A stretch of DNA of 64,000 nt from NCBI GenBank assembly GCA_963575745.1, contig CAUYUJ010014604.1, forward strand, positions 590,688-654,687, written 5' to 3'. The notes beneath the pieces were generated by a model, which was not told the origin of the DNA, ran no database searches, and saw nothing but the letters and a program-made list of their open reading frames with translations. The stretch is from Prorocentrum cordatum (taxonomy: Eukaryota; Sar; Dinophyceae; Prorocentrales; Prorocentraceae). This document shows positions 1-64,000 of this stretch, in pieces. A program made the position numbers and the translations under genes. The stretch's first letter is position 1. Each line of letters starts with the position of its first letter.

Positions 1-591
1 GCCCTACCGATCTTGATGGTGCTGACTGATGATATTCCTGATGATCACCCTGCACATCGTCACGGTGGTTATCGTCAGGGTAATGGAGGGCTTCGTGCCG
101 AGTTTCCTGCAGATCTTCACGGTGGTGGCCTCCATGGTGCTGGTGGGCTTCTCGCCGATCTTCCTGCCGATGCAGATCTTCCTGCTGGTCCTTGTGGAGC
201 TGGTGATCCTCCGCCTGCCGATCGCCGTGCAGATCTTCAAGGGGGAGGTCTTCATGCTGCTGGAGGGCTTCCTGCATTGCTTCCTGCAGATCTTCACGGT
301 GGTGGTCTTCATGGTGCTGGTGGGCTCCCTGCCGGTCTCCCTGCTGATGCCGGTTCGCCTGATGGTCTTCAAGGTGCTGGTGATCTGGATGACGATCTCC
401 CGCCCGACATCCGGGCCATCCAGGCGGAGGCCGATGCGTTCGTGCCCAACTCGTTGCTGGCGCTGTGCGCCTCCCGCTACACGGGCATGGCCAAGGCCAA
501 CTCGGCCGAGGTGTTCGCCTCGATCCACTTCAGAGTGGCAGGGGCAGAAGTGGGCAAGAAGAAGGGCAAGAAGAAGGGCAAGCGGCGGTGA
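1..591 (+). CDS. Hypothetical repeat-rich protein, 3' part
   Basis: The frame is open from the window edge to a TGA at 589-591, so the true start may lie upstream; the first candidate in-window start is near 13-18. The first two thirds is a Gly/Leu/Ala/Asp repeat in which LPADLHGGGLHGAGGL recurs 177 bp (59 codons) apart, at about 107 and 284. The last 65 residues are not repetitive and look like ordinary protein (ASRYTGMAKANSAEVFASIH), ending in a basic tail GKKKGKKKGKRR. No known domain was recognised. Another frame is also open through the repeat and gives a hydrophobic sequence, so coding is supported mainly by the non-repetitive C-terminal part. It could be the tail of a retroelement ORF rather than a host gene. 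Confidence 0.4.
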   Translation, partial: ALPILMVLTDDIPDDHPAHRHGGYRQGNGGLRAEFPADLHGGGLHGAGGLLADLPADADLPAGPCGAGDPPPADRRADLQGGGLHAAGGLPALLPADLHGGGLHGAGGLPAGLPADAGSPDGLQGAGDLDDDLPPDIRAIQAEADAFVPNSLLALCASRYTGMAKANSAEVFASIHFRVAGAEVGKKKGKKKGKRR

Positions 592-885
592 GGCGTCAGA
601 GTGACGGTTTTGAGTTCAAGGTCTTCCTGGTCTGGCTTCTGGGGTATGCTGCTGGAGGGCTGGGTTCATCGTGAAGTACGTGTACTTCTTTGGTGTGGCC
701 TTCGTGGTGGTCTTCTCTCGGGGAGTGTGTGTACAGCCTGTGGTTCGTGGGTGTGCTGAGCTGGGTGCTCGCTTATTTATGGGGCTGCCGCCTTCGCTCA
801 CCGCCCGTTTCACGGGCTGCGGATTCACAGTGGGAAGCACTCTTTCTTGGGAAAGAGGGAGGGGCAAAAAACAATCCTCTGCTGC
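592..885. other. Spacer without recognisable gene
   Basis: About 290 bp between the end of the first ORF and the spliced-leader match. It has no coherent frame and only a short A6 run just before the leader. It may hold the 3' UTR of the upstream unit. Confidence 0.4.
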
Positions 886-907
886 TCCGTAGCCATTTTG
901 GCACAAG
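886..907 (+). other. Relict dinoflagellate spliced leader (DinoSL)
   Basis: The 22 bases match the DinoSL consensus DCCGTAGCCATTTTGGCTCAAG at 21 of 22 positions; the only change is T to A in GGCTCAAG (here GGCACAAG). In dinoflagellates this leader is trans-spliced onto nuclear mRNAs, and genomic copies upstream of genes are known to arise when spliced mRNA is reverse-transcribed and reinserted. It lies 160 bp before the ATG of a LINE ORF1-like reading frame, the position expected of a 5' UTR. It is followed by GT, so a variant SL RNA gene is not excluded, but no SL-RNA-like downstream part was recognised. Confidence 0.8.
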
Positions 908-1066
908 GTGATGTCCTTCTTCTAGGCAGAAAATGGATGCCGCCAGTCCGCGGCAGGCAAGACTTCCTTAAGTGTGGCAAGGCTTCTCTCCCGCGCACCT
1001 TGCGCTCGGGGTGGTGGGTCAACGGGGGTGTTTCCCGTTCCTGCTGCCCCAAGCGCACAGAGATTC

Positions 1067-1768
1067 ATGCCCAATGATGCCGCCTCTGCTGTCAAGCGTA
1101 CGGAAGGGCCAAAGAAAGGACCCAAGAAGGCTCGTGGACAGTGTGGTGTTCCGTGGATCGTCGCAGCCTGGGTGATGTTGCAAGCGGCTCTTCTGTGCAT
1201 TCAAATGTCGGTGATTTTGGTGCTGCTTCCGCTGAAGGCGTTCCTTCTGCTGTGGAGGCCGAGGTGTTCGACAGCGACGAGGAGTAGGCCAACTATGACT
1301 ACACCAGCCAGCTCGCGGGTGACCTCATTTCGAAGAAGATGGCTGAGCACCGCGACGAGCTCGTACGTTACCTCACCGCCGTCGTCTCCACGACAGTGCC
1401 TGACCAGGTCAAGGATTTTGCATCTCAGTTTGCTGACCGTGCTGATGCTGCTCGCGCATTGGCAGAAGGGGTTCAACAGCTCCCGAACACGGCGCGAGAA
1501 GCATCTGAACGATTTTGCACTGACAAGCTGGATGCTTTCCAGCGGAAATTCCAGGAGCAGTTCGACGGCCACACGATCAGGCTTCGTGCCTGTGAAAGCC
1601 GACTTGACAGTTATGATACAGTATTGCAGACCCTCCGTGAACATATTCGCAGGTTCGTGGTGCATTGGCCTTCGCCAGCGCCAAGCCAAACCCAGTGCCT
1701 GCCAGTGCTGCAGGCTTCGACAGGGAGATCGATGCGACGATCATCAGGGTCATGGCATCTAAGCTTGT
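1067..1768 (+). pseudogene. Broken LINE ORF1-like protein with relict SL 5' end
   Basis: The reading starts at ATG 1067 with a Lys/Pro-rich stretch (MPNDAASAVKRTEGPKKG), shifts frame near 1140, and runs through an acidic segment EAEVFDSDEE to an in-frame TAG at 1285-1287. The same frame continues past the stop as ANYDYTSQLAGDLISKK and a long charged, probably helical region to about 1650. A further frame carries FDREIDATIIRVMASK to about 1768. The protein can therefore be followed through three segments broken by two frameshifts and one nonsense codon. The highly charged helical composition and the absence of a host-gene domain suggest a LINE ORF1 or gag-like protein; this is inference. CT-rich low-complexity DNA follows directly. 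Confidence 0.5.
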
Positions 1769-2244
1769 GGCTCCTGCTCCACTTCCCCTCCCCTTTCCTC
1801 TCTGGTCTTTCTTCCGCTGCTCCTCCCCCTCCTCCTTCATGCCCCTTTCCCTCTCCTCCTTCCCTTCCTCCTGCTCCTCCTCTTTCTGGTCCTCCTCCTG
1901 CTTTTCCTCCTTCTTTCCGCTCCCTTCTCCTCCTCCTCCTCCTGCCCAGACATCCGACGTCGAAACTGTTTGTTTTCCCTGGTTGTTTTTTGACGGTCCC
2001 CAGGGCCCGTGAGGGCCTCAGGAGGCCGCAAGTGACCAACATCTCCCACCGTGTTTTTTTCACGACGCGAGGATGTCAGGCCTCCTCCTCCTCCTCCTCC
2101 TGGCCCTTCAGCCCCGAAGGCGGAGTGCTTGCAGCCGGCCCAGAGGGCGGGGCGCTGCTGGCGCTGGCGGAGAGCCGCGCGCTCGCGCTCGCGCCGCCGC
2201 CGTCGTCTCGCGCCGAATGTTCGGCAACGCGTGCCCAGGACATC
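1769..2244. other. CT-rich low complexity and fragment of dispersed repeat B
   Basis: 1775-1950 is strongly pyrimidine-rich on the plus strand (CCTCCT and TTCCTC runs). 1969-2010 matches, in reverse orientation, the dispersed repeat B also found at 2488, 22540, 29525 and 36830. 2080-2220 is GC-rich. The Pro/Ser or Arg/Gly ORFs here are composition artefacts. Confidence 0.5.
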
Positions 2245-2418
2245 CCCTGAGATCCAGGTGTTGCATTTTTTTTCGCGCCGGGCGTTTGCGCGCGGTTTTG
2301 GGCCCCAGGACGATCACACATCAATCCGGCTTGAAAAATATAGATAAAGATGGGGTCCAGGGCGCTGGTCATGATTCTTCGTGATGTCGCCTTGTATTCG
2401 CAACGTCGGATCTTAGGG
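2245..2418 (+). repeat. Dispersed repeat A, ~175 bp, inverted termini, TSD
   Basis: It begins CCCTGAGATC and ends GATCTTAGGG, so the ends are inverted copies of each other. The interior shares blocks with copies at 20045-20221, 20852-21039 and 28931-29104: a GTTGCATT block near the start, a GACNATCACA block in the middle, and a GCAACGTCGGATCT-like block at the end. GACATC flanks both sides (2239-2244 and 2419-2424), a likely 6-bp target duplication. It has no coding capacity. It may be a MITE-like or SINE-like element; the class is not determined. Confidence 0.65.
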
Positions 2419-2819
2419 GACATCTACTGTCAGGAAACATGTGAGGCGGTTTTGCACAGTTTTCGGTTTGTGGGGGCTCTCGCAGGGCCTCTGGACCGTC
2501 AAACAATTGCTCGAGACGAAACGCTGGGCCCTGAACTGACTTCGGGTTACCCTTGTATTGAATGAAATCAATGCGTTGGATCTCTTGGCAGTGGTTGTCA
2601 GACGTTTTCCTTGTTATTGGAGGTTTTCGTGCTTCGGGATGCGTTCCAGCAGCTGCCCCTCGCCGAACGGAGGGTTCTGGGGGTGCCTGGATCGTCCCGA
2701 AGAGCCGCCAGAGACCCGAAAACCAGACGTAAGAGTGACCTTTCGACTGAATGACCTTAGGTGCGCGGCTCTGTTGGTGGGCGCGGGAAGACCAGCCAGC
2801 CCTAAGCTCGCAGGCCTGA
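2419..2819. other. Unassigned spacer with fragment of repeat B
   Basis: 2488-2545 resembles dispersed repeat B (GGACCGTCAAACAATTG, then a GAGACGAAAC block). The rest shows no recognisable gene. Confidence 0.4.
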
Positions 2820-3255
2820 GGAGGAGGCGGAGGTGGAGGAGAAGGAAAAGGAAAAGGAGGGGGAGGAGGAGGCGGCTGCTGCTGCTGCTGTTGTTGCTGT
2901 TGTTGTTGATGGTGATGATGCTGATGACGACGAGAACGACGGCGGCGGCGACGACGACGATGATGATGCTGATGATGATGCTGATGGTGATGATGATTAT
3001 TGTGGTGGTGGTGATGATGATGACGATGCTGATAATGCTGATGCTGATGATAATGATGATAATGATGATGATGCTAATGGTGATGGTGATGATGAATAGG
3101 AGGATGATGGTGATGATCATCATGCTGCTGCTGCTGATTATGATGATGATGCTGCTGCTGATGATGATGATGATGACGATGGTGATGTCGACGGTGTTTG
3201 TGCTGGTGGTGACACTAGTGATGTCAATGGTGGTGCCGATGCCGATGGTGGTGAC

Positions 3256-3340
<85 letters not shown>

Positions 3341-3422
3341 GTGAGGATGATGATTATGATTATGATTATGATTATGATTATGATGATGAGCAGGATGATG
3401 ATGATGGTGATGATGAGAGGTG
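2820..3422. repeat. Long (ATG)n microsatellite with GAG/GCT runs
   Basis: This 600-bp tract is dominated by ATG/GAT trinucleotides. It is nearly pure at 3250-3340 and contains minor GCT, GTT and GAC variants. All ORFs across it (poly-Met, poly-Asp, poly-Ile or poly-His) follow from the repeat. It directly abuts the 3' end of the minus-strand LINE. Confidence 0.95.
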
Positions 3423-3487
3423 GACGAAAAGGAGGAGGAGGAAGACAAGGTTGTTGTTGTGGGGCGACCTAAAGTCAGAGAAAAATC

Positions 3488-5033
3488 TTAGAAGACCTCC
3501 CCCTCCGAATCCGAGGCGTCATCATCCTCGGGATCTTGGGGGGGTCGGGGAGCCGCCTCGCCTAGCGACCTGACAATGTCGAGGTCGCCCTCCTGGAGGC
3601 CGTACGCATCGAGCACGGCCTGGCGGCAAGCGTAGCCGAGCCTGGGCCGACGGCCCGCCTGACCTGCGGCTGGAGAAGGCGAGGCATGGCAACGAACACT
3701 CATGAGGTCCCTCTCAGCCTCCGAGAGCACTCGAGACTGGGAAACCACCAAATTCTTGGACGAGGCCCTGCCGTGGGGGTGCCTGCCATCCCGAATTCGC
3801 TTCAGCTGGTGTCTGACCTGCGCGGAACGAGGCCTGTGGTTGGTTGCACCCTGCCACGAGCAGGTCCCCTGGCCTATAGTCCTCGCAATAGGCCCCGCAT
3901 TTCACACAGAACACGATAGGCACACCAGCACGGGCGGGGCTCTCTATGACACAGCACATGAGAGCATGGCCCTGCAGAAAGAAGGCTGAGGTGGCCATGT
4001 CGGCCCAGTCCGAGCAACCCGTCCCACCCGACCCAGACTCCACCCCGTCCCCACCCTCCGACTCAATAATCTCAGGCTCAGGCAGAGGTGGCGGCTCGTG
4101 AGAGTCGGGAGCTACCTTTTCAGCCGCCGCGAGGCCAACAGTGTCCAGACGCTTCTCCGACTGACCCTGCAAATGTACCTCTAAATTGGCGGCCCACTTG
4201 GCCGACTCCTTTACCAAACATGTAAAACCTCTGTGCAGATTCACATCAGATTCACACAAGAGATGCTTGGCAGCACCCATCTTCGCATAAGAGTCGACCG
4301 AGTCGTTGGCTTTCTTCTCCCACAGGGTCGTCTTCCCTCTGTGGACATCGGCCATCGTGCAATGTGCTGCCGTTTTGCTCGCCGTGAAGTCCCCTGGGCC
4401 AAAGCTGGACCAGAATGGGGCCCAGAGGTGGGCCCTGGGCCCTCCCGCAGAGGCCCCCGCCCCTGGGCCTCCCCAGAGGACATCCAGGGTTCCTTGGCAG
4501 TCACAAAACAAATCAATTGGCGCCATCGCGCATTGCAGCAGCATGTGCACGGCGAAGTCTTCTCCATCTTTAACCGACTGTCCCGGCCCGTGGGAAAATG
4601 GAACAGGCCCATAGCACGCTGATACAACATTGCCCAGAGGGTCGGCCTGGACTAAGGCCCAGCCAGCGCGCGAAAGCCCTGGGATCCCAGGCCAGCGGGC
4701 GGACCCGCCCGAAAAAATGAAACCACTGAGACGGCCTGTAGCAGGCCTGTCGATCCAGAAAACCGTCTGTTCAGGTTCCAGCGCTGGAAAGAGAGCCAGC
4801 GGCGAGGGGAATATCGCTCGAGCGAGCCGCTCCGCCAGCTCCTCTCCTTTCTCATACACGCGTGCCGCTCCGCTAGCAAGCTGAGGCGAGACCATGTCCC
4901 TCCTGATGGGGCGCATTTGCAGGGCATCGATACTGCCTGTGAAACAGACTCCCCGCCTCCTCCTGGCACAATCAACACTTGCAGCAGCTGTGGTAGCCAT
5001 GCTTGTGCACCCGTGCTTGTGGCCAGTGCACAT
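3488..5033 (-). pseudogene. LINE RNase H domain and acidic C-terminal tail
   Basis: The frame from 5033 overlaps the end of the RT frame by about 60 bp. RNase H hallmarks appear in order: GWALVQADPLGNVVSACYG (first Asp), DGEDFAVHMLLQ (Glu), LFCDCQGTLDVL (Asp) and ADVHRGKTTLWEKKANDSVD (last Asp). Beyond is a Cys-bearing segment (VFCVKCGAYCEDYRPGDLL) that could be a small zinc site. The frame stops at 3714, but coding sense continues in another frame from 3751 (VVSQSRVLSEAERDLMSVRC) to a stop at 3488, ending DASDSEGEVF. That is one frameshift near 3740. The acidic tail is similar in style to EVFDSDEE in the fragment at 1.26 kb. Confidence 0.8.
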
Positions 5034-7296
5034 TGCTCATCAAGCTCCTCAGGGACCTCTGATGCTGGGGCTTCCACGTGGAGGAGGAGGATCGGAGGAG
5101 AGGATTCAACGCATCCCAGAACAGAGGGTACCCTGGGACATCTTCGCCTGCATGCATAAGGGCCTGCCTGTCAGAAGCCCTGATGGCCGCCGCTCTGACT
5201 TGCAGCCGGAACCCGACAGGTGAAATCTGCGAAAGGTTCCAGACCTGCCCGAGGTCCGACACGACCGATCGACAATCCAGAAAATTCCAGCCGATGCGCT
5301 GCAGACTCAGAATGGCAACATCCGCAGGCGTGGAAGCTCCCCTCCACGGGTACTTCTTCGAATTCGCTCGAGTGATTGCTGCGCCAGCCGTCGCACTTAA
5401 AACCGAAACATTGGGAAAACTGCCCCAGACCGCCGTGGCCCACTGAAAGGCCACATGGCCAACATAGGCCACGACAGGGTCCACACTTTCGCCCAAGCGA
5501 AACGAGTGCAACCGTATACCCAGGGAGGATCCTTGTGGGTGGCGCCCTAAAGCATGGGCCGCCGACAACCTCAGACCATGCATGGTCGTCGGCGAAATCC
5601 CCGAGACGCTGCTACCCCAAAGAGCTGAGGCCGTTGCCCCCATTCGCTGTACAAGAGCCACATCAGCCCCAGCCTCCCTCAGAAGTCGAAGACGTTTCGA
5701 ACGCGACCCTGCATCGATGAACCTCGCCCTCTGCACTCCCACTCGTCTCCTAGTCCCAGTTGTCGCGTCGGTGCCTAGATTACGCGCATGCTCGACCCGA
5801 GACGGCACAGGCCGGCACCAATTTCCAGTAACATGGGCCTGAACTTCACGCGTGCACATGTACTTGGTTTTCCTGATGTTCACGGGCAGGTGAAGCTCGT
5901 TAAAGCACGCAAAGAGCTGGCCGACTGCACCCGCAAGTACCTGTGCTACCTGCAGTGGTCGCCCACAAACCTGAAGTGCCACATCGTCCACAACATTGCG
6001 GATGAAAAGGTTGGGACGACCTTGCTGAGTGAGAAGGAGAGGTCGGAGCAGCAATAACTTGGCCAAAGTAGTCGCCCCTGAACATCCTGCCACCACAGCT
6101 GCATTCGCCAAGTATGCCGTCGAAATTGCTCCTCCATACAGAAGTGCCTTATATCCTGCATAAATCGCGCAGTACCCCCTGAGGACCTTGATGGGGAACC
6201 CATACTGGAGCCCAGCAGCTTGGAGATCCTGGCGCCCTATATGTTCGTAACATTTGCTCAAGTCCACCAAGACAGACCCACTCTGAAGACCAACCTCCTT
6301 GCAGAAACCTCCCAATAGATTGTGGACCCAACCAGCCCTCTCGCAAGTGTTGCGGGGCACCGTGCCCCAATAGAAGGCCTGCGCATGCTTCCTCTCCCAG
6401 GCCTGACAGTGAGGTTGACGCAGCCGTGACCGCAGCCGCAGGGCGAGGCAGAGGAGGCCGATGGGGCGTACACCGCCGTCGGGCTTGTCTAGGGAGACCA
6501 TGTTGGTCAGGAAGGCAAGTAGTTCCTGTGGTCTGTCCTCAAACCTGTGCAGAATATCTAAAAGCCTTAGCCGGTGCTCCTCCGTGAGGCTCAGAACCCA
6601 TCTTGGGTGAACTCCGTCCCAGCCCAAACCAGCACCTGGGGCATATTTCCGACGCACTTTCAGGAGCCGATCCAGGGAAATGGGTTCCAACTGAGCTTCA
6701 TCATCTGGGACAGACCATAGCGACGGGTGTTCGTCCTGCCTGCCAGCAACGCACCACAGTGGCACCCACTGGTCTAAAAGGGCAGAGAGTGCTCCTGCAC
6801 CAGCATGAGGGACGCCTTCGGCGTCGAGAAGCGAGGTTGCATTGGATGCCTTCTTTTTAGCAAACTTGTGGGCCGCCTTCCCTCCTCCTTTCACACTCTC
6901 AACCGCCCGGCTCCTCCACTCCTTTAGAGGTGACTTTGAGTCCTCCCGTCTCCTGCTGTCCACCTCTTTGTCTATCTTAAACAAGGCATCGTGGACGGGC
7001 TCGTCGCCCGCGGTGACGACATCAGCGAAGGTGCTCAAAAAATCTGGCGAGAGCTCGGCGTCAGCTGTGGACGGGCCCATGTCGGCGACCGTGGCCTTCA
7101 GGTCCCTGGGCCACTGAGCGAGGGGCATGCGGCCCTTGCAGCCGACTTCGCTTACTCGAGTCTGGCAAATACGCCTGCAGAGCGCGCCATAGGAGATCCA
7201 AGCCGTCGTCGACCGAGAACATCTGCGCCTGTGGTCCTTTTCCCAAACCGATGCCAGGGAAACAGCTTTCGATTTCGGTCCCGCAGCCTTGCCCAC
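5034..7296 (-). pseudogene. LINE reverse transcriptase domain
   Basis: A single 774-codon frame starts at 7296; its last part (4972-5033) overlaps the RNase H frame. Palm motifs are visible: GWDGVHPRWV (motif 0/1 region), SLDKPDGGVRPIGLL, motif A SVLVDLSKCYE with Asp345 (codon 6262-6264), and motif C FIRNVVDDVAL with Asp437-Asp438 (5983-5988). The motif B region AGCSGATTLAKLL departs from the usual PQGxxxSP. The thumb and C-terminal part follows and ends at CKC. It would make cDNA at the nicked target. The domain is uninterrupted, but the endonuclease before it and the RNase H after it are in other frames, so the polyprotein is broken. Confidence 0.85.
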
Positions 7297-7311
7297 GTGG
7301 GCCCTCGAACA

Positions 7312-8243
7312 CTAAGGATCTATCCCATGGATCTGGATAAGGCGCTGCTCCGAGAACCCAAACCACTCCCTCGCCATGAGGTCCAGATCTGCTGGGGCAC
7401 CCACACCCCAAGACCAATTGTACTCGACTGGGGCCTGCAGGGGACCGAGGAGCTCCATTGGGAAGGCTTTGAATCGCACTTGCTGGTTGATCGTCGACAC
7501 GTGGCTCAGATCCTTTAGCTTCCCACGAACCTTCTGCAGCCACCCAGAACCTTGAAGCGCACCAGGCTCGAAGTTGCAGCCCCCCTGGAGCACCCAGGGC
7601 CTATCTTGGGCCATGATGTAGGCCCCGCCTTCTGCAAGAGGTCCAGGTTGGGTCCTGAGAGCTCCTTGCCCGTCACCAAGTACATACTAATGGCGACTAT
7701 GCCCTTCGGGAACCCCACGTTGACTGTCCTGGCCACCACCCTGCTAGAGCAATCCTCAAATGCCGTGGTCGCCGTGGGTGTCGAGCCTAGTGTAGTGCAC
7801 GCTCGTACTGCAACTCCTGAACTGCTCTGCTGCGAAGATGGTCCCGTACTGTGAGTCATTCCAAAAGACAAGTGATACCCATGCCTGCGCCCCCAGCTCA
7901 TCGCGGATACCTGCTTGGTGTCACTCTTGGTACGCGTCTCTTGGATGCAGCAGACCTGTGGGAGCGGCAGGGCACCTCCAGCCTTGCCTTCATCGGCCAT
8001 CCACTCCATCACTGATTCGAACGTGGTCCAGGCATTGACGTTCATGCCTGCAATGGCGAGCGCGCTGACTGCCACCGATTGAGGTTGACGACGAGCCTCC
8101 TCAGCAGCAAGACTCTTCACCTGCAAAGCGGGGCCCTGTACATCACGACATGCACATTCGCCCGCTAGAAGATTACGAGCAGGAGGTGTGAGCGCCCCCC
8201 CTGTCGAGTTCCGACCGATATTTCGTATCCGAATCCAGCTCAA
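7312..8243 (-). pseudogene. LINE APE-type endonuclease domain, frameshifted
   Basis: This is the N-terminal domain of LINE ORF2, which nicks target DNA to prime reverse transcription. The recognisable start AGMNVNAW is followed by CCIQETRT, the QE catalytic motif. After a frameshift near 7600 comes LQGGCNFEPGAL, the position of the usual GDFNxxP motif; the catalytic Asp is a Cys here. Nearby residues (LMAREWFGFSEQRLIQIHG) lead towards the RT domain. The substitution and the frameshift indicate loss of activity. ORF1 lies upstream on the same strand and the RT frame begins about 20 bp downstream. Confidence 0.7.
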
Positions 8244-8953
8244 CGTGGGGGGGGGGGGATCGCGGTCTCCACAACCGCAGCCAGCTGTGCCAGCGGCTCC
8301 TGAAGGTTGGTACCCTCTGGCCCCACACTGCTGACGAGGTGCGCTGAGCGGTGCGTGCCGACGGCAACTGCCGAAGGTCGGTGCCCTCTGGCGCCCGCAA
8401 TGTCAGCAGGTGGCGCTGAGCAGTGCGTGCCTACAGGGGCCCGCGCCGAAGACGCCGAAGTACCCGCCCTCTGACTCGACGAAGAGGCCCCCTGTGTCGC
8501 ACATGCCCCCAACCCCGAAGTGGGCCAGTTGGGGGGGGGGGCCCTCGACGTCCCGCTGGTACTCCCAGTCCCTGCGGCGACTTCGGCGGCTCCTGAGGAG
8601 CCGTGAGCGCGCCGCTCGTCGCAGTCGCCGCGCGCGAACCTGACGAACAAGAAGCCCCAGTGCATGAGGGCGGAGGGGTGTGACTTCCAGGGGCTGAATC
8701 CCTGTCCCCTCCGCCCATGGGCCCACGGCCCGCATCGCGTCCAGCGTCTGGGAGTGGCCACTCAGCAGGGTCCAGCAGAGGCGCGCCCACGATGTCCATC
8801 TGCCTGGACAGGGCCGGCTCGAACAGCAGGTCGTCCCTCGTGGCTGGAATTGCGAAGCCCGTGGCCTGCTCCCAGTCGTAGTCGATCGTGTTGCTTCCGA
8901 GGGACCTCTCTAGGTTGGCCATGCCAACCCTGCTGCCGACGACCGCGCTCGGG

Positions 8954-10193
8954 TTAGGAACTCTTCCTAGCACGCTTGACCCCGATGGCCAGAGCTGACT
9001 CGAGGTACTTGCGTTTGGCAGCGTCCAGAGCCTCCTGAGGTCCGTCCTTGGCTGCCTTGAGTTCCTCGGCGGCCTCGTTGAAGGCCTGCGTGCGCTCCTC
9101 GAAGTCCTCGCCTCCAAGCAGCTCCATATCGATGTCGTCGCTGTCTCCATCCTCGGCGGAGATGTGCTCTCCACTGGCAGCAGTAGGTGGTTGAGCACCA
9201 CTAGCAGCACCTGCAGACGCAGCAGCGGCCCGAGCAGCCACTTGTGCATCCTGTTGCAGCTACTGCAGCTTCTCCAGCGCGGCCTTGCCCTCGGTCGATT
9301 CGACGACGGATGCGTCAAGCCCAGCCGACATGGCCTTGAGCGGGTCGTCGGACTCGTTGGCGTGCGCCTTGCATAGCAGCTCCTGGGCCTGCACAAGGTC
9401 CTCGCGCCCTTTGTCGAGATTCGTCTTGGCCGTCGCGAGCTCCTCCTCCAAGGCTGCGCGCTGGCGCTCGATCTCGTTGATCCGCGCCTCCTCTTCGTGG
9501 CCTTGGACTTGAGGTTCTCGACCTTCCAGCGCGCCGACTGTGCAGTGGGCGCCCGCTTCTTTGCTTCCGTAGCCTTCTTCTCCGCCTCCTCAACTGCAGC
9601 AAAGGCCGAGCTGTCGACGCCAAGCTTCTTGAGGTAGGCGAGTGCATCTTGTCCTGTGGAAGGCTTCGCAGATCCACCTTCGCTGCTGCCTCCTCTGCAT
9701 CCGCCAGCACCTCCAGTGGCCCATGGAGGCGCCCCTCCTGACGGCGGCGGGGTCCCTCCTCCAGTGAGCTGGGCAACCTGCTGCTGCAAGTCCTGGGGCT
9801 GCCTGAGCATCTTCGCGTTGGCATTCCCTGGGGGGGGGGGGGGGGGGGGGGAAAGCCCTGCGCCCATTTGCCGAGCGGCTTAGGCTTGGGCCCCTGCGGC
9901 TGCTGAGGCACACGTGCTTTGACAGCAGCCTGGCGCGCGGCCTGGAGGGTCTTCTGCGCAGCAGGACGGCCGCGCAGACGGCGCGAAATCCTCGACGCCC
10001 AGTTGTCGGCCACGCCGCACGAGCAGCCCCAGTGAGGCGTGCGCGGCCCTGGCAGCACTTGACCATCGAGGGGGGCCGCCCACGGCGGGGACCCCCGCGC
10101 GGACGGCTGGCCACGCTGGCCGCGTGAAAGTCGAAAAGATTGGCCCGCAAGCGCGAGGGGGAGGAGGAAGAGGAGGATCCGACTCGAACACAA
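8954..10193 (-). pseudogene. LINE ORF1, frameshifted
   Basis: The reading begins near 10193 and contains HWGCSCGVADNWASRISRR, which resembles a RanBP2-type zinc finger that has lost its second cysteine pair. A basic, Pro-rich linker follows to a poly-G/C run at 9832-9851, where the frame changes. The next segment (NAKMLRQPQDLQQQVAQL) leads to a helical charged region; another shift near 9490 gives a coiled-coil-like segment (LATAKTNLDKGREDLVQAQ) ending in a TAG at 9260. The open frame continues at 9241 with an acidic stretch (EDGDSDDIDMELLGG) to a stop at 8954. The layout (zinc finger, coiled coil, acidic tail) is plausible for a LINE ORF1 nucleic-acid-binding protein. Identification is by composition and position, not by a diagnostic catalytic motif. 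Confidence 0.6.
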
Positions 10194-10309
10194 CAGCTGT
10201 GCAGTTTATATCCGCTCAGCGGAAAGAGGAGGATCCGACCCCGCGTCGTGGCCCGCTTGGTTTCCCCCCCCCTTTAGTGTGAGATTAGAGACTATGTAGC
10301 GTGATCCCT

Positions 10310-10342
<33 letters not shown>

Positions 10343-10520
10343 GTCATCATCACCAGCACCAATTTACTCCTCATCACCACCGTCATCATCACCATCACCA
10401 GTGTCATCAGCATCATTATCCTCCTTCTCCTTCTCCTTCTCCTCCTCCTCCTCATGTCTATCCGTGCCCTCCTCATCATCATCTTCCTTCTTCTCCGAGA
10501 AGAATCCTCTGCAATGACAC
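10194..10520. repeat. Spacer and (CAT)n microsatellite
   Basis: 10194-10305 is unique sequence. 10309-10345 is pure CAT, followed by CAT/CAC/CTC mixtures to about 10495. It flanks the 5' end of the minus-strand LINE. Confidence 0.9.
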
Positions 10521-11390
10521 AGTATGAATTCATACCGTCTTAGTACTATACGAAATCCATACAAGCAACATCAATCGGAAATCCATACATGCAACCACAA
10601 TAATAATGCAGTGCATAATGGACACAACACGAAATCTTTATACTTACAAGCAATCGTACATCCGTGCAAACCAAACAGCAATCGATACCCTCAAACACAA
10701 TCAGAGAACGCATTGGGTCCACGAACCCTGTGAGGGTACCCCAAGAAAGCCCCAAAGACAAACAATCAATCCTGTGAGGTTACCACAGAAACGCACATCA
10801 CGGGTTTTCGGGCCGTCGGACTTTCTCTGGGCCTCTCCAGTCCAGAATCGCCCAGGCAGCCTGAAGGCCCGAAAGCGATAATAAAGATCAGTAGACAGCA
10901 TCTTGGGTCCATGAACCCTGTGAGGGTACCCCGAACAATCCAAAAGCAACAACCAAAAACAAAAACGAAGCTTGAGATATTACCCCAAAAACTAAACACA
11001 ATGGTTTTCGGGCCTTCAGGCTTTCCCTGGGCCTCTCCAGCCCAGATCCGTCAAGGCAGCCTGAAGGCCCGAAGTTCATAGATTTGTGACTTTGCGGGTG
11101 CCCTCACGCGTTTTTGTTTGTTTGTTCTTTGTTGATTATGTTTTTGTTGTGTTTTTGTTGTCGTACTTATATTTTTTGGGTGCACTCACACGGTTCGTGG
11201 ACCCAAAATGTTTTTCATTGTTTTTGTTTGTGGTTTTCGGGCCTTCAGGCTGCTTGGGCGGATCTGGGCCGGACAGGCCCAGAGGAAGCCCGAAGGCGGG
11301 CAACCAATTTTTAGTACCATAACACGTTTTGTTTTTTCTGGGTGATGGTACTCTCACAGGGTTCGTTGACCCAAGATGTTTCCTTATTGC
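10521..11390. repeat. Direct and inverted repeat cluster with palindromic cores
   Basis: Two direct units (about 10703-10880 and 10895-11080, period near 195 bp) begin with a GGGTCC-GAACCCTGTGAGGG block and end in a palindromic core. In the second unit TTCGGGCCTTCAGGCT (11007-11022) is the exact inverse of AGCCTGAAGGCCCGAA (11058-11073). One or two further units lie in opposite orientation at 11085-11390, with the core at 11237-11300. No gene was seen. The region 10521-10700 is AT-richer than its surroundings. Confidence 0.75.
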
Positions 11391-11921
11391 GTTTGATTGT
11401 GCGGGTTTTTATTTTACTTATTAAAAAATACAGAGTCGTTTTCTTTTTCGGATTTATAGTTGTTTTACGATGCATGTTGTGTTTCATTATTTTTTTTCTA
11501 CGGGCCCCTTCTTCCTACTACTCCCGCCCTCCTCCCCTCTGGCCTGAGCTGGAAAGCGAACAGGAGGAGGGGGAGGAGGAGGAGGAGGAGGGGGGGGATA
11601 TGATAAAGGGGAGGAGGAGGAGGGAGGGAGGATCGAGACCGAGGAGGGAGGAGCGATGCCGGAGGAGGTTGGAGGGATGATGACGCGGACCGACGCGCAT
11701 TGCAAGCCTCTGAGGGCATCTTGCATCCCTCTTCTTCCTCCTCCCTTTCCTCTTCCTTCTCCCTCTCACTCTCCTTGCGCTCTCCTCAACATGTCCCTCC
11801 TTCTCCACATCGTTTCCCCCCTCCTTATTCTCCTCCGCCTCCTCCTCCTCGCGCTCCTCACTCACCTCAACTTCCAGACTCTCCTCACTCGCCTCCTCAT
11901 CACACCCCTGCGGAGGAGGGG

Positions 11922-11984
<63 letters not shown>

Positions 11985-12219
11985 GGAGGGGGAGGAGGAG
12001 GATGATGAGGATGATGGCGATGACGAGGATACGGACGAGGGGATGATGATAGTGAGTAGGACGAGGAGGAGGCGGAGGTGCGATACAAATGACGACGATG
12101 ATGATGTTGAGGATGCTTGCGACGACGATGATGCTGATGATGATGATGATGGGGCTAATGATGATGCTGCTGCTGATGCGGTTGATACTGATGACGACGA
12201 CGACGACGACGACGACGAC

Positions 12220-12271
<52 letters not shown>

Positions 12272-12704
12272 CTGATGACGATGCTGCTGCTGCTGCTGAT
12301 GATGCTGACGATGAGGATGGGGCGTAGGAATGATGCTGATGACGACGATGCTGATTTGGATGAGGATGAGGATAATGATGCTGACGAGGGATGATAGTGA
12401 TGATGATGCTGATGAGGACGCTGATGCTGCTGATGATGATGCTGCTCGTGATGATGGTGGTGGTTTTGATGATGATGACGATGTTTATGCTGGTGATGCT
12501 GATGCTGCTGATGACGATGATGCTGATCATGTTGATGCTGATCGGTGATGATGGTGATAATCAGGATAATGCTGATTCTGATGATGATGCTGCTGCTGAG
12601 GATGATGCTGCTGCTGCTGCTCGTGATGATGATGACGATGCTGATGATGCTGCTGATGATGAGGATGGCGATGATGATAAAGATGATAAAGATGATGATG
12701 ATGG

Positions 12705-12746
<42 letters not shown>

Positions 12747-12754
12747 GGATGATG

Positions 12755-12814
<60 letters not shown>

Positions 12815-12870
12815 TTGTTGTTGTTGTTTGTGACGACAAGGAGGCGGAGGGACGATGACGAGGAGGAGTA
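11391..12870. repeat. Purine and (GAT)n/(GAC)n microsatellite tract
   Basis: 11560-11680 is GAG/GGA-rich. 11700-11920 is its pyrimidine-rich counterpart. 11925-12830 is mainly GAT with GAC, GCT and GTT variants and nearly pure stretches at 11925-11985, 12195-12270 and 12705-12815. The poly-Asp and poly-Met ORFs are products of the repeat. Confidence 0.9.
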
Positions 12871-12984
12871 GGAGGAGAAGTCATGCCGACTATGCTGGTG
12901 ATGTGGAGGAGAAGGAGCTCGATGACGAGCAAGAACGGGGGCAGGAGGGGGAGTAGGAGAATGGGAGGGAGGAGGGATCCCCCT

Positions 12985-13455
12985 TCATCAACAGTCCCAA
13001 CAAGTTGATGACTAACATGAGATGAGGCAGAGAGCAGGACCATGATACAACGCAAAGCGATAAGATGAGGAGGAGCAGGATGCAGAGCACATGACACATG
13101 TGAGGAACGGATTTAGGCATAGATGCCCAAGTCCGCTTCTACCCCTCGGGTTGTTTGGTCTTACATTGTGTTCGTATTGGCTTGCAGCGCATGAATTGCG
13201 TATTGGTGTTCATTGCACTGCTTCCCTTTTGTTTATTCATTGTGTATTCATCATGCTCTCCTTTGTCAGGGCTAGGCTTCCCGAGGGATCGGAGCGGATC
13301 TAGGCATGTATACCTAAAACCGTTCCTCACATATGCCCTCTTACTCTGCATCATACTCCTCCTCATCGTGCCTTTTTTGTTTTATCACTATGCTGCTCTC
13401 TGCTTCAGCTCAGTCTCATCATCAATCTCTTGAGCAATTGATGTATGTCCAGACA
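12985..13455. repeat. Imperfect ~180-bp inverted repeat with ~110-bp spacer
   Basis: The left arm (about 12985-13165) and right arm (about 13275-13455) are inverted copies. The best block is TGAGGAACGGATTTAGGCAT (13101-13120) against its counterpart at 13300-13330. Similarity extends outwards through the GATGAGGAGGAG-GATGCAGAG block. The spacer (13166-13274) encodes nothing recognisable. The structure resembles a foldback or MITE-type element without clear termini. Confidence 0.7.
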
Positions 13456-13479
13456 AAAAGAGATCGCATTCTGATGATG

Positions 13480-13723
13480 GTGATCATGCCGCTGAGGAGG
13501 AGGTGGGGTATGATGAGGAACAGCAGGCGGAAGAGGATTAGGAGGAGCATGGTGAAGGTGCTGATGATGGTGCTGCTGATGATGATGAAACTGATGAGGA
13601 TGAGGATGAGGATTCTGATGATGATGATGGTGGTGGTGATGATGCTGCTGCTGCTGCCTGCTGTTGCTGCTGCCGCCTGCTGATGATGATGATGATGATG
13701 GTGGTGATGGTGGTGGTGATGCT

Positions 13724-13754
<31 letters not shown>

Positions 13755-13783
13755 CTGATGGTGATGCTGATGGTGATGATGCT

Positions 13784-13837
<54 letters not shown>

Positions 13838-14125
13838 GAGGGCGCAAGTGGATGATGATCCTGATGAACGTGGTGGTGATCTTGGTGATGACGATGATGG
13901 CGGGCGCTACGACCGTGCATGCAAGCAAGCTCATGTCATAAGGTGCTGTGCGAAAAACACATTCCCGCCTGAGGAAACAGCGCAAGCCACATAGCCCATC
14001 TCACACCCCCCTCGCCCGCTGCCGGAAGCTGGAGAGATCCGCCCGTCTCCAGGAGCGCGCCGCGCGGCTGGACCCCGGGAGCTCAGAGGGCGACTGCGCG
14101 CAGGCGGGTCCTTCGCCCCCGCCAG
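13480..14125. repeat. Second (GAT)n/(GCT)n microsatellite and short spacer
   Basis: 13480-13880 is GAT/GCT/GGT trinucleotide repeat in the same orientation as the tract at 11.9-12.8 kb. 13881-14125 is unique or GC-rich with no gene seen. Confidence 0.85.
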
Positions 14126-14680
14126 GGGCACCTCCTCCTCCTCTTCCTCCTCTTCCTCCTCCTCCTCCTCCTCCTCCTCCCTCCTTCCTCCTCTACTTCT
14201 TACTTCCCTCTAGCTCACCTCCTTCTTCCCCTCCTCTTGCCCCTCTTCCTTCCTCTCCCCCTCGTCGTCTTAATTTTTCCTCCCTCCTCCTCCTCCTCCT
14301 CCTCCTCCTCGTCATCCTCCTCCTCATCCTCATCCTCATCCTCATTCTCCTCCTTCTGCCCCGTCCTGCCCCTCCTCCTCCTTCCCCTCCTCCTTCCCCT
14401 CCCGAACTTCGCACGTCTTTCCATGTGCTCACTGCTCCTCCTTCCTCTCCTTCGCCTCCTCCTTTCTCCTTCCTCCTTCCTCCTTCCTCTTCCTCCTCCT
14501 TCATCCTGCTCGTCCTCCTTCCTCCTTCCTCCTTCCTCCTGCTTCCTTCCTCTTCCTCCTCCTTCATCCTGCTCGTCGTCCCTCCTCCTCCTCCTCCTCC
14601 TCCTCCTCCTCCTCCTTCCTAATTCCTCCTTCTCCTCCTCCTCCTCCTTCCCCCTCATCTCCCCCATCCACATCCTCCAG
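14126..14680. repeat. Polypyrimidine (CCT)n tract
   Basis: About 550 bp is almost purely C/T on the plus strand, with long CCT/TCC runs. Pro/Ser/Leu or Glu/Arg/Gly ORFs are artefacts. Such homopurine-homopyrimidine tracts can form triplex DNA. Confidence 0.9.
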
Positions 14681-15308
14681 CCACCATTCCCATCCTGCCG
14701 CGCCTCCTCGTTCTCCGGCCTCCCTCTCTCCCCCCTCGTTGGTGGGCGGGGGACCACTGGCTGCAGACAGAAGGCTCCGCGCCCCGCCTTCGAGAGGTCG
14801 AGAGGTTGACTCCTCGCCCTCGGCGGATGCTGGCGGAAGCCCGGCGGACGTAAAAACAGACTGGCCCCCTCCGCCGGCGGCCGCAAAAGCTGCTCCCCCT
14901 CCCAGAGATGCACCTGTTTTACTCGGGCCTTCTGGAGCGGGCCAGGTGGATCTGCGCTGCGAGGGCCGTCGGCCCAGGACCTCCTCCAGCAGGAGGAGGA
15001 TGGAGGATCGAGCGTCCTGGACGTTTTTTTTGGGGGGGCAACCTCGGGAGGCCTGCAGAGGCTTTCAGGAGCCTCATAGCGTTTCGGGCGTTCTTTTTTG
15101 AGAGGGGGGGCGCCTCGGGAGGCCTGCGGATGCTTCCAGGGGCCCCTGGAGGCCTCCTGGCGACCTCCTTGGAGACCTCCGGCGACCTCAGGGAGGCTCG
15201 GGCCCTCGAGCGCCACTTGAAAAGATCGCGGCGGGCACTTCTGGGCGGCCTGGGCCTTTTTTCGGCGGCGAGCCCAGGGGGGCCGTGAGCGGGGGCATGT
15301 TTTCTGCA
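14681..15308. other. GC-rich spacer with GGCCTCC-type imperfect repeats
   Basis: No recognisable gene. 15020-15200 contains loosely repeated GGGAGGCCTGC / GGAGGCCTCC words. Confidence 0.4.
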
Positions 15309-15427
15309 GAAGGCGCCGGCGCTTCTCCGAAGCCCTCGTGCCCTCTGAGAAGCCCTGTTTGCCTTCTCCGAAGCTACAGGTGGCTTCTCAGAAGGCGCGA
15401 AGGCTTCGGAGAAGCGCCGGCGCCTCC
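15309..15427. repeat. Long hairpin: 45-bp near-perfect inverted repeat
   Basis: The left arm 15309-15353 (GAAGGCGCCGGCGCTTCTCC and following) pairs with the right arm 15382-15427 (ending GAGAAGCGCCGGCGCCTC) with only a few mismatches across about 45 bp. The loop is about 28 bp and itself contains CTTCTCCGAAG. Confidence 0.8.
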
Positions 15428-15930
15428 CGAGAAGGCCCGCCCCCTCCTCACTTGCCCCTCCGTGCCCGCCGCCGATTGGCCACCCCAGCAGAGGAGCACG
15501 GCCCGCCACGAGAAACCGGTCCTAGGGGTGCGGATGACCTCCAGGGGACGCGAAGCTACCCGAGCGGCGCGGAAAAACGGGATCGATTGCGCCGGCCTTC
15601 GCGCGTGAGCCAGCCGCGTGAGGTCGCGCGTGAGCGCCTTGGTCTCCAACGCAGCGTGCCGCTCTGACGGCCCGTGCAGGCCACCGCGTAAGGTCGCTGT
15701 GTCATCGCTCGAGAGACCCGTGTCTTCTCGTCGCTCACCTGCCTCCTTTTCGACAGAAGAGAGGTGGAGGAGTGGCACTGCTGCCAGTTCTATCGCCGCG
15801 CCATCGCGCATCACGCCTGACGGGAGGCTGCCGCTCACGCGGCCGAGCCTCGTACTTTGCCGCTGCTGCCGTGCGGAATGCCGCTTGGTGGCGGAAGAAC
15901 TGCAAGGGGGCCTGAATGGATTTGGGTAGC
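15428..15930. repeat. Spacer carrying a copy of dispersed repeat C
   Basis: About 15565-15735 is similar, block by block, to 26768-26915: shared GTAAGGTCGCGCGTGAGCGC-like and GTGTCTTCTCG words, the same order and the same orientation. No coding sense. 15736-15930 is unassigned. Confidence 0.55.
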
Positions 15931-16440
15931 CCCTGAGATCTGGGCGTTGCATTTTTGAAAGAGCTTTCTGCCGCTGCTGGCAGTGGGGGGCGGGGGGTGT
16001 CAACCCCCACCCCCCAAAAACCAGGGGGGGTTTTGGAATGGTAGACCCTGGATTCCGGAGGTTGGAACACTGGAATGGTAGACCCTGGATTCCGGAGGTT
16101 GGAACACTAACCTTCGGAGGTTCGGGTTTCTTACCCCCGGAGGTTGGAACACGAACCCCCTGAGGGTCAGGTCTCGTGCCTCAGACCCTTCGCAAACCGA
16201 AGCAACCCCAAACACAAGGGACCATAAGCAGGCAGTCGGAAATATAGAGATATAGAGAAGCATACAGAAACATATAACGGCAAAATGAAGCAGTGAGGTT
16301 GGAACACTAATCTCCAGAGGTCAGGCTTTCCATTCTGGGAACGTAACCAAACATGAGGAAACAACGCAAAACAGACAGCTAAGGAACCATACATATAGAT
16401 ATACTTTGGCATGGGGTTCCCGGGGCCCCGAAATGCAGTG
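15931..16440. repeat. End fragment of repeat A and 36-bp direct repeats
   Basis: 15931-15990 matches the first third of repeat A (CCCTGAGATCTGGGCGTTGC). 16036-16110 contains two exact copies of a 36-bp unit starting GAATGGTAGACCCTGG. The GGAGGTTGGAACACT phrase then recurs in diverging form to about 16310. Confidence 0.7.
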
Positions 16441-17218
16441 ATTTCAGTACCCAGCCTTTGGCCCCTTCCCTGGGCGGCTCTTGGCCCTCCTGGGTACGTG
16501 CGGCAGGTTTTCAAATTGCACCAGGCGGCCCGAGGTCGCCGACATATCGTTCCAAGACGCCCAAGACGGTCTCAAGACGGCCCAAGAGGCCCCCAAGACG
16601 CCCAAAGAGGCCCCCAAGAGGACTCCTAAGAGGGCCTCAAGAGGCAAAAATTGGCCGCATTCCTTATGGAAGACGTATATTTTTCGAAGATTCGTCTCTG
16701 GAGCTGTCAGAGCATCCAAGACTGCCCGCGAGGCCTCCAAGATCGCCCCTACGACTGCCCAAGAGGCTCCCTACAGAGCTCCAAGACGGCCCAAGAGAGG
16801 CCCAAGAAGGCCCAAGAGGCCCCAAAGACAGCCCATGACGGCTCCGGGACGGCCCCAAGAGGAGGCCCCGAGGGGGTACCCGAATGGATATTTCCCGCCA
16901 CCAGGTGGCCCCCAGGAAGCTCCCCCACAGCCTCCAACAGGCCCCGAATTGGCCCCCAAGAAGCCCCAAGAGGCCCCCAAGAGTCCCCTCCCCAGCAGCC
17001 CTCATGCACTCATGGCGATCCCGAAGCTTCCAGAGAGGAGAGGCGATGAACGGCCGTCCTGACACGATCTTTGGCCGTCTTCGAGCTCAAGGTGCCCCCC
17101 ATCATGGCCCAACAGTTCCCAGAAACGCCCGAAGAGAGCCTCCATGGGGTTCCTAAGAGACCCTCCAGAAGCAAATTACCAGAGGACGGACCCTACCAAT
17201 ATGACCCCCTTCCTCTTT
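16441..17218. repeat. Low-complexity repeat D (CCCAAGAGG-type)
   Basis: CCCAAGAGGCCCCCAAGA-like words fill 16540-16990. A distinct 60-bp island at about 16645-16710 interrupts them (GGAAGACGTATATTTTTCG). The same words occur in inverse orientation at 18430-19050 and 33390-33560. ORFs in all frames are compositional. Confidence 0.7.
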
Positions 17219-17486
17219 TTCAAGGTCCTCCCCCTTTGTTTCCTTCTGTCCCAGGCTTTGGCGTGCTCCCGAGTGCGTTTCCGTTTTCCCCATCCCTCGC
17301 TGTCCGTTTTCCCTGATCTCTCTTTTTTGCTCTTGGTTCTCCTGTGCTTCCCGTTCCACATCCACCTCCTTTCTCTCCTCTTCTCTCCTCCCGCTGCGTC
17401 AGTTTCCCTCCTCCTTCTCCCTCGTCTTTCCTTCACGCCTTCGTCTCTCCGCCTCCCTCCTGCGTTTCCGTCTCCGCCACCCCTCG
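17219..17486. repeat. 268-bp segment duplicated at 18127-18390
   Basis: CT-rich sequence nearly identical over its full length to 18127-18390, including CCAGGCTTTGGCGTGC and the CTGCGTCAGTTTCCCTCC phrase. A more diverged version fills 17487-18060, so the region looks like three worn tandem units of about 450 bp. Confidence 0.8.
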
Positions 17487-18126
17487 CTGTTCGTTATCCC
17501 AGATCTCTCACTTGCTCTTGGTTCTCCTGCGTCTCCCACTATATGTCCTCTTTCCTCTCTCACTCCGTTCTCCCCGCTGCGTGCATTTCCCACTTCCCTC
17601 CTCCCCGTTTCTCCTTCACGCCTAATTGTTCAATGATTTTGATATCTCGAGGGCTTACCCGCACCTCTTGGGGGACTCATGGGGGCCTCTTGGGCGATCG
17701 TGGGTGCTCTTGGAGGCCTCCAGAGCCAACTTGAACAAGGGAATTTCCTAACATCCTTTTTTCCAAGGTCGACCCCCCCAATCCGTTCCCTCCTGTCCCA
17801 GGTTTCTGCGTATCCCCGAGGACAGTTTATGTTTCCCCCATCCCTCGTTGTCCGTTCTCTTTGCTCCTTCTCCTGATCTTGGGTTTCTTGCGTCTCACGT
17901 TCCACATCCTTCTCCTTCCTCTCCACCTCCCTCCTCGCCGCTGCGCCATTTCCCCCCTTCCTTCCACCACGTCTCTTCTTCACGCCTTCTTCTCTCGCCT
18001 CCCTCATGCGTTTCCGTCCCCCCCTCCCTCATCCTCATCTCTCCTTCACTCTTTCTTCCCTCCGCCGCCCTCTCCCAGCATCCTGCCCCACCCAGTGGTA
18101 GGAGGCTCAGCTCCTCCATTTTCTGT
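17487..18126. other. CT-rich diverged repeat units, no gene
   Basis: Continues the pattern of the flanking duplicated segments with lower identity. Nothing coding was recognised. Confidence 0.5.
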
Positions 18127-18390
18127 TCAAGGCCCTCCCCCCCTTTGTTTCCTCCTGTCCCAGGCTTTGGCGTGCCCCCGAGTGCGTTTCCGTTTTCCCC
18201 ATCCGTCGCTGTCCGTTTTCCCTGATCTCTCTTTCCTGCTCTTGGTTCTCCTGTGCTTCCCGTTCCACATCCACCTCCTTTCTCTCCTCTTCTCTCCTCC
18301 CGCTGCGTCAGTTTCCCTCCTCCCTCTCCCTCGTCGTTCCTTCACGCCTTCGTCTCTCCGCCTCCCTCCTGCGTTTCCGTCTCCGCCACC
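18127..18390. repeat. Second copy of the 268-bp segment
   Basis: Nearly identical to 17219-17486, direct orientation, 908 bp apart. Confidence 0.8.
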
Positions 18391-18429
18391 CCGCCAGCGT
18401 CTACGCGACGCTGACGTGGGTCAGAGTCC

Positions 18430-19050
18430 TCATGGATGCTTCTTGGGGTCTCTTCGAAACGCTCTCGGGGGGCCTCTGGGGAACAGTTTAGGGTTTAGGG
18501 GCCTCTTGGGAGCCTCTTTGGGGCCTCTTCGGAGCCTCTTGGGGGCCTCTCGGAACTTCCTGGGGGCCTCTTGGGGCCTCTTAGGGGTCTCTTGGGGGCC
18601 TCCTGGTTCCTCCTGGGAGCCTCTCGGGGCCGATGGCTCGAAATGTCCGTTTTGGTCCCTCGTCTGGGCACCCTCTTGAAGCCGTCTTGGGGGCCTCTTG
18701 GGCCGTCTTGGAGGCGTCTTGGGCCGTCTTGGGGCCCTCTTGGGCCGTTTTGGGTCCCTCCTGGAGCCCTCTTGGGCCGTCTTGGGGCGACATGGGGGGC
18801 CTCTTGGACCGACTTGGAGCGTCGGGAAGCGGAAGAGGCGAGAACGCCGAAATGCTTCAAAAACCAACGGGCAATCTGTGTTTTTTCCTCTTGGGGCCCT
18901 CTTGGGAGTGCTCCTGGATGCCTTTTGGGGCGTCTTGCAGGGTTCTGGGGCCGTCTGGAGGCCGTCAAGGCGTCTTGGACAGATCGTTCGGCGATTCGGT
19001 GCCCTCTTGGACGGTCTTGGGGGCACTCTTGGCCCGTCTTGCGTTTTTTT
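18430..19050. repeat. Repeat D, inverse orientation (CTTGGGGGCCTC)
   Basis: CTTGGGGGCCTCTTGGG-like words throughout, the reverse complement of those at 16540-16990. A distinct island at about 18820-18885 stands where the 16.65-kb copy has one, which suggests a family with a fixed structure. Confidence 0.7.
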
Positions 19051-19054
19051 TGGG

Positions 19055-19460
19055 CCCCAGGATCCCCCAGGGGGGAGTCGTAATTATCTGACCCAGGAAC
19101 CCCCCCCAGGACCCTCCCCCTCCCTCCCGGCGGAGTGGATCAAAGGGAAGGGGCTTGCCTTCGAGTCATGGGCCCGGGACCCCCCAGGGGGGAGTCGTAT
19201 CTGACCTGGGACCCTTCCCCCTGGACCCCTGCAGGGACCCCCCCCGCTCCCGGCAGGGGAGGGATCAAAGGAAAGGGGCTACCCGTCGAGTCGATAACGT
19301 TGTTGCTCAATGTCGCTTTGGCTGGCGCGATTGAGGAGGAGGAGGAGGGCCTAGGGAAAGGGGGGTGGGGAGCGGCGACGGGCCCAGCGCTCGAGGAGGA
19401 AGGCCCAGGGAAAGGGGGGGGGGGAGCGGCGACGGGCCCAGGGAAAGGGGGGGCGCAGGG
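19055..19460. repeat. Two short tandem duplications
   Basis: 19060-19160 and 19170-19290 are two copies of a 115-bp unit (CCCAGGGGGGAGTCGTA ... GGATCAAAGG). 19335-19455 contains two to three copies of a ~60-bp unit with GGAGCGGCGACGGGCCCA. Confidence 0.75.
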
Positions 19461-20044
19461 CAAGGGGACGACAGAGACCACGACTACTTAACCAATGACG
19501 GAGACGAAGACTCGAACGGACAAGCCCCTCACACACGCCGACAGGGTCGGCGGATTCGGATGGACAAATCACATTGGAGTATGGGAATGGCACCGCCTGC
19601 GGCGGCGGCGTCGCCGCCGTTGTCGCCGCCGTCGTCCCCTGAGACCCATCGGCGCTATAAATAACTGCAGCATCGTTGGACATGACTAGAGACCGAAAGA
19701 CCCCGTTCCTATGAGGCGCTTTCTGAACCCGATGGAGCCATGGTAGTCCCGGGGCCTGAAGCCGGGCGCACGCACCCAGTGTGAAAAGTTTGTGACGCCC
19801 AGATCTCAGGATCGTCGTCGCCGTCTTAGCGGCAGGGGTGGCAGTGGCATCCGTCGACATGACTTTTTCAGTGCGCGCCCCCACGGAGGTCCCGACCCTT
19901 GTTCTGAGGCCAGTTTGTCTCCCCGGGTCGATTTGTGATTGCAAAGTTTTCGTCGCACAGAGGGTCATTTGTTCATTTCGCTGGGGAAAGTATGATTGCC
20001 CCAGGACCCTGTAACGGGCCTCGGAGGCCGATGTCGAGGAGCAA
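19461..20044. other. Spacer; end fragment of repeat A
   Basis: About 19790-19812 carries the GACGCCCAGATCTCAGG end of repeat A. 19610-19635 is a (GCC)n run. No gene seen. Confidence 0.4.
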
Positions 20045-20221
20045 CCCTCAGATCCGCCGTTGCGAAAAAATTGAAGCAACGTGGGCAAATCACAACCAGA
20101 GCCCTAGACCCAATCTTTCTGCTCCATTTTTCGAGCCAGGTCGATCTGTGATGGTCCAAGGGCCCAGAACTGTGCGAAAGCGCCCGTTGCATAGACAAAA
20201 AGCAACGCTCAGATCTCAGGG
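20045..20221 (-). repeat. Dispersed repeat A, minus strand
   Basis: 177 bp with ends CCCTCAGATC and GATCTCAGGG. On the minus strand its middle part aligns with 2308-2420 (GACCATCACAGATCGACC, then GGGTCTAGGGCTCTGGT). Confidence 0.65.
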
Positions 20222-20851
20222 AACGCGGAGATGTAGAACATTATCCACCCTCAGAACAGCAAAGGTGATGTCGTGGTTCGAGGAGTAGGAGGTCGAGGCA
20301 CGGGCTCTTGCACCGTAGTGTGTTTTCCACCAAGGGATCGTGGCCGTCTGGACCAAAGATGTAGTTGGCATTGAGGCGAGAGCTCGCTTCCTGAGCACAC
20401 TGTGAGGAAGTCTCAGGCGAAACGGCTGCCAGACCGTGCGGTCTAGGGCTCCCCGTCCCCCCTGGGACTCTTCTGTGGTCGTTCTCACCACCGTGAGAGC
20501 CCTCTGGCGGCACACTCTTGGGGAATCATATCGTCGGAGGGCTGGGCGGAGGGCGTCGGGCCAGCGGAGCAAAGCCAGCGCCCGCAGGCGCCGCCCGCGG
20601 CGCTCCGGGCGCTGGCGGCCCTCGTGCGCGCAGGCGCGCGCCCAAGGGGGGCGGGGGGCTGCCGGCGGTTTCTGCGCGGGGTGCGCCGTCTCGGGCTCCG
20701 CGGCCCCAGTGTGGCCGCCGCCTTGCCCTGAGAGCGGGGCGCCGCAATTTTTTTCACCACGGGCGTTTTTTCCGCCAAGCGTCAAGTCTGGGGGCCGAGG
20801 GCCGCAGTCGGGTCGCCGAGGGCCGCCCCGAGGCCGTTGAGGCCGCCCGAC
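20222..20851. other. Unassigned GC-rich spacer
   Basis: No recognisable gene. 20560-20720 is very GC-rich, which explains the Arg/Ala/Gly ORFs on both strands. Confidence 0.4.
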
Positions 20852-21039
20852 CCCGAGGTCTGGGCGTTGCATTCTGATCGCAGCGGGCGCTTTCGCTGGG
20901 CTTCGGGCCCTAGGACAGTCACAGACCGATCCCCCTCGAAAAATGCAGCAGAAATATCGGGTCCAGGGCTCTGGTTGTGTTTTTTTTTTTGGGGGGGGGG
21001 GGGCATGATGCACATTTTTCGCGACGTCGGATCTCAGGG
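20852..21039 (+). repeat. Dispersed repeat A, plus strand
   Basis: 188 bp. It starts CCCGAGGTCTGGGCGTTGC, carries GACAGTCACAGACCGATC and GGGTCCAGGGCTCTGGT, and ends GACGTCGGATCTCAGGG. A T-run/G-run expansion near 20980-21003 adds length. Confidence 0.65.
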
Positions 21040-22340
21040 TTTCGGTGTTGCAACGAAGCGTAAAGCTTGAACGACCGAGTGGCACGAAGCGCCAGAGTGG
21101 ATGGGAACTTGCATACGCGCATGTCTTTCATCAGGGAACACCGCTGCAATGCCTCCACTTTTCGGCAAGTCTGTGGCCAACTCAGCCTCTTGTTGTGCGG
21201 ATGTAGTATCTGCCATCCGATTTGTCGATTTTGAGCAGGACGGGGCGTCGGAGCAGGGGTCGGATCAGGCGTCGGAGTGCAGAAGGGGGATCGCAGAACG
21301 TAGGACTTGAGCGTGGGAGACACATGCAACAATCATAGTAAGCGGAGTCTGAAGAGGCGTTGAAGAAACCTGATGAGGCCGAAGTGTCGATGTACAGAGA
21401 AACTGTTACCTCATGCAATTCCCGTCCAGACGCTTTGGTACCGTAGTCAGACTTCAAGTGGAGGTAGGATCGCAAATCGCCTTGGGAAGTTATGAGCAGG
21501 TGCGACCATATTCTTGCCCTGACAGTCGAGGCAACGAACCATGAAGCTTGAACAACCAAACGGCATTAAGTGCCAAAGTCGGTGGTACGAGCGCCTGGAT
21601 GGAGTTGTGCCCGAGAGCCTCGATGGCCTCCCAGGGCCCTCTCCACTCGTTCGGCGAGGTCTATGCCTGTCTTCAGATCTCGGTAGACTCGTTTTTTCAA
21701 TCCGAGCGTTTTTCTGCGATGTCGGCAAAACGGATCCAGGACGGAAGGCTGTCCCTGTGGAATGGGTCGGGAGTTCTGGGGCCGCGGATTGGAGGATCAC
21801 ATCGGTGGATGTCTGGGAGTGTGCCTCCCGCCTTGTCAGAGTCGTGGCCCAGGGCCTCGAGGGCCTCCCGGGGCCCTCCTCTTCTCGAGCGGCGGGGTCT
21901 GTGCATGTCCGCCGCCCCCGGCCCTTGCTCTGCCCAGGATCGGTGCGTTCAGACCCCCGACGTCACTTTATCTTGAGACGAAGTGGGCCCCCACGGGTCT
22001 CGACCCGCCCCCCAGGACTGGATTTGTTCATCCCGAGTCGGTTCTGTTACGGTGAAAGAGTTGCCAAACCTTTCCCATTGTGTTCTCTGTGTGTCCATGA
22101 CGCCAGCGGGGCTGGGTGAGGGCATGTCCGCCACCCAGGGCCCATGCCGGGCTGAGGATCGGTGGCATAGATGCCTCTCTGGCCAAACCGCGAGGGCGTA
22201 TCGCAGAAGTGGCCGGCCAGCCGCACCGGCCCCGACGGCGCCCACGATGGCTAGATTGTTTTTCCCAGCGCGCTCAGGATCCAGGCCCACCCATCACCAG
22301 GCATCCAACTCGGGGGCCGATTTACGGCGCGTACCTGGTG
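21040..22340. repeat. Spacer with ~235-bp imperfect tandem units
   Basis: Modules beginning near 21606, 21841 and less clearly 22085 share GCCTCGATGGCCTCCC / GGGCCCTC and CATGTCCGCC-type phrases. A 192-codon frame (21541-22119) runs through but repeats the same module, and I see no domain in it. 21040-21600 shows nothing recognisable. Confidence 0.45.
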
Positions 22341-22500
22341 CCGGACCAGCTTGCTCTTGGGCGTGGTGTGCAATGATCGTGTCCCCAGGGGATGCCGTTT
22401 TTATACACAACCCCTCTCCACGGTCTTGTGCCAGACCAGTTTGTTAGTAGGGGGTGTGTACAACAAGCGTGTCCCCTACCAACGCGTCGAACAAATCAAT
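22341..22500. repeat. Two ~90-bp direct repeats
   Basis: TGCCGGACCAGCTTGCT ... CGTGTCCCC (22340-22386) and TGCCAGACCAGTTTGTT ... CGTGTCCCC (22429-22476) are diverged copies. Confidence 0.6.
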
Positions 22501-22539
22501 ATGGGTTTGTTTCATAGTTCTCTTCCTCCAGTGGCCTTC

Positions 22540-22665
22540 AACGGGCCCCTAGACCATCAAAAAACGACACGGGATGACAAACCGGTCCAGGGTAAATGGG
22601 CCAGGCCTCTGAGGAGCTACGTTGTGACAATAATCACGACGTCGAATATCTGGGGACTTCTCCTG
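22540..22665 (+). repeat. Dispersed repeat B
   Basis: Contains CCCCTAGACCATCAAAAAAC, ACACGGGATGACAAACCGG and AGCTACGTTGTGACAATAAT, and ends near GTCGAATATCTGGGG. It aligns block by block with 29525-29650, and partly with 36830-36925 in reverse. Confidence 0.6.
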
Positions 22666-23064
22666 GAGCGCGTTCCGGCCAGACCCTCCCTGAGTGCCTA
22701 GAAGTGGAGAAGGAGGAGGATGATGAGGAGGAGGAGGAGGTATAGTGTAAACCCAAGAGTCATCAACGATGTTGGAATAAATCCTCCTTTCAAGCTCTCT
22801 CTATTCATAGGTCCCTACAACGGTTCATTTCTTCCATTGAAGGAACTGCCTCTTTGGAAGACAACCGTTTGAAGACTCTGAAGCATTCCAAAACATTGTT
22901 CTCGGGATTCCAACGCCACGGGTCAACCTGACTCTTGCGTCTTGACAATCCTGAATCGTGCCAGAACGCTGTTTCTGGGACTTCAACACAGCGAATCAAC
23001 ATAACTGTTGCACCCGCGCAATCCTGAATCCGTTCGAAATATCATTGCTGGCACATTGATGATG
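22666..23064. repeat. Spacer with two ~72-bp tandem units
   Basis: Two diverged units at about 22887-22958 and 22961-23030 each end in CAATCCTGAATC. The rest is GAG-rich or unassigned. Confidence 0.5.
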
Positions 23065-23217
23065 GGAATCCGTGGACCTCATGCACATGTTTAAAGCAAA
23101 TGTTCGCCGCGCTAAGGCGAGAACCACATTTTGAAAAGGAGCCGCCTTCATTCCGTGAAGCTTATGCACATTTTTAAAACAAATGCGCGCCGCGCTAAGG
23201 CGAGAACCACATTTTGA
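23065..23217. repeat. 83-bp tandem repeat, left part of split array
   Basis: About 1.9 units. Each contains CGCCGCGCTAAGGCGAGAAC followed by CACATTTTG. The same unit forms the array at 24808-25330. Confidence 0.8.
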
Positions 23218-23557
23218 TTATCCCAGTGCGACCCTACCTAGGAGTTGGAGCCTTTTGGAGTTGGAGCCTCTTCTCTCGCCCCGTTGCCTCTGCTTCTTGC
23301 CCCCGTCCGTCCTTTCGCGCCCTCTTCGCTTCCCCTCTCCTGGTTCGTTCTCGTCCCGCTTCCCATCGATCATCTCTGGAATGCGACGTTCAAGTATCAA
23401 GCGTGGCAATTTGCATTCTTGCCACACCCCGAGTAGTCGAGCACGACCGGCCGACACTGTGTGTGTCCCAGGCTTTGCGAAAGAAGAACATTAGTAGGAG
23501 CGGTAAACGCCGTCCTCCTCCTTCTCCTCATCGTCGTAGTTGTAGCAGTAGCGGTAG
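23218..23557. other. Spacer before the AGT microsatellite
   Basis: Unique sequence between the left array and the microsatellite. A frame from 23214 gives a short ordinary-looking peptide before poly-Ser, with no recognisable domain. Confidence 0.3.
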
Positions 23558-24075
<518 letters not shown>

Positions 24076-24380
24076 ACGCCAGAACCGCCGACGCCACGCC
24101 GTAAGTGATACAGCATTCCACATGGGTGTCATGTATATATAACATATATTTGCATATAGAGAAAGACATTTAGGACATGCGATGATACGTCGGGTTGCAT
24201 GTCTCCCGGCCGGTGCTATGTGCGAAATCTTCGTGAATCCTAAGGGCTCAAGCTGCCCCACTAAGGGCTCAAGATGGCCCACAGACGGACAACATGCATG
24301 GAACATACGTGCGCACACACACATATATATATATAAGTACATACACATATATCTATAGCAGCAGCAATAGTGGATGTTGT
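24076..24380. other. Spacer with short (AT/AC) runs
   Basis: AAGGGCTCAAG occurs twice (about 24240 and 24262). Short ACACAC / ATATAT runs lie at 24310-24355. No gene seen. Confidence 0.4.
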
Positions 24381-24590
24381 GCTACGCCATGCTATGCTAT
24401 GCCATGCCATGCTATGCCATGCTATGCTCTGTTATGCTATGCTATGCTACTATGCTATGCTATGCTGCGCAATGCTATGCTGGGCGAGGCTAGGCTAGGC
24501 TAGGCTATGCTATGCTATGCTATGCTATGCTGCGCTATACTATGCTGCGCTATGCTATGCTATGCTATGCTATGCTATGCTATGCTTTTG
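24381..24590. repeat. (CTATG)n pentanucleotide satellite
   Basis: About 40 imperfect copies of CTATG/CCATG, followed by a TTTTGC/TTTGCC-rich stretch to about 24640. Confidence 0.9.
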
Positions 24591-24807
24591 CTTTGCCTTC
24601 GCTTTTGCCTTCACTTTTGCCTTTGCTTTTGCTTGTGCTTGGCACCCAGGGAGCGCAACTGGGGGAACCGCGCGTTTGCTTTTACCTTTGCTGTTGCTTT
24701 TGCTTGGCTCCCAGGGGACTGGGGGAACCGCCCGGGACGGTTTGCACTGCCCGGCCCCGTTAAGCCAAGCGAGTAAGAACCCTTCTAGGCAGAGCCTAGC
24801 TAGGGAA
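24591..24807. other. Short spacer with CCCAGG...GGGGGAACCGC duplicate
   Basis: CACCCAGGGAGCGCAACTGG and CTCCCAGGGGACTGGGGGAA are two versions of one phrase, about 65 bp apart. No gene. Confidence 0.4.
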
Positions 24808-25330
24808 AAACGACCCGCCCTCAATCCGTGAAGCTCTGGCACATTTTTAGAGAACGATTGTGCGCCGCGCCGCGCTAAGGCGAGACCACATTTTGAAACG
24901 ACCCACCCTCAATCCGTGAAACACTTGCAATTTTAAAAACGAGAGTGCGACGCGCTGAAGCGAGAGCCACGTTTTGAAAACCACCTGCTCTCAATACGTG
25001 AAACTTCTGTAAGTTTTCAAAGCGTATGTGCGCCGCGTGTAGGTGAGAGCTACATTTTGAAAACGACCCGCCCTCAATCCGTGAAACTTTTGCACATTTT
25101 GAAAAACGAATGTGCGCCGCGCTGAGGCGAGGGCCACACTCGGAAAACGGCCCGCCCTCTATCCGTTAAGCTGTTGAATTCTGTTTAAACGAATTTGCGC
25201 CGCGCTAAGGCGAGAGCTACATGTTGAAGACAACCCGCCCTCCCATCTGTGAAACTGTTGCCAATGTTCAGCTTCAGAGTCATACGTGGTGAGGAAGTAT
25301 CAGGCGAAACGCCCGGCCCGCCCTCAAAAC
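24808..25330. repeat. 83-bp tandem repeat, right part of split array
   Basis: Six units start near 24808, 24899, 24981, 25065, 25148 and 25231, with a seventh partial unit near 25314. Each begins with a CGACCCGCCCTCAATCCGTG-like block and contains GCGCCGCGCTAAGGCGAG followed by a CACATTTTGAAA-like block. Confidence 0.85.
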
Positions 25331-25377
25331 TGGCCTCGGGGTGCAACAGGGGGAAGTTATTTGTAAGGAAAATAATG

Positions 25378-25525
25378 TGGAGGAGGAAGGGGAGGAAAAG
25401 GAGGAGGATGATGAGGAGGAGGAGGCGGAGGCGGAGGCCGAGGCGGAGGAGGAAGAGGAGGATCCTCCTCTCCCCCCCCTCGTCCTGCTCCTCCTCCTCC
25501 TCCTCCTCCTCCTCCCTTTTCTCCT
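25378..25525. repeat. Purine/pyrimidine inverted repeat centred on GGATCC
   Basis: A GAGGAG-rich run (25378-25460) is followed by its pyrimidine complement CCTCCT (25463-25520), meeting at AGGAGGATCCTCCT. It could fold into a long imperfect hairpin. Confidence 0.75.
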
Positions 25526-26767
25526 CCCCAGGGCTTGACACCTGGTCTCATGGTATCATGCCACGCTCGCTCTGGGGCACACTGTCAGGAATTGTGGTGG
25601 TCGTGCAGGAATGGGAAGGCGGCCGTTTCTTTTCGCGGTCCAGGCGAGGCTGTGCCATGTGGCTTGGAAGTCCCACTTTGGCCCACGGTTGGCAGGGGTT
25701 TCATTCCCTTGTATCCGCTTGCAGCGAGGTCCGAACCTTGGCCCACTGCACTGGCGTCAGCTGCACCCCGATCGTGCGTTTCCGAGGAGTGGCAGTGCTA
25801 TGTGGCACGGAAGTTCCGTGGGGCCTGGTGCCTACTCCCGGGCGGGGTCCTCGGGTTAGAGCATGCGCAGGATAAGCTCACCCAGTTACAGTGCAGACCC
25901 CGCTTGGACGTGCTCGTCGGCTGTTCCCCCAAGCTGGTCCTGCTGCTTTTTGAGCATACGGCTTAAAGCCATAAACAGGTGAACCATGCCAGCGCAGCCC
26001 CCGCCTGGCAGTGTCCTTGCTTACGCTCTGGACGCGGTGTGCGATCGCCATCGTTGCGCAAACGGAAGTCTACCCGCGCCTCGAGTCGTGCCGGGGGTAG
26101 GCAGGATGAGCTTGCGCAGCGGGCGCCTCGACGCTTCGCGCCCCAAGGAAGCATGTGGCACCCCCGTGGGCTGCTGCTCGCGCGACGGGCGCCCTCTCTT
26201 GTCTTGAAGCGGTGATCTCAAGGTGCAAAATCAGGAAGCGCTGAGACGGCGGTCAAGAACTTTGGCTTAGTGTGTCGCGCCGCCAGTTCCACCACGCTTT
26301 GGCTCGACACGCTATCCACGTCCAAGTCCCCAAGCGTCAACATCCCGAGCCGTTCCGAGCCCTCCGCCCCGCAGAGCGGAGCCACACGCTATCAGCTCAC
26401 ATGGCATGGCGTGTCGCCGGGCCGCCGCCGCGACACCCTATGCAAAAGTTCCTCACCGTAGGTTCGCCAGTGGGGCTCATCAGTTCGCCTTGAGCCGCAG
26501 ATGGCGGCAGTGCGCGAGCGATCTGCAGTCAAGATGCGGTGGCCACGAGGTCTGGCTCCACGTGTCCTTTTGCCTTGGGCCGCCTGAGCGGGGCCTGGGT
26601 AGACGGGGTCGGTGGACCCCGCACCGCATCGCCGACGCATCGGCGATGCGGAGCGATCCAGATCATGACGTTCTCCATCCTGACCTCGCCGATGAACCGC
26701 ATCGGTGATCTGGTGCGATCCTCCGGCACCATCTGCTTGGGCCCCATCTGAGAGACGGAAGAAAACG
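25526..26767. other. Unassigned region with an internal ~150-bp repeat
   Basis: A 143-codon frame (25535-25966) is open and contains two related segments (GEAVPCGLEVPLWP and EEWQCYVARKFRGAW). No domain was recognised and no start is favoured. 25970-26767 shows no convincing gene; overlapping frames on both strands reflect GC content. Confidence 0.3.
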
Positions 26768-26915
26768 GGTTCGACTGCGCTGACATTCGCGCGCAAGCTT
26801 CCCGCGTAAGGTCGCGCGTGAGCGCTCCTCTTCTCCATGCGGCGTGCCACGCTAGCGGCCCGCTTAAGCCGCGGCGGAATCTCGACGTGTCTTCTCGCGT
26901 GAGACCCGCTTACTT
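26768..26915. repeat. Dispersed repeat C, second copy
   Basis: Aligns with 15565-15735: AAAACGGGTTCGACTGCG, GTAAGGTCGCGCGTGAGCGC, a GCGGCGTGCCACGCT-like block and CGTGTCTTCTCGCG in the same order. Confidence 0.6.
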
Positions 26916-27330
26916 TTTGCGGACTGCCGATCCCGTCTGATCCGCCCTCCTGCTGGGCAGCGAGGGCGCGCCCCATCGAGGCGCGCCCCTGCACGACGAG
27001 GCGGCGTCTCGCCTGGGCGCGCGGCTGCGCCGGCTGCTGGGCCTGGCGCTCCACCCTGACACCCCCCGACGACGGCGGCGACGGCGGTGACGGCGGCGTC
27101 GGCGACTGCTGCGGCGGCGGCGGTGGCGATGGCTGTGACTGCTGCGGTGGCCACGAACCGCGACGGCGACGGCTGCGGCGGTCGGCGGCGGCGGCGGCGG
27201 CGGCTGGCGGCGGCGGCGATTGACGGCAGCGCCGACTGGCGGCGGCAGCTGGGTCTGTCACCGTCCCCGCGGCCGCCGCCAGAGTCCTTGGCAGGGCCCG
27301 CGGCCGCAGGGTTGCTGCCAGGCGCGGGGG
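26916..27330. repeat. (GGC)n-rich low complexity
   Basis: GGCGGC and GACGGC runs dominate 27060-27260. Ala/Arg/Pro ORFs appear on both strands. Confidence 0.7.
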
Positions 27331-28930
27331 CGCAACGGATCACGAGCGGCGGACCTGTCGATGATTCTTACGACGTGGGTTAGCGCCAACCTCTTCTGCC
27401 AGCGCCATTGCTCTGCCTAGCCGCCGACGCGAAAAAATGTGTTAGCGCCGGCGTGTGCTCGGCCGACCACCTCTCGGTGATCAGTGTGTTTAGTCCGTTG
27501 AGCTCCACAGACAGCACGCAGCCTGCGTCGGCCGTGATTGTACCGCCTGCGCCAACACGCTGGCGCCAACAGACGACGATCCACACATCCTATCCGAAGA
27601 TGCTCTCAGGATGACCCCAAGACGCTGCGACTCTAAAGCCATACGTCTTCTATTTTCGTTTTCCCATTTCCTTGCCTCTCAGAAAGCACCCACAGAGTCC
27701 AACATGAACCAGAGCCTACCCCAGCACGCGCCAGTGCAGTCCAAAATGGGCCCCTTACTACAGGTCCCCAGTTAAAACAACTGCCGCTGAAACGACCCGC
27801 CGGCGCAGCATCTTGCAAAGCGGCCCCCCTGGATGCAAGGCAGCTCTGCGCGGACGCCTCGAGCGGAACGTGTCCACGCGACCGCGTGATCGCGCTCGGC
27901 CTCCAGATCGCGAGGGCATGGATATTATTGGGTCACATGATCCTCCGAATGGATTGCGGACGGCCTTATGGACACGTGCTCGGAGCACCGTGGGACAGGT
28001 GTGGGCATTTTGTGACCGCCACGGGTCCTTGATCTAGTTTGGCTCATCTTGGGCCGTCCTTGGCTCGTATAGTGCAGTGTTTGACTCGTCTCGGGGACCA
28101 CGCGGGCTCATTTTGGGCTGTCTTGGGCTGTCCTGGGGCCGTCGGTTGGGAGATATCGGGCTTGCGCTCACGTCTTGAGTACATCGGTGCTCACTTTTGC
28201 AGGCCGTCCTGTCGACGGGGTTGGCAAGTGCGGCCGTGACGGGCTCTGCCCTCACTGGTGGCCCACATCCATCCCAAGAAAGCAGATGCTAGTTTCGCCG
28301 AGTGTCGTTTCATCACTCGTGATGGTCATGCCGCCCGTTCATGGAAATTTCGGGTTGCAGGGGGATGTTGCCATTAGAAGGGTCTGCCGCGCCGTGGCGC
28401 CTGCATGCACTATGAGCGGGATGTGCGGCTCGTGCGGGTTCGGGCATGTGTTGTCCAGGGTCTCTGAATTCGAAGGTGAATTCGCATGACATTGAGATGT
28501 ACCAGAAGTGTTCGCTGTAGCGTGGGCAAGGGGGATCCAGTCAAGGCGCACGCCATGGCGTGTGTCAGACCCCCACCCTGTGGCGAGTCTTAGAGCGCTT
28601 TCCGTCCATTTGCCGTCATGACGGCACCACGGGGTCGAGACTCCCGAGCTCTCGACCCCGCCTTCTCGTGAGGCCTTCAACTGAAGCAGAACCCCACGGG
28701 GCCCCGGAGCTCTCGACCCCGTCCCAGGGACCAGTTTTCCGTCATGGATCGCTTTTGGACAGCCCCAGAGCCAGCGCCCGAAAGCGGCCCTGGAGGCCGA
28801 AGAGGGAAGAACACATGATCTGCAATTCTTTCTGTTGGCCAAGACGAGGGAGGTCGGGGCTGCGGCCGAAAGCCAGACGACAGGCCTTCCGTCACCTTGC
28901 CGCGGCCAGGCGCGGGAAGGCGCAGGGAGA
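27331..28930. other. 1.6 kb without a recognisable gene; one 11-bp-stem hairpin
   Basis: CGGGGTCGAGA (28630-28640) pairs exactly with TCTCGACCCCG (28650-28660) across a 9-bp loop. The word GGGTCGAGAGCTC recurs near 28715 (inverse), 40268 and 40305. Otherwise nothing coding is supported. Confidence 0.4.
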
Positions 28931-29104
28931 CCCTGAGATCCGACCTGGCGAAAGATTGCCACATCGCGAAAACTTAGGACCACAGGCCTAGACCCCACTT
29001 TTCTGCGCCCTTTTTCCAGCCAGAGCGATGTGCGAGGGCCCCCCGGGGCCCGAAGCCCGGCGAAAACGCCCTCTGTGACAACATCGCAAGGCCAGGATCC
29101 CAGA
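28931..29104 (-). repeat. Dispersed repeat A, minus strand
   Basis: 174 bp from CCCTGAGATCCGACC to the CCAGGATCCCAG end. On the minus strand it carries CACATCGCTCTGGCTGGAAA and GGGGTCTAGGCCTGTGGT like the other copies. Confidence 0.6.
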
Positions 29105-29524
29105 GTCGGGCGGCCTCAACGCCAGGCCTCTGGCGGCCGGCGGCCTCGGGGCCAGGCCTACGGCGGCCTCGGAGGCGGCCTCTCAAGAGGCGGCCGCGGG
29201 GATCCGTTGAGGTTGAGGCCGCCTCGGGGCGGCCCCTCGGCGGCCCGGCCGAGGCCTGGGCCGGGGCGGGCGGAGACCGGCCGCGCGCGGGGCGAGCGTG
29301 CGCCGCGGCGGCGCGCTGCGGCGGCGCGCCGCGCGTGCACGCGCGGGCTGCGGCGGCGCGCGGGCCCCCCTGAGGCGGGGCTCTCTGTGGCCCTGCGGGC
29401 GCAGGCCTGGGCGGCCCACGCAGAGGCGCGCGCCCGCGCGCGCGCGCGCCTCCAGGCACCGCTGGCATCCGCGCGGTGTGAGCCCCAGCGCGGCGATAGA
29501 GGCCCTTTGGTAATTTTCGGCTCC
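29105..29524. other. GC-extreme spacer
   Basis: Very GC-rich (GGCCTCGG, GCGCGCGC runs). Open frames on both strands are compositional. Confidence 0.5.
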
Positions 29525-29650
29525 CGGGGGCCCTTCACCAGGCCCTGGATCCATCAGGACATGACCCGGGACGAAGACCCAGACCAGGGGAAAAGGTCCA
29601 GACCTGTGGGGAGCCACGTTGTGAAAACAGAACGGCGTCGGATATCTGGG
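29525..29650 (+). repeat. Dispersed repeat B
   Basis: Aligns with 22540-22665: CCTGGATCCATCAGGACATG, CCGGGACGAAGACCCAGACC, AGCCACGTTGTGAAAACAGA and GTCGGATATCTGGG. Confidence 0.6.
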
Positions 29651-30654
29651 TAAGTGGCACCCGCGCGCCCATGGGGCTTCCCCGCAGGGCTGCTGGCCAG
29701 CTGGCCAGTTGGCTGCGGGAGCTGTGCACTTTTGCACGCCGGCCCTGTGGAGAGTCTGTTTAACGGTCCAGCCGATCCAGCTCGATCTCGAGTTCGCTGG
29801 GTTCGATCCGATTCGGTTTCGATTTGCCAGCGATCCGAAGCGGCCTGATGCCGATGCTCGCGTGGCTCTTTTGCGAGCCCCGATACGATTTTGACACCGT
29901 GTCGATGCAGACAGGTCCGACACACATGCCGATTCGGTCCGGTGCTCCGATCCGATGCTGACTGATCCTGCCCTGGCCATGCCCAAATTGGCCGTGGGAT
30001 CGGTGCGTATGCCTTCCTGGCCAGGCTGGGAGGGCGTGTACACCGATCCCAGGTTCAGGATGGGCCTGGGCAGGGTGGTCGTGTATGTGTGTAGTTGGCG
30101 CCCTCCTCGAGAGTGGGTGCCCCTCGTCGTCACAGCGGGGCGCGGCTCGACGAAATCTGAGGTCCAGCGTGGCGGACACAAGCACAGCATCGTGAAAGAT
30201 CACGACTGGATTTCTCGACGTCATCTTTTGGCGGCATCTGTTGAATAGGATCGGTCCGTGAGGGTATGCCCGAGACTGGGCGAGACCGCCGGGCTTGAAA
30301 GATTGCGACGCCCGGATCTCAGGGGAGCAGTGAGAAGCAAGCCGGGGACGGGTGCGGGGGCCGATCTCGGACAGATTTCGGAGAAGAGCAACAGGAGTAT
30401 ACAGTAGGCGGATCAATTCATGAAGAAGGCGGCCTGCCAGCACGCGCCCCTATGAGATCTTGATGTTCCCCGATGGTACCAGGAACCCGCGGATTTCTCT
30501 GAACTCAGGGGCGGCCTCCGAAGTGCTTCGCTTGAACAAACAAGTGCCTTTGTATTCTTTCCTGGCACGTACCGTATGTCTCCTACGCACTGCTTGGTCT
30601 AAGTAACTGGCCAGTTGTGGCGGGGTCTGGACCAGCGCCGCCCTCTGGGGTTGC
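29651..30654. other. Unassigned spacer
   Basis: CGATCCGATT-like words recur at 29770-29960. A repeat A end (GCGACGCCCGGATCTCAGGG) is at 30305-30324. No gene was recognised on either strand. Confidence 0.35.
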
Positions 30655-30840
30655 AGACACTGTGGCCGCTGTCGCTGGGTTTGGACGTGCGTATGGACGT
30701 GGGCTTGGACGCGCGTCTGGACGTGCGTTTGGACGTGGGTTTGAGCGTGGATTTGGGCGTGGGCTTGGGAGTGGGTTTGGACGTGGGTTTGGGCGTGGCT
30801 TGGGTTTAGGCGTGGTTTTGGACGTCGGTGTGAACATTGA
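30655..30840. repeat. 12-bp minisatellite (GTTTGGACGTGG)n
   Basis: Roughly fifteen imperfect 12-bp units such as GTTTGGACGTGG, GGCTTGGACGCG and GTTTGGGCGTGG. Confidence 0.85.
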
Positions 30841-31325
30841 TTTTGGACGCAGGTTCGGGCTTCACACCTGCAGGATTCCACAATGGGTTCCACACATACA
30901 TATGGTTCTGGACACACAGGGTTCACACCTACATAGGGTCCCCACCACACACAGGGTTCCACACACGATGGGTTCCACACATAGGGTTCCGCACACACAC
31001 ACACACACGCGCACACGCACACGCACTGAAAGCTCTACACTCATTCAGTTCCACTCGCATGGGGTCCTACACGCACGCACACAGAGTTCCACACTTGTTG
31101 CACGAATTGAATGATTTTGCATTCACGCGCTGACATCATATCTACTGTAGGTTCCTTCTGGGGAGCTCATGCACGAATGGGGCGCGGTTCAGCGCGGCGC
31201 TGACCATAAACGGCACACGCGGCTCTTCTGCAGTCCTGGCTCGAATAGTTTGCGATCGATTTTGCCCGACACATCTCGCCTCCGCTGGCTTCCCAGCGCC
31301 CAGCGCATTGTACGCTCGCTGAAGG
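30841..31325. repeat. GGTTCCACACA repeats, (CA)n, and mdh 5' flank
   Basis: 30870-31100 repeats GGGTTCCACACA with spacing of 15-40 bp and includes a pure (CA)n run at 30990-31010. 31110-31325 is ordinary sequence leading to the malate dehydrogenase ATG. No promoter motif or spliced leader was seen there. Confidence 0.6.
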
Positions 31326-32324
31326 ATGTCGACCGAGGGTGGCTTCAAGGTGGCGGTGGTCGGTGGCGCTGGTGGCATCGGCCAGCCTCTGGCGCTTCTC
31401 ATGTCCTTGGACCCCAAGGTCAGCGAGCTGGTCATTATCGACCTCAACGTCGCCATGGTGCCCGCGGCCGGCGTCGCCAAGGACCTCTCGCACCTGGAGG
31501 GTAAGTGCAAGGTGGTCTCCTTGACGCTGGAAGTGAACGTGGACAAGGCCATCGACAAGGCCGGCGACGTCCTGACGGGCTGCGACCTCGTCCTGGTACC
31601 CGCCGGCATGCCCAGGAAGCCGGGCCAGGACCGCAAGGACCTGCTGAAGGTCAACGCCGACATCGCAAAGGGCACCGTTGAGGCGGTCGCCAAGCATGCC
31701 CCGAAGGCCGTAGTTGCCCTCATAGTCAATCCGGTGAACTCCGTTGTGCCCGCCATGTGCGCGCTCTGGGAGAAGGCTGGCCTCGACCCCTGCAAGATCG
31801 TGGGGGTCACCACTCTGGACGTGGTGCGCGCGAACAAGTTCGTGACCGAGATCACGGGCAAGCCAGCGGAGATTCCTGTCATTGGTGGTCACGCGGGTAC
31901 GACGATCTTGCCGCTGTTCTCCCAGGACCCAGCCGGCAGGCTAATCCCTGCCGATCAGATCCCAGATTTGGACAGGAGAGTTCAGGATGCTGGCACAGAA
32001 GTTGTCAAGGAGAAGAACGGCAAGGGCAGCGCGACGCTGTCCATGGCCTACGCGGGCGCGCGCCTGGGCAAGGCGGTGCTGATGGGCCTCGCGGGCAAGC
32101 CGACGACGGAGTGCGCGTACGTGAAGTCGTCGGTGCACGGTGACCTCTCGTTCTTCGCCTCTACGGTGACGTTCGGGAGGAACGGCGTCGAGAAGATCCA
32201 CCCCGTCCCAGGATCGCTGTCCGAGCACGAGAGGAGACGCCTCGAGGAGATGACGCCGGTCCTCAAGGAGGAGATCGATGCCGGTCTGGAGTACGCCAAG
32301 GGCGTGCAGTTCTCGAAGCTCTAG
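31326..32324 (+). CDS. mdh: NAD-dependent malate dehydrogenase
   Basis: A 332-residue, intronless, undamaged enzyme that interconverts malate and oxaloacetate with NAD. It has the nucleotide-binding loop GGAGGIGQP (13-21), the NAD-selecting Asp39 at the end of strand 2 (VIIDL), the mobile-loop arginines in VPAGMPRKPGQDR (Arg97, Arg103), NPVNS (135-139), LDVVRA with Asp165 and Arg168, and GGHAG with catalytic His189. Late motifs SATLSMAYAGARLG and SFFAS are present. Length and motif order fit the bacterial/mitochondrial/glyoxysomal type of MDH rather than the cytosolic LDH-like type. The ATG at 31326 is chosen because the Rossmann strand begins six residues later, leaving no room for a targeting peptide; a cytosolic location is inferred. 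Strong third-position G/C preference and complete motifs suggest a working gene. The neighbours are repeats only. Confidence 0.95.
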   Translation: MSTEGGFKVAVVGGAGGIGQPLALLMSLDPKVSELVIIDLNVAMVPAAGVAKDLSHLEGKCKVVSLTLEVNVDKAIDKAGDVLTGCDLVLVPAGMPRKPGQDRKDLLKVNADIAKGTVEAVAKHAPKAVVALIVNPVNSVVPAMCALWEKAGLDPCKIVGVTTLDVVRANKFVTEITGKPAEIPVIGGHAGTTILPLFSQDPAGRLIPADQIPDLDRRVQDAGTEVVKEKNGKGSATLSMAYAGARLGKAVLMGLAGKPTTECAYVKSSVHGDLSFFASTVTFGRNGVEKIHPVPGSLSEHERRRLEEMTPVLKEEIDAGLEYAKGVQFSKL

Positions 32325-32829
32325 AGCAGCGCGCACGCCTTGTGTGCAGCCGGTGCCGCGGGGCAGTTTTGCGCCCTCTCGGAGAGAGCCGGCAGCGGCC
32401 GAGCGAGTCGTCCGTTGCAGGCTGTTCGGGCTGTTGGCGAGGATGGTAGCGACGCTCCGTTTTGCAAGTCTCACCTTTCTTACAGGTGCCGGCATTCTTT
32501 GGTTTCGGCCAGGCTCCTTTTTGCTGGGCAGCGAACTTTTGCGGGGGGGGGGACTCTTGGGCCTGTATGCTATGCGGTGCCCTTTCGCCTTTCGGATGTT
32601 CAACTAGGGTTAGGCGAGTCTTCAACGTCTCAGGATCAGACTCCTGTCGACTCCGCGCGGCTGGTTTCGGCATCGTGGCCAGTTGGGGTGTGTGCATTTG
32701 TGATGTCGCGCGCTGTAGATTGGTTGCCGCCAGCGGATCAGAAACACCCAGCGGTCGAGCTGCACTCCAAACGCCGTCTCTGGTCCGGGAGGATGGTGCA
32801 GGGAGCGTGTTCGGGGGTTGCGAAAGGTG
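32325..32829. other. mdh 3' flank and spacer
   Basis: GC-rich trailer without a poly(A) signal I can assign. 32480-32620 is less GC-rich with a G9 run near 32545. No other gene was recognised. Confidence 0.4.
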
Positions 32830-33560
32830 TCCCTGGGCCAGGGTGTCCTCAGCTTTTCGCTCCACTGGGGCCCCTGGGTCCCTCTGGGGCCTCGCGGGGG
32901 TGCTCTGGAGGCCGTGGGGGCCACCTTGGGCATCCTGGGGACACCTTGGGCCAGGGACACCTCCTGGCAACAGCCGGCCATGTGCCCTGCAGCCACGGGC
33001 GAGCCTGCTGGCGCCTCCTGAGGCGGCAGCCGTGGGCCTCTCGCGGGCGATCGGCGGCCCTGGGCCCTAGGCCGCGGCCGAAACAAAAACACCATCCTGG
33101 GGCGTGGCTCGGCTGTCCGGAGCTCTCTCGAGGGATCTCCGCTCGCTGGTGTCCGAGGTGTCCCGTCCTCTGTGGGGTCGTATTTCCACTCTTGGGACTC
33201 TGTGGGGGCTCCTGTGGGCCGGCATCGGGCCACCGTGGGGGCCTCCTGGGACGTTTCGGGGCTCTCTCGGGGGCGTCATGGGTTGTCTTGGGGCGACAGT
33301 GGGGACCCCTCTGGCCGTCCAGGACGCTGTCAAGACGAAGGAGACCAGTATGGTCAAAATGTATGTCTTCCGACGGGAATGGGACGTTTTTTTCGATTTT
33401 GGGGCCCCTTGGGCGGTCCTCCGGGAGCACTCTGGAGCCGTCTTGGGGGCTTCGTGGGGCGTCTCGGCGCTCTGATGGACCTTGCTGGCACTCTGTCTGG
33501 GCTCTCTTGGGCCGTCTTGGGGCTCTCAGGGCCGTCTTGGGGCCACAGGAGGAGCCCAGG
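32830..33560. repeat. Repeat D-like low complexity
   Basis: Two stretches (about 32870-32960 and 33380-33560) share the CTTGGGGGC / CTTGGGCCGTCTTGG vocabulary of 18430-19050. Between them, about 33340-33395 (TATGTCTTCCGACGGGAATG) matches the island type of the other copies. Confidence 0.6.
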
Positions 33561-34235
33561 AAGGGCCAGACCCCTCCCCCCGGATGAGTTCCCGGGGGGT
33601 CGTATCAGGCCAGGTTGGGGTCGAATTCCCAGTTTTGGGTCCCTGGGGGGGATTATGGGGGGGGAAGAAGCTCGCACGGCTGTAGACCCACCAGGGTCGG
33701 CGGATTTTGCTGTCGGTCGTTCTGCTGCTGCTGTTGCTGCTGCTTATCATCATCTTCTTTCTCGTCCTTGTCTTCCTCATCCTCTCGAGGGAAGATCCAT
33801 CGGGTGGTTTCGAGGGTTCTGTTGCAGCTGTGCCATGGAGCAACTGAGATTCGAGACGTTGCATCATGTTACGTACCGCCGATGAATTCTGCAGACTTCC
33901 ACGGGCTGCCGAAGGAATCCGCCATATTGCTGCAGACTTCTGCAGATGACCTCAGACGTCTGCAGACTTGTGCCAGACGTGCTTGATTCTCCGAAGCGAG
34001 CGGACCCCAGAGGGTTCCAGTGAGAGACGCGGTGATCATGACCAAGATGTCGCGGGATCTTGTCTACGCCGATTTTGGTCATGATCCATGCTGGCCGTCA
34101 CCGATTCGCGAGGATGGTTCACACATAGACGATGACCAAGATGGACGATGATCAAGATCGACGCCGACGTCTCCGCGTTCATTCATGGCCACTGTCCTCG
34201 TTCTCTTTCCCTCTCTCCTCCTCCGCCCCGTCTTT
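33561..34235. other. Spacer with CTGCAGACTT repeats
   Basis: 33720-33760 is a short CTG/CTT run. 33889-33975 repeats CTGCAGACTT or CTGCAGATGACC about five times. Nothing coding is supported before the RT fragment. Confidence 0.4.
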
Positions 34236-36080
34236 TTCTTATGCGATTCTCTCTTCCCATAACGCCGCGCAGCAATGCGCCATCCCACAGTTCACACGCG
34301 ACGAGCTTGAAACAGCCTTGCGCCAACTGCGGACAAACAGAGGACGTCTCTGGAATATCTTCTGAAATGCTGAAATCTGGAGTGCATGCGCTTCGTTCCG
34401 TGCTCTTAGGTATGTATAACGACATTATCCTGCCGTGCTCACCGACACTGACCAACTGGCGGCACACATTGATGAACGTGCTCCACAAAAGCGGGGACCC
34501 GCAACAGCCGAAGAACTACCGACCAATCGTTCCCATTCCCATGTTGTACAAGTTGTTTTCGCGGCTTATCTACAACCGATTACAACCGCTATTAGACAGC
34601 AGCCAGAGCGCCGACAAGGCAGGCTTCCGACCCCACCGAAGCACTACTGACCACTTGCTCACGACAGCCATATTACAGGAAGTTGCAGACGAATGGCAAA
34701 TCCCCGTATGGTCGGCAGCCGTAGACTCCAAGAAAGCATTTGACAGCATCACACATACGAGAATTTGGAGGGCACTTGCCGAGCAAAATACGCCCAAGTC
34801 GTACATCACATTGCTGTCGAAACTTTACCAGGAGCAGACAGGTTCAGTACACACAGACCGCCAGAGCAGGCCATTCAACGTCCTCCGAGGCACGAAGGGT
34901 GACCCCCTCACCTCACTACTCTGCAACAGCGTGTCCGAGAGCATCATGCGACGAGCAAAAGCGACATGGGCAACAAGAGATTTCGGATTCAAGCTCCAAC
35001 TGCACGCTAACGACCCCGGCTCACCACCTTACGCTTTGCCGACGACATTATTCTATTCGCCGGGTCTCTGAATCACATCGCGCACATGCTTACCGACCTC
35101 ATTACCGAAGCGGGGAAGGCGGGCCTGGAGCTTCACCCAGATAAAACCAAGACTTTACACAATGGTTACCGACCACCGCGCGGCAAGCATGCTCCAGTCA
35201 ACGTGCAGGTGCTCGGCATGGGGATCGAGATCCTCCCGCCTTACCGTGCTACCAAGTACCTGGGGCGACAGCTACAATACTCTACACCCCATTCAGCCGA
35301 AGTAGAACACCGCATTGCCACAGCATGGCGGAAATTCCACGCCTTGAAACAGGAACTGACTGGGCCACATACTCACAATCTGACCGACTACGCCTCCTCA
35401 GCGGCGCTATCACACCTACTAGCCTGTACGGTTGCGAGGCTTGGACAAGAACAGCTGACTTGGAAAAACCGACTCCAGCGAACACAGCGACAAATGCTTC
35501 GTATGATTGTGCGAGTACCGAGGCGTAGATCCACACAGACCACTACACAAGCAACACAGCAACCGCTTTGAAAGCAGACACTCAGTCAGAACGACCACCA
35601 GAGCTTCGACAGCGACGACGATGACGATGGTTGTGATGTGGGCAGTGTGCAGCCAGAACCTACATCACCTGCAGATGATGAGGAAGAAACGGCAGAATTT
35701 TTGGAACCTTGGGTAGATGTATCAAAAGGGCGACACAAAAAGCTGAAGCGGCAACAACCAGATTACGTATCAGCAGTTGGGTGTCCACCGTATGCCAACG
35801 AAAATGGAAGTGGATACAGAAGCTGAGTGCTACAGGCGAGCGGGAATGGACACGGCAAGTGATCCAGTGGAGCCCACAACACGAAGAAGTCTACACGGCG
35901 AAGCGCAAAAATGGACGACCCGAAACCAGATGGGGTGACGACATAAGGAGCTATCTTGGGCACAGTTTGGGGCGTGAGATCGGAATTGCCGATATTATAC
36001 AGATCGCATCAACTGAAGATTGGGATAGACTGGAAGCAGGTTTCGTCCGACACCGTGACCTGAGCGGACCAAGCGTATAG
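34236..36080 (+). pseudogene. 5'-truncated RTE-like LINE: RT and C-terminal domain
   Basis: The coding sense begins FTRDELETALRQLRTNRG and shifts near 34330 into GISSEMLKSGVHALRSVLLG, YRPIVPIPMLYKLFSRLIYN, KAGFRPHRSTTDHL, motif A VDSKKAFDSI (Asp codon 34724-34726) and LRGTKGDPLTSLL (motif B). Another shift near 35020 gives motif C LRFADDIILFAGS (35029-35067), then GLELHPDKTK. Further shifts give LYGCEAWTR and LQRTQRQMLRMIVRVPRR, then EETAEFLEPWVD and finally KNGRPETRWGDDIRSYLG with DWDRLEAGF before a stop at 36080. At least five frameshifts are needed. The C-terminal Trp/Arg-rich part is typical of RTE-like LINEs. The endonuclease is absent, consistent with 5' truncation at insertion. Confidence 0.85.
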
Positions 36081-36829
36081 CTCATTATCTCCTCCTCTTC
36101 CTCCTCCTCTTCTTTCACTTCCTCCTCTTCTAAGATTTCCCATGTTGTGAAGATCGCCACGCAGAGAGGCGCTCTGGCGCCACGCCCGCAGCACCGGTGC
36201 CCACGCGCGGGAGTGTCTTGTCTTGTCTTGTCTTTCTCTCTTCCCCTTCCTCTTCCTTCCTCTCCTCTCGGAGGATGTTCGGTTGAGACAACGGCGGGCT
36301 TCCCGACCAGTCCAGATCGGCTCAAAAGCGAGCCCCGGACTCCTCCTGGGGCCCATGCTGACCCGCTCTCAGACTCGGATCCGGCCGTGGCGCCGAGGAG
36401 CCTCCGGGAGTCCCACATCGGGACGAAGGGCGCCAGGAAGGGCCGCTGTTGCCTCGGCTGGCCCTCCTCCGATCATCTCCGATCCCCTGGGCAGCACTAC
36501 TTGGATCACCTCGGGGGTTGCTAAGAGGATGGGCTTACCAGTGGATGCCAAGGTGGTTTCTATCTGGCCTGAAGCAGCGTAGAAGTGGGTTGCAAGTGCC
36601 CTAAGCGGCCCAGGAGGCGTTAGAAAGCTCCACTAAGTGGGGGGGCGCTTGGCCCAGACATTTCCCCCTTGGACCATCTGTGGCACTTGGAGCCCGTATG
36701 TAAAGCTAGCTCAGGCCAGATATTTTCCACCTTCACATCCATACGTAGCCCCCTATCCACTAAGCCCCTCCCGCGGTGATCTAAGATTTTTTGTTTAGTT
36801 TTTTGTTTAGTTTTTTGTTTTTTTGTTGT
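36081..36829. other. LINE 3' flank and spacer
   Basis: CTCCTCTTCC-rich DNA at 36085-36130 directly follows the stop. No poly(A) tail or target duplication was found. The rest is unassigned. Confidence 0.4.
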
Positions 36830-36930
36830 TGCAATGCGGGTCCCCCGAAGTTGCGATCCTTTCCCCAGGGCCGGTTTTTCGTCCCGAGTCGTTTCTCGAT
36901 GGTCCCGGGGCCCAGCGACGTCCTCCAGAG
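36830..36930 (-). repeat. Dispersed repeat B, minus strand
   Basis: The reverse complement contains GGACCATCGAGAAACGACTC and CGGGACGAAAAACCGGCCCT, matching the copies at 22540 and 29525. It is preceded by a T-rich run (TTTTTTGTTTAG repeated) at 36787-36825, which could be the A-rich tail of an inserted copy. Confidence 0.55.
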
Positions 36931-38094
36931 GCCGAACATTGCAGCATATCTCCGTCTGCTTTTTCCCATGCGTTGGGGGCCTTGGTCTTATGGGCAGTGC
37001 TCGCTGGCAAGGTGTGCCTGCGCTGCGGCCCTGGGGGCCCTGCGCGCGACGACCTGCGGGTGGCCATCCGCTACGCGCTGAAGCACCTGTCGGGGCGCGC
37101 CGCCGCAGGAGCCACCGCCCCGCTCGGGGCCGGAGTGCGGCCGCGGGGCTGCTGTCGGCGCTCCCTGCTGGATCACGATGGCTGTTTCTGGTGGCCTTCC
37201 GGCCCATCCTGGAGCCCTGCTCAGGTTGCAGGCGAGAGGCCTCTGAGCTGCCAGTGGGGGGTCTCCTGGGAGGTCTCTCAGAGGCCTCTTGGAGGCGGTC
37301 TTGGGTGTGGGGCCTCTCGGGGCCTCCTCGGGGTATCCTGCGGCCTGCGCGACGACCTGCCGGTGGCCATCCGACCGCGCGCCGAAGCAACGCCAGCGTG
37401 GGACCCCCAGCCTCGCGCGGGGCTGGCGTGCGGCCGCCCGCGGGCGCCTGCGGGGCGCGCGTGACGCCGAGGCGGTCTACCGCTGCAGGGGGCGTGCAGC
37501 GGGCGCCCTCCCGCCCAGGCCCCCGACGCCGTGGCTTTACCCCAGAGAGGTCTCGACCCTGTCTCATGTGCACCCGCCTTTCATCCCGAGTTGCTGCCTG
37601 ACGGGCTTGGGGCCCGGTGCGGGCCCCCAGAGGCCCAAACGTGCCAACAGTTTGTGTGCGGTATCTTTTCCAGGCTCGAGTGTGAGTAACGCAAGACGAC
37701 GCAGCAGTACAGCTGGCGTCGGTTCTGATCCTGGGGGATTGTTCTTCCTCCCCGACCCGCCTCGTGGTGGCCCTGCCCGAGACTGGCCGCCCCGGGGCGA
37801 CAGGGGCAGAACGCCAGGGTTGAAAGGCTCAGTCCGCCAGAGGTCTGGGGACCCAGACCCCCTGGCGCCGTGAAAGCATCACGGCCAGAGGTTTTGTTGA
37901 TTTTCGGTCTCCGGGAGCCTTCGCCAGGCCAACCACATGCAGGAGCGTGTACCGCAAAACGGGTGGAAGCCTAGGAGAAATGACCAGGGATGGAAGAAAA
38001 TAACGAAGCGTTAATTTCGATGGGCTCACTGAGGTCAGTCCTAAGAGATTACATATGGATGTAATCCGCCGGTTTGCGCGTCTGTCGGTGTGGC
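36931..38094. repeat. GC-rich spacer with a ~300-bp direct repeat
   Basis: GCGCGACGACCTGCGGGTGG (about 37046) and GCGCGACGACCTGCCGGTGG (about 37349) start two diverged copies of about 120 bp, ending near GTGCGGCCGC. 37471-38094 shows nothing recognisable. Confidence 0.45.
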
Positions 38095-38710
38095 CTGGTC
38101 TCGCGCGCTTCGGTGGAGCTCCCAGGTGTGGGGGTCACGAAACGCGTTAGGGGTGCTTTTCCGACATGGGCGCAGTGACGCATGCGAGCCCTGCCACTAG
38201 GGCCTTCGGTGGAAGTATCTAAGGGGCGGCGGTCAATATGAGGGCTGTGCAGGAATGGGCGCAGTCACGCATGCGAGCCCTTCCTCTGGGGCCTTGGGTG
38301 GAGCTCTCTATGGGGCCACGACCCTCGTGAGGGGTGTGCCGAAATGGGCGCAGTCACGCATGGAAGCCCTGTCACTGGGGCCTTCGGTGGAGCTCTCTAT
38401 GGGGCCACGACCCTCGTGAAGGGTGTGCCGAAATTGGCGCAGTCACGCATGCTAGCCCTGCCACTGGGGCCTTCGGTGGAGTTATCAATGGGGCCACGAA
38501 GCGTGTGAGGGGTGTGCTGAAATTGGCGCAGTCAAGCATGCGAGCCCTGGTGGTGAGGAGGAGCAGGTGAGGTGAGGACGCGCCAGGCTTGCGCTTATAA
38601 ATGCGAGGACCCAACACCACAATATGGTGGTGAGAGAGACCCAACATGACAGGATGGAGGGTGCCTTTAGCGGGGCCACGAAGCGCGTGAGGGATGTGCC
38701 GAACTGTAGC
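38095..38710. repeat. 89-bp tandem repeat array
   Basis: GGCGCAGTCACGCATGCGAG-like anchors occur at 38169, 38257, 38347, 38436 and 38525 (spacings 88-90 bp), with partial units before the first and at about 38655-38700. Each unit also has GGGGCCTTCGGTGGAGC and a TATGGGGCCACGA phrase. Confidence 0.9.
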
Positions 38711-39021
38711 TGATGATGCTGCTGACGCATGATGAAGGTGGTGGTGTTGATGACGATGTGTTTACGGCACCAGGGTGGTGGAGATGATGATGCTGATGAT
38801 GGTGGTAGTAGTGATGATGAAGAAGATGACTATAATGGTGGTGATGTTGTTGTTGATCTCTCATTCGTTACGGAAGAACACTTATTGTTGATCCCCACTC
38901 CACTTTTATCAAGGAGGTTCTTGAGTCTCAGAATCGGTTGTTGGGCCCCGGTTTGCAACAACAGCGGCTCCCGCCTGATACTTCCTCGCAATTCTTGACG
39001 TTTCGCGTATCCCCACCAGGC
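38711..39021. other. Imperfect GAT-rich stretch and spacer
   Basis: 38712-38850 is enriched in GATGATG/GGTGGTG. 38851-39021 is unassigned. Confidence 0.5.
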
Positions 39022-39040
39022 CCGTAACCAGTGGCTCAAG
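39022..39040 (+). other. Possible degenerate spliced-leader relict
   Basis: CCGTAACCAGTGGCTCAAG resembles DinoSL with two bases missing and two changed. A parallel sequence (CCGTTGTCCTTGGCTCAAG) lies at 48405-48423 in the same context, preceded by CGTAT-CCCACCAGG and followed by CCG-CTCTGG. Both sit upstream of copies of the large element. The match is too weak to be certain. Confidence 0.3.
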
Positions 39041-39049
39041 CCGCTCTGG

Positions 39050-40085
39050 CTCGAGGTGCCGAGCCGGCTTGCCGGGCCGCGGCCGGGGGCCTGCCCCTGG
39101 CCCTCGGCCCCCCCTCCTGCGGGAGCGCGGACGGGGCCTCCCTTCCGCGCGCCCGCCTCGCCCCGCCATGGTGTCGCCGTCGGCGGGGCGGCGGCGGCAG
39201 CGGCGCGAGGCTGCCTGCCGCGCCGCCGCCGCTGCCGCCCCGGCTCGCCTGCGGCCCGCCGGGCCTGCCGCTTGCGGCGGCCCCCCTGGCCTGCCTGCTG
39301 CGGCTGGCGCCGCCGGCGCTGCCGCCCCCGCGGCTGCCGGCGACGGCGCCGCCGCCGCGGCCGCCCGCGGCGCGGGCGCGCGCGCCGCCGCCGCGGCCGC
39401 TGACGCCGCTGCGGTCGCGGCCACGGCGGTCTCTGCGGCCGCCTGGCTGCCGGCCCAGGCGGCGCTGGAGCCGCTGGCGCCGCGGGCGCCGCTGGCGCCG
39501 CTGGGGCTGCCTGCGCCTCCTGCGCCGCGCGCGCCGCTGGCGCCCCGCCGCCGGGGGCGCCGCTGGCGCGCGCGCGGGCGCCGCGGGCGCCGCTGGCGCC
39601 GCTGGATCCGCGGCGCCGCGGGCGCCGCAGGCGCCGCCGGCGCCTCCGCTGCTAGCGGCGCCGCGGCTGCTGGCGCGGCTGGAGCTGCTGGCGGCGCGGC
39701 CGGTGCCGCCGCGGCCGCGGCCGCCGCTGCTGGCCCCCCCCCCCGCTGCGGCCGCAGCTCCCCCTCAGGCGGCCGCGGCGGCCGCCTGCTGCGCCGCCGC
39801 CGCCGCCGGCGAGGCCGCCTCCGCCGCTGGCCTCTGGGAGGCCGTGGCGGCCCTGGCCCGTGCCGCCGGCCTCGCCGCCGAGGCGGCCGGCTGCGGCGCC
39901 GTGGCCGCGGCGGCCGTCGCCGCGGCCCTCGGCGAGCAGCCGCAGCAGCCGGGCAACGGCAGCAGCTGCAGCAGAGCTGCAGCAGCCGCAGCAGCCGCAG
40001 CAGCCAGCCAGCAGCAGCAGCCGCAGCAGCAGGGCAGCAGCAGCAGCAGCAACAGCCGCAGCAGCGTCCGCAGGAGCAGCGCCCC
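39050..40085. repeat. GC-extreme (GCC/GCG)n low complexity, then (CAG)n
   Basis: 39050-39950 consists almost only of G and C in triplet-like order (GCCGCC, GCTGGC). 39955-40080 is CAG/CCG-rich. Several frames are open on both strands (Ala/Arg/Pro), so no CDS is called. Confidence 0.8.
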
Positions 40086-40088
40086 ACC

Positions 40089-40429
40089 GGCGGATGTGGA
40101 TGCAGCCGTTTGCTGCCAACCTGGATTGTCCCTTGTGGATGCAGCCGCTAGCTGCCAACCTGGAGTCACTTCAGATGACGGCACGTCCTTCCCTGTAGTT
40201 TCTTCCACTGCCGGTGCAGCCGTTAGCTGCCACACCCCTGGCAGGTTCAGGGGTCCTGGACGCGGCGATGGGGTCGAGAGCTCTGGGGTCCAGGGCGTTG
40301 GGATGGGGTCGAGAGCTCAGTGGTCCAGGGACGTTGCGGACGTGCATCCCGGAAGGGACGGTGTTTCGTGCATCAGAGACAGGCAGACAGGCGTTCCTAT
40401 AGCTCTTCTTTTCTATCAGCGTCAAGCGG
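40089..40429. repeat. Short direct repeats with GCAGC/GCTGC hairpins
   Basis: GGATGCAGCCGTTTGCTGCC, its copy about 40 bp later, and a third version near 40216 each contain GCAGC, a 5-nt loop (CGTTT, CGCTA, CGTTA) and GCTGC. GATGGGGTCGAGAGCTC occurs twice at about 40265 and 40302. The region leads into the element copy below. Confidence 0.6.
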
Positions 40430-42694
40430 TTGGGGTTCAACCTGTGGCGGCACGAGCTCAAGCTATCACTTTGCCAGTCGCTGGGGCCGTCAGCCACCGC
40501 CTCATACCCCATTGCCCCCCCCGTGGCAACAGTTTTGTGGCGACAGGTGGGAGTGCTGCTGAGGGAGCGCCCGTGGTTGGAGACCAGTTTTCCTCCCGAC
40601 AAGAGGTCCGCGACGCCTCCCCGAGCAGATGGGGGAGTCTCGATAGGCATATCTCACAGCTTCAGAAAGGGCGAGCCTTCAGCTCGAGAACCAGAGACTG
40701 ACACATCGAGCAACCGCAGAGGTGAAGAGCCTTCAGCTCGAGAATCGGAGGCGGCACCAATGGTTGTCGGGGGCGCCGCTGGGCACGTGGCCACGAGCGA
40801 CGACGGGGGTCGCCGCGCGCCCGCCGCCCTTCCTGGAGTTGACAGCGTTGCGCACGTAGAGAATGGGCCTTCAGCCCGAGGAGCTCCCAGCGAGACAGCA
40901 GCTCTGAACGATCCTGCAGCTTGGGGCGCCCCGAGCGGACTGTTCGGCGCCGACGGCGATGCAGCGACCAGTCAACTCCCTGGACACCCCTGCAACCCCG
41001 AGGACTTTCGTCAGCCACCCGCCCCCCAGTTGGACAGTCGAGGTACAGCTCCTCCTTCCTATCAGCGTGTGGCGCGAGCTCAAGCTATCACATTGCCAGT
41101 CGCCGGGGCTGTCGGCCGCCACCTCACATCCCATTGCTCCTCCCCTGACAACAGTACCTCGAGGGCGCTATCTGTTGATGCTCGAGCGGTTGGGGCTCAA
41201 CCTGTGGCGGTACGAGCTCAAGCTATCACATTGCCAGTCGCCGGGGCCGTCGGCCACCGCCTCATTCTCCATTGCTCCCCCCATGGTGACAGTGTTGTGG
41301 CGACAGGTGGGAGTGCTGCTTGGGGAGCGCCCGTGGTTGGAGACCAGTTTCCTCCCGACAAGAGGTCCACGACGCCTCCCCGAGCGGATGGTGGAGTCTC
41401 CACAGGCATATCTCACAGCTCCAGAAAGGACGAGCCGGGCCGAGCGCATTCCGGCCACGTCCCCGATCCACATCCCATTGGCTCACGCCCACACTCCGCC
41501 GACCACCCTCCTTTGGACGCGTCCAGTGCCGCTGGGCATGTGGCCACGAGAGGCGACGGGAGTCGCCGCGCGCCCACCGCCCTTCCTGGAGTTGACAGCA
41601 CTTCGCACGCAGAGAATGGGCCTTCAGCCCGAGGAGTTCCCAGCGAGACGGCAGCGTCGAACGATCCTGCAGCTTGGGACGCCCCAGGCGGACTGTTCGG
41701 CGCCGACGGCGATGCAACGACCAGTCAACTCCCCGGGCACTCCTGTAACCCCGAAGACTTTCGTCAGCCACCCGCCCCCCAGTCGGACAGTCGCGGACGT
41801 GACGAGCCTTCAGCTCGAGATACTCACGCGGAACGAGCCTTCAGCTCGAGGGTCCAAGGCGCATCCGGTAATCACAGAAGTGACGAGCCTTCAGCTCGAG
41901 ATCCATGTCCTGACATCCCTGGAGAGACGATGACCGCGTCGCCAGTCGACGACTTTGGGGCCAGCGGACTGGCTGACTCAAGGCATCCTCACCCTGGATC
42001 ACAGGACACCATCCCGCCAGGGCAGCCGTCGCCCCTTGCTCCCTGGAACGGGAACGCTTCCGCCGACGCCACATGCACACGAGAACCGTTGGCCTTCAGC
42101 CAAACGGGAGGAGGGGGTGATGCGTTCAACCCCGCGATGCACACTGATATTGCGACCTTCAGTCGCTTCCCTGGATTTGATAACGGCAGGCATGATGCCC
42201 TCCCGCCTAGCTTATCCCCCTCTCTCACCCCAACCCTTCCCATGCCCATTGCTGGGCGCCCAATCTCCTTCTCTCCAGGCGGTGCTGGGCAGAGCTGGAT
42301 CGCCCTCGGCGATGCCAGGATTACGGGGGGCGAGGGCCCCACTCCTGAACAAGCGAACCCCCCCGCGGATCCAGGTCCGCGTGGTCCGCATACTGGCGAT
42401 TGCCAGAGGGGTGCCCTCGACGTTCGACCCAGGGGTCGTTGCGACGTGGAGGGGGGGGACTATGGAGTTGCCCCCCCCAGGGGGTGTTCGCGAGGGCGTC
42501 GGGAGGGGAGACAGGCAGACGCCTGCCCTTGGGGGGGGGGGGGGGGGGGGCTATGGATTTGGCCCCCCCAGGGGGTGTTCGCGAGGGCGTCGGGAGGGGA
42601 GACAGGCAGACGCCTGCCCTTGGTCCCGACTCGCTTTGCAGAGGCTTGCGCCTTCACTCCGCCGAACTCCCCCTCCTGGATGCTTCTGCGCTGA
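40430..42694 (+). pseudogene. Large element copy 1: repeat-module protein, first part
   Basis: A 754-codon frame, Pro/Ala/Ser-rich, built from the element's 168-residue module (recognised by GPSARGAPSETAA, TSQLPGH, NPEDFRQPPAPQ and EPSARE) in two incomplete copies (about 40660-41040 and 41430-41900). Copies of a second block (RAQAITLPVAGAVG) are interleaved at 40440, 41065 and 41200. After 41929 comes a segment with MTASPV and DTIPPGQPSPLAPW that is homologous to 48634-49330, so this is the conserved 5' coding part of the element. The start is unclear: the first residue sits inside a repeat. No catalytic or binding domain was recognised. It is classed as a pseudogene because the module order is scrambled relative to the copy at 48.6-52.8 kb. 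Confidence 0.5.
42452..42623. repeat. 91-bp tandem duplication joined by a G-run
   Basis: CTATGGAGTTGCCCC (42460) and CTATGGATTTGGCCC (42551) start two copies; AGGGGGTGTTCGCGAGGGCG and the following ~45 bp are identical. A ~20-base G-run separates them. The 48.6-kb copy of the element has the segment only once. Confidence 0.85.
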
Positions 42695-44060
42695 GTGAAG
42701 CAGCCTTCAGCTGCGAATTGAGCATAGAAGATGGGTCTTCAGCCCTTGGAGCGACTTTTGACACAGTTGAGCGAGCCTTCAGCTCCAGGCGCTCAGGTAC
42801 ATCTAGCAATCTCAGAAATGAAGAGCCTTCAGCTCGAGAGCCTGAGACGGCACTATTGGTCTTCGGGAGCGCTGCTGGGCATGTGGCCACAAGCGGCGAC
42901 AGGAGTCGCCGCGTGCCCGCCTTCCCTGGAGTTGTCAGCACTACTCGAACAGACAACGGGCCTTCAGCCCGAGGGGCCCCCAGCGAGGCAGCAGCTTCGA
43001 TCGACCCAGCAGCCTTGGACGCCCCAAGCGGACGCCTCAGCGCCATGGTCGATCCTGCGACCAGTCAGCTCCCTGGACACTCCCTTAATCCCGAAGACTT
43101 TCGTCAGCCGCCCGCCCCCCGGTCAGACAGGCGCGGACGTGACGAGCCTTCAGCTCGAGATTCTCATGCGGAGCGAGCCTTCAGCTCGAGGGTCCAAGAC
43201 GCAGCGGGAGGTGGCATATTTGATATAGAAGATAGGCCTTCAGCCCTTGGATTGGGCTGGGTCAATCTGGCAAACGACCGGGGCCCACGGGGCCAGAAAT
43301 CTCCGGAAAATCACCGGGGGAATCTCCGGGCCACGACAAATCTGCGACGGAATCTCCGGAAAATCTCCGGCCCCCAGAATCTCCTGCGAAATCTCCGGGG
43401 GAATCTCCGGGAAATCTCCGGGCCCCGAAAATCTCCGGGGAAATCCCCGGGGCCCCGAAAATCTTCGGGAAATCACCAGAAAATCTCCGGGAAATCTCCG
43501 GACCCCGAAAATCTCCGGGAAATTCCCGGGGAATCTCCGGAAAATCTCCGGGAAATCTCTGGGAATTTTCAGACGAGATTTCGCGAAGGATTTCGCATGA
43601 TTTTCCGGGGGGATTCAAGTGGCGAAGATTTTTTGGAGATTCCGTTTGAGATTCCAACATGCGAAGATTTTTTGGGGATTTTATTTCCGGCGCAACATTG
43701 ATTGAAGATCCGCGGGGAGATTTTTTGGAGATCCCAGATCGCCTCTTGGAGATTCTCGGGGGGTCTAGTTTGCCAGAATCGACCCAGCCCAACCCTTGGA
43801 GCGACCTGTGAGACAGCAGAGCGGGCCTTCAGCTCGAGGCTCCAAGGCGCATCCAGCCACCTCAGAGGTGACGAGACTTCAGCTCGAGAATCTGGGACGG
43901 CACCAAGGGCTGCCGAGAGCGCCGACGGGCATGTGGCCACGAGCGGTGACGGGAGGTGCCCCTCGCCCGCCGCCTCTCCTGGATTTGACAAGGCCGAACG
44001 CGCAGAAAGGGGGCCTTCATCCCGAGGAGCTTCCAGCGAGGTCGTAGCCCATTGCTCCCC
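42695..44060 (+). pseudogene. Large element copy 1: repeat modules split by a MITE
   Basis: Frame 1 carries one full 168-residue module (about 42715-43213: IEDGSSALGATFDTVERAFS to AFSSRVQDAAGG). It then enters a second module at 43214, which is interrupted at 43251 by the MITE and resumes at 43793-43801 in the same frame (TLGATCETAERAFSSRLQG) to about 44060. The insertion plus its duplicated target adds 549 bp, a multiple of three, so the flanks stay in frame, but stop codons inside the MITE (for example 43699-43701) end translation. Confidence 0.6.
43252..43792. mobile_element. 541-bp MITE with TIRs and 8-bp TSD
   Basis: The left terminus TTGGGCTGGGTCAATCTGGC (43252-43275, 24 bp in all) is the inverse of the right terminus 43768-43792 (25 bp, one extra base and one mismatch). 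CCCTTGGA flanks both sides (43244-43251 and 43793-43800), and the uninterrupted module elsewhere has this sequence only once, which proves insertion and target duplication. The left half of the interior is a tandem of AAATCTCCGGG-type 12-bp units; the right half is richer in GATTTTTTGGAG. There is no transposase. An 8-bp duplication is typical of hAT and some other DNA transposons, but the end bases do not identify a superfamily. Confidence 0.92.
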
Positions 44061-45809
44061 CCCTGGCAACAGTATCTTGGCGACAGGTGGGATTGCTGCT
44101 GAGGGAGCGCCCGCAGTCGATGACCAGCCTCCTCCCGAGAAGAGTTCCACGACGCCTCCCCGAGCGGATGGTGGAGGTTATCCCGAGCCTCCTCGCAGCA
44201 TCGAGGGCCAGGAGTTCACGCCGGAGTGCGTGTGCGTGCGGGCCACAGACGGGCGCGTGTTTGCGATCGGCACCGACCCTCCAGCCAGCGCCTCCGAGGC
44301 CATCCCCGTGGCCGACGGTCGACGCGGAGCCCGCCACTTGCAAAGCCTGGGGCTGTCGACGCAGCTGGTTGGCGGCGAGACCCAACAACGCCCCGCTGGG
44401 ACTCTGCCCGCCGCCGTCCCTGGTACTCTCGAAGACCCCTTGCCGGGTAACCACGAACGCGCCTTGCAGTGGCAGGACGTCGAGGCCGTCCGCCAGCTTG
44501 TCGAGATAAGTCCCTTCGTGCTATTCGCCCTCGTTCCCCTGTCAGCGAATCCGCCCGAACGGACAGCGAGCCGCAGCCACTCGCGCCCGAAGGCCGGGCC
44601 ACGCTGAGGAAGGCGACCCCCGTCCTGGCGAAAGAAACGGTGTCTGGCAACGTGCCTGGGCCAGGTGCGACCCGCAGCGCTCCCGCGCTTGACGAAAGTC
44701 ACGCTGCGACAGACGGGGGCGCGCTCGTGGGCGAGGGCGGTCGCGGGTCTGATGGCGAGCGTCAACGGGAGGGGTCTGCCCCCGCTTACCACAGTGCAGC
44801 AGTCCTCTCAGCCCCAGCTGCTGGAGGCGACTCGGCCTTTACTTGGCGGCCAACCGCGCTGCCCGCGCCAACCCGCAAGTCCCCGCCGGACTTCCGTGCA
44901 CCAGTTGCCGCCGCGCCCCGCGAAGCCATAGACGATTCCGGCGGCGGGCCCAACCAGTCAGATCAGTCGCAGAGCAGCGTGCGTGAGCAGCATACGGAGC
45001 AGGAGCCGGAAGAGCCCGATGAGCAGGGGCTGCCGGCCGCCCACGGGGAGGGCGCGGAAGTAACGCCAGCGCAGAAAAGGGAGCACGGGCAAGAACAGGA
45101 ACAGACAACCACCCACCGCCTCACTCCCCTGGCTGACGCCACCTGCCGTGGCCCCTCCCTCCCAGGCAAGGGCGCGAGCTCGAGCGCCGAGGAGCGCCGG
45201 CAGTGCGGCCGGCACGTTCTCCCAGCGCGTCTTCGTGACAGCGGGTGGACGCCCCGCCTAGCCTCTGTGACTGGCCACCCTCCAGTCTCCCCGCTGCCCC
45301 TGGGCCGAAACCTGGCCAGCGGCGCCGACCGCGCTGGCGGGTCGGGCGGGCGGCAGACGGCAGGCGGCGGACGCAGCAGCAGCAGCCGCAGAAGCAGCAG
45401 CAGGCGCCGCGCCGAGGACCAGCCGCTGACCACCCCGCCCCGGGTTGGGGGTCCCGCCGCGCGTCACTGTCCAGAACCTTTAGACCCAGACACGGGACAG
45501 CAGCTATGTAAAACAAAGATCGGCGACATCCAGTGGGACCTCCCCGGGGAGACACCTGGCGAGACGATAAAGCGGCTTCGGGCCTCCCTGGGAGCGAGGT
45601 TCACAGGCGCCTGGCGCGCGTTCGCCCGGCAGCACGCCTTGCCTAGCTGCAAGGGCGCGCTCGACCCGCGGCGGCGCGACCAGCAAACGTGCGTCAACTT
45701 CCTGTCGTCCTTCCGCTGCCGCTTCAACTGTGACGTGCGGGCCATGGGCGACGCACTGGACCTCGGCGTTGACTGGGCGCAGGTGCGGCTTCGGTACCTG
45801 GGTGAGTGA
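44061..45809 (+). CDS. Uncharacterised protein region, two overlapping frames
   Basis: From about 44180 the sequence changes from element modules to ordinary protein: EGQEFTPECVCVRATDGRVF and WQDVEAVRQLVEISPFVLFA in frame 1, stopping at 44607. An overlapping frame opens at 44469 and runs 446 codons to TGA 45807-45809. Its middle is Ser/Gln/Glu-rich disordered sequence; its last ~110 residues are non-repetitive, with CKTKIGDIQWDLPGETPGE, LPSCKGALDPRRRDQQTCVN and LDLGVDWAQVRLRYLGE. The end coincides with GGTGAGTGA, a possible splice donor, so the ORF may continue through an intron. No family was recognised. It may be host sequence carried by the element or an element-specific protein. Confidence 0.45.
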
Positions 45810-46248
45810 CGGCGCGGGCTGGGGGCGCCAGGCGGCGAAGGGCCACGCTGTTCGCCGCGCACCCATGATGGGCCAGAAACAGTGGAAGGTCGTCACCTAA
45901 GCTGCGGGCGCGCCCGCCCTTGCTTCACCTCATTTCACTCTGGCCGCTCCTCCTTCCTATCGGCGTGTGGCATGAGCCCAAGCTATCACATTGCCAGTCG
46001 CCGGGGCTGTCGGCCACCTCCTCTTTTCCCCTTGCCCCCCCCCCCCCCCTGGCTTCCGTTTCCCCCCCCATCTCTGCTTTGGGAAGGACGAGCCGGACCG
46101 AGCGCATTCCGCCCGCGTCCCCGAGAGCTCCCAGCGAGACAGCAGCTTTGATCGACCCAGCAGCCCGGGACGCCCCAAGCGGACGCCTCAGCGCCGTGGT
46201 CGATGAAGCGACCAGTCAACTCCCTGGACATTAGCGGGATGCAGCATA
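45810..46248. repeat. Element-derived spacer
   Basis: 45945-46050 repeats the block GCTATCACATTGCCAGTCGC also found at 40460, 41085 and 41220, followed by a C-run (about 46037-46050). 46125-46225 matches the GACCAGTCAACTCCCTGGAC end of a repeat module. Confidence 0.6.
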
Positions 46249-47262
46249 ATGGATGTAGATGATGGGCCTTCAGCCCTTGGAGCGGCCAGTAATGCAGCAG
46301 AGCGAGCCTTCAGCTCGAGACTCCAACTCGCATCCAGCAACCTCAGAGGCGACGAGCCTTCAGCTCGAGATTCGGAGACGGCACCGGCGGTCCTCTGGAG
46401 TGCTGCCGGGCGGGCGGGCACGAGTGGCGTCGGGAGTCGCCGCGCGCCTGCCGCCCTTCCTGGAGTTGACAGCATCGCACGCGCAGAAAATGGGCCTTCA
46501 GCCCGAGGAGCTCCCAGAGAGACAGCAGCCTTGACCGACCCCGCAGCCTGGGATGCCCCAAGCGGGCCGCTCGGAGCCGAGGGCGATGCATCGAGCAGTC
46601 AACTCCCTGGACACTCCTGGAATTCCGAAGACTTTCGTCAGACACCCGCCCCCCAGTCGGACAGTCGCGGAAGTGACGAGCCTTCAGCTCGAGATACTCG
46701 CTCTGAACGAGCCTTCAGCTCGAGAGCCCAAGGCGCAGGGGGGGCAGCAGAGCGTACATAGAAGACGGGCCTTCAGCCCTCGTGGCGACCTGTGATGCAG
46801 CAGAACGAGCCTTCAGCTCGAGGCTCCGAGGCACAGCCAGCAACCTTTGAGAATAGGGCCTTCAGCTCGAGAATCGGAGACAGTCCCAACGGTCTTCGAG
46901 AGGTGCCGCTGGCAGGTGGCCACGAGCGGCGACGGGAGGCGCCGCTCGCCTGCCGCCGTTCCTGGAGTTGACGATGCTGAGCACGCAGAGAATGGGCCTT
47001 GAGCCCGAGGAGCTCCCAGCGAGACAGCAGCTTGGATCGACCCAGCAGCCTGGGACGCCCCAGGCGGACGCCTCGGCGCCGGGGTCGATGCAACGACCAG
47101 TCAACTCCCTGGACACGCCCGTAATCCCGAAGACTTTCGTCAGCCACCCGCCCCCCAGTCGGACCGTCGGACGTGGCGAGCCTTCCGCTCGAGACTCCCG
47201 CGCTGGACGTGCCTTCCGCTCGAGGGTCCAGGGCGTTCTGGGCACCCGCAGAAGTGACGAGC
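46249..47262 (+). pseudogene. Large element copy 2: two repeat modules
   Basis: The first module (46249-46751) is complete and in frame (MDVDDGPSALGAASNAAERA to AFSSRAQGAGG), ending in a stop because ACATAG replaces GACATAGAA at the module junction. The second (about 46752-47262) is recognisable throughout but needs several frames. It ends with the same tail as the module run at 51.4 kb (a CCTTCCGCTCGAG version of the hairpin word, then GACTTAGAGGG and CCTCGACCCTCCTGGGACTCC), so copies 2 and 3 share this 3' boundary. Confidence 0.6.
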
Positions 47263-48404
47263 CTTCTGCTCAGGATCCAGAAACTGTTCCAGTGGACTTA
47301 GAGGGGGGCGCCGAGGCCGTGACCACGAGGGGAGGCGACCTCGACCCTCCTGGGACTCCTGACGCCCTTCTCCCTGGAGGTACGGGCGCCGACACCTGAG
47401 TCGCGCCCGGCCCCCGCGCAGCAACCTCTCAGGAGAGACTGGCCTTCGTGCCTGCTTGCGGCTTTCTGCCGCCCCCCCTGGCACGCGCACTTCCTGCCTT
47501 TGGATGCAAGTGTGCGTGCCAGTAATATCGTCCACACGGCAATCTCGGTTGCGTGTGGACCCGGGGCCCCTGGCCTCACTGTAGTTGTTTTCACCTGCTA
47601 GGCCCAGCCTGGCGCGCGGTTGTGGGCGATCCGGTGGTTTTCGCTTGTCCATAGATTGCGCCACTCCCTGGATTCTACCAGCTTCTACGGCCTTCAGCCG
47701 TGCCCCCTGGAACGATGTGGCTGTGAGGGACGCGTCTTGGGTATGCGACGGTCCCGTCCCTCGGGTGCTACCATGCGTAGGCGTGTGGGTGGCGCTGGGT
47801 CGCATTGATCGGTGCACTTCTCAGCGACCAACGAGTTCTCACCGTGGGGCTTCGTGCACCTTGCTGCATTCTGACCAGATCGCTGGTCCCTTGGACGCAG
47901 GCGCATCTCAGCAGTAGAAGGTTCTTCCTCGGGCGATTTAGGCTTCCACTCCCTGGATGCGTGTTCTGACGTCGCGACGGTTTGCTGGCGCCGTCAGTTT
48001 ACTTTTCCCGCTGGACTGCGTCGCCAGTGTCAGTCTGCCCATGCCCGTCAGACTCCCTGGATTGACGTCCCGCACGGAAATCGTTCCCTATCTCTGTTCG
48101 TCCGTTTCGTTCACAGTGGGAACGCCTAGCGCGCCATTTCGGCTGCGCTCGGCTCTGCTCGGAGGCTGACCTCTCAGACTCCCTGGGTGCGCCGTTGCGT
48201 GTTCACCTCGGGGGTTGCCCGGCAGACTCCCTGGATTTGCACGCCCTGGCTTCTCAGACGCCCTGGGTTGCCGCTGCCCGCCGCCTGACCGCGGCTCCGC
48301 GCGCGCCCGCCCCCTCGTCGCGGCCGCGGCCCGACCGCGACCGCCTGCCGCTGGCGCTTCCGCCCGCAGCCGTAAAAAAAAAAAAAACGTATTCCCACCA
48401 GGTT
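47263..48404. other. Spacer with dispersed ACTCCCTGGAT words and an A14 run
   Basis: 47263-47400 still matches the element's 51.48-51.62-kb region. From 47400 on no gene is recognisable. ACTCCCTGGAT or a one-base variant recurs at about 47663, 47949, 48052, 48178, 48229 and 48258, and again at 48531. A run of 14 A at 48374-48387 may be the poly(A) end of an inserted copy, directly before the 5' part of element copy 3. Confidence 0.5.
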
Positions 48405-48423
48405 CCGTTGTCCTTGGCTCAAG
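48405..48423 (+). other. Possible degenerate spliced-leader relict
   Basis: CCGTTGTCCTTGGCTCAAG, similar in context to 39022-39040, 165 bp upstream of the first ATG of element copy 3. The leader identity is tentative. Confidence 0.3.
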
Positions 48424-48587
48424 CCGTCTCTGGGCCCCGGCCACTCGGCCGGGTCTCCTAGCTCAAGGGGCCCCCCCTAGGAGTTTTTCGGGCCGCGCGT
48501 TTCCCCCGGGGCCGCGCCGCCATAGCAGACTCCCTGGATTCCTCTTCGTCGGCTACGCGCTGCTGCCTGGCCCAGGTCGGGCTTAGT

Positions 48588-51500
48588 ATGGATGGGCGAC
48601 CGATCGGCGGCGGTCCTGACACCCCTGGTGCGACGATGACCGCGTCGCCAGTCGAGGACCGCGTGGCCAACGGACTGGCAGACTCAAGGCATCCTCACCC
48701 CGGATCACAGGACACCATCCCGCCAGGGCAGCCGTCGCCCCTCGCCCCCTGGGATGTGAATGCTCCCGCCGACGCTGTGTGCACACGAGAACCGATGGCC
48801 TTCAGCCAAACGGGAAGTCGGGGAGATATGTTCAACCCCGCGATACACACTGACATAGCGACCTTCAGTCGCTCCCCTGAATTTGATAACTACAGGCATG
48901 ACGCCCTCCCGCCTAGCTTATCCCCCCCTCTCTCACCCCCACCCTTCCCATGCCCATTGCTGGGCGCCCAATCTCCTTTTCTCCAGGCGGAGCAGGGCAG
49001 AGCTGGATCGCCCGCGGCGATGCCAGGATCATGGGGGGGGCGAGGGCCCCGCTCCAGAACAAGCGAACGCCCCGACGGACCCAGGTTCGCTCGGGCCGCG
49101 TACTGACGATTGGCCGAGGGATGCCCCCGACGACCGACTCAGGGGCCTCAACGACGATGATGGGGGGACTAGGGATTTGGCCCCCCCAGAGGGTGACCGC
49201 GGATGCGTCAGGAGGGGAGGCAGGCAGACGCCTACCCTCGGACCCCACTCGCATCATAGAGGCTTGCGCCTTCACTCCGCCGAACGCCCCCTCCTGGGCG
49301 CTTCTGTGCTGAGAGAAGCAGCCTTCAGCTGCGAATCGGCCAGCCCTGACACCGCGGAGACCCATGCCCACGCCGCGCAGCCGACTTCCCCTGCGGACGT
49401 TGACAGAGGGCCTGACGGCTTTCGCCGCACCCCCGCTGCCCCCCTCGGATGCAGCATGGACATGGAAGATGGGCCTTCAGCCCTTGGAGCGAACTGTGAC
49501 ATAGCAGAACGAGCCTTCAGCTCGAGGCTCCAAGGCACATCTAGCAACCTCAGAGATGACGAGCCTTCAGCTCGAGAGTCGGAGACGGCACCAATGGTCG
49601 TCGGGAGTGCCGCTGGGCATGTGGCCACGAGCGGCGACGGGAGTCGCCGCGCGCCCGCCGCCCTCCCTGGAGTTGACAGCACTGCGCACCTTGAGAACGG
49701 GCCTTCAGCCCGAGGAGCTCCCAGCGAGACAGCAGCGCTGGCCGACCCCGCAGCCTGGGGCGCCCCAAGCGGGCGGCTCGGCGCCGAGGGCGATGCATCG
49801 ACCAGTCAACTCCCTGGGCACTCCTGGAACCCCGAAGACTTTCGTCAGCCGTCCGCCCCCCAGTCGGACAGTCGCGGACGTGACGAGCCTTCAGCTCGAG
49901 ATTCTCATACTGACCGAGCCTTCAGCTCGAGGGTCCAAGGGGTAGCGGGGTGCAGCAGAATGGACATAGAGGATGGGCATTCAGCCCTTGGAGCGATCTG
50001 TGATGCAGCAGAACGAGCCTTCAGCTCGAGACCCCAAGGCGCATCTGGCAACCTCAGAGGTGATGAGCCTTCAGCTCGAGAGTCGGAGACGGCACCAATG
50101 GTCTTCGGGAGTGCCACTGAGTATGTGGCCACGAGCGGCGACAGGAGTCGCCGCGCGCTCGCCGCCCTCCCTGGAGTTGACAGCATTGCGCACCTAGAGA
50201 GCGGGCCGTCAGCCCGAGGAGCTCCCAGCGAGACAGCAGCGCTGGCCGACCCCGCAGCCTGGGGCGCCCCTAGCGGGCTGCTCGGCGCAGAGGGCGATGC
50301 ATCGACCAGTCAACTCCCTGGGCACTCCTGGAACCCCGAAGACTTTCGTCAACCGCCCGCCGCCCAGTCGGATAGTCGCGGACGTGGCGAGCCTTCATCT
50401 CGAGATTCTCATATTGAACGAGCCTTCAGCTCGAGGGTCCAAGGCGTAGTGGGATGCAGCAGAATGGACATAGAAGACGGGCCTTCAGCCCTTGGAGCGA
50501 CCTGTGATACAGCAGAACGAGCCTTCAGCTCGAGACTCCAAGGCACATCTAGCAACCTCAGAGGTGACGAACCTTCAGCCCGAGAAGCGGAGACGGCACC
50601 AGCGGTCCTCGGGAGTGCCGGTGGGCATGTGGCCACGAGCGGCGACGGGAGTCGCTGCGCGCCCGCCGCCCTTCCTGGAGTTGACAGCATCGCGCGCGCA
50701 GAGAATGGGCCTTCAGCCCGGGGAGCTCCCAGTGAGACAGCAGCTTTGACCGACCCCGCAGCCTGGGGCGCCCCGAGCGGGCTGCTCGGAGCCGAGGGTG
50801 ACGCATCGAACAGTCAACTCCCTGGGCATTCCTGGAATCCCGAAGACTTTCGTCAGCCACCCGCCCCCCAGTTGGACAGCCGCGGATGTGACGAGCCTTC
50901 AGCTCGAGATTCTCGCACTGAACGAGCCTTCAGCTTGAGAGCCCAAGGCGCATCGGGATGCAGCAGAATGGACATAGAAGATGGGCCTCCAGCCCTCGTG
51001 GCGACCTTTGATGCAGCAGAGCGAGCCTTCGGCTCGAGGCTCCAAGGCACAGCTGGCAACCTCAGAGATGACGAGCCTTCAGCTCGAGAATAGGAGACGG
51101 CACCAATGGTCGTCGGGAGTGCCGCTGGGCATGTGGCCACGAGCGGCGACGGGAGTCGCCGCGCGCCCGCCGCCGTTCCTGGAGTTGACAGCGCTGCGCA
51201 CGCAGAGAATGGGCCTTCAGCCCGAGGTGCTACCAGCGAGACAGCAGCCTTGATCGACCCCGCAGCCTGGGGCGCCCCAAGCGGGCTGCTCGGCGCCGAG
51301 GTCGATGCAACGACCAGTCAACTCCCTGGACACTCCCGTGACCCCGAAGACTTTCGTCAGCCACCCGCCCCCCATTCGGACAGTCGCGGATGTGACGAGC
51401 CGACAGTTCGAGACTCCCACGCTGAACGAGCCTTCAGCTCGAGGGTCCAAGGCGTACCGGGTAACCGCAGAAGTGGCGAGCCTTCAGCTCAAGATCCAGG

Positions 51501-52764
51501 AACAGTCCCAATGGACTTAGAGAGAGGCGCCGAGGCCGTGATTACGGGCGGAGACGACCTCGACCCTCCTGGGACTCCTAACGCCCGTCTCCCTGAAGGT
51601 ACGGGCGCCGACGCCAGTGTCGCGCCCAGCCCCCACGCAGCAAACCTCACAGAAGAGACTGGCCTTCAGCCAGGAGGAAGAGAGCGAGAGACGGGCGAGC
51701 CTGGTAGCAGTGGCCGCAGAGAGGCGCGCCCTTCCGCTGAGACGATCGACCGTAACCGGCCTTCCCTGGGAGCGACGACTGGGTGGTACACGGGACTGCC
51801 TCGCGCGCCCAACGCTACCAGGCTCTCTGCCGATCCCGCCGTCGGGGCAGGTTCCCTGGGCGATCGGATCGATCGGATCGATCGCACCAGACCTCCGATC
51901 GCCACCGCAGGATCGCCCCGTGCCTCCCCTCCCTCGCCCACCTCCTCCTCTCTCAATTTTTCCCCTCCCGGCCCACCTCCTGGGCTGGGGCGTCTTGGTG
52001 GCCCCCCTGGCGGTCGCGGCCGCGGCGACGAAGATCCGTCTCAAGGTCGGGAACGGGGGCCCCTCCGATGGACGGACAACGGCTCCCCTTTCGTGTTGAG
52101 ATACGTGGGCCACGGAGGTCCCTTCATGGCCGACCCGCCCTCCTACCCATCCCCTGACCTTGCCCTGGAGGAAGAGGTGCGGAGGGAAAACCAGTTTGCC
52201 CCCTCGGAAGCTGAGGGCCCCAGTCAAGCCCAGAGGGGCAGAGGACAATACGCTGCTGACCTCCACGCTCGATGGCTGGACGCCACAGGGCGCGCGAACG
52301 CTGACTGGGCAGCCAGTCGGGAGGCGGACGGGCGCATGTGTGGCCCGCGCGTGGCGGGCGCCAGGGTCACTGGCAGGGGGGGTGCCATGAACGCCCTCCG
52401 CCGTCACCTTGTGCGCATCGACGGTCCTTGGCGCGAGTTCCCCGACCGAGGGGCACCGAGGGCCCCGCGCGAGACCAGCAACCTTGAGCTCCTCGCGCAC
52501 CATGCGTGGAGGGGGCACCGCCCAGGCCACCCGGGCTTGCGAGCAGGCAGCCCCATGCGTGTGGCTCCAGCAGAAGCCGCCCTCCCTGGACTTGGTTCGC
52601 AGCGCGCCACTTCAGCCCCGACCCTTGCTATCCTGGACGTCTGCTGGCTCGTCTGGTCCGTCACTGGAGGAGACTATGAGGGGCGTCTTGGGGGAGTGCA
52701 ACCAGACCCGATGCAGGTCCTTGCCCTTCGCTTTGCGAGCATCACCCATGACCCCAGTATATGA
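48588..52764 (+). pseudogene. Element copy 3: repeat-module ORF, lightly damaged
   Basis: It begins at ATG 48588 (MDGRPIGGGPDTPGATMTAS), homologous to the segment at 41.93 kb. Comparison with copy 1 shows two frame changes between about 48940 and 49030. From 49030 a single frame carries a Pro-rich linker, AAFSCE, and then four exact 168-residue modules (49456-51471). A TAG at 51091-51093 interrupts the fourth; in the other modules the codon is TCG, so one base change explains it. The same frame then continues through a basic Pro/Arg region (51.65-52.1 kb) and a non-repetitive part (LHARWLDATGRANADWAASR; MNALRRHLVRIDGPWREFP) to TGA 52762-52764. The repeat part is Ser/Ala/Pro/Gly-rich and probably disordered. 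No known domain. Confidence 0.6.
49456..51471 (+). repeat. Four tandem 504-bp (168-codon) modules
   Basis: ATGGACAT-GA(A/G)GA(T/C)GGGC starts the units at exactly 49456, 49960, 50464 and 50968: period 504 bp each time, with no indels. Identity between units is high; differences are scattered substitutions. Each module has the order GPSALGA, RAFSSR, EPSARE, SGDGSRRAPAALPGVDS, GPSARGAPSETAA, TSQLPGH, NPEDFRQ, EPSARDS, RAFSSRVQG. Worn copies lie at 40.66, 41.43, 42.72, 43.21, 46.25 and 46.75 kb. Confidence 0.95.
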
Positions 52765-55593
52765 AGGGAAATACTGGACGCCGATAGCCCCTCCGTGACG
52801 GAAAGGCAACTGGCGCGCCTCGAGTACGTGACCATGGCTGCTGCTGCGCATTACTGTGACATAGGCATGGAGCTCCCGAGCGGATTCGACACAGATAGGA
52901 TGGTCATGCCCACCAGATCTCCCGATGACGCTGTTCCCCCGAACAGTAGCGGCCCTAACCGACCAGACGGGACCCAGGACCCCATGGATGACGAGACCAT
53001 GGAGTATGCGCATAGAGTCCTAATTCATGAGCGCAGACAAAATATAGTTCACTTTCCGGACCATGGGGACATCAGACAGTGGGCCATCACGAGGGGGAAT
53101 CTCGGACGGGCTGGGAACGACGTACACTCGAGACGACAAGCAGGCAGAGGCCCAGTACCATGGGTAGAGCCCGCCCTCACAGGGATAAACGCCAGCTCAA
53201 TGGGCATCCCTGGGGTGCCTATTCAAGGGGGCGACAGTAGCGACAACGCATGGCCCTGGTCCACCACAGCGCATCGACTACGGTTGCGGGATTTCTTCTG
53301 CCCGACACAACGATGCGACTTTTGCGGTTCTTGGACGCTCCGAGACCCCACTGGACGACGCTGCATCACCTGCCACAGGTTGGCTAACCCGTGGAGCTAC
53401 AACCAGGGTGAGCGGCAAGCAGGGGACCTCCCGCCGGGTCACCCAGATCCAGGCTCGGAGCAGCCACTCAACAGGCGCGCCCTCGACCTCCTGGACACCA
53501 CCTTGCTGTTGCAGCTTGTCAGAGCGGGCATGCGGTACGCCCCAATCGCCGATTTTCTCTACTCCCCAACCCAACCTGGCCCTTCCGATTTCACCCCGAC
53601 CTGGCTCGTGGGCGAACTCCTGGGAGCCTGGAGACATATGGTGGCCCAAGCCTCAGACCTGGCTGAAATCTGGGCGTACGAAGGCACCGTAGCCCTCGAG
53701 GACTTCGGAGGCGACTGGCAACTCCGCACAGCAAAGGTCTCCCTTGCGCTACTCTGTTCCGCGCCAGACTCCTGGGCCCTCAACGTCTGCCAGAAAATGC
53801 GTCGCGTCATGAGGGCCAGCCCCGAAGGACGACTAGACGGCTGGTTCCCTCCGCATCTCTACCGCGACGACCCGGGCACGCACCCGCTATCGCACTGGAG
53901 GGGCCCCCAGTCGAGCAGGACAACCGCAACCGTCGCGATAGGGCCGACCAACTTGATACACCTGGACGACCTCCGCTGGCTGAGCGCCACCATCGGAGGG
54001 GACCACCTGGACTGCGCCATAAGCGACACACGAGACGGCATGGTCCCCAGCAGACGCTGGTGGCACAACAGGGACAGTCCACATTTCCAGGCAGCCGAGG
54101 TCATGAGAGGTGCACTACAAGCTGCAGCGCGCACCGACTGGCGCCCAATACATGCCCAAATGGGGCAGGGTACCCCCCTGGGAAACCTCGTCACAGACGC
54201 CGTTATCCGGCGCTTGGAGACAGACAGTGGGGGCCGTGGCCACGTGCGTGCTGGGCGCCCCAGCGGTGGGCACTCCCATGGATGTGGACAGCCCCTGGCG
54301 CGACAGGAGGGCCCCCACTGGCGGAGAGGGGGTCGGAGCGACAGCCCCCCACAGACCCCCTCCAGATCCGGTGGAAGACCTACCCACACGGAGCGCTCCC
54401 AGCGAGAGGCCTTCATCGACGAGGTGCGGCGAATCAGGAGAATGGTAGCCAGTAACTCCGTCACCCCAGGTATGCGGTGGAGCAGAATCCTAGTCCCCTT
54501 CATATGGGGCACTGCGACGGACAGGGGTCGGAGCGTGCTCGAGCAGGCCTTTAGGAGCATCAATATCAGTACTACCATCATCGACCAGGCAGCCACTTGG
54601 TGGAGATCACGAGGCGTTCTCTCATACAGAGACGCCCAGGTAGTCCTCGCGTCGGAAGCAGACACGTCTTCCAGGGCCACCAGATCCACTCTCGAGGCGC
54701 CCGAATTAGGCAGCTACATTGCACCGCAGCTGCAGGAACGAATGATGCTGCACCTGGATGCGAATGGCTCCCTACAGACCGCCATCTTGTCAGGGGATCG
54801 GCAAGCAGTAGAGGCTGGGGCAAGGGTGCGAGCGGAGCAGGCTAGGGCCGAGCAGAGGTCGAATCCAAGGAACCACTGGCCCACGTTCGAAGAAAGGGCA
54901 CGCCCTGGAGCAGAGGCTGCGACCGCGGGGGCTGCGAGCACAACCACGCCCTGGCATGCGGACGTACGACAGCTGCTCAACCGAGCGAACTTTGCCATCC
55001 CTCAGGGCAGGCTACCGCCAGGCAGCGCAAGAGAAGAGCACCTGGACAGGCTCATCCGCACACTTGACGCCAGACAGCGGGGCGAGGAGGGGGCGGGCAG
55101 AGGGGCCATGCCTGCCCCCGAAGGCAGGGCCTCCGTCAACGGAGATCAGGCACAGTGCCTGGCGCAAAGTTTGCTGCTGGATCACAGGGCAAATGGGCAA
55201 CCAGGCTCCTGGATCTCCAGAGCCCTGCGGCTCTGCCTGGCGCCACGCTACTCTCCCCTCCTGAGGCCAGTACTGACTGTGCGGGCAGTGGACTCCCAGC
55301 CCTACGACGTACTCTACCGCTGGATGACGAGAACCGACATACACACGCCGGAGGACGTGGTCACCTGTCTCCGAAGGGAGGCGCTAGAAGCCGATCTAGC
55401 ACCATACTCTGAACTCACTAACCTGCAAATCCAAGCCCTCATTTGTCACCTCAGCGAGGCGGCTAGCCTGACACACCTTGACGCTAGCGTCTCTGCCAGA
55501 GCCCTCATCGAGAGCCTGGGGGACGGCCTAACCCAGATTGGCCACCCCCCGGAGACAACGCCAGACTTCCCCCCGAAAACATGGATGTTGTAG
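52765..55593 (+). CDS. Element ORF A: large protein with zinc-ribbon-like motif
   Basis: The frame is the same as that of the repeat-module ORF and is separated from it only by TGA 52762-52764. The first ATG is at 52834; a GTG at 52795 is the other option. About 920 residues. A Cys cluster DFFCPTQRCDFCGSW ... RRCITCHRL (Cys codons 53299, 53314, 53323, 53362, 53371) has the spacing of a zinc ribbon or small nucleic-acid-binding finger. The rest is mixed helical and rich in Arg/Asp, with WATWWRSRGVLSYRDAQVVL-like segments (near 54590) and an Ala/Arg-rich stretch at 54830-54960. No catalytic domain was recognised. Position upstream of the endonuclease ORF suggests an ORF1-type structural or RNA-binding protein (inference). 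It ends KTWML at TAG 55591-55593 and overlaps the next ORF by about 55 bp. Confidence 0.55.
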   Translation, partial: REILDADSPSVTERQLARLEYVTMAAAAHYCDIGMELPSGFDTDRMVMPTRSPDDAVPPNSSGPNRPDGTQDPMDDETMEYAHRVLIHERRQNIVHFPDHGDIRQWAITRGNLGRAGNDVHSRRQAGRGPVPWVEPALTGINASSMGIPGVPIQGGDSSDNAWPWSTTAHRLRLRDFFCPTQRCDFCGSWTLRDPTGRRCITCHRLANPWSYNQGERQAGDLPPGHPDPGSEQPLNRRALDLLDTTLLLQLVRAGMRYAPIADFLYSPTQPGPSDFTPTWLVGELLGAWRHMVAQASDLAEIWAYEGTVALEDFGGDWQLRTAKVSLALLCSAPDSWALNVCQKMRRVMRASPEGRLDGWFPPHLYRDDPGTHPLSHWRGPQSSRTTATVAIGPTNLIHLDDLRWLSATIGGDHLDCAISDTRDGMVPSRRWWHNRDSPHFQAAEVMRGALQAAARTDWRPIHAQMGQGTPLGNLVTDAVIRRLETDSGGRGHVRAGRPSGGHSHGCGQPLARQEGPHWRRGGRSDSPPQTPSRSGGRPTHTERSQREAFIDEVRRIRRMVASNSVTPGMRWSRILVPFIWGTATDRGRSVLEQAFRSINISTTIIDQAATWWRSRGVLSYRDAQVVLASEADTSSRATRSTLEAPELGSYIAPQLQERMMLHLDANGSLQTAILSGDRQAVEAGARVRAEQARAEQRSNPRNHWPTFEERARPGAEAATAGAASTTTPWHADVRQLLNRANFAIPQGRLPPGSAREEHLDRLIRTLDARQRGEEGAGRGAMPAPEGRASVNGDQAQCLAQSLLLDHRANGQPGSWISRALRLCLAPRYSPLLRPVLTVRAVDSQPYDVLYRWMTRTDIHTPEDVVTCLRREALEADLAPYSELTNLQIQALICHLSEAASLTHLDASVSARALIESLGDGLTQIGHPPETTPDFPPKTWML

Positions 55594-56956
55594 AAGCTTC
55601 CCCCTGAGACCTGGACGTAGGTACTCCCCTATGCATGGTCTGCAGCGAAAGCATCCTGGGCTTCGCAGAAGTCTTGATGCCGTGCGGCCACTTGTTCCAC
55701 GCCGAATGCCTGAGCCAGTGGAGGGTGATCCAGCCAACACAGGCCCATTCCTACAAAGATGTTCCCCAGTAAACTGCCCTAATTGCCGCTCCAACGACAG
55801 GGGCAGCATCACCGTAAGGCTGCCAGGGCGAGTCTGCGACGCTGATGCCGCTGCGGTGGCGGTACCACCAGGCCTGCTGCAACTCCGCGACGGTACCCTA
55901 GCCCCGCTACAGCCTTTCCTGGGTCTTCAGGAGCTAGCCGAGGTCGTCAGACACCTGGCCCTGGACCTGGACTGCCTCAGAGCACAGGCACTCTCCATTC
56001 GACGGCCCCACACATATGTTACGCTGTCGGACATGCGCAGAATCCACGAGCATGTGAGCGGGAGGAGGGCCGCCCTGGAGATGCAACAGGCCCCGATGGA
56101 CGTGGACGGGACCCCACCCGACGGTGGAGACGACACGGACCCCGATGGCACGCATAGCAGTTCGCAGAACCCTGGGACCCCGCCCCCACCACGACCCCTC
56201 GGCCCCACTAACAGGACAGATAGGATACGACAAGCCCCGCGGATCACTTGTGGGAGATGGGCCCTACTTCTCGGACGAAATCCACCAGAGGACGAATTCA
56301 GGAGGAGAGGGCCCATGCGGTTTCCGGTGGGACTGCTAACCACGGCCGTCCGAGACACTGCAGCTGACCTGGTAATTTCCAGAACCGCGTACGTCGGCGA
56401 TCGAGTAGCCGACGAGACTGGAGTCACGTTCGCACTCGCAGGCCCCGACGCCTGGGAGCAGATCAAAGCCTTGGTCACGGAGCGCAGAGACCAGCCCCCT
56501 GGGAGCGCCGTCCCAACGATCCTCTTGGTAGACGCGCAAGCTTCACAGATGGACGCTGCCCTGGCGGCAGCTTCTGCTGCGGGGTGCCCGTGCTGTGTCC
56601 TCCCCCTGGCCACTGAGGGAGTGTCATCCCCTGGAGGACCGGATCCCATCGAGCTCGCGACCCTGGCAAACGCACAGTGGGGCTACCGAGCGACCAGCAG
56701 GATCACTCACCTCGTCCCGATCGGTTACCCTTGCCGAACTGGCAAGCCCAGCCCACCAATGCAACAGCTTTTTGCGGCGCAATTCGACATAGCAGGCAGG
56801 ACACTGCGCACAATTCTGCCCCCGTCAATAGTCGTGCACTGGGGAGGGAGGACCGGGGACACCTCTGACGCACTACACATCCTAACCCCCGAGAGCGGCA
56901 ACGACGGCGTCGTCGCGCAGATCATGCGGTGGAAGGAAGAGCTAAGGCAATCCTGA
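55538..56956 (+). CDS. Element ORF B, first part (unknown; contains end of RING finger)
   Basis: Frame 2, 472 codons. It overlaps the end of ORF A and is +1 to it. Residues before about 75 are probably out of sense (they read through the RING region); from VNCPNCRSNDRG onward the sequence looks like real protein, with LGLQELAEVVRHLALDLDCL, YVTLSDMRRIHEHVSGRRAA and, after a Pro/Asp-rich linker, a globular-looking segment (LVISRTAYVGDRVADETGVT; TILLVDAQASQMDAALAAAS; RTILPPSIVVHWGGRTGDTS). No family was recognised. It ends at TGA 56954-56956, and the same frame continues open immediately after. Confidence 0.5.
   Translation: MATPRRQRQTSPRKHGCCRSFPLRPGRRYSPMHGLQRKHPGLRRSLDAVRPLVPRRMPEPVEGDPANTGPFLQRCSPVNCPNCRSNDRGSITVRLPGRVCDADAAAVAVPPGLLQLRDGTLAPLQPFLGLQELAEVVRHLALDLDCLRAQALSIRRPHTYVTLSDMRRIHEHVSGRRAALEMQQAPMDVDGTPPDGGDDTDPDGTHSSSQNPGTPPPPRPLGPTNRTDRIRQAPRITCGRWALLLGRNPPEDEFRRRGPMRFPVGLLTTAVRDTAADLVISRTAYVGDRVADETGVTFALAGPDAWEQIKALVTERRDQPPGSAVPTILLVDAQASQMDAALAAASAAGCPCCVLPLATEGVSSPGGPDPIELATLANAQWGYRATSRITHLVPIGYPCRTGKPSPPMQQLFAAQFDIAGRTLRTILPPSIVVHWGGRTGDTSDALHILTPESGNDGVVAQIMRWKEELRQS
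55608..55805 (+). pseudogene. RING-H2 finger split over two frames
   Basis: Frame 0 reads LCMVCSESILGFAEVLMPCG and then HLFHAECLSQWRV: the first Cys pair, then Cys-x-His-x2-His-x2-Cys, as in RING-H2 E3 ligase fingers. The frame stops at 55770-55772, but the last Cys pair, VNCPNCRSNDRG, is present in frame 2 from about 55775. A single small indel around 55760-55775 rejoins them. Frame 0 is also closed upstream by TGA 55605-55607, so the finger is not linked in frame to ORF A. RING fingers usually recruit ubiquitin-conjugating enzymes. Confidence 0.7.
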
Positions 56957-58510
56957 AACGGTACGATCACGGCCGAATGGGTCACCACGAGAGTGCAACT
57001 CCCCAGAGACGAACTGCTAAGGCACCAGGGACTCGAGATGCTCTTCCATCATGTTCTTCGCTGTCGAGCAGCGAGGCCTATGAGTGGAGAAGACGGCCTG
57101 CGCGCCCCCCTGGACAACTTGCAGGCGGCAGCTCAAATCACCACGCTGGCCCACCAGACGGCGTGCATCTGGAGGACCCACGAGACGAGTGACTCAGTGC
57201 ACATCCCAGTTCCCCCCAGAGCAATATGCTTAGCCCACTCCATTGCTTCCGCAACAGCCGGAGCCATGGGGCACAGAGTGGGAATTTACGGGACAGGGCT
57301 TCTCCTGCTTGCTACTCCAGAAAGGATTGCCGCTCCCGTCCTGAGGCACCTCCGGGACGAGCGCCCACGCATCTTTGGAGACGGATCCTCCTCACCAGCA
57401 CTAGGACCACGCCGCATCCTCCTGGAAGGACCCTGGGATGGTGGACCCTCATTCGTACGCCTCTCCGACCCCGAGGACGGCTTCCACCTGCGGTGGAACC
57501 TCGCAGACATGGGACAAACGCGGCCAACTGACGTCATGCAAGCTGTAGAGGCCACCACCGGACCGGACACTGTCGAGCAGGTCTCCACCGTATACGCCTG
57601 GTTCCCAGACGTCTCTGATTACAGGTACATGACACAAGTTCGCATACGCCTGGCGGCGGCCGACGCCATGGCTGCAGCCTTTGTAGGCACCAGCTGCAAA
57701 GTGATCGGAGCCCAGACCATCAGGATCTTCCCCGTGACGCCATGCAGGGATCCCATGCACAGAGCAGCGGTGGTATCCAGGGAGCTACAGGAGCACGTGG
57801 ACGCCCTGGCCAGCACCTCCGTCCGGCAAGCCCCCAGGCGCGCCATTCAGCCCCAAATGCTCGAGATCACCACGATGGATAGGCATGGGACGCAGCTTGG
57901 AGAAGTTCGCCCTCGTAGCATGCGCCCAGACGCATGGCTCCCTGGGCACAGCACGCTCCGGCTCTACTCAGCCGCGGTCGGCTCGGCGAATGCGCAGATA
58001 CTAACCCGGCTCTGGCCACTGCCGGACGGCCCGAACGGTACCTCGCACCCAGCCAACACCAGAGCCGCCCCACCTGTCATCACAGACGACTGGATCCGGG
58101 ACAATGCCAGGGCAATGAGCAGGAGCGCACCCAACACGGTACCCGGTGTGTTTCAGGGAAGTGGTCTGCGGGACTACGAGACAGTCTTCCAGCCCGGAGA
58201 ATACCTGCTCGCGGCAATAGCGGCCAGTGGAGCTGTCGAGGTCACCACGTACGAGCGGCGAAGCTGGATTCCTCTTCACTTCAGCACCTGGGTGACGATA
58301 CTCCTCCCCGCGGACGCTGACTTCAGAGCAGCCGCGAGAGGTGCAGACAGACCACAAGCCAGACTGAAACTGCAGCTTGCCCACTGGTCCAATTCACGTT
58401 GCGCGCCTGGACTCCGCCCCTGCGGCGACCCCAACTCCCGCCTCCGTGGGACTGCGGGTCAATGCACCTTCCCAACAACCGCTCCCCAGACGCACCACTG
58501 CGTCCCTTAA
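56957..58510 (+). CDS. Element ORF B, second part (unknown)
   Basis: The frame is continuous with the preceding one except for TGA 56954-56956; there is no close ATG (a GTG at 56993 or later ATGs would be needed), so read-through or a nonsense mutation is likelier than a new gene. Segments: DELLRHQGLEMLFHHVLRCR, ICLAHSIASATAGAMGHRVG, GPSFVRLSDPEDGFHLRWNL, VYAWFPDVSDYRYMTQVRIR and YLLAAIAASGAVEVTTYERR. It reads like a folded protein of about 480 residues. No domain was recognised. Its last 134 bp overlap the next ORF, which lies in the +1 frame. Confidence 0.5.
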   Translation, partial: NGTITAEWVTTRVQLPRDELLRHQGLEMLFHHVLRCRAARPMSGEDGLRAPLDNLQAAAQITTLAHQTACIWRTHETSDSVHIPVPPRAICLAHSIASATAGAMGHRVGIYGTGLLLLATPERIAAPVLRHLRDERPRIFGDGSSSPALGPRRILLEGPWDGGPSFVRLSDPEDGFHLRWNLADMGQTRPTDVMQAVEATTGPDTVEQVSTVYAWFPDVSDYRYMTQVRIRLAAADAMAAAFVGTSCKVIGAQTIRIFPVTPCRDPMHRAAVVSRELQEHVDALASTSVRQAPRRAIQPQMLEITTMDRHGTQLGEVRPRSMRPDAWLPGHSTLRLYSAAVGSANAQILTRLWPLPDGPNGTSHPANTRAAPPVITDDWIRDNARAMSRSAPNTVPGVFQGSGLRDYETVFQPGEYLLAAIAASGAVEVTTYERRSWIPLHFSTWVTILLPADADFRAAARGADRPQARLKLQLAHWSNSRCAPGLRPCGDPNSRLRGTAGQCTFPTTAPQTHHCVP

Positions 58511-58922
58511 CCCACTCCCTGGACCAGCCAGGCCCACGCGCTTCCCAGAACTAGCTGAGGTGCTTGTGAGCGCAGGTAGACCCTCTCCGGCTGACCTAGT
58601 GCGAGCTGACGAGGATGCAGTAGGCATCGCGCGTGGCATGTTGGGTAGATTCGCTGCAGTTGTCCCTGAGCAAGCGGTCCACGACATGGCGCGGGGTGTG
58701 CAGCGCCGGATCGCCCTCGAAATCCGAAGGCAGCTTGAAGGCCGGCCCATGCAGAGGTACAACTGGGACATGTTTGCCGCAATCTGGATCCTGCAGCTAG
58801 CCAACCCGGGGAACCTGGACCGTGACCATGTCTGGCAACTCATCCGGGAGCTCGGGATACGAGAGGAGGTCACGAGACAGCTCCCCTTCACGCAATGGCT
58901 CGTGCCTGAACCGGACGCCTGA
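58377..58922 (+). CDS. Element ORF C: short helical protein (unknown)
   Basis: Frame 0, 181 codons. The Pro-rich start is followed by a strongly helical region: FPELAEVLVSAGRPSPADLV, AVHDMARGVQRRIALEIRRQ and DHVWQLIRELGIREEVTRQL. It overlaps ORF B by 134 bp and ORF D by 101 bp. It may be translated as a fusion by frameshifting rather than alone. No family recognised. Confidence 0.45.
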   Translation: MPTGPIHVARLDSAPAATPTPASVGLRVNAPSQQPLPRRTTASLNPLPGPARPTRFPELAEVLVSAGRPSPADLVRADEDAVGIARGMLGRFAAVVPEQAVHDMARGVQRRIALEIRRQLEGRPMQRYNWDMFAAIWILQLANPGNLDRDHVWQLIRELGIREEVTRQLPFTQWLVPEPDA

Positions 58923-61900
58923 ACCTGGCTCAGCACACCAACCGTGGCTCGAAGTCCCTGGATCCAGAGGTGCAGACGTTGACGCCGCCACCACGCATCC
59001 CATCCCAGAAAATGTCATCAGCGCCCTGGACGCCCTAATCAACAGGCTCTCAAACCTCCACTGGGAGGAACGGCAGCGCCACGATCCTGGTAGGGTGACT
59101 CGGGGACGTAGAGGAGGCTCCCAGGCAACCAGAACCACGGGCGCGGGGGTCAGGCCTGTTGACGCTCCAGGTGTGAGCCAGCGCAGAAGCCGCAGCCGGG
59201 CGAACAAGGACACGGGGGCCGCAGACGCCCTCGCCAGCGATGTGAGGCCGTCAACCACTCCAGTTCCTGGATCGACCGCTCCTCCGACAGGCCCTGGGTT
59301 CCCGACAACGCCGTCAGTGCAGACAAGGTCAGGCCCCAACGGTGGACCTATAGGCAGCCCCGTTTCGAACGCGAATGGGACACAACCACAGACCCCGTTG
59401 GCTGCACCTGAGCAGGGTGCGACACCACCTTCCTTGGCCAGACCGACAGGCGGCGGAGAGGCGGACAACGACGTGAGCCGCGAGGGTAACATCAGGCAAA
59501 CTCCCCCGCGGGTGACTCCTGTGAACCCCGCGACACACAGGGGTGGATCTACACGGACCCGTGCCCCGGACCGTGCAACCAGACCGAGCCCTGGCAGCGC
59601 AGAAGACCCCGCGCCAACCGAGACCTCTGCCGAGACAGCAGGAGTAAGTGGAGCGGGCCCCACAGGCAGTCCCGAGAGCCACACCGGTGCAGACGCGCCC
59701 AGAGGCGATCGGACCTCTCCAGTTGGCGCGCATACCAGCGCGGAGCAGCCCGCGACTGGGAGCTGTGGAGCCGCGACTCCGGCCAGTACCGGAGACGCGC
59801 AGTGTGCACCCGCGACCGCCAGGGCAGCTGATAGTGGTGGGGCCGGACCCCCGATATCCGCACCTCCACGGGTCCCAGCAGACCCGGCAACAGCCCAGAG
59901 CAGGAGACCGCCTCCAGGCACGGTGCAAAGCTGCGGTAGCGATCCCCTGGGACGAGGAGATACGCCGAGAAGCGGGCCCGAACTCCCTCCGTGCGTGGAA
60001 ACGGATTGGAGGCGGGAGTACGAAGCCATGGCGCGCACGCTCAGACAAGCCCAGGTGCACGCCACCGACGGCACCGGTAGCCCCCCCACCGAGGACGAGT
60101 GGAACCAAGTGCTCAGCGCGATAGCCTGGGCTGCTGCGATACCGCAACTTGACAAAACCGTACGGGACCTGCATGAAGACCTTGGCCTCACAATGCGAAT
60201 TCCAGACGCCTTCGACGCCTATTGGAACACCCACCCACCCCCTGGAACGCGCAACCCCATGGGCAGGATAATACACACACGCCATGTGGCGCTAACGGCA
60301 GACGCAGCCTGTGCCCAACTGAGACAGCTCGCAGTCAGCCCGGCGTCTCGCTCGGACTGCGTGTCGGCGCCCGAGGCCCCCTTCCAGGGCCTGACACCAG
60401 CCATGCTCCGCACCATTTTGCGCGCGGGAGCCGTCGCGCCATTTACCGACGACAGAGACCAGGTTCTGAGTGAGACAGTAGAGGCTTCTCCAAGGAACCT
60501 CCGCAGAACTAGAAGCGCCGCTCGACGCGCCAGCGCCCCCAGAAGTGCGCGCGCCCCGGCTGAGACCATTGTGAGCACAGCAGACACCAGTGTGGCCAGG
60601 CGCGCCCGAATCAGAAGTGCGGCCGGGCCGCGACCGCCCGAACCCAGCGCCCAGCCGCGCATCACCGCTGCTGACAGGGCACGCAGGAGCCCGTCCCGCC
60701 GAGCCCCCCGGGGCAGGGCCGAAGGCACACGCAGGACCACACTGCGAGGCACGGCTCGCGCCAGAGCAGCAGGCAACACAAGTAGGGAAAGGGCCACCAG
60801 ACCAGGCACCAGAGCACCCAATCCAAGGACCCTGGCCGACCTCTGGGAGCGCTCTCGCCACGGAACAGGCGAAGGCACCCCCACCGGCGTCGCCGGCCGA
60901 GGCGTTACAAGACGGGCATCCAGGCCAGCAAGTGCGGAGGGCGGTCGGACCCGGAGGCCGCGACCCCGACCAGCAGGTTTCACACCAGACGAACCCACTG
61001 CGGCTCCCCAGCCTGCCGACGTGCTCCAGCAGGTATGGGGGCGACACAGGGGCGGACGAACCGGCCTCTCTCCAGTCGCCCCCGCCGACACGACGCTCGC
61101 CGCGTACCAAATCGCAGGTCTGGACAATACGCAGATCATCAGCACTCTCAGGACTCTTCAGCAGGACGGCATTGTTTCCAACGGCTCCCCCGACGGTACC
61201 TGGGACATCTCGGGACACCTTAGGCTCCACTCAAGCGTCGACCCCAGGCTTGGGGACGACTGGGCGCTCGACTTCACCCAGCAAACAAGAGCCCGAGTGG
61301 TCGACCCTAGACCGAGCCCGAGTGCCGCCTTGGGACCGAGCCTACACCTCGTCTCACTCTTCGATGGATGGGGTCTGGCGAGACTTGCGATTGGCGACCT
61401 CATGGCCAAAGTTGCCACGGTTCCACGTTTCAGATCCTCCGCGTTTGTCGAAGTAAACGAAGAAGCGGCAACCCGAGTCGAGAGGCGTTGGGACCGTGAC
61501 AACGCTGCACGCTTTGACGGGGGCCCCCCGCACGTGAGACTAGGAGTCGACGCCTGGGACCTCCTGAGAGGAGACGACGGACAAAATCCCTGGTCCGACC
61601 ACCTCAGAACCTTGGATCCTGGAAGTCTCCCCGTCATCATAGCCGGACTCCCATGTACCAACCTGTCTGCAGCCAGCCAGCACGGAGGACTTGACGGACT
61701 GGCAGGCTCTCAGTCAGTGCACTTCTTTGTTGTGCCGCTCCTATGGAGCATCACGCGTAGGCTCCGCCCGGACGTACGCATCCTAATATGCTGCGAAGGC
61801 CCAGCAACGATCCTATCGGCACACAAACAGGCAATGTGCACGGCCCTGGGGGAGCTTCCACTTGACTGGGCGGTTTGCCTGGATGCCGCTCCCACAGTGG

Positions 61901-62685
61901 CCAGCCCGAGAGATCGCCTATGGTTCAGCAACTGCCCTCCCGCTGAAGACTTTGTCATGTACCCCCGACTCCCCAGTCCCTGGGAAAGACGGTGGGCCTA
62001 CAGACCAGACGGGCGCATCCCCACCTGGACCCGATCCAAGGCTTCCGCCAATGCCCCCGAGGCCATAGTTCCGTGCAGCTACCAGACGCATCCACTGTGC
62101 CTTCTGTACAGCGAAGACAGCAGCTACAGGTGGCTCCTCCGCGCCCTCTCCAACACCAGGAACGGCATTAAGAACGCACTTGCGGAAACTGGAGCCGAGC
62201 GTAGCTTCCAGGGCTGCACAGAAGGATTGGCTCTCGTCTGTCAAGGTAGAGAGCGGGAGAGCCTGGCCAGCGAAGGAAAGGTGAAGGCCTGGGCAGGATG
62301 GCTGCTGGCACACAGAAGAGAGCATGGACTCAGGATCCCATCCCCCGAAGAGCGGGCTCGAGCTGTGGGCCTTGGTTCCTACTATTGGTCCTTGGACATT
62401 AGGGGGAGGAGGCTCTATGACGCCGTAGGGATCCATTGCGACCCGAGGTGCCTCCAACGCAGACTCGCGACCTCCATCCTGGCGCGGGGCAGAAACGAAC
62501 CCATCCCCGGCCAGCATCACGAGGCTCCGACCGAGAGACACATGTGGGCCGCATGGAGACAGGCGCGCAGCTTCGCGGATAGAAACTGCCCTTGGGCGCC
62601 ACTGGCCGAAAACTCCTTTCCGGACGATATAGTCAGAACCATGCTGCAGCAACAGCTTGCTGATTACGGGTCGCCGCTCCCCTAG
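58822..62685 (+). CDS. Cytosine-5 DNA methyltransferase with long N-terminal extension
   Basis: 1287 codons. Residues 1-835 are largely disordered Pro/Thr/Arg/Ser-rich sequence with two ordered-looking parts (WRREYEAMARTLRQAQVHAT; MLRTILRAGAVAPF). Residues ~840-1260 form a C5-methyltransferase domain that would transfer a methyl group from S-adenosylmethionine to cytosine: motif I LVSLFDGWG (845-851), motif IV AGLPCTNLSAASQHGG with catalytic Cys945, motif VI ICCEGPA with Glu992, motif VIII SPRDRLWFSN (Arg1030, Arg1032), a target-recognition stretch, and a late IPSPEERARAVGL motif IX-like segment. Spacings are normal for the family, all catalytic residues are present, and the domain is unbroken. 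It overlaps ORF C by 101 bp; after TAG 62683-62685 the same frame opens into the endonuclease. Retrotransposon-borne methyltransferases have been published for dinoflagellates. Confidence 0.9.
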   Translation: MTMSGNSSGSSGYERRSRDSSPSRNGSCLNRTPEPGSAHQPWLEVPGSRGADVDAATTHPIPENVISALDALINRLSNLHWEERQRHDPGRVTRGRRGGSQATRTTGAGVRPVDAPGVSQRRSRSRANKDTGAADALASDVRPSTTPVPGSTAPPTGPGFPTTPSVQTRSGPNGGPIGSPVSNANGTQPQTPLAAPEQGATPPSLARPTGGGEADNDVSREGNIRQTPPRVTPVNPATHRGGSTRTRAPDRATRPSPGSAEDPAPTETSAETAGVSGAGPTGSPESHTGADAPRGDRTSPVGAHTSAEQPATGSCGAATPASTGDAQCAPATARAADSGGAGPPISAPPRVPADPATAQSRRPPPGTVQSCGSDPLGRGDTPRSGPELPPCVETDWRREYEAMARTLRQAQVHATDGTGSPPTEDEWNQVLSAIAWAAAIPQLDKTVRDLHEDLGLTMRIPDAFDAYWNTHPPPGTRNPMGRIIHTRHVALTADAACAQLRQLAVSPASRSDCVSAPEAPFQGLTPAMLRTILRAGAVAPFTDDRDQVLSETVEASPRNLRRTRSAARRASAPRSARAPAETIVSTADTSVARRARIRSAAGPRPPEPSAQPRITAADRARRSPSRRAPRGRAEGTRRTTLRGTARARAAGNTSRERATRPGTRAPNPRTLADLWERSRHGTGEGTPTGVAGRGVTRRASRPASAEGGRTRRPRPRPAGFTPDEPTAAPQPADVLQQVWGRHRGGRTGLSPVAPADTTLAAYQIAGLDNTQIISTLRTLQQDGIVSNGSPDGTWDISGHLRLHSSVDPRLGDDWALDFTQQTRARVVDPRPSPSAALGPSLHLVSLFDGWGLARLAIGDLMAKVATVPRFRSSAFVEVNEEAATRVERRWDRDNAARFDGGPPHVRLGVDAWDLLRGDDGQNPWSDHLRTLDPGSLPVIIAGLPCTNLSAASQHGGLDGLAGSQSVHFFVVPLLWSITRRLRPDVRILICCEGPATILSAHKQAMCTALGELPLDWAVCLDAAPTVASPRDRLWFSNCPPAEDFVMYPRLPSPWERRWAYRPDGRIPTWTRSKASANAPEAIVPCSYQTHPLCLLYSEDSSYRWLLRALSNTRNGIKNALAETGAERSFQGCTEGLALVCQGRERESLASEGKVKAWAGWLLAHRREHGLRIPSPEERARAVGLGSYYWSLDIRGRRLYDAVGIHCDPRCLQRRLATSILARGRNEPIPGQHHEAPTERHMWAAWRQARSFADRNCPWAPLAENSFPDDIVRTMLQQQLADYGSPLP

Positions 62686-64000
62686 ACTCGCCTGAAGACC
62701 TACGGACGCTGCACCGCGCCCTTGGGTCTCCCCCGCTCGCGAATCTCGTTCCGGGGGCGAGAACCAGAGCCTGGCAAGCTGCCGGCTCCTCCCTGGGCCG
62801 CGCCCTGGCGCTGCATAGCAATTGCACCGTCCGGCGGCCGCGATCCCTCTGGGCCTACCTACATACTACCGCCTGGAATAACCCCACGTGGGCGGATCTC
62901 TGCGGGGACCTTTCCTTGCGCGGTCGACGCAATCTCAAACGCCACTCAGACCGGCACGCGAAAGGTGGGCTGCTGGAGCGTCAGGTATCTCAAAAGCACG
63001 ACTGCGCACAAAAACATAATCAAACACGCCTTCTTAACTCAGATGACCACCAACGGGAGGATCGGACTCATACAGGAGACCCACTGGACGGAGCACGAAG
63101 CGGCCGTCTGGTCCACCATGTTCCACGCTCGCACCCTGATCGCCTCACCAGCCTACATTGGACCAGCTGGGGGCTGCGCCGGCGGAGTGGCAATGCTCAT
63201 TCTGCACGGCACAACGCTCCTCCAGGCCGAAGACCTCGTCCCTGGGTGCGCCGTCGCAGCCACGATCAGACGAGGTGATAGCACCTACCGCCTGGTATGG
63301 GTGTACCTCCCTCCATCCAGAAAGGCCGAGACCATCGAGGCCATTCGTCAGGCCATCGAGAGATGGGACGATGCCCCCACGTACTGGGGGGGTGACGTGA
63401 ACATTCAAATTGACAACCCCAGAGATGGCGAAACTGATGAGGCGGCGGCTCTCTCTGACCTACTTTCGCTGACCGGATCTAGCGTCTTCCATTGTGACGG
63501 GCCCACCAGGGTGGATGCGGACAACGAGTCGCAGATCGACATTGTTGCGTGCCCCTTCCGACAGCTTGGGGCCTATGGAGTCAGGAAGGCCTGGAAGCCC
63601 TCAGTCTCTGACCACGCCATCCTGTACCTGCAGCCACAGGGTGCCCCCAGAACTCGCAGAGACAACACCATTCGTGCCGGTGACCTAAGAACTCTATACG
63701 CCTTCCTCGAACGCACATTCGGGCTGCCTGACATTGACCTGACTGGCCTCTTACAACCCGCCGACTGGGTCCGTCCGGCGGCCCCTGGGCATTTCCCAGC
63801 CAGACACAGTGACAACGACGACGGCGAAGGAGAGAGGGAACAGGAGCCGTCTGCTCCACCTCCAGCCCCCAACCTGGTTGCCGATCACACCGCCCCCCTA
63901 TTGCCTGCCCTCCTCACTCTTGGTCGCCACGCCATGTCCGCTGCCATACAAGACTGGTGGAGGAAGTGGCGCAGGAGCAAAACCAACCGCTCACCAGGTA
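62686..64000 (+). CDS. LINE ORF2 N-terminus: APE-type endonuclease (partial)
   Basis: Frame 1 is open from just after the methyltransferase stop to the window end without interruption, so ORF2 continues beyond. The start is uncertain; ATG 63043 lies inside the domain, since KVGCWSVRYLKSTTAHKNII just before it is the usual first strand (with Ser where most families have Asn). Then come GLIQETHW (catalytic Glu codon 63076), GGVAMLILHG, LVWVYLPPSR, YWGGDVNIQIDN (Asp codon 63394, Asn 63400), GPTRVDADNESQIDIVACP and VSDHAILYL (SDH at 63607-63615). These are the ordered motifs of the LINE endonuclease that nicks the target. A Pro-rich linker and HAMSAAIQDWWRKWRRSKTN follow. Translation might use read-through of the preceding TAG, giving a methyltransferase-endonuclease fusion. 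Confidence 0.85.

Follow-up and report, generated by a model that had tools for sequence, protein, structure and literature searches.

Retrotransposon-borne DNA methyltransferases have so far been read as tools of self-methylation. The abstract of PMC5890265 reports that retrotransposon DNMTs methylate CG sites de novo. The capture of a methyltransferase by dinoflagellate LINEs is already published in the form of SymbioLINE-Dnmt (de Mendoza 2018, PMC5890265), as the preliminary description of the present locus had stated. Passages of that paper state that the three Symbiodinium families all retain the key residues and that SymbioLINE-Dnmt, when tested in yeast, gave no de novo DNA methylation; a figure legend adds an RNase H domain to the element.

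In this work, we describe a 64,000-nucleotide stretch of the Prorocentrum cordatum genome (the window). Judged by its sequence, the window holds a dead, broken copy from a family of giant APE-type LINEs in this dinoflagellate. The anatomy of the family is probably a giant ORF1 with a DNMT3-like domain, an ORF2 in the -1 frame directly after the UAG of ORF1, and an ORF3. LINEs that bear methyltransferases are known; here, according to substitution rates, the domain is maintained even in lineages without the methylation residue.

Results

The element and its copies

The ORF, stop codon and motifs of the preliminary description are all present in the window, in the order in which they were given. 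The ORF at 58822-62685 (plus strand) has 1287 codons from a GTG, or 1294 from stop to stop, and ends in a TAG at 62683-62685. It holds the methyltransferase motifs SLFDGWG, GLPCTNLS, CCEG and PRDRLW (starting at 61354, 61645, 61789 and 61906; the Cys of GLPCTNLS is residue 945 in the earlier numbering). The same frame is open again from 62686 past the end of the window, for 688 codons within the contig, and the endonuclease motifs begin at 63073 (QET), 63388 (GGDVN) and 63607 (SDH). The main features are as follows.

58822..62685, plus strand: still-open part of ORF1, whose C-terminus holds the methyltransferase domain (ORF)
61354..62430, plus strand: DNMT3-like C5-methyltransferase domain, from motif I through motif X (relatives, profile search, fold matches, motifs)
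62923..64000, plus strand: ORF2, with the APE endonuclease, then RT and probable RNase H outside the window (frame comparison; sub-threshold PF14529; RVT_1 in copy c18960)

The endonuclease matches Pfam PF14529 below the cut-off of 27.4 in the window (E 0.002, 18.4 bits), and the endonuclease of c18960 matches Exo_endo_phos_2 below the same cut-off (E 1.6e-4, 22.0 bits). The match of relative P0002 to PF03372 is above threshold (25.2 bits, cut-off 24.5). The search for an RT past position 64000 that had been proposed was successful: RT and a probable RNase H are encoded downstream. The ORF2 of c18960 runs for 1814 aa with no stop, matches RVT_1 (6.7e-7, 29.7 bits against a cut-off of 29.6) and contains the RT motif YVDD; APE endonuclease and RT are found there in one ORF, as in an APE-type LINE. 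The RNase H candidate has a TFDGGA motif and an RVT_3 match of 16.1 bits (E 0.011), short of the cut-off of 21.6.

The genome searched (4.13 Gb) contains many copies of this LINE-like element. The methyltransferase lies directly upstream of the endonuclease in ten out of ten other copies read, a non-random set taken from the hits of the endonuclease search because their open frames were long or their matches full-length. The view that a LINE-like element bears the methyltransferase is upheld by this shared order and by the downstream RT. A chance adjacency of an unrelated host methyltransferase gene and a LINE is refuted by the same observation, and we give it practically no credence. A junction-spanning DNA query, which by design favours copies with both domains, matched all 40 copies scored, among them the window's own. 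Endonuclease candidates exceed methyltransferase candidates in the genome (3169 versus 1564), so copies without the methyltransferase may exist. Two scans of viral contigs found no relatives, in a collection that may exclude records close to the host genome.

The family bears out the proposed size of more than 15 kb. Two copies match over 22.5 kb without reaching the 3′ end; the 5′ end could be located in both, and their flanks are unrelated. A TSD search, confined to sequence short of the 3′ end, yielded nothing. CpG o/e is 0.67-0.93 in the bins of c18960 from 7000 on, 0.84 in bin 5500, which is mostly flank, and 1.52 in the flank bin 4000.

ORF3 encodes a UPF1-like SF1 helicase (AAA_12 1.1e-29, UPF1 7e-28). 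The linkage of helicase and RT rests on c18960 and c13221, the two copies with the helicase half of ORF3, which are 95% identical to each other; the first half is also present in c636, and ORF3 starts also in the window contig and in other copies. ORF2 and ORF3 are separated by a spacer of ~120 nt that has no codon phase and is followed by ATGCC in six of the nine copies with data (c15938 ends before the ORF3 start). This junction served as a control for the ORF1/ORF2 junction.

ORF1 is one long frame

The features of ORF1 and of the region upstream are listed here.

48390..49336, plus strand: region resembling the 5′ portion of two copies in better condition (blastn with the upstream parts of c13221 and c18960)
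49447..51472, plus strand: tandem repeats of ~504 bp (168 codons) in the window copy (self-comparison; open frame)
51511..62685, plus strand: ORF1, broken by 3 stops and 10 frameshifting indels (collinear with c18960; codon phase)
52762..52764, plus strand: TGA private to the window copy (a stop in 0 of 5 other copies having the position)
53314..53373, plus strand: CxxC...CxxC cluster in ORF1, a possible zinc site (by eye)
55629..55789, plus strand: RING-H2 finger region in ORF1, its frame disturbed in the window copy (Pfam zf-RING_2 in two other copies)
56954..56956, plus strand: TGA private to the window copy (a stop in 0 of 8 other copies having the position)

A comparison of copies shows that ORF1 is a single very long frame in the family, with at least 3,300 codons. 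The ORF1 region of the window is collinear with c18960 (85.4%), and all 67 bins between 52690 and the TAG share one codon phase; beyond the TAG, 7 of 7 bins have the -1 phase. Two copies, c17736 and c14798, do not have parts of ORF1; they align poorly there in the phase comparison and also broaden the dN/dS ranges of ORF1 fragments A, B and C. The multi-ORF layout noted before is thus not the design of the element, as the codon phase and the private stops mark it as the decay of one long ORF1. The candidate ORFs 0, A, B and C were rejected as separate genes, being fragments of this frame, and programmed readthrough of the single stops between the fragments was dropped because two of these stops are private to the window copy. 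By the same token the word 'intact' can be kept for the methyltransferase domain of the window copy but not for the ORF1 around it, with its in-register stops and indels.

Further ~504-bp units are dispersed at 40.4-47.4 kb in the window. No repeats of this unit were seen in c18960 or c13221, both of which carry a different tandem unit of ~790 bp. The zf-RING_2 matches in the two other copies are above the Pfam cut-off. All eight RING-H2 ligands are present in nine of the 11 copies read in register, with a stop inside one of the nine.

A DNMT3-like domain under constraint

The methyltransferase of the window alone has no Pfam match at E up to 10, and relatives P0004 and P0006 match PF00145 below the cut-off (E 0.31 and 0.07). 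The domain is nevertheless DNMT3-like on the evidence of profiles, motifs and fold. It is 42-49% identical to seven proteins from other sources, which is far beyond chance, and it has the C5-methyltransferase motifs I, IV, VI, VIII, IX and X in order, together with the fold. An eight-sequence methyltransferase profile finds DNMT3A (E 8.7e-4). Among the 34 PDB chains at E up to 10, one of them below E 0.001, 29 are named DNMT3, four DRM2 and one only DNA methyltransferase; the best fold matches are DNMT3.

The catalytic Cys is kept in five of 21 distinct copies, the window's included, and is absent from the other 16. These 21 were obtained from 28 rows by merging by hand duplicate loci, or identical sequences on two contigs. 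The median dN/dS is 0.15 for the methyltransferase domain and 0.10 for the endonuclease. When the copies are divided by the residue in place of the nucleophile, the medians are 0.15 for the Cys group (10 pairs), 0.15 for the Ser/Arg group (15 pairs) and 0.16 for the Gly group (44 pairs, one of 45 having dropped out). Given this similarity, selection on the domain seems to be independent of cytosine methylation. The suggestion that the element methylates its own copies is therefore doubtful as the selected function, with the Cys missing from most copies while the domain stays constrained. Because lineages lacking the nucleophile hold the domain under the same constraint, we infer that it may be retained for a non-catalytic role, e.g. 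nucleic-acid binding, assembly or a DNMT3L-like partnership.

Active enzymes may exist among the copies that bear the Cys. It is conceivable, if rather unlikely, that the domain is an active C5-methyltransferase acting on the DNA or RNA of the element itself, in line with the proposal made for SymbioLINE-Dnmt, and that copies lacking the Cys are dead-end branches. This would agree with the PC kept by the window copy, by four other copies and by all four relatives that cover motif IV, with the CE and PRDR present in 28 of 28 rows, and with the ability of retrotransposon DNMTs to methylate CG de novo, as given in the abstract of PMC5890265. However, the ten Gly copies group in a single clade (support 1.0), their median dS being 0.52 at the low dN/dS given above, the four Ser copies form another, and the yeast result reported in the same paper was negative. 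A non-catalytic role is the reading that we prefer.

The ORF1/ORF2 junction

Three features define the junction in the window.

62667..62924, plus strand: ORF2 N-terminus, read in the -1 frame (tblastn, residues 2-87 of c18960 ORF2)
62673..62692, plus strand: conserved ORF1/ORF2 junction around CCCC-TAG (41-copy comparison, diversity scan)
62915..62930 (approximate), plus strand: 5-bp deletion of the window copy, which shifts the endonuclease into the methyltransferase frame (copy alignment)

The arrangement that had first drawn attention, a methyltransferase and an endonuclease in one frame with a single stop between them, results from the 5-bp deletion, found at that place in one of 11 aligned copies; the endonuclease ORF of the family is in the -1 frame. 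Copy c4825 has the same in-frame arrangement by way of a 13-bp insertion, and in the remaining copies the endonuclease is outside the methyltransferase frame or behind more stops. Readthrough of an in-frame UAG to give a methyltransferase-endonuclease fusion would fit the letters of the window and of c4825, but it is very improbable and we reject it. The frame relation is the product of different indels in these two copies, the in-frame continuation has stops in c13221, c14798, c15938 and c3224, and the stretch from the TAG to the endonuclease, the N-terminus of ORF2, is constrained in the -1 frame (dN/dS 0.26 versus a pooled 1.44 for the other two frames).

The junction was compared across 41 copies, 20 of which had been selected with the junction-spanning query; seven duplicate loci were dropped before a copy comparison. 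The TAG is present in 37 of 41 copies and the CCCC in all 41, ORF1 third positions included, and most of them have (C/T)TC-CCC-TAG at the site. Its diversity is the fourth lowest of 475 overlapping 20-nt segments, the three lower ones being at +60 to +81. Behind the TAG the -1 frame is open to +240 in 38/41 copies; upstream it is closed within 22 nt in 31/41. An ATG in this frame is found behind the TAG in six copies, leaving 35/41 with none there, and upstream of it in six. The -1 codon phase has a p of 0.036 for positions 0-59 and 5e-5 for 60-299, and no phase is seen in the 30 nt leading up to the TAG, so that the point of the frame switch is not exact. There is no canonical X-XXY-YYZ heptamer at the junction in the 41 copies. 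Conserved RNA structure is not significant there (between 8 and 26 of 100 column shuffles give an energy at least as low as the observed one), and the single-sequence fold has a z of -0.22.

The conserved UAG, the coding signal of ORF2 in the -1 frame at or just behind it and the usual lack of an AUG point to -1 frameshifting at C-CCC-UAG or to a non-AUG restart. Ribosomes at CCC-UAG would sometimes slip one base back, onto C-CCC, and so produce an ORF1-ORF2 fusion that would tether the DNMT3-like domain to the endonuclease and RT.

Unusual initiation of ORF2 is known for LINEs in other systems. Termination followed by re-initiation at a non-AUG codon just after the UAG, with no frameshifting, would be in keeping with this, with the weak codon phase in the first 60 nt and with a junction that has neither a heptamer nor a proven RNA structure. 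We consider this route possible but somewhat doubtful, as slippage is better suited to the invariant CCCC and its third positions, and also to the C-terminal Pro shared by all eight aligned methyltransferases (the window's and those of seven relatives, whose stop codons were not seen). Frameshifting is the reading that we prefer.

Discussion

With the nucleophile lost in whole lineages and the constraint kept, the self-methylation hypothesis can be put to a direct test, and a non-catalytic use is suggested. The RING finger and the UPF1-like helicase extend the range of cargo seen in LINEs, and the junction is a compact candidate frameshifting site in dinoflagellates. As a speculation that we consider improbable on present evidence, the element could carry an anti-silencing kit, composed of a non-catalytic DNMT3-like pseudoenzyme, tethered to the endonuclease and RT by -1 frameshifting at the stop, a RING finger and a helicase. 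If this is true, the pseudo-DNMT would occupy or recruit host methylation partners, the RING finger, as a ligase, would remove host factors, and the helicase would counter RNA decay.

In the titles and opening parts of abstracts of an incomplete literature collection, we found no report that combines a RING-finger ORF1, an SF1 helicase ORF3, a frameshift junction and a DNMT3 without the catalytic Cys in a LINE. The word 'frameshift' does not occur in the main text of PMC5890265. The individual parts have counterparts, among them, for the methyltransferase, DNMT3L and the catalytic domain of DNMT3A/3B. SymbioDIRS-Dnmt3, as passages of the same paper describe it, shares a Dnmt3-type domain in a dinoflagellate retroelement; it is a tyrosine-recombinase element with LTRs, whereas the present element is a LINE. 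The insect LINEs TRAS and Jockey (PMC6338049) also have an SF1 helicase on a non-LTR retrotransposon. In what is described there that helicase is of a viral type, while ours is UPF1/SEN1-like and in a separate ORF3.

The closest system is SymbioLINE-Dnmt of Symbiodinium (PMC5890265). Both are dinoflagellate LINEs whose ORF1 contains the methyltransferase and is followed by an ORF2 for endonuclease and RT, and for both purifying selection on the methyltransferase is reported. By comparison with the published description, rather than with the sequences, the Prorocentrum family is set apart by its 22.5-kb match, giant ORF1, RING finger, UPF1-like helicase ORF3 and -1 junction. Finally, the key residues are reported as conserved in the Symbiodinium elements, whereas here the catalytic Cys has been lost repeatedly.

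Family structure and full-length copies

The reading frames of the window bear out the preliminary description: the ORF at 58822-62685 and the open frame behind its TAG are present as claimed, and the methyltransferase and endonuclease motifs are found where it put them. The element is a member of a repeat family. In the 4.13 Gb genome (21,875 contigs), in which the window spans G000:C13755:590688-654687, a search with the endonuclease protein found 3169 first-look candidates; 96 were scored, and all matched. The methyltransferase protein gave 1564, of which 97 were scored with 99 matches. Ten further copies, chosen because they had long open frames or matched the endonuclease over its full length, were taken with 10 kb of upstream sequence; in all ten of this selected set the endonuclease follows the methyltransferase, and in eight the upstream frames A, B and C of the window are matched too. 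A DNA query spanning the junction, which favours copies with both parts, matches every one of the 40 scored copies, a set that includes the window's own, and 36 of them end to end. Two copies (G000:C15938:97250-98602 and G000:C17100:35911-37263) have equal match scores and share one identical junction stretch; either the sequence was duplicated recently or the assembly contains it twice.

Over the 22.5 kb that follow their common 5′ end, the copies c18960 and c13221 show 95.0% identity, with unrelated flanks; this length is a lower bound, as their 3′ ends lie beyond the sequence compared. The shared part starts with CAATTCT (c18960 is on the reverse strand), and a degenerate spliced-leader-like string can be seen by eye within its first ~52 bases; the RNA of the element may formerly have undergone trans-splicing. 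ORF2 of c18960 has 1814 open codons, with a Pfam RVT_1 match barely over the cut-off and RVT_3 below threshold. ORF3 encodes a UPF1-like helicase (AAA_12, 1.1e-29; UPF1, 7e-28), with at least 1226 open codons in c18960; the window copy retains just the start of ORF3, and this is interrupted by 1.7 kb. The reverse transcriptase active site, downstream of the window in that copy, reads YVGD, versus YVDD in c18960, one more sign that the window copy is dead.

The window has a GC content of about 0.6. A spliced-leader-like relic at 887-907, with one mismatch to the spliced leader (0 expected by chance), probably marks the 5′ end of a gene that was retroposed. About 90 copies of the hexamer GTAGTA, with 97% matches, occupy 23536-24075, and the left half also holds long triplet arrays (GAT, CCT). 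A different repeated segment (81% identity) lies at 47451-48381 and, in window numbering continued along the contig, at 76237-77164.

ORF1 is a single frame

The multi-ORF layout proposed previously turns out to be decay and not family design: among the other copies having the respective position, all eight lack the stop that separates B from C in the window, and all five lack the stop before A. In the alignment of the window with the ten copies, substitutions peak at one codon phase in each of the 67 bins between 52690 and the TAG, which the final bin straddles; the excess is slight (ratios 1.07-1.19) in five, at 53890 and 59281-59880. In the remaining 7 bins, behind the TAG, the peak shifts to the −1 phase. 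Since one codon phase holds up to the TAG, ORF1 was a single frame that ran for more than 3,300 codons and ended in the methyltransferase. The window ORF1 carries three in-register stops and ten frameshifting indels, and the remaining copies are broken as well. Self-comparison found 168-codon repeats upstream in the window copy; in c18960 and c13221 no such repeats were found. ORF1 also encodes a RING-H2 finger, which scores 32.4 and 29.1 bits in two other copies with Pfam PF13639 (cut-off 27.3):

55629-55789, RING-H2 finger region, eight ligands kept in 9 of 11 copies

The ORF1/ORF2 junction

A single stop separating methyltransferase and endonuclease in one frame, as the window had suggested, is an effect of a 5-bp deletion. 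Residues 2-87 of c18960 ORF2 align to window 62667-62924 in the −1 frame, and the remainder of ORF2 picks up at 62923 in the frame of the methyltransferase; the frame changes near 62923 because the window copy is without 5 bp at that spot, a loss seen in none of ten other aligned copies. A separate 5-bp deletion lies slightly upstream in c3224, where further stops intervene, and in c4825 a 13-bp insertion likewise leaves a single TAG between the methyltransferase and the endonuclease, both in one frame.

Among 41 copies the ORF1 stop is TAG in 37 (TAA, GAG, TAC and TGG once each), and the four C preceding it are invariant. In 38 copies the −1 frame stays open as far as +240, and in 35 it has no ATG up to that point; a stop closes it within 22 nt upstream in 31, and six have an upstream ATG in this frame. 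Codon phase is evident from −180 to −31 relative to the TAG (p 5e-5), was not detected in the last 30 nt before it, and returns behind it (0-59, p 0.036; 60-299, p 5e-5). An N-terminal extension resembling the −1 frame product is visible by eye in P0002 and P0003, two related endonuclease proteins, and the last residue is Pro in all 8 aligned methyltransferases. The conserved stop and CCCC, the frame, the phase and the relatives therefore favour −1 slippage as the route to ORF2. The UAG would wait in the A site and Pro-tRNA would slip from CCC to the preceding CCC. A canonical frameshift heptamer is absent at the junction, and tests gave no demonstrable conserved RNA structure there. The ORF2/ORF3 junction, with about 120 nt lacking phase and then ATGCC in 6 of the 9 copies with data, acts like an ordinary junction.

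Loss of the catalytic cysteine

At the catalytic position of motif IV, 21 distinct copies carry Cys (5, the window included), Gly (10), Ser (4) or Arg (2). All ten Gly copies and one of the five Cys copies have Glu in place of the first Gly of motif I (FDGWG to FDEWG or similar), and CE and PRDR are unaltered in 28 of 28 rows. In the nucleotide tree, the Gly copies and the Ser copies each form a clade of their own (support 1.0 for both), with the two Arg copies apart. Because of this grouping, and taking Cys as ancestral from its presence in 4 of 4 relatives covering motif IV, we count at least four losses.

Among the 44 Gly pairs the median dN/dS is 0.16 (range 0.13-0.57), at a median dS of 0.52; it is 0.15 both for the 10 Cys pairs (0.11-0.36) and for the 15 Ser/Arg pairs (0.09-0.29). 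The endonuclease gives 0.10 for comparison. As these values are alike and low in all groups, selection appears to have maintained the domain after loss of the nucleophile. From these sequence comparisons, the evidence speaks against self-methylation as a general role of the domain, in agreement with the absence of de novo DNA methylation in yeast by the SymbioLINE-Dnmt tested in PMC5890265. It is possible that the Cys copies are active as methyltransferases.

Comparison with known elements

A DNMT in ORF1 upstream of an endonuclease-reverse transcriptase is already published for Symbiodinium LINEs (PMC5890265), whose DNMTs a 2025 paper grouped with orphan clades (PMC12344493), and insect LINEs are known to carry helicases (PMC6338049). 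In the literature searched we found no report of a methyltransferase LINE combining a RING finger, a UPF1-like helicase, a −1 junction and Cys loss. We do not claim that the window family belongs to SymbioLINE-Dnmt: the conserved catalytic residues of the latter are a point of difference, whereas the architecture, a DNMT ORF upstream of an endonuclease-reverse transcriptase ORF, is shared.
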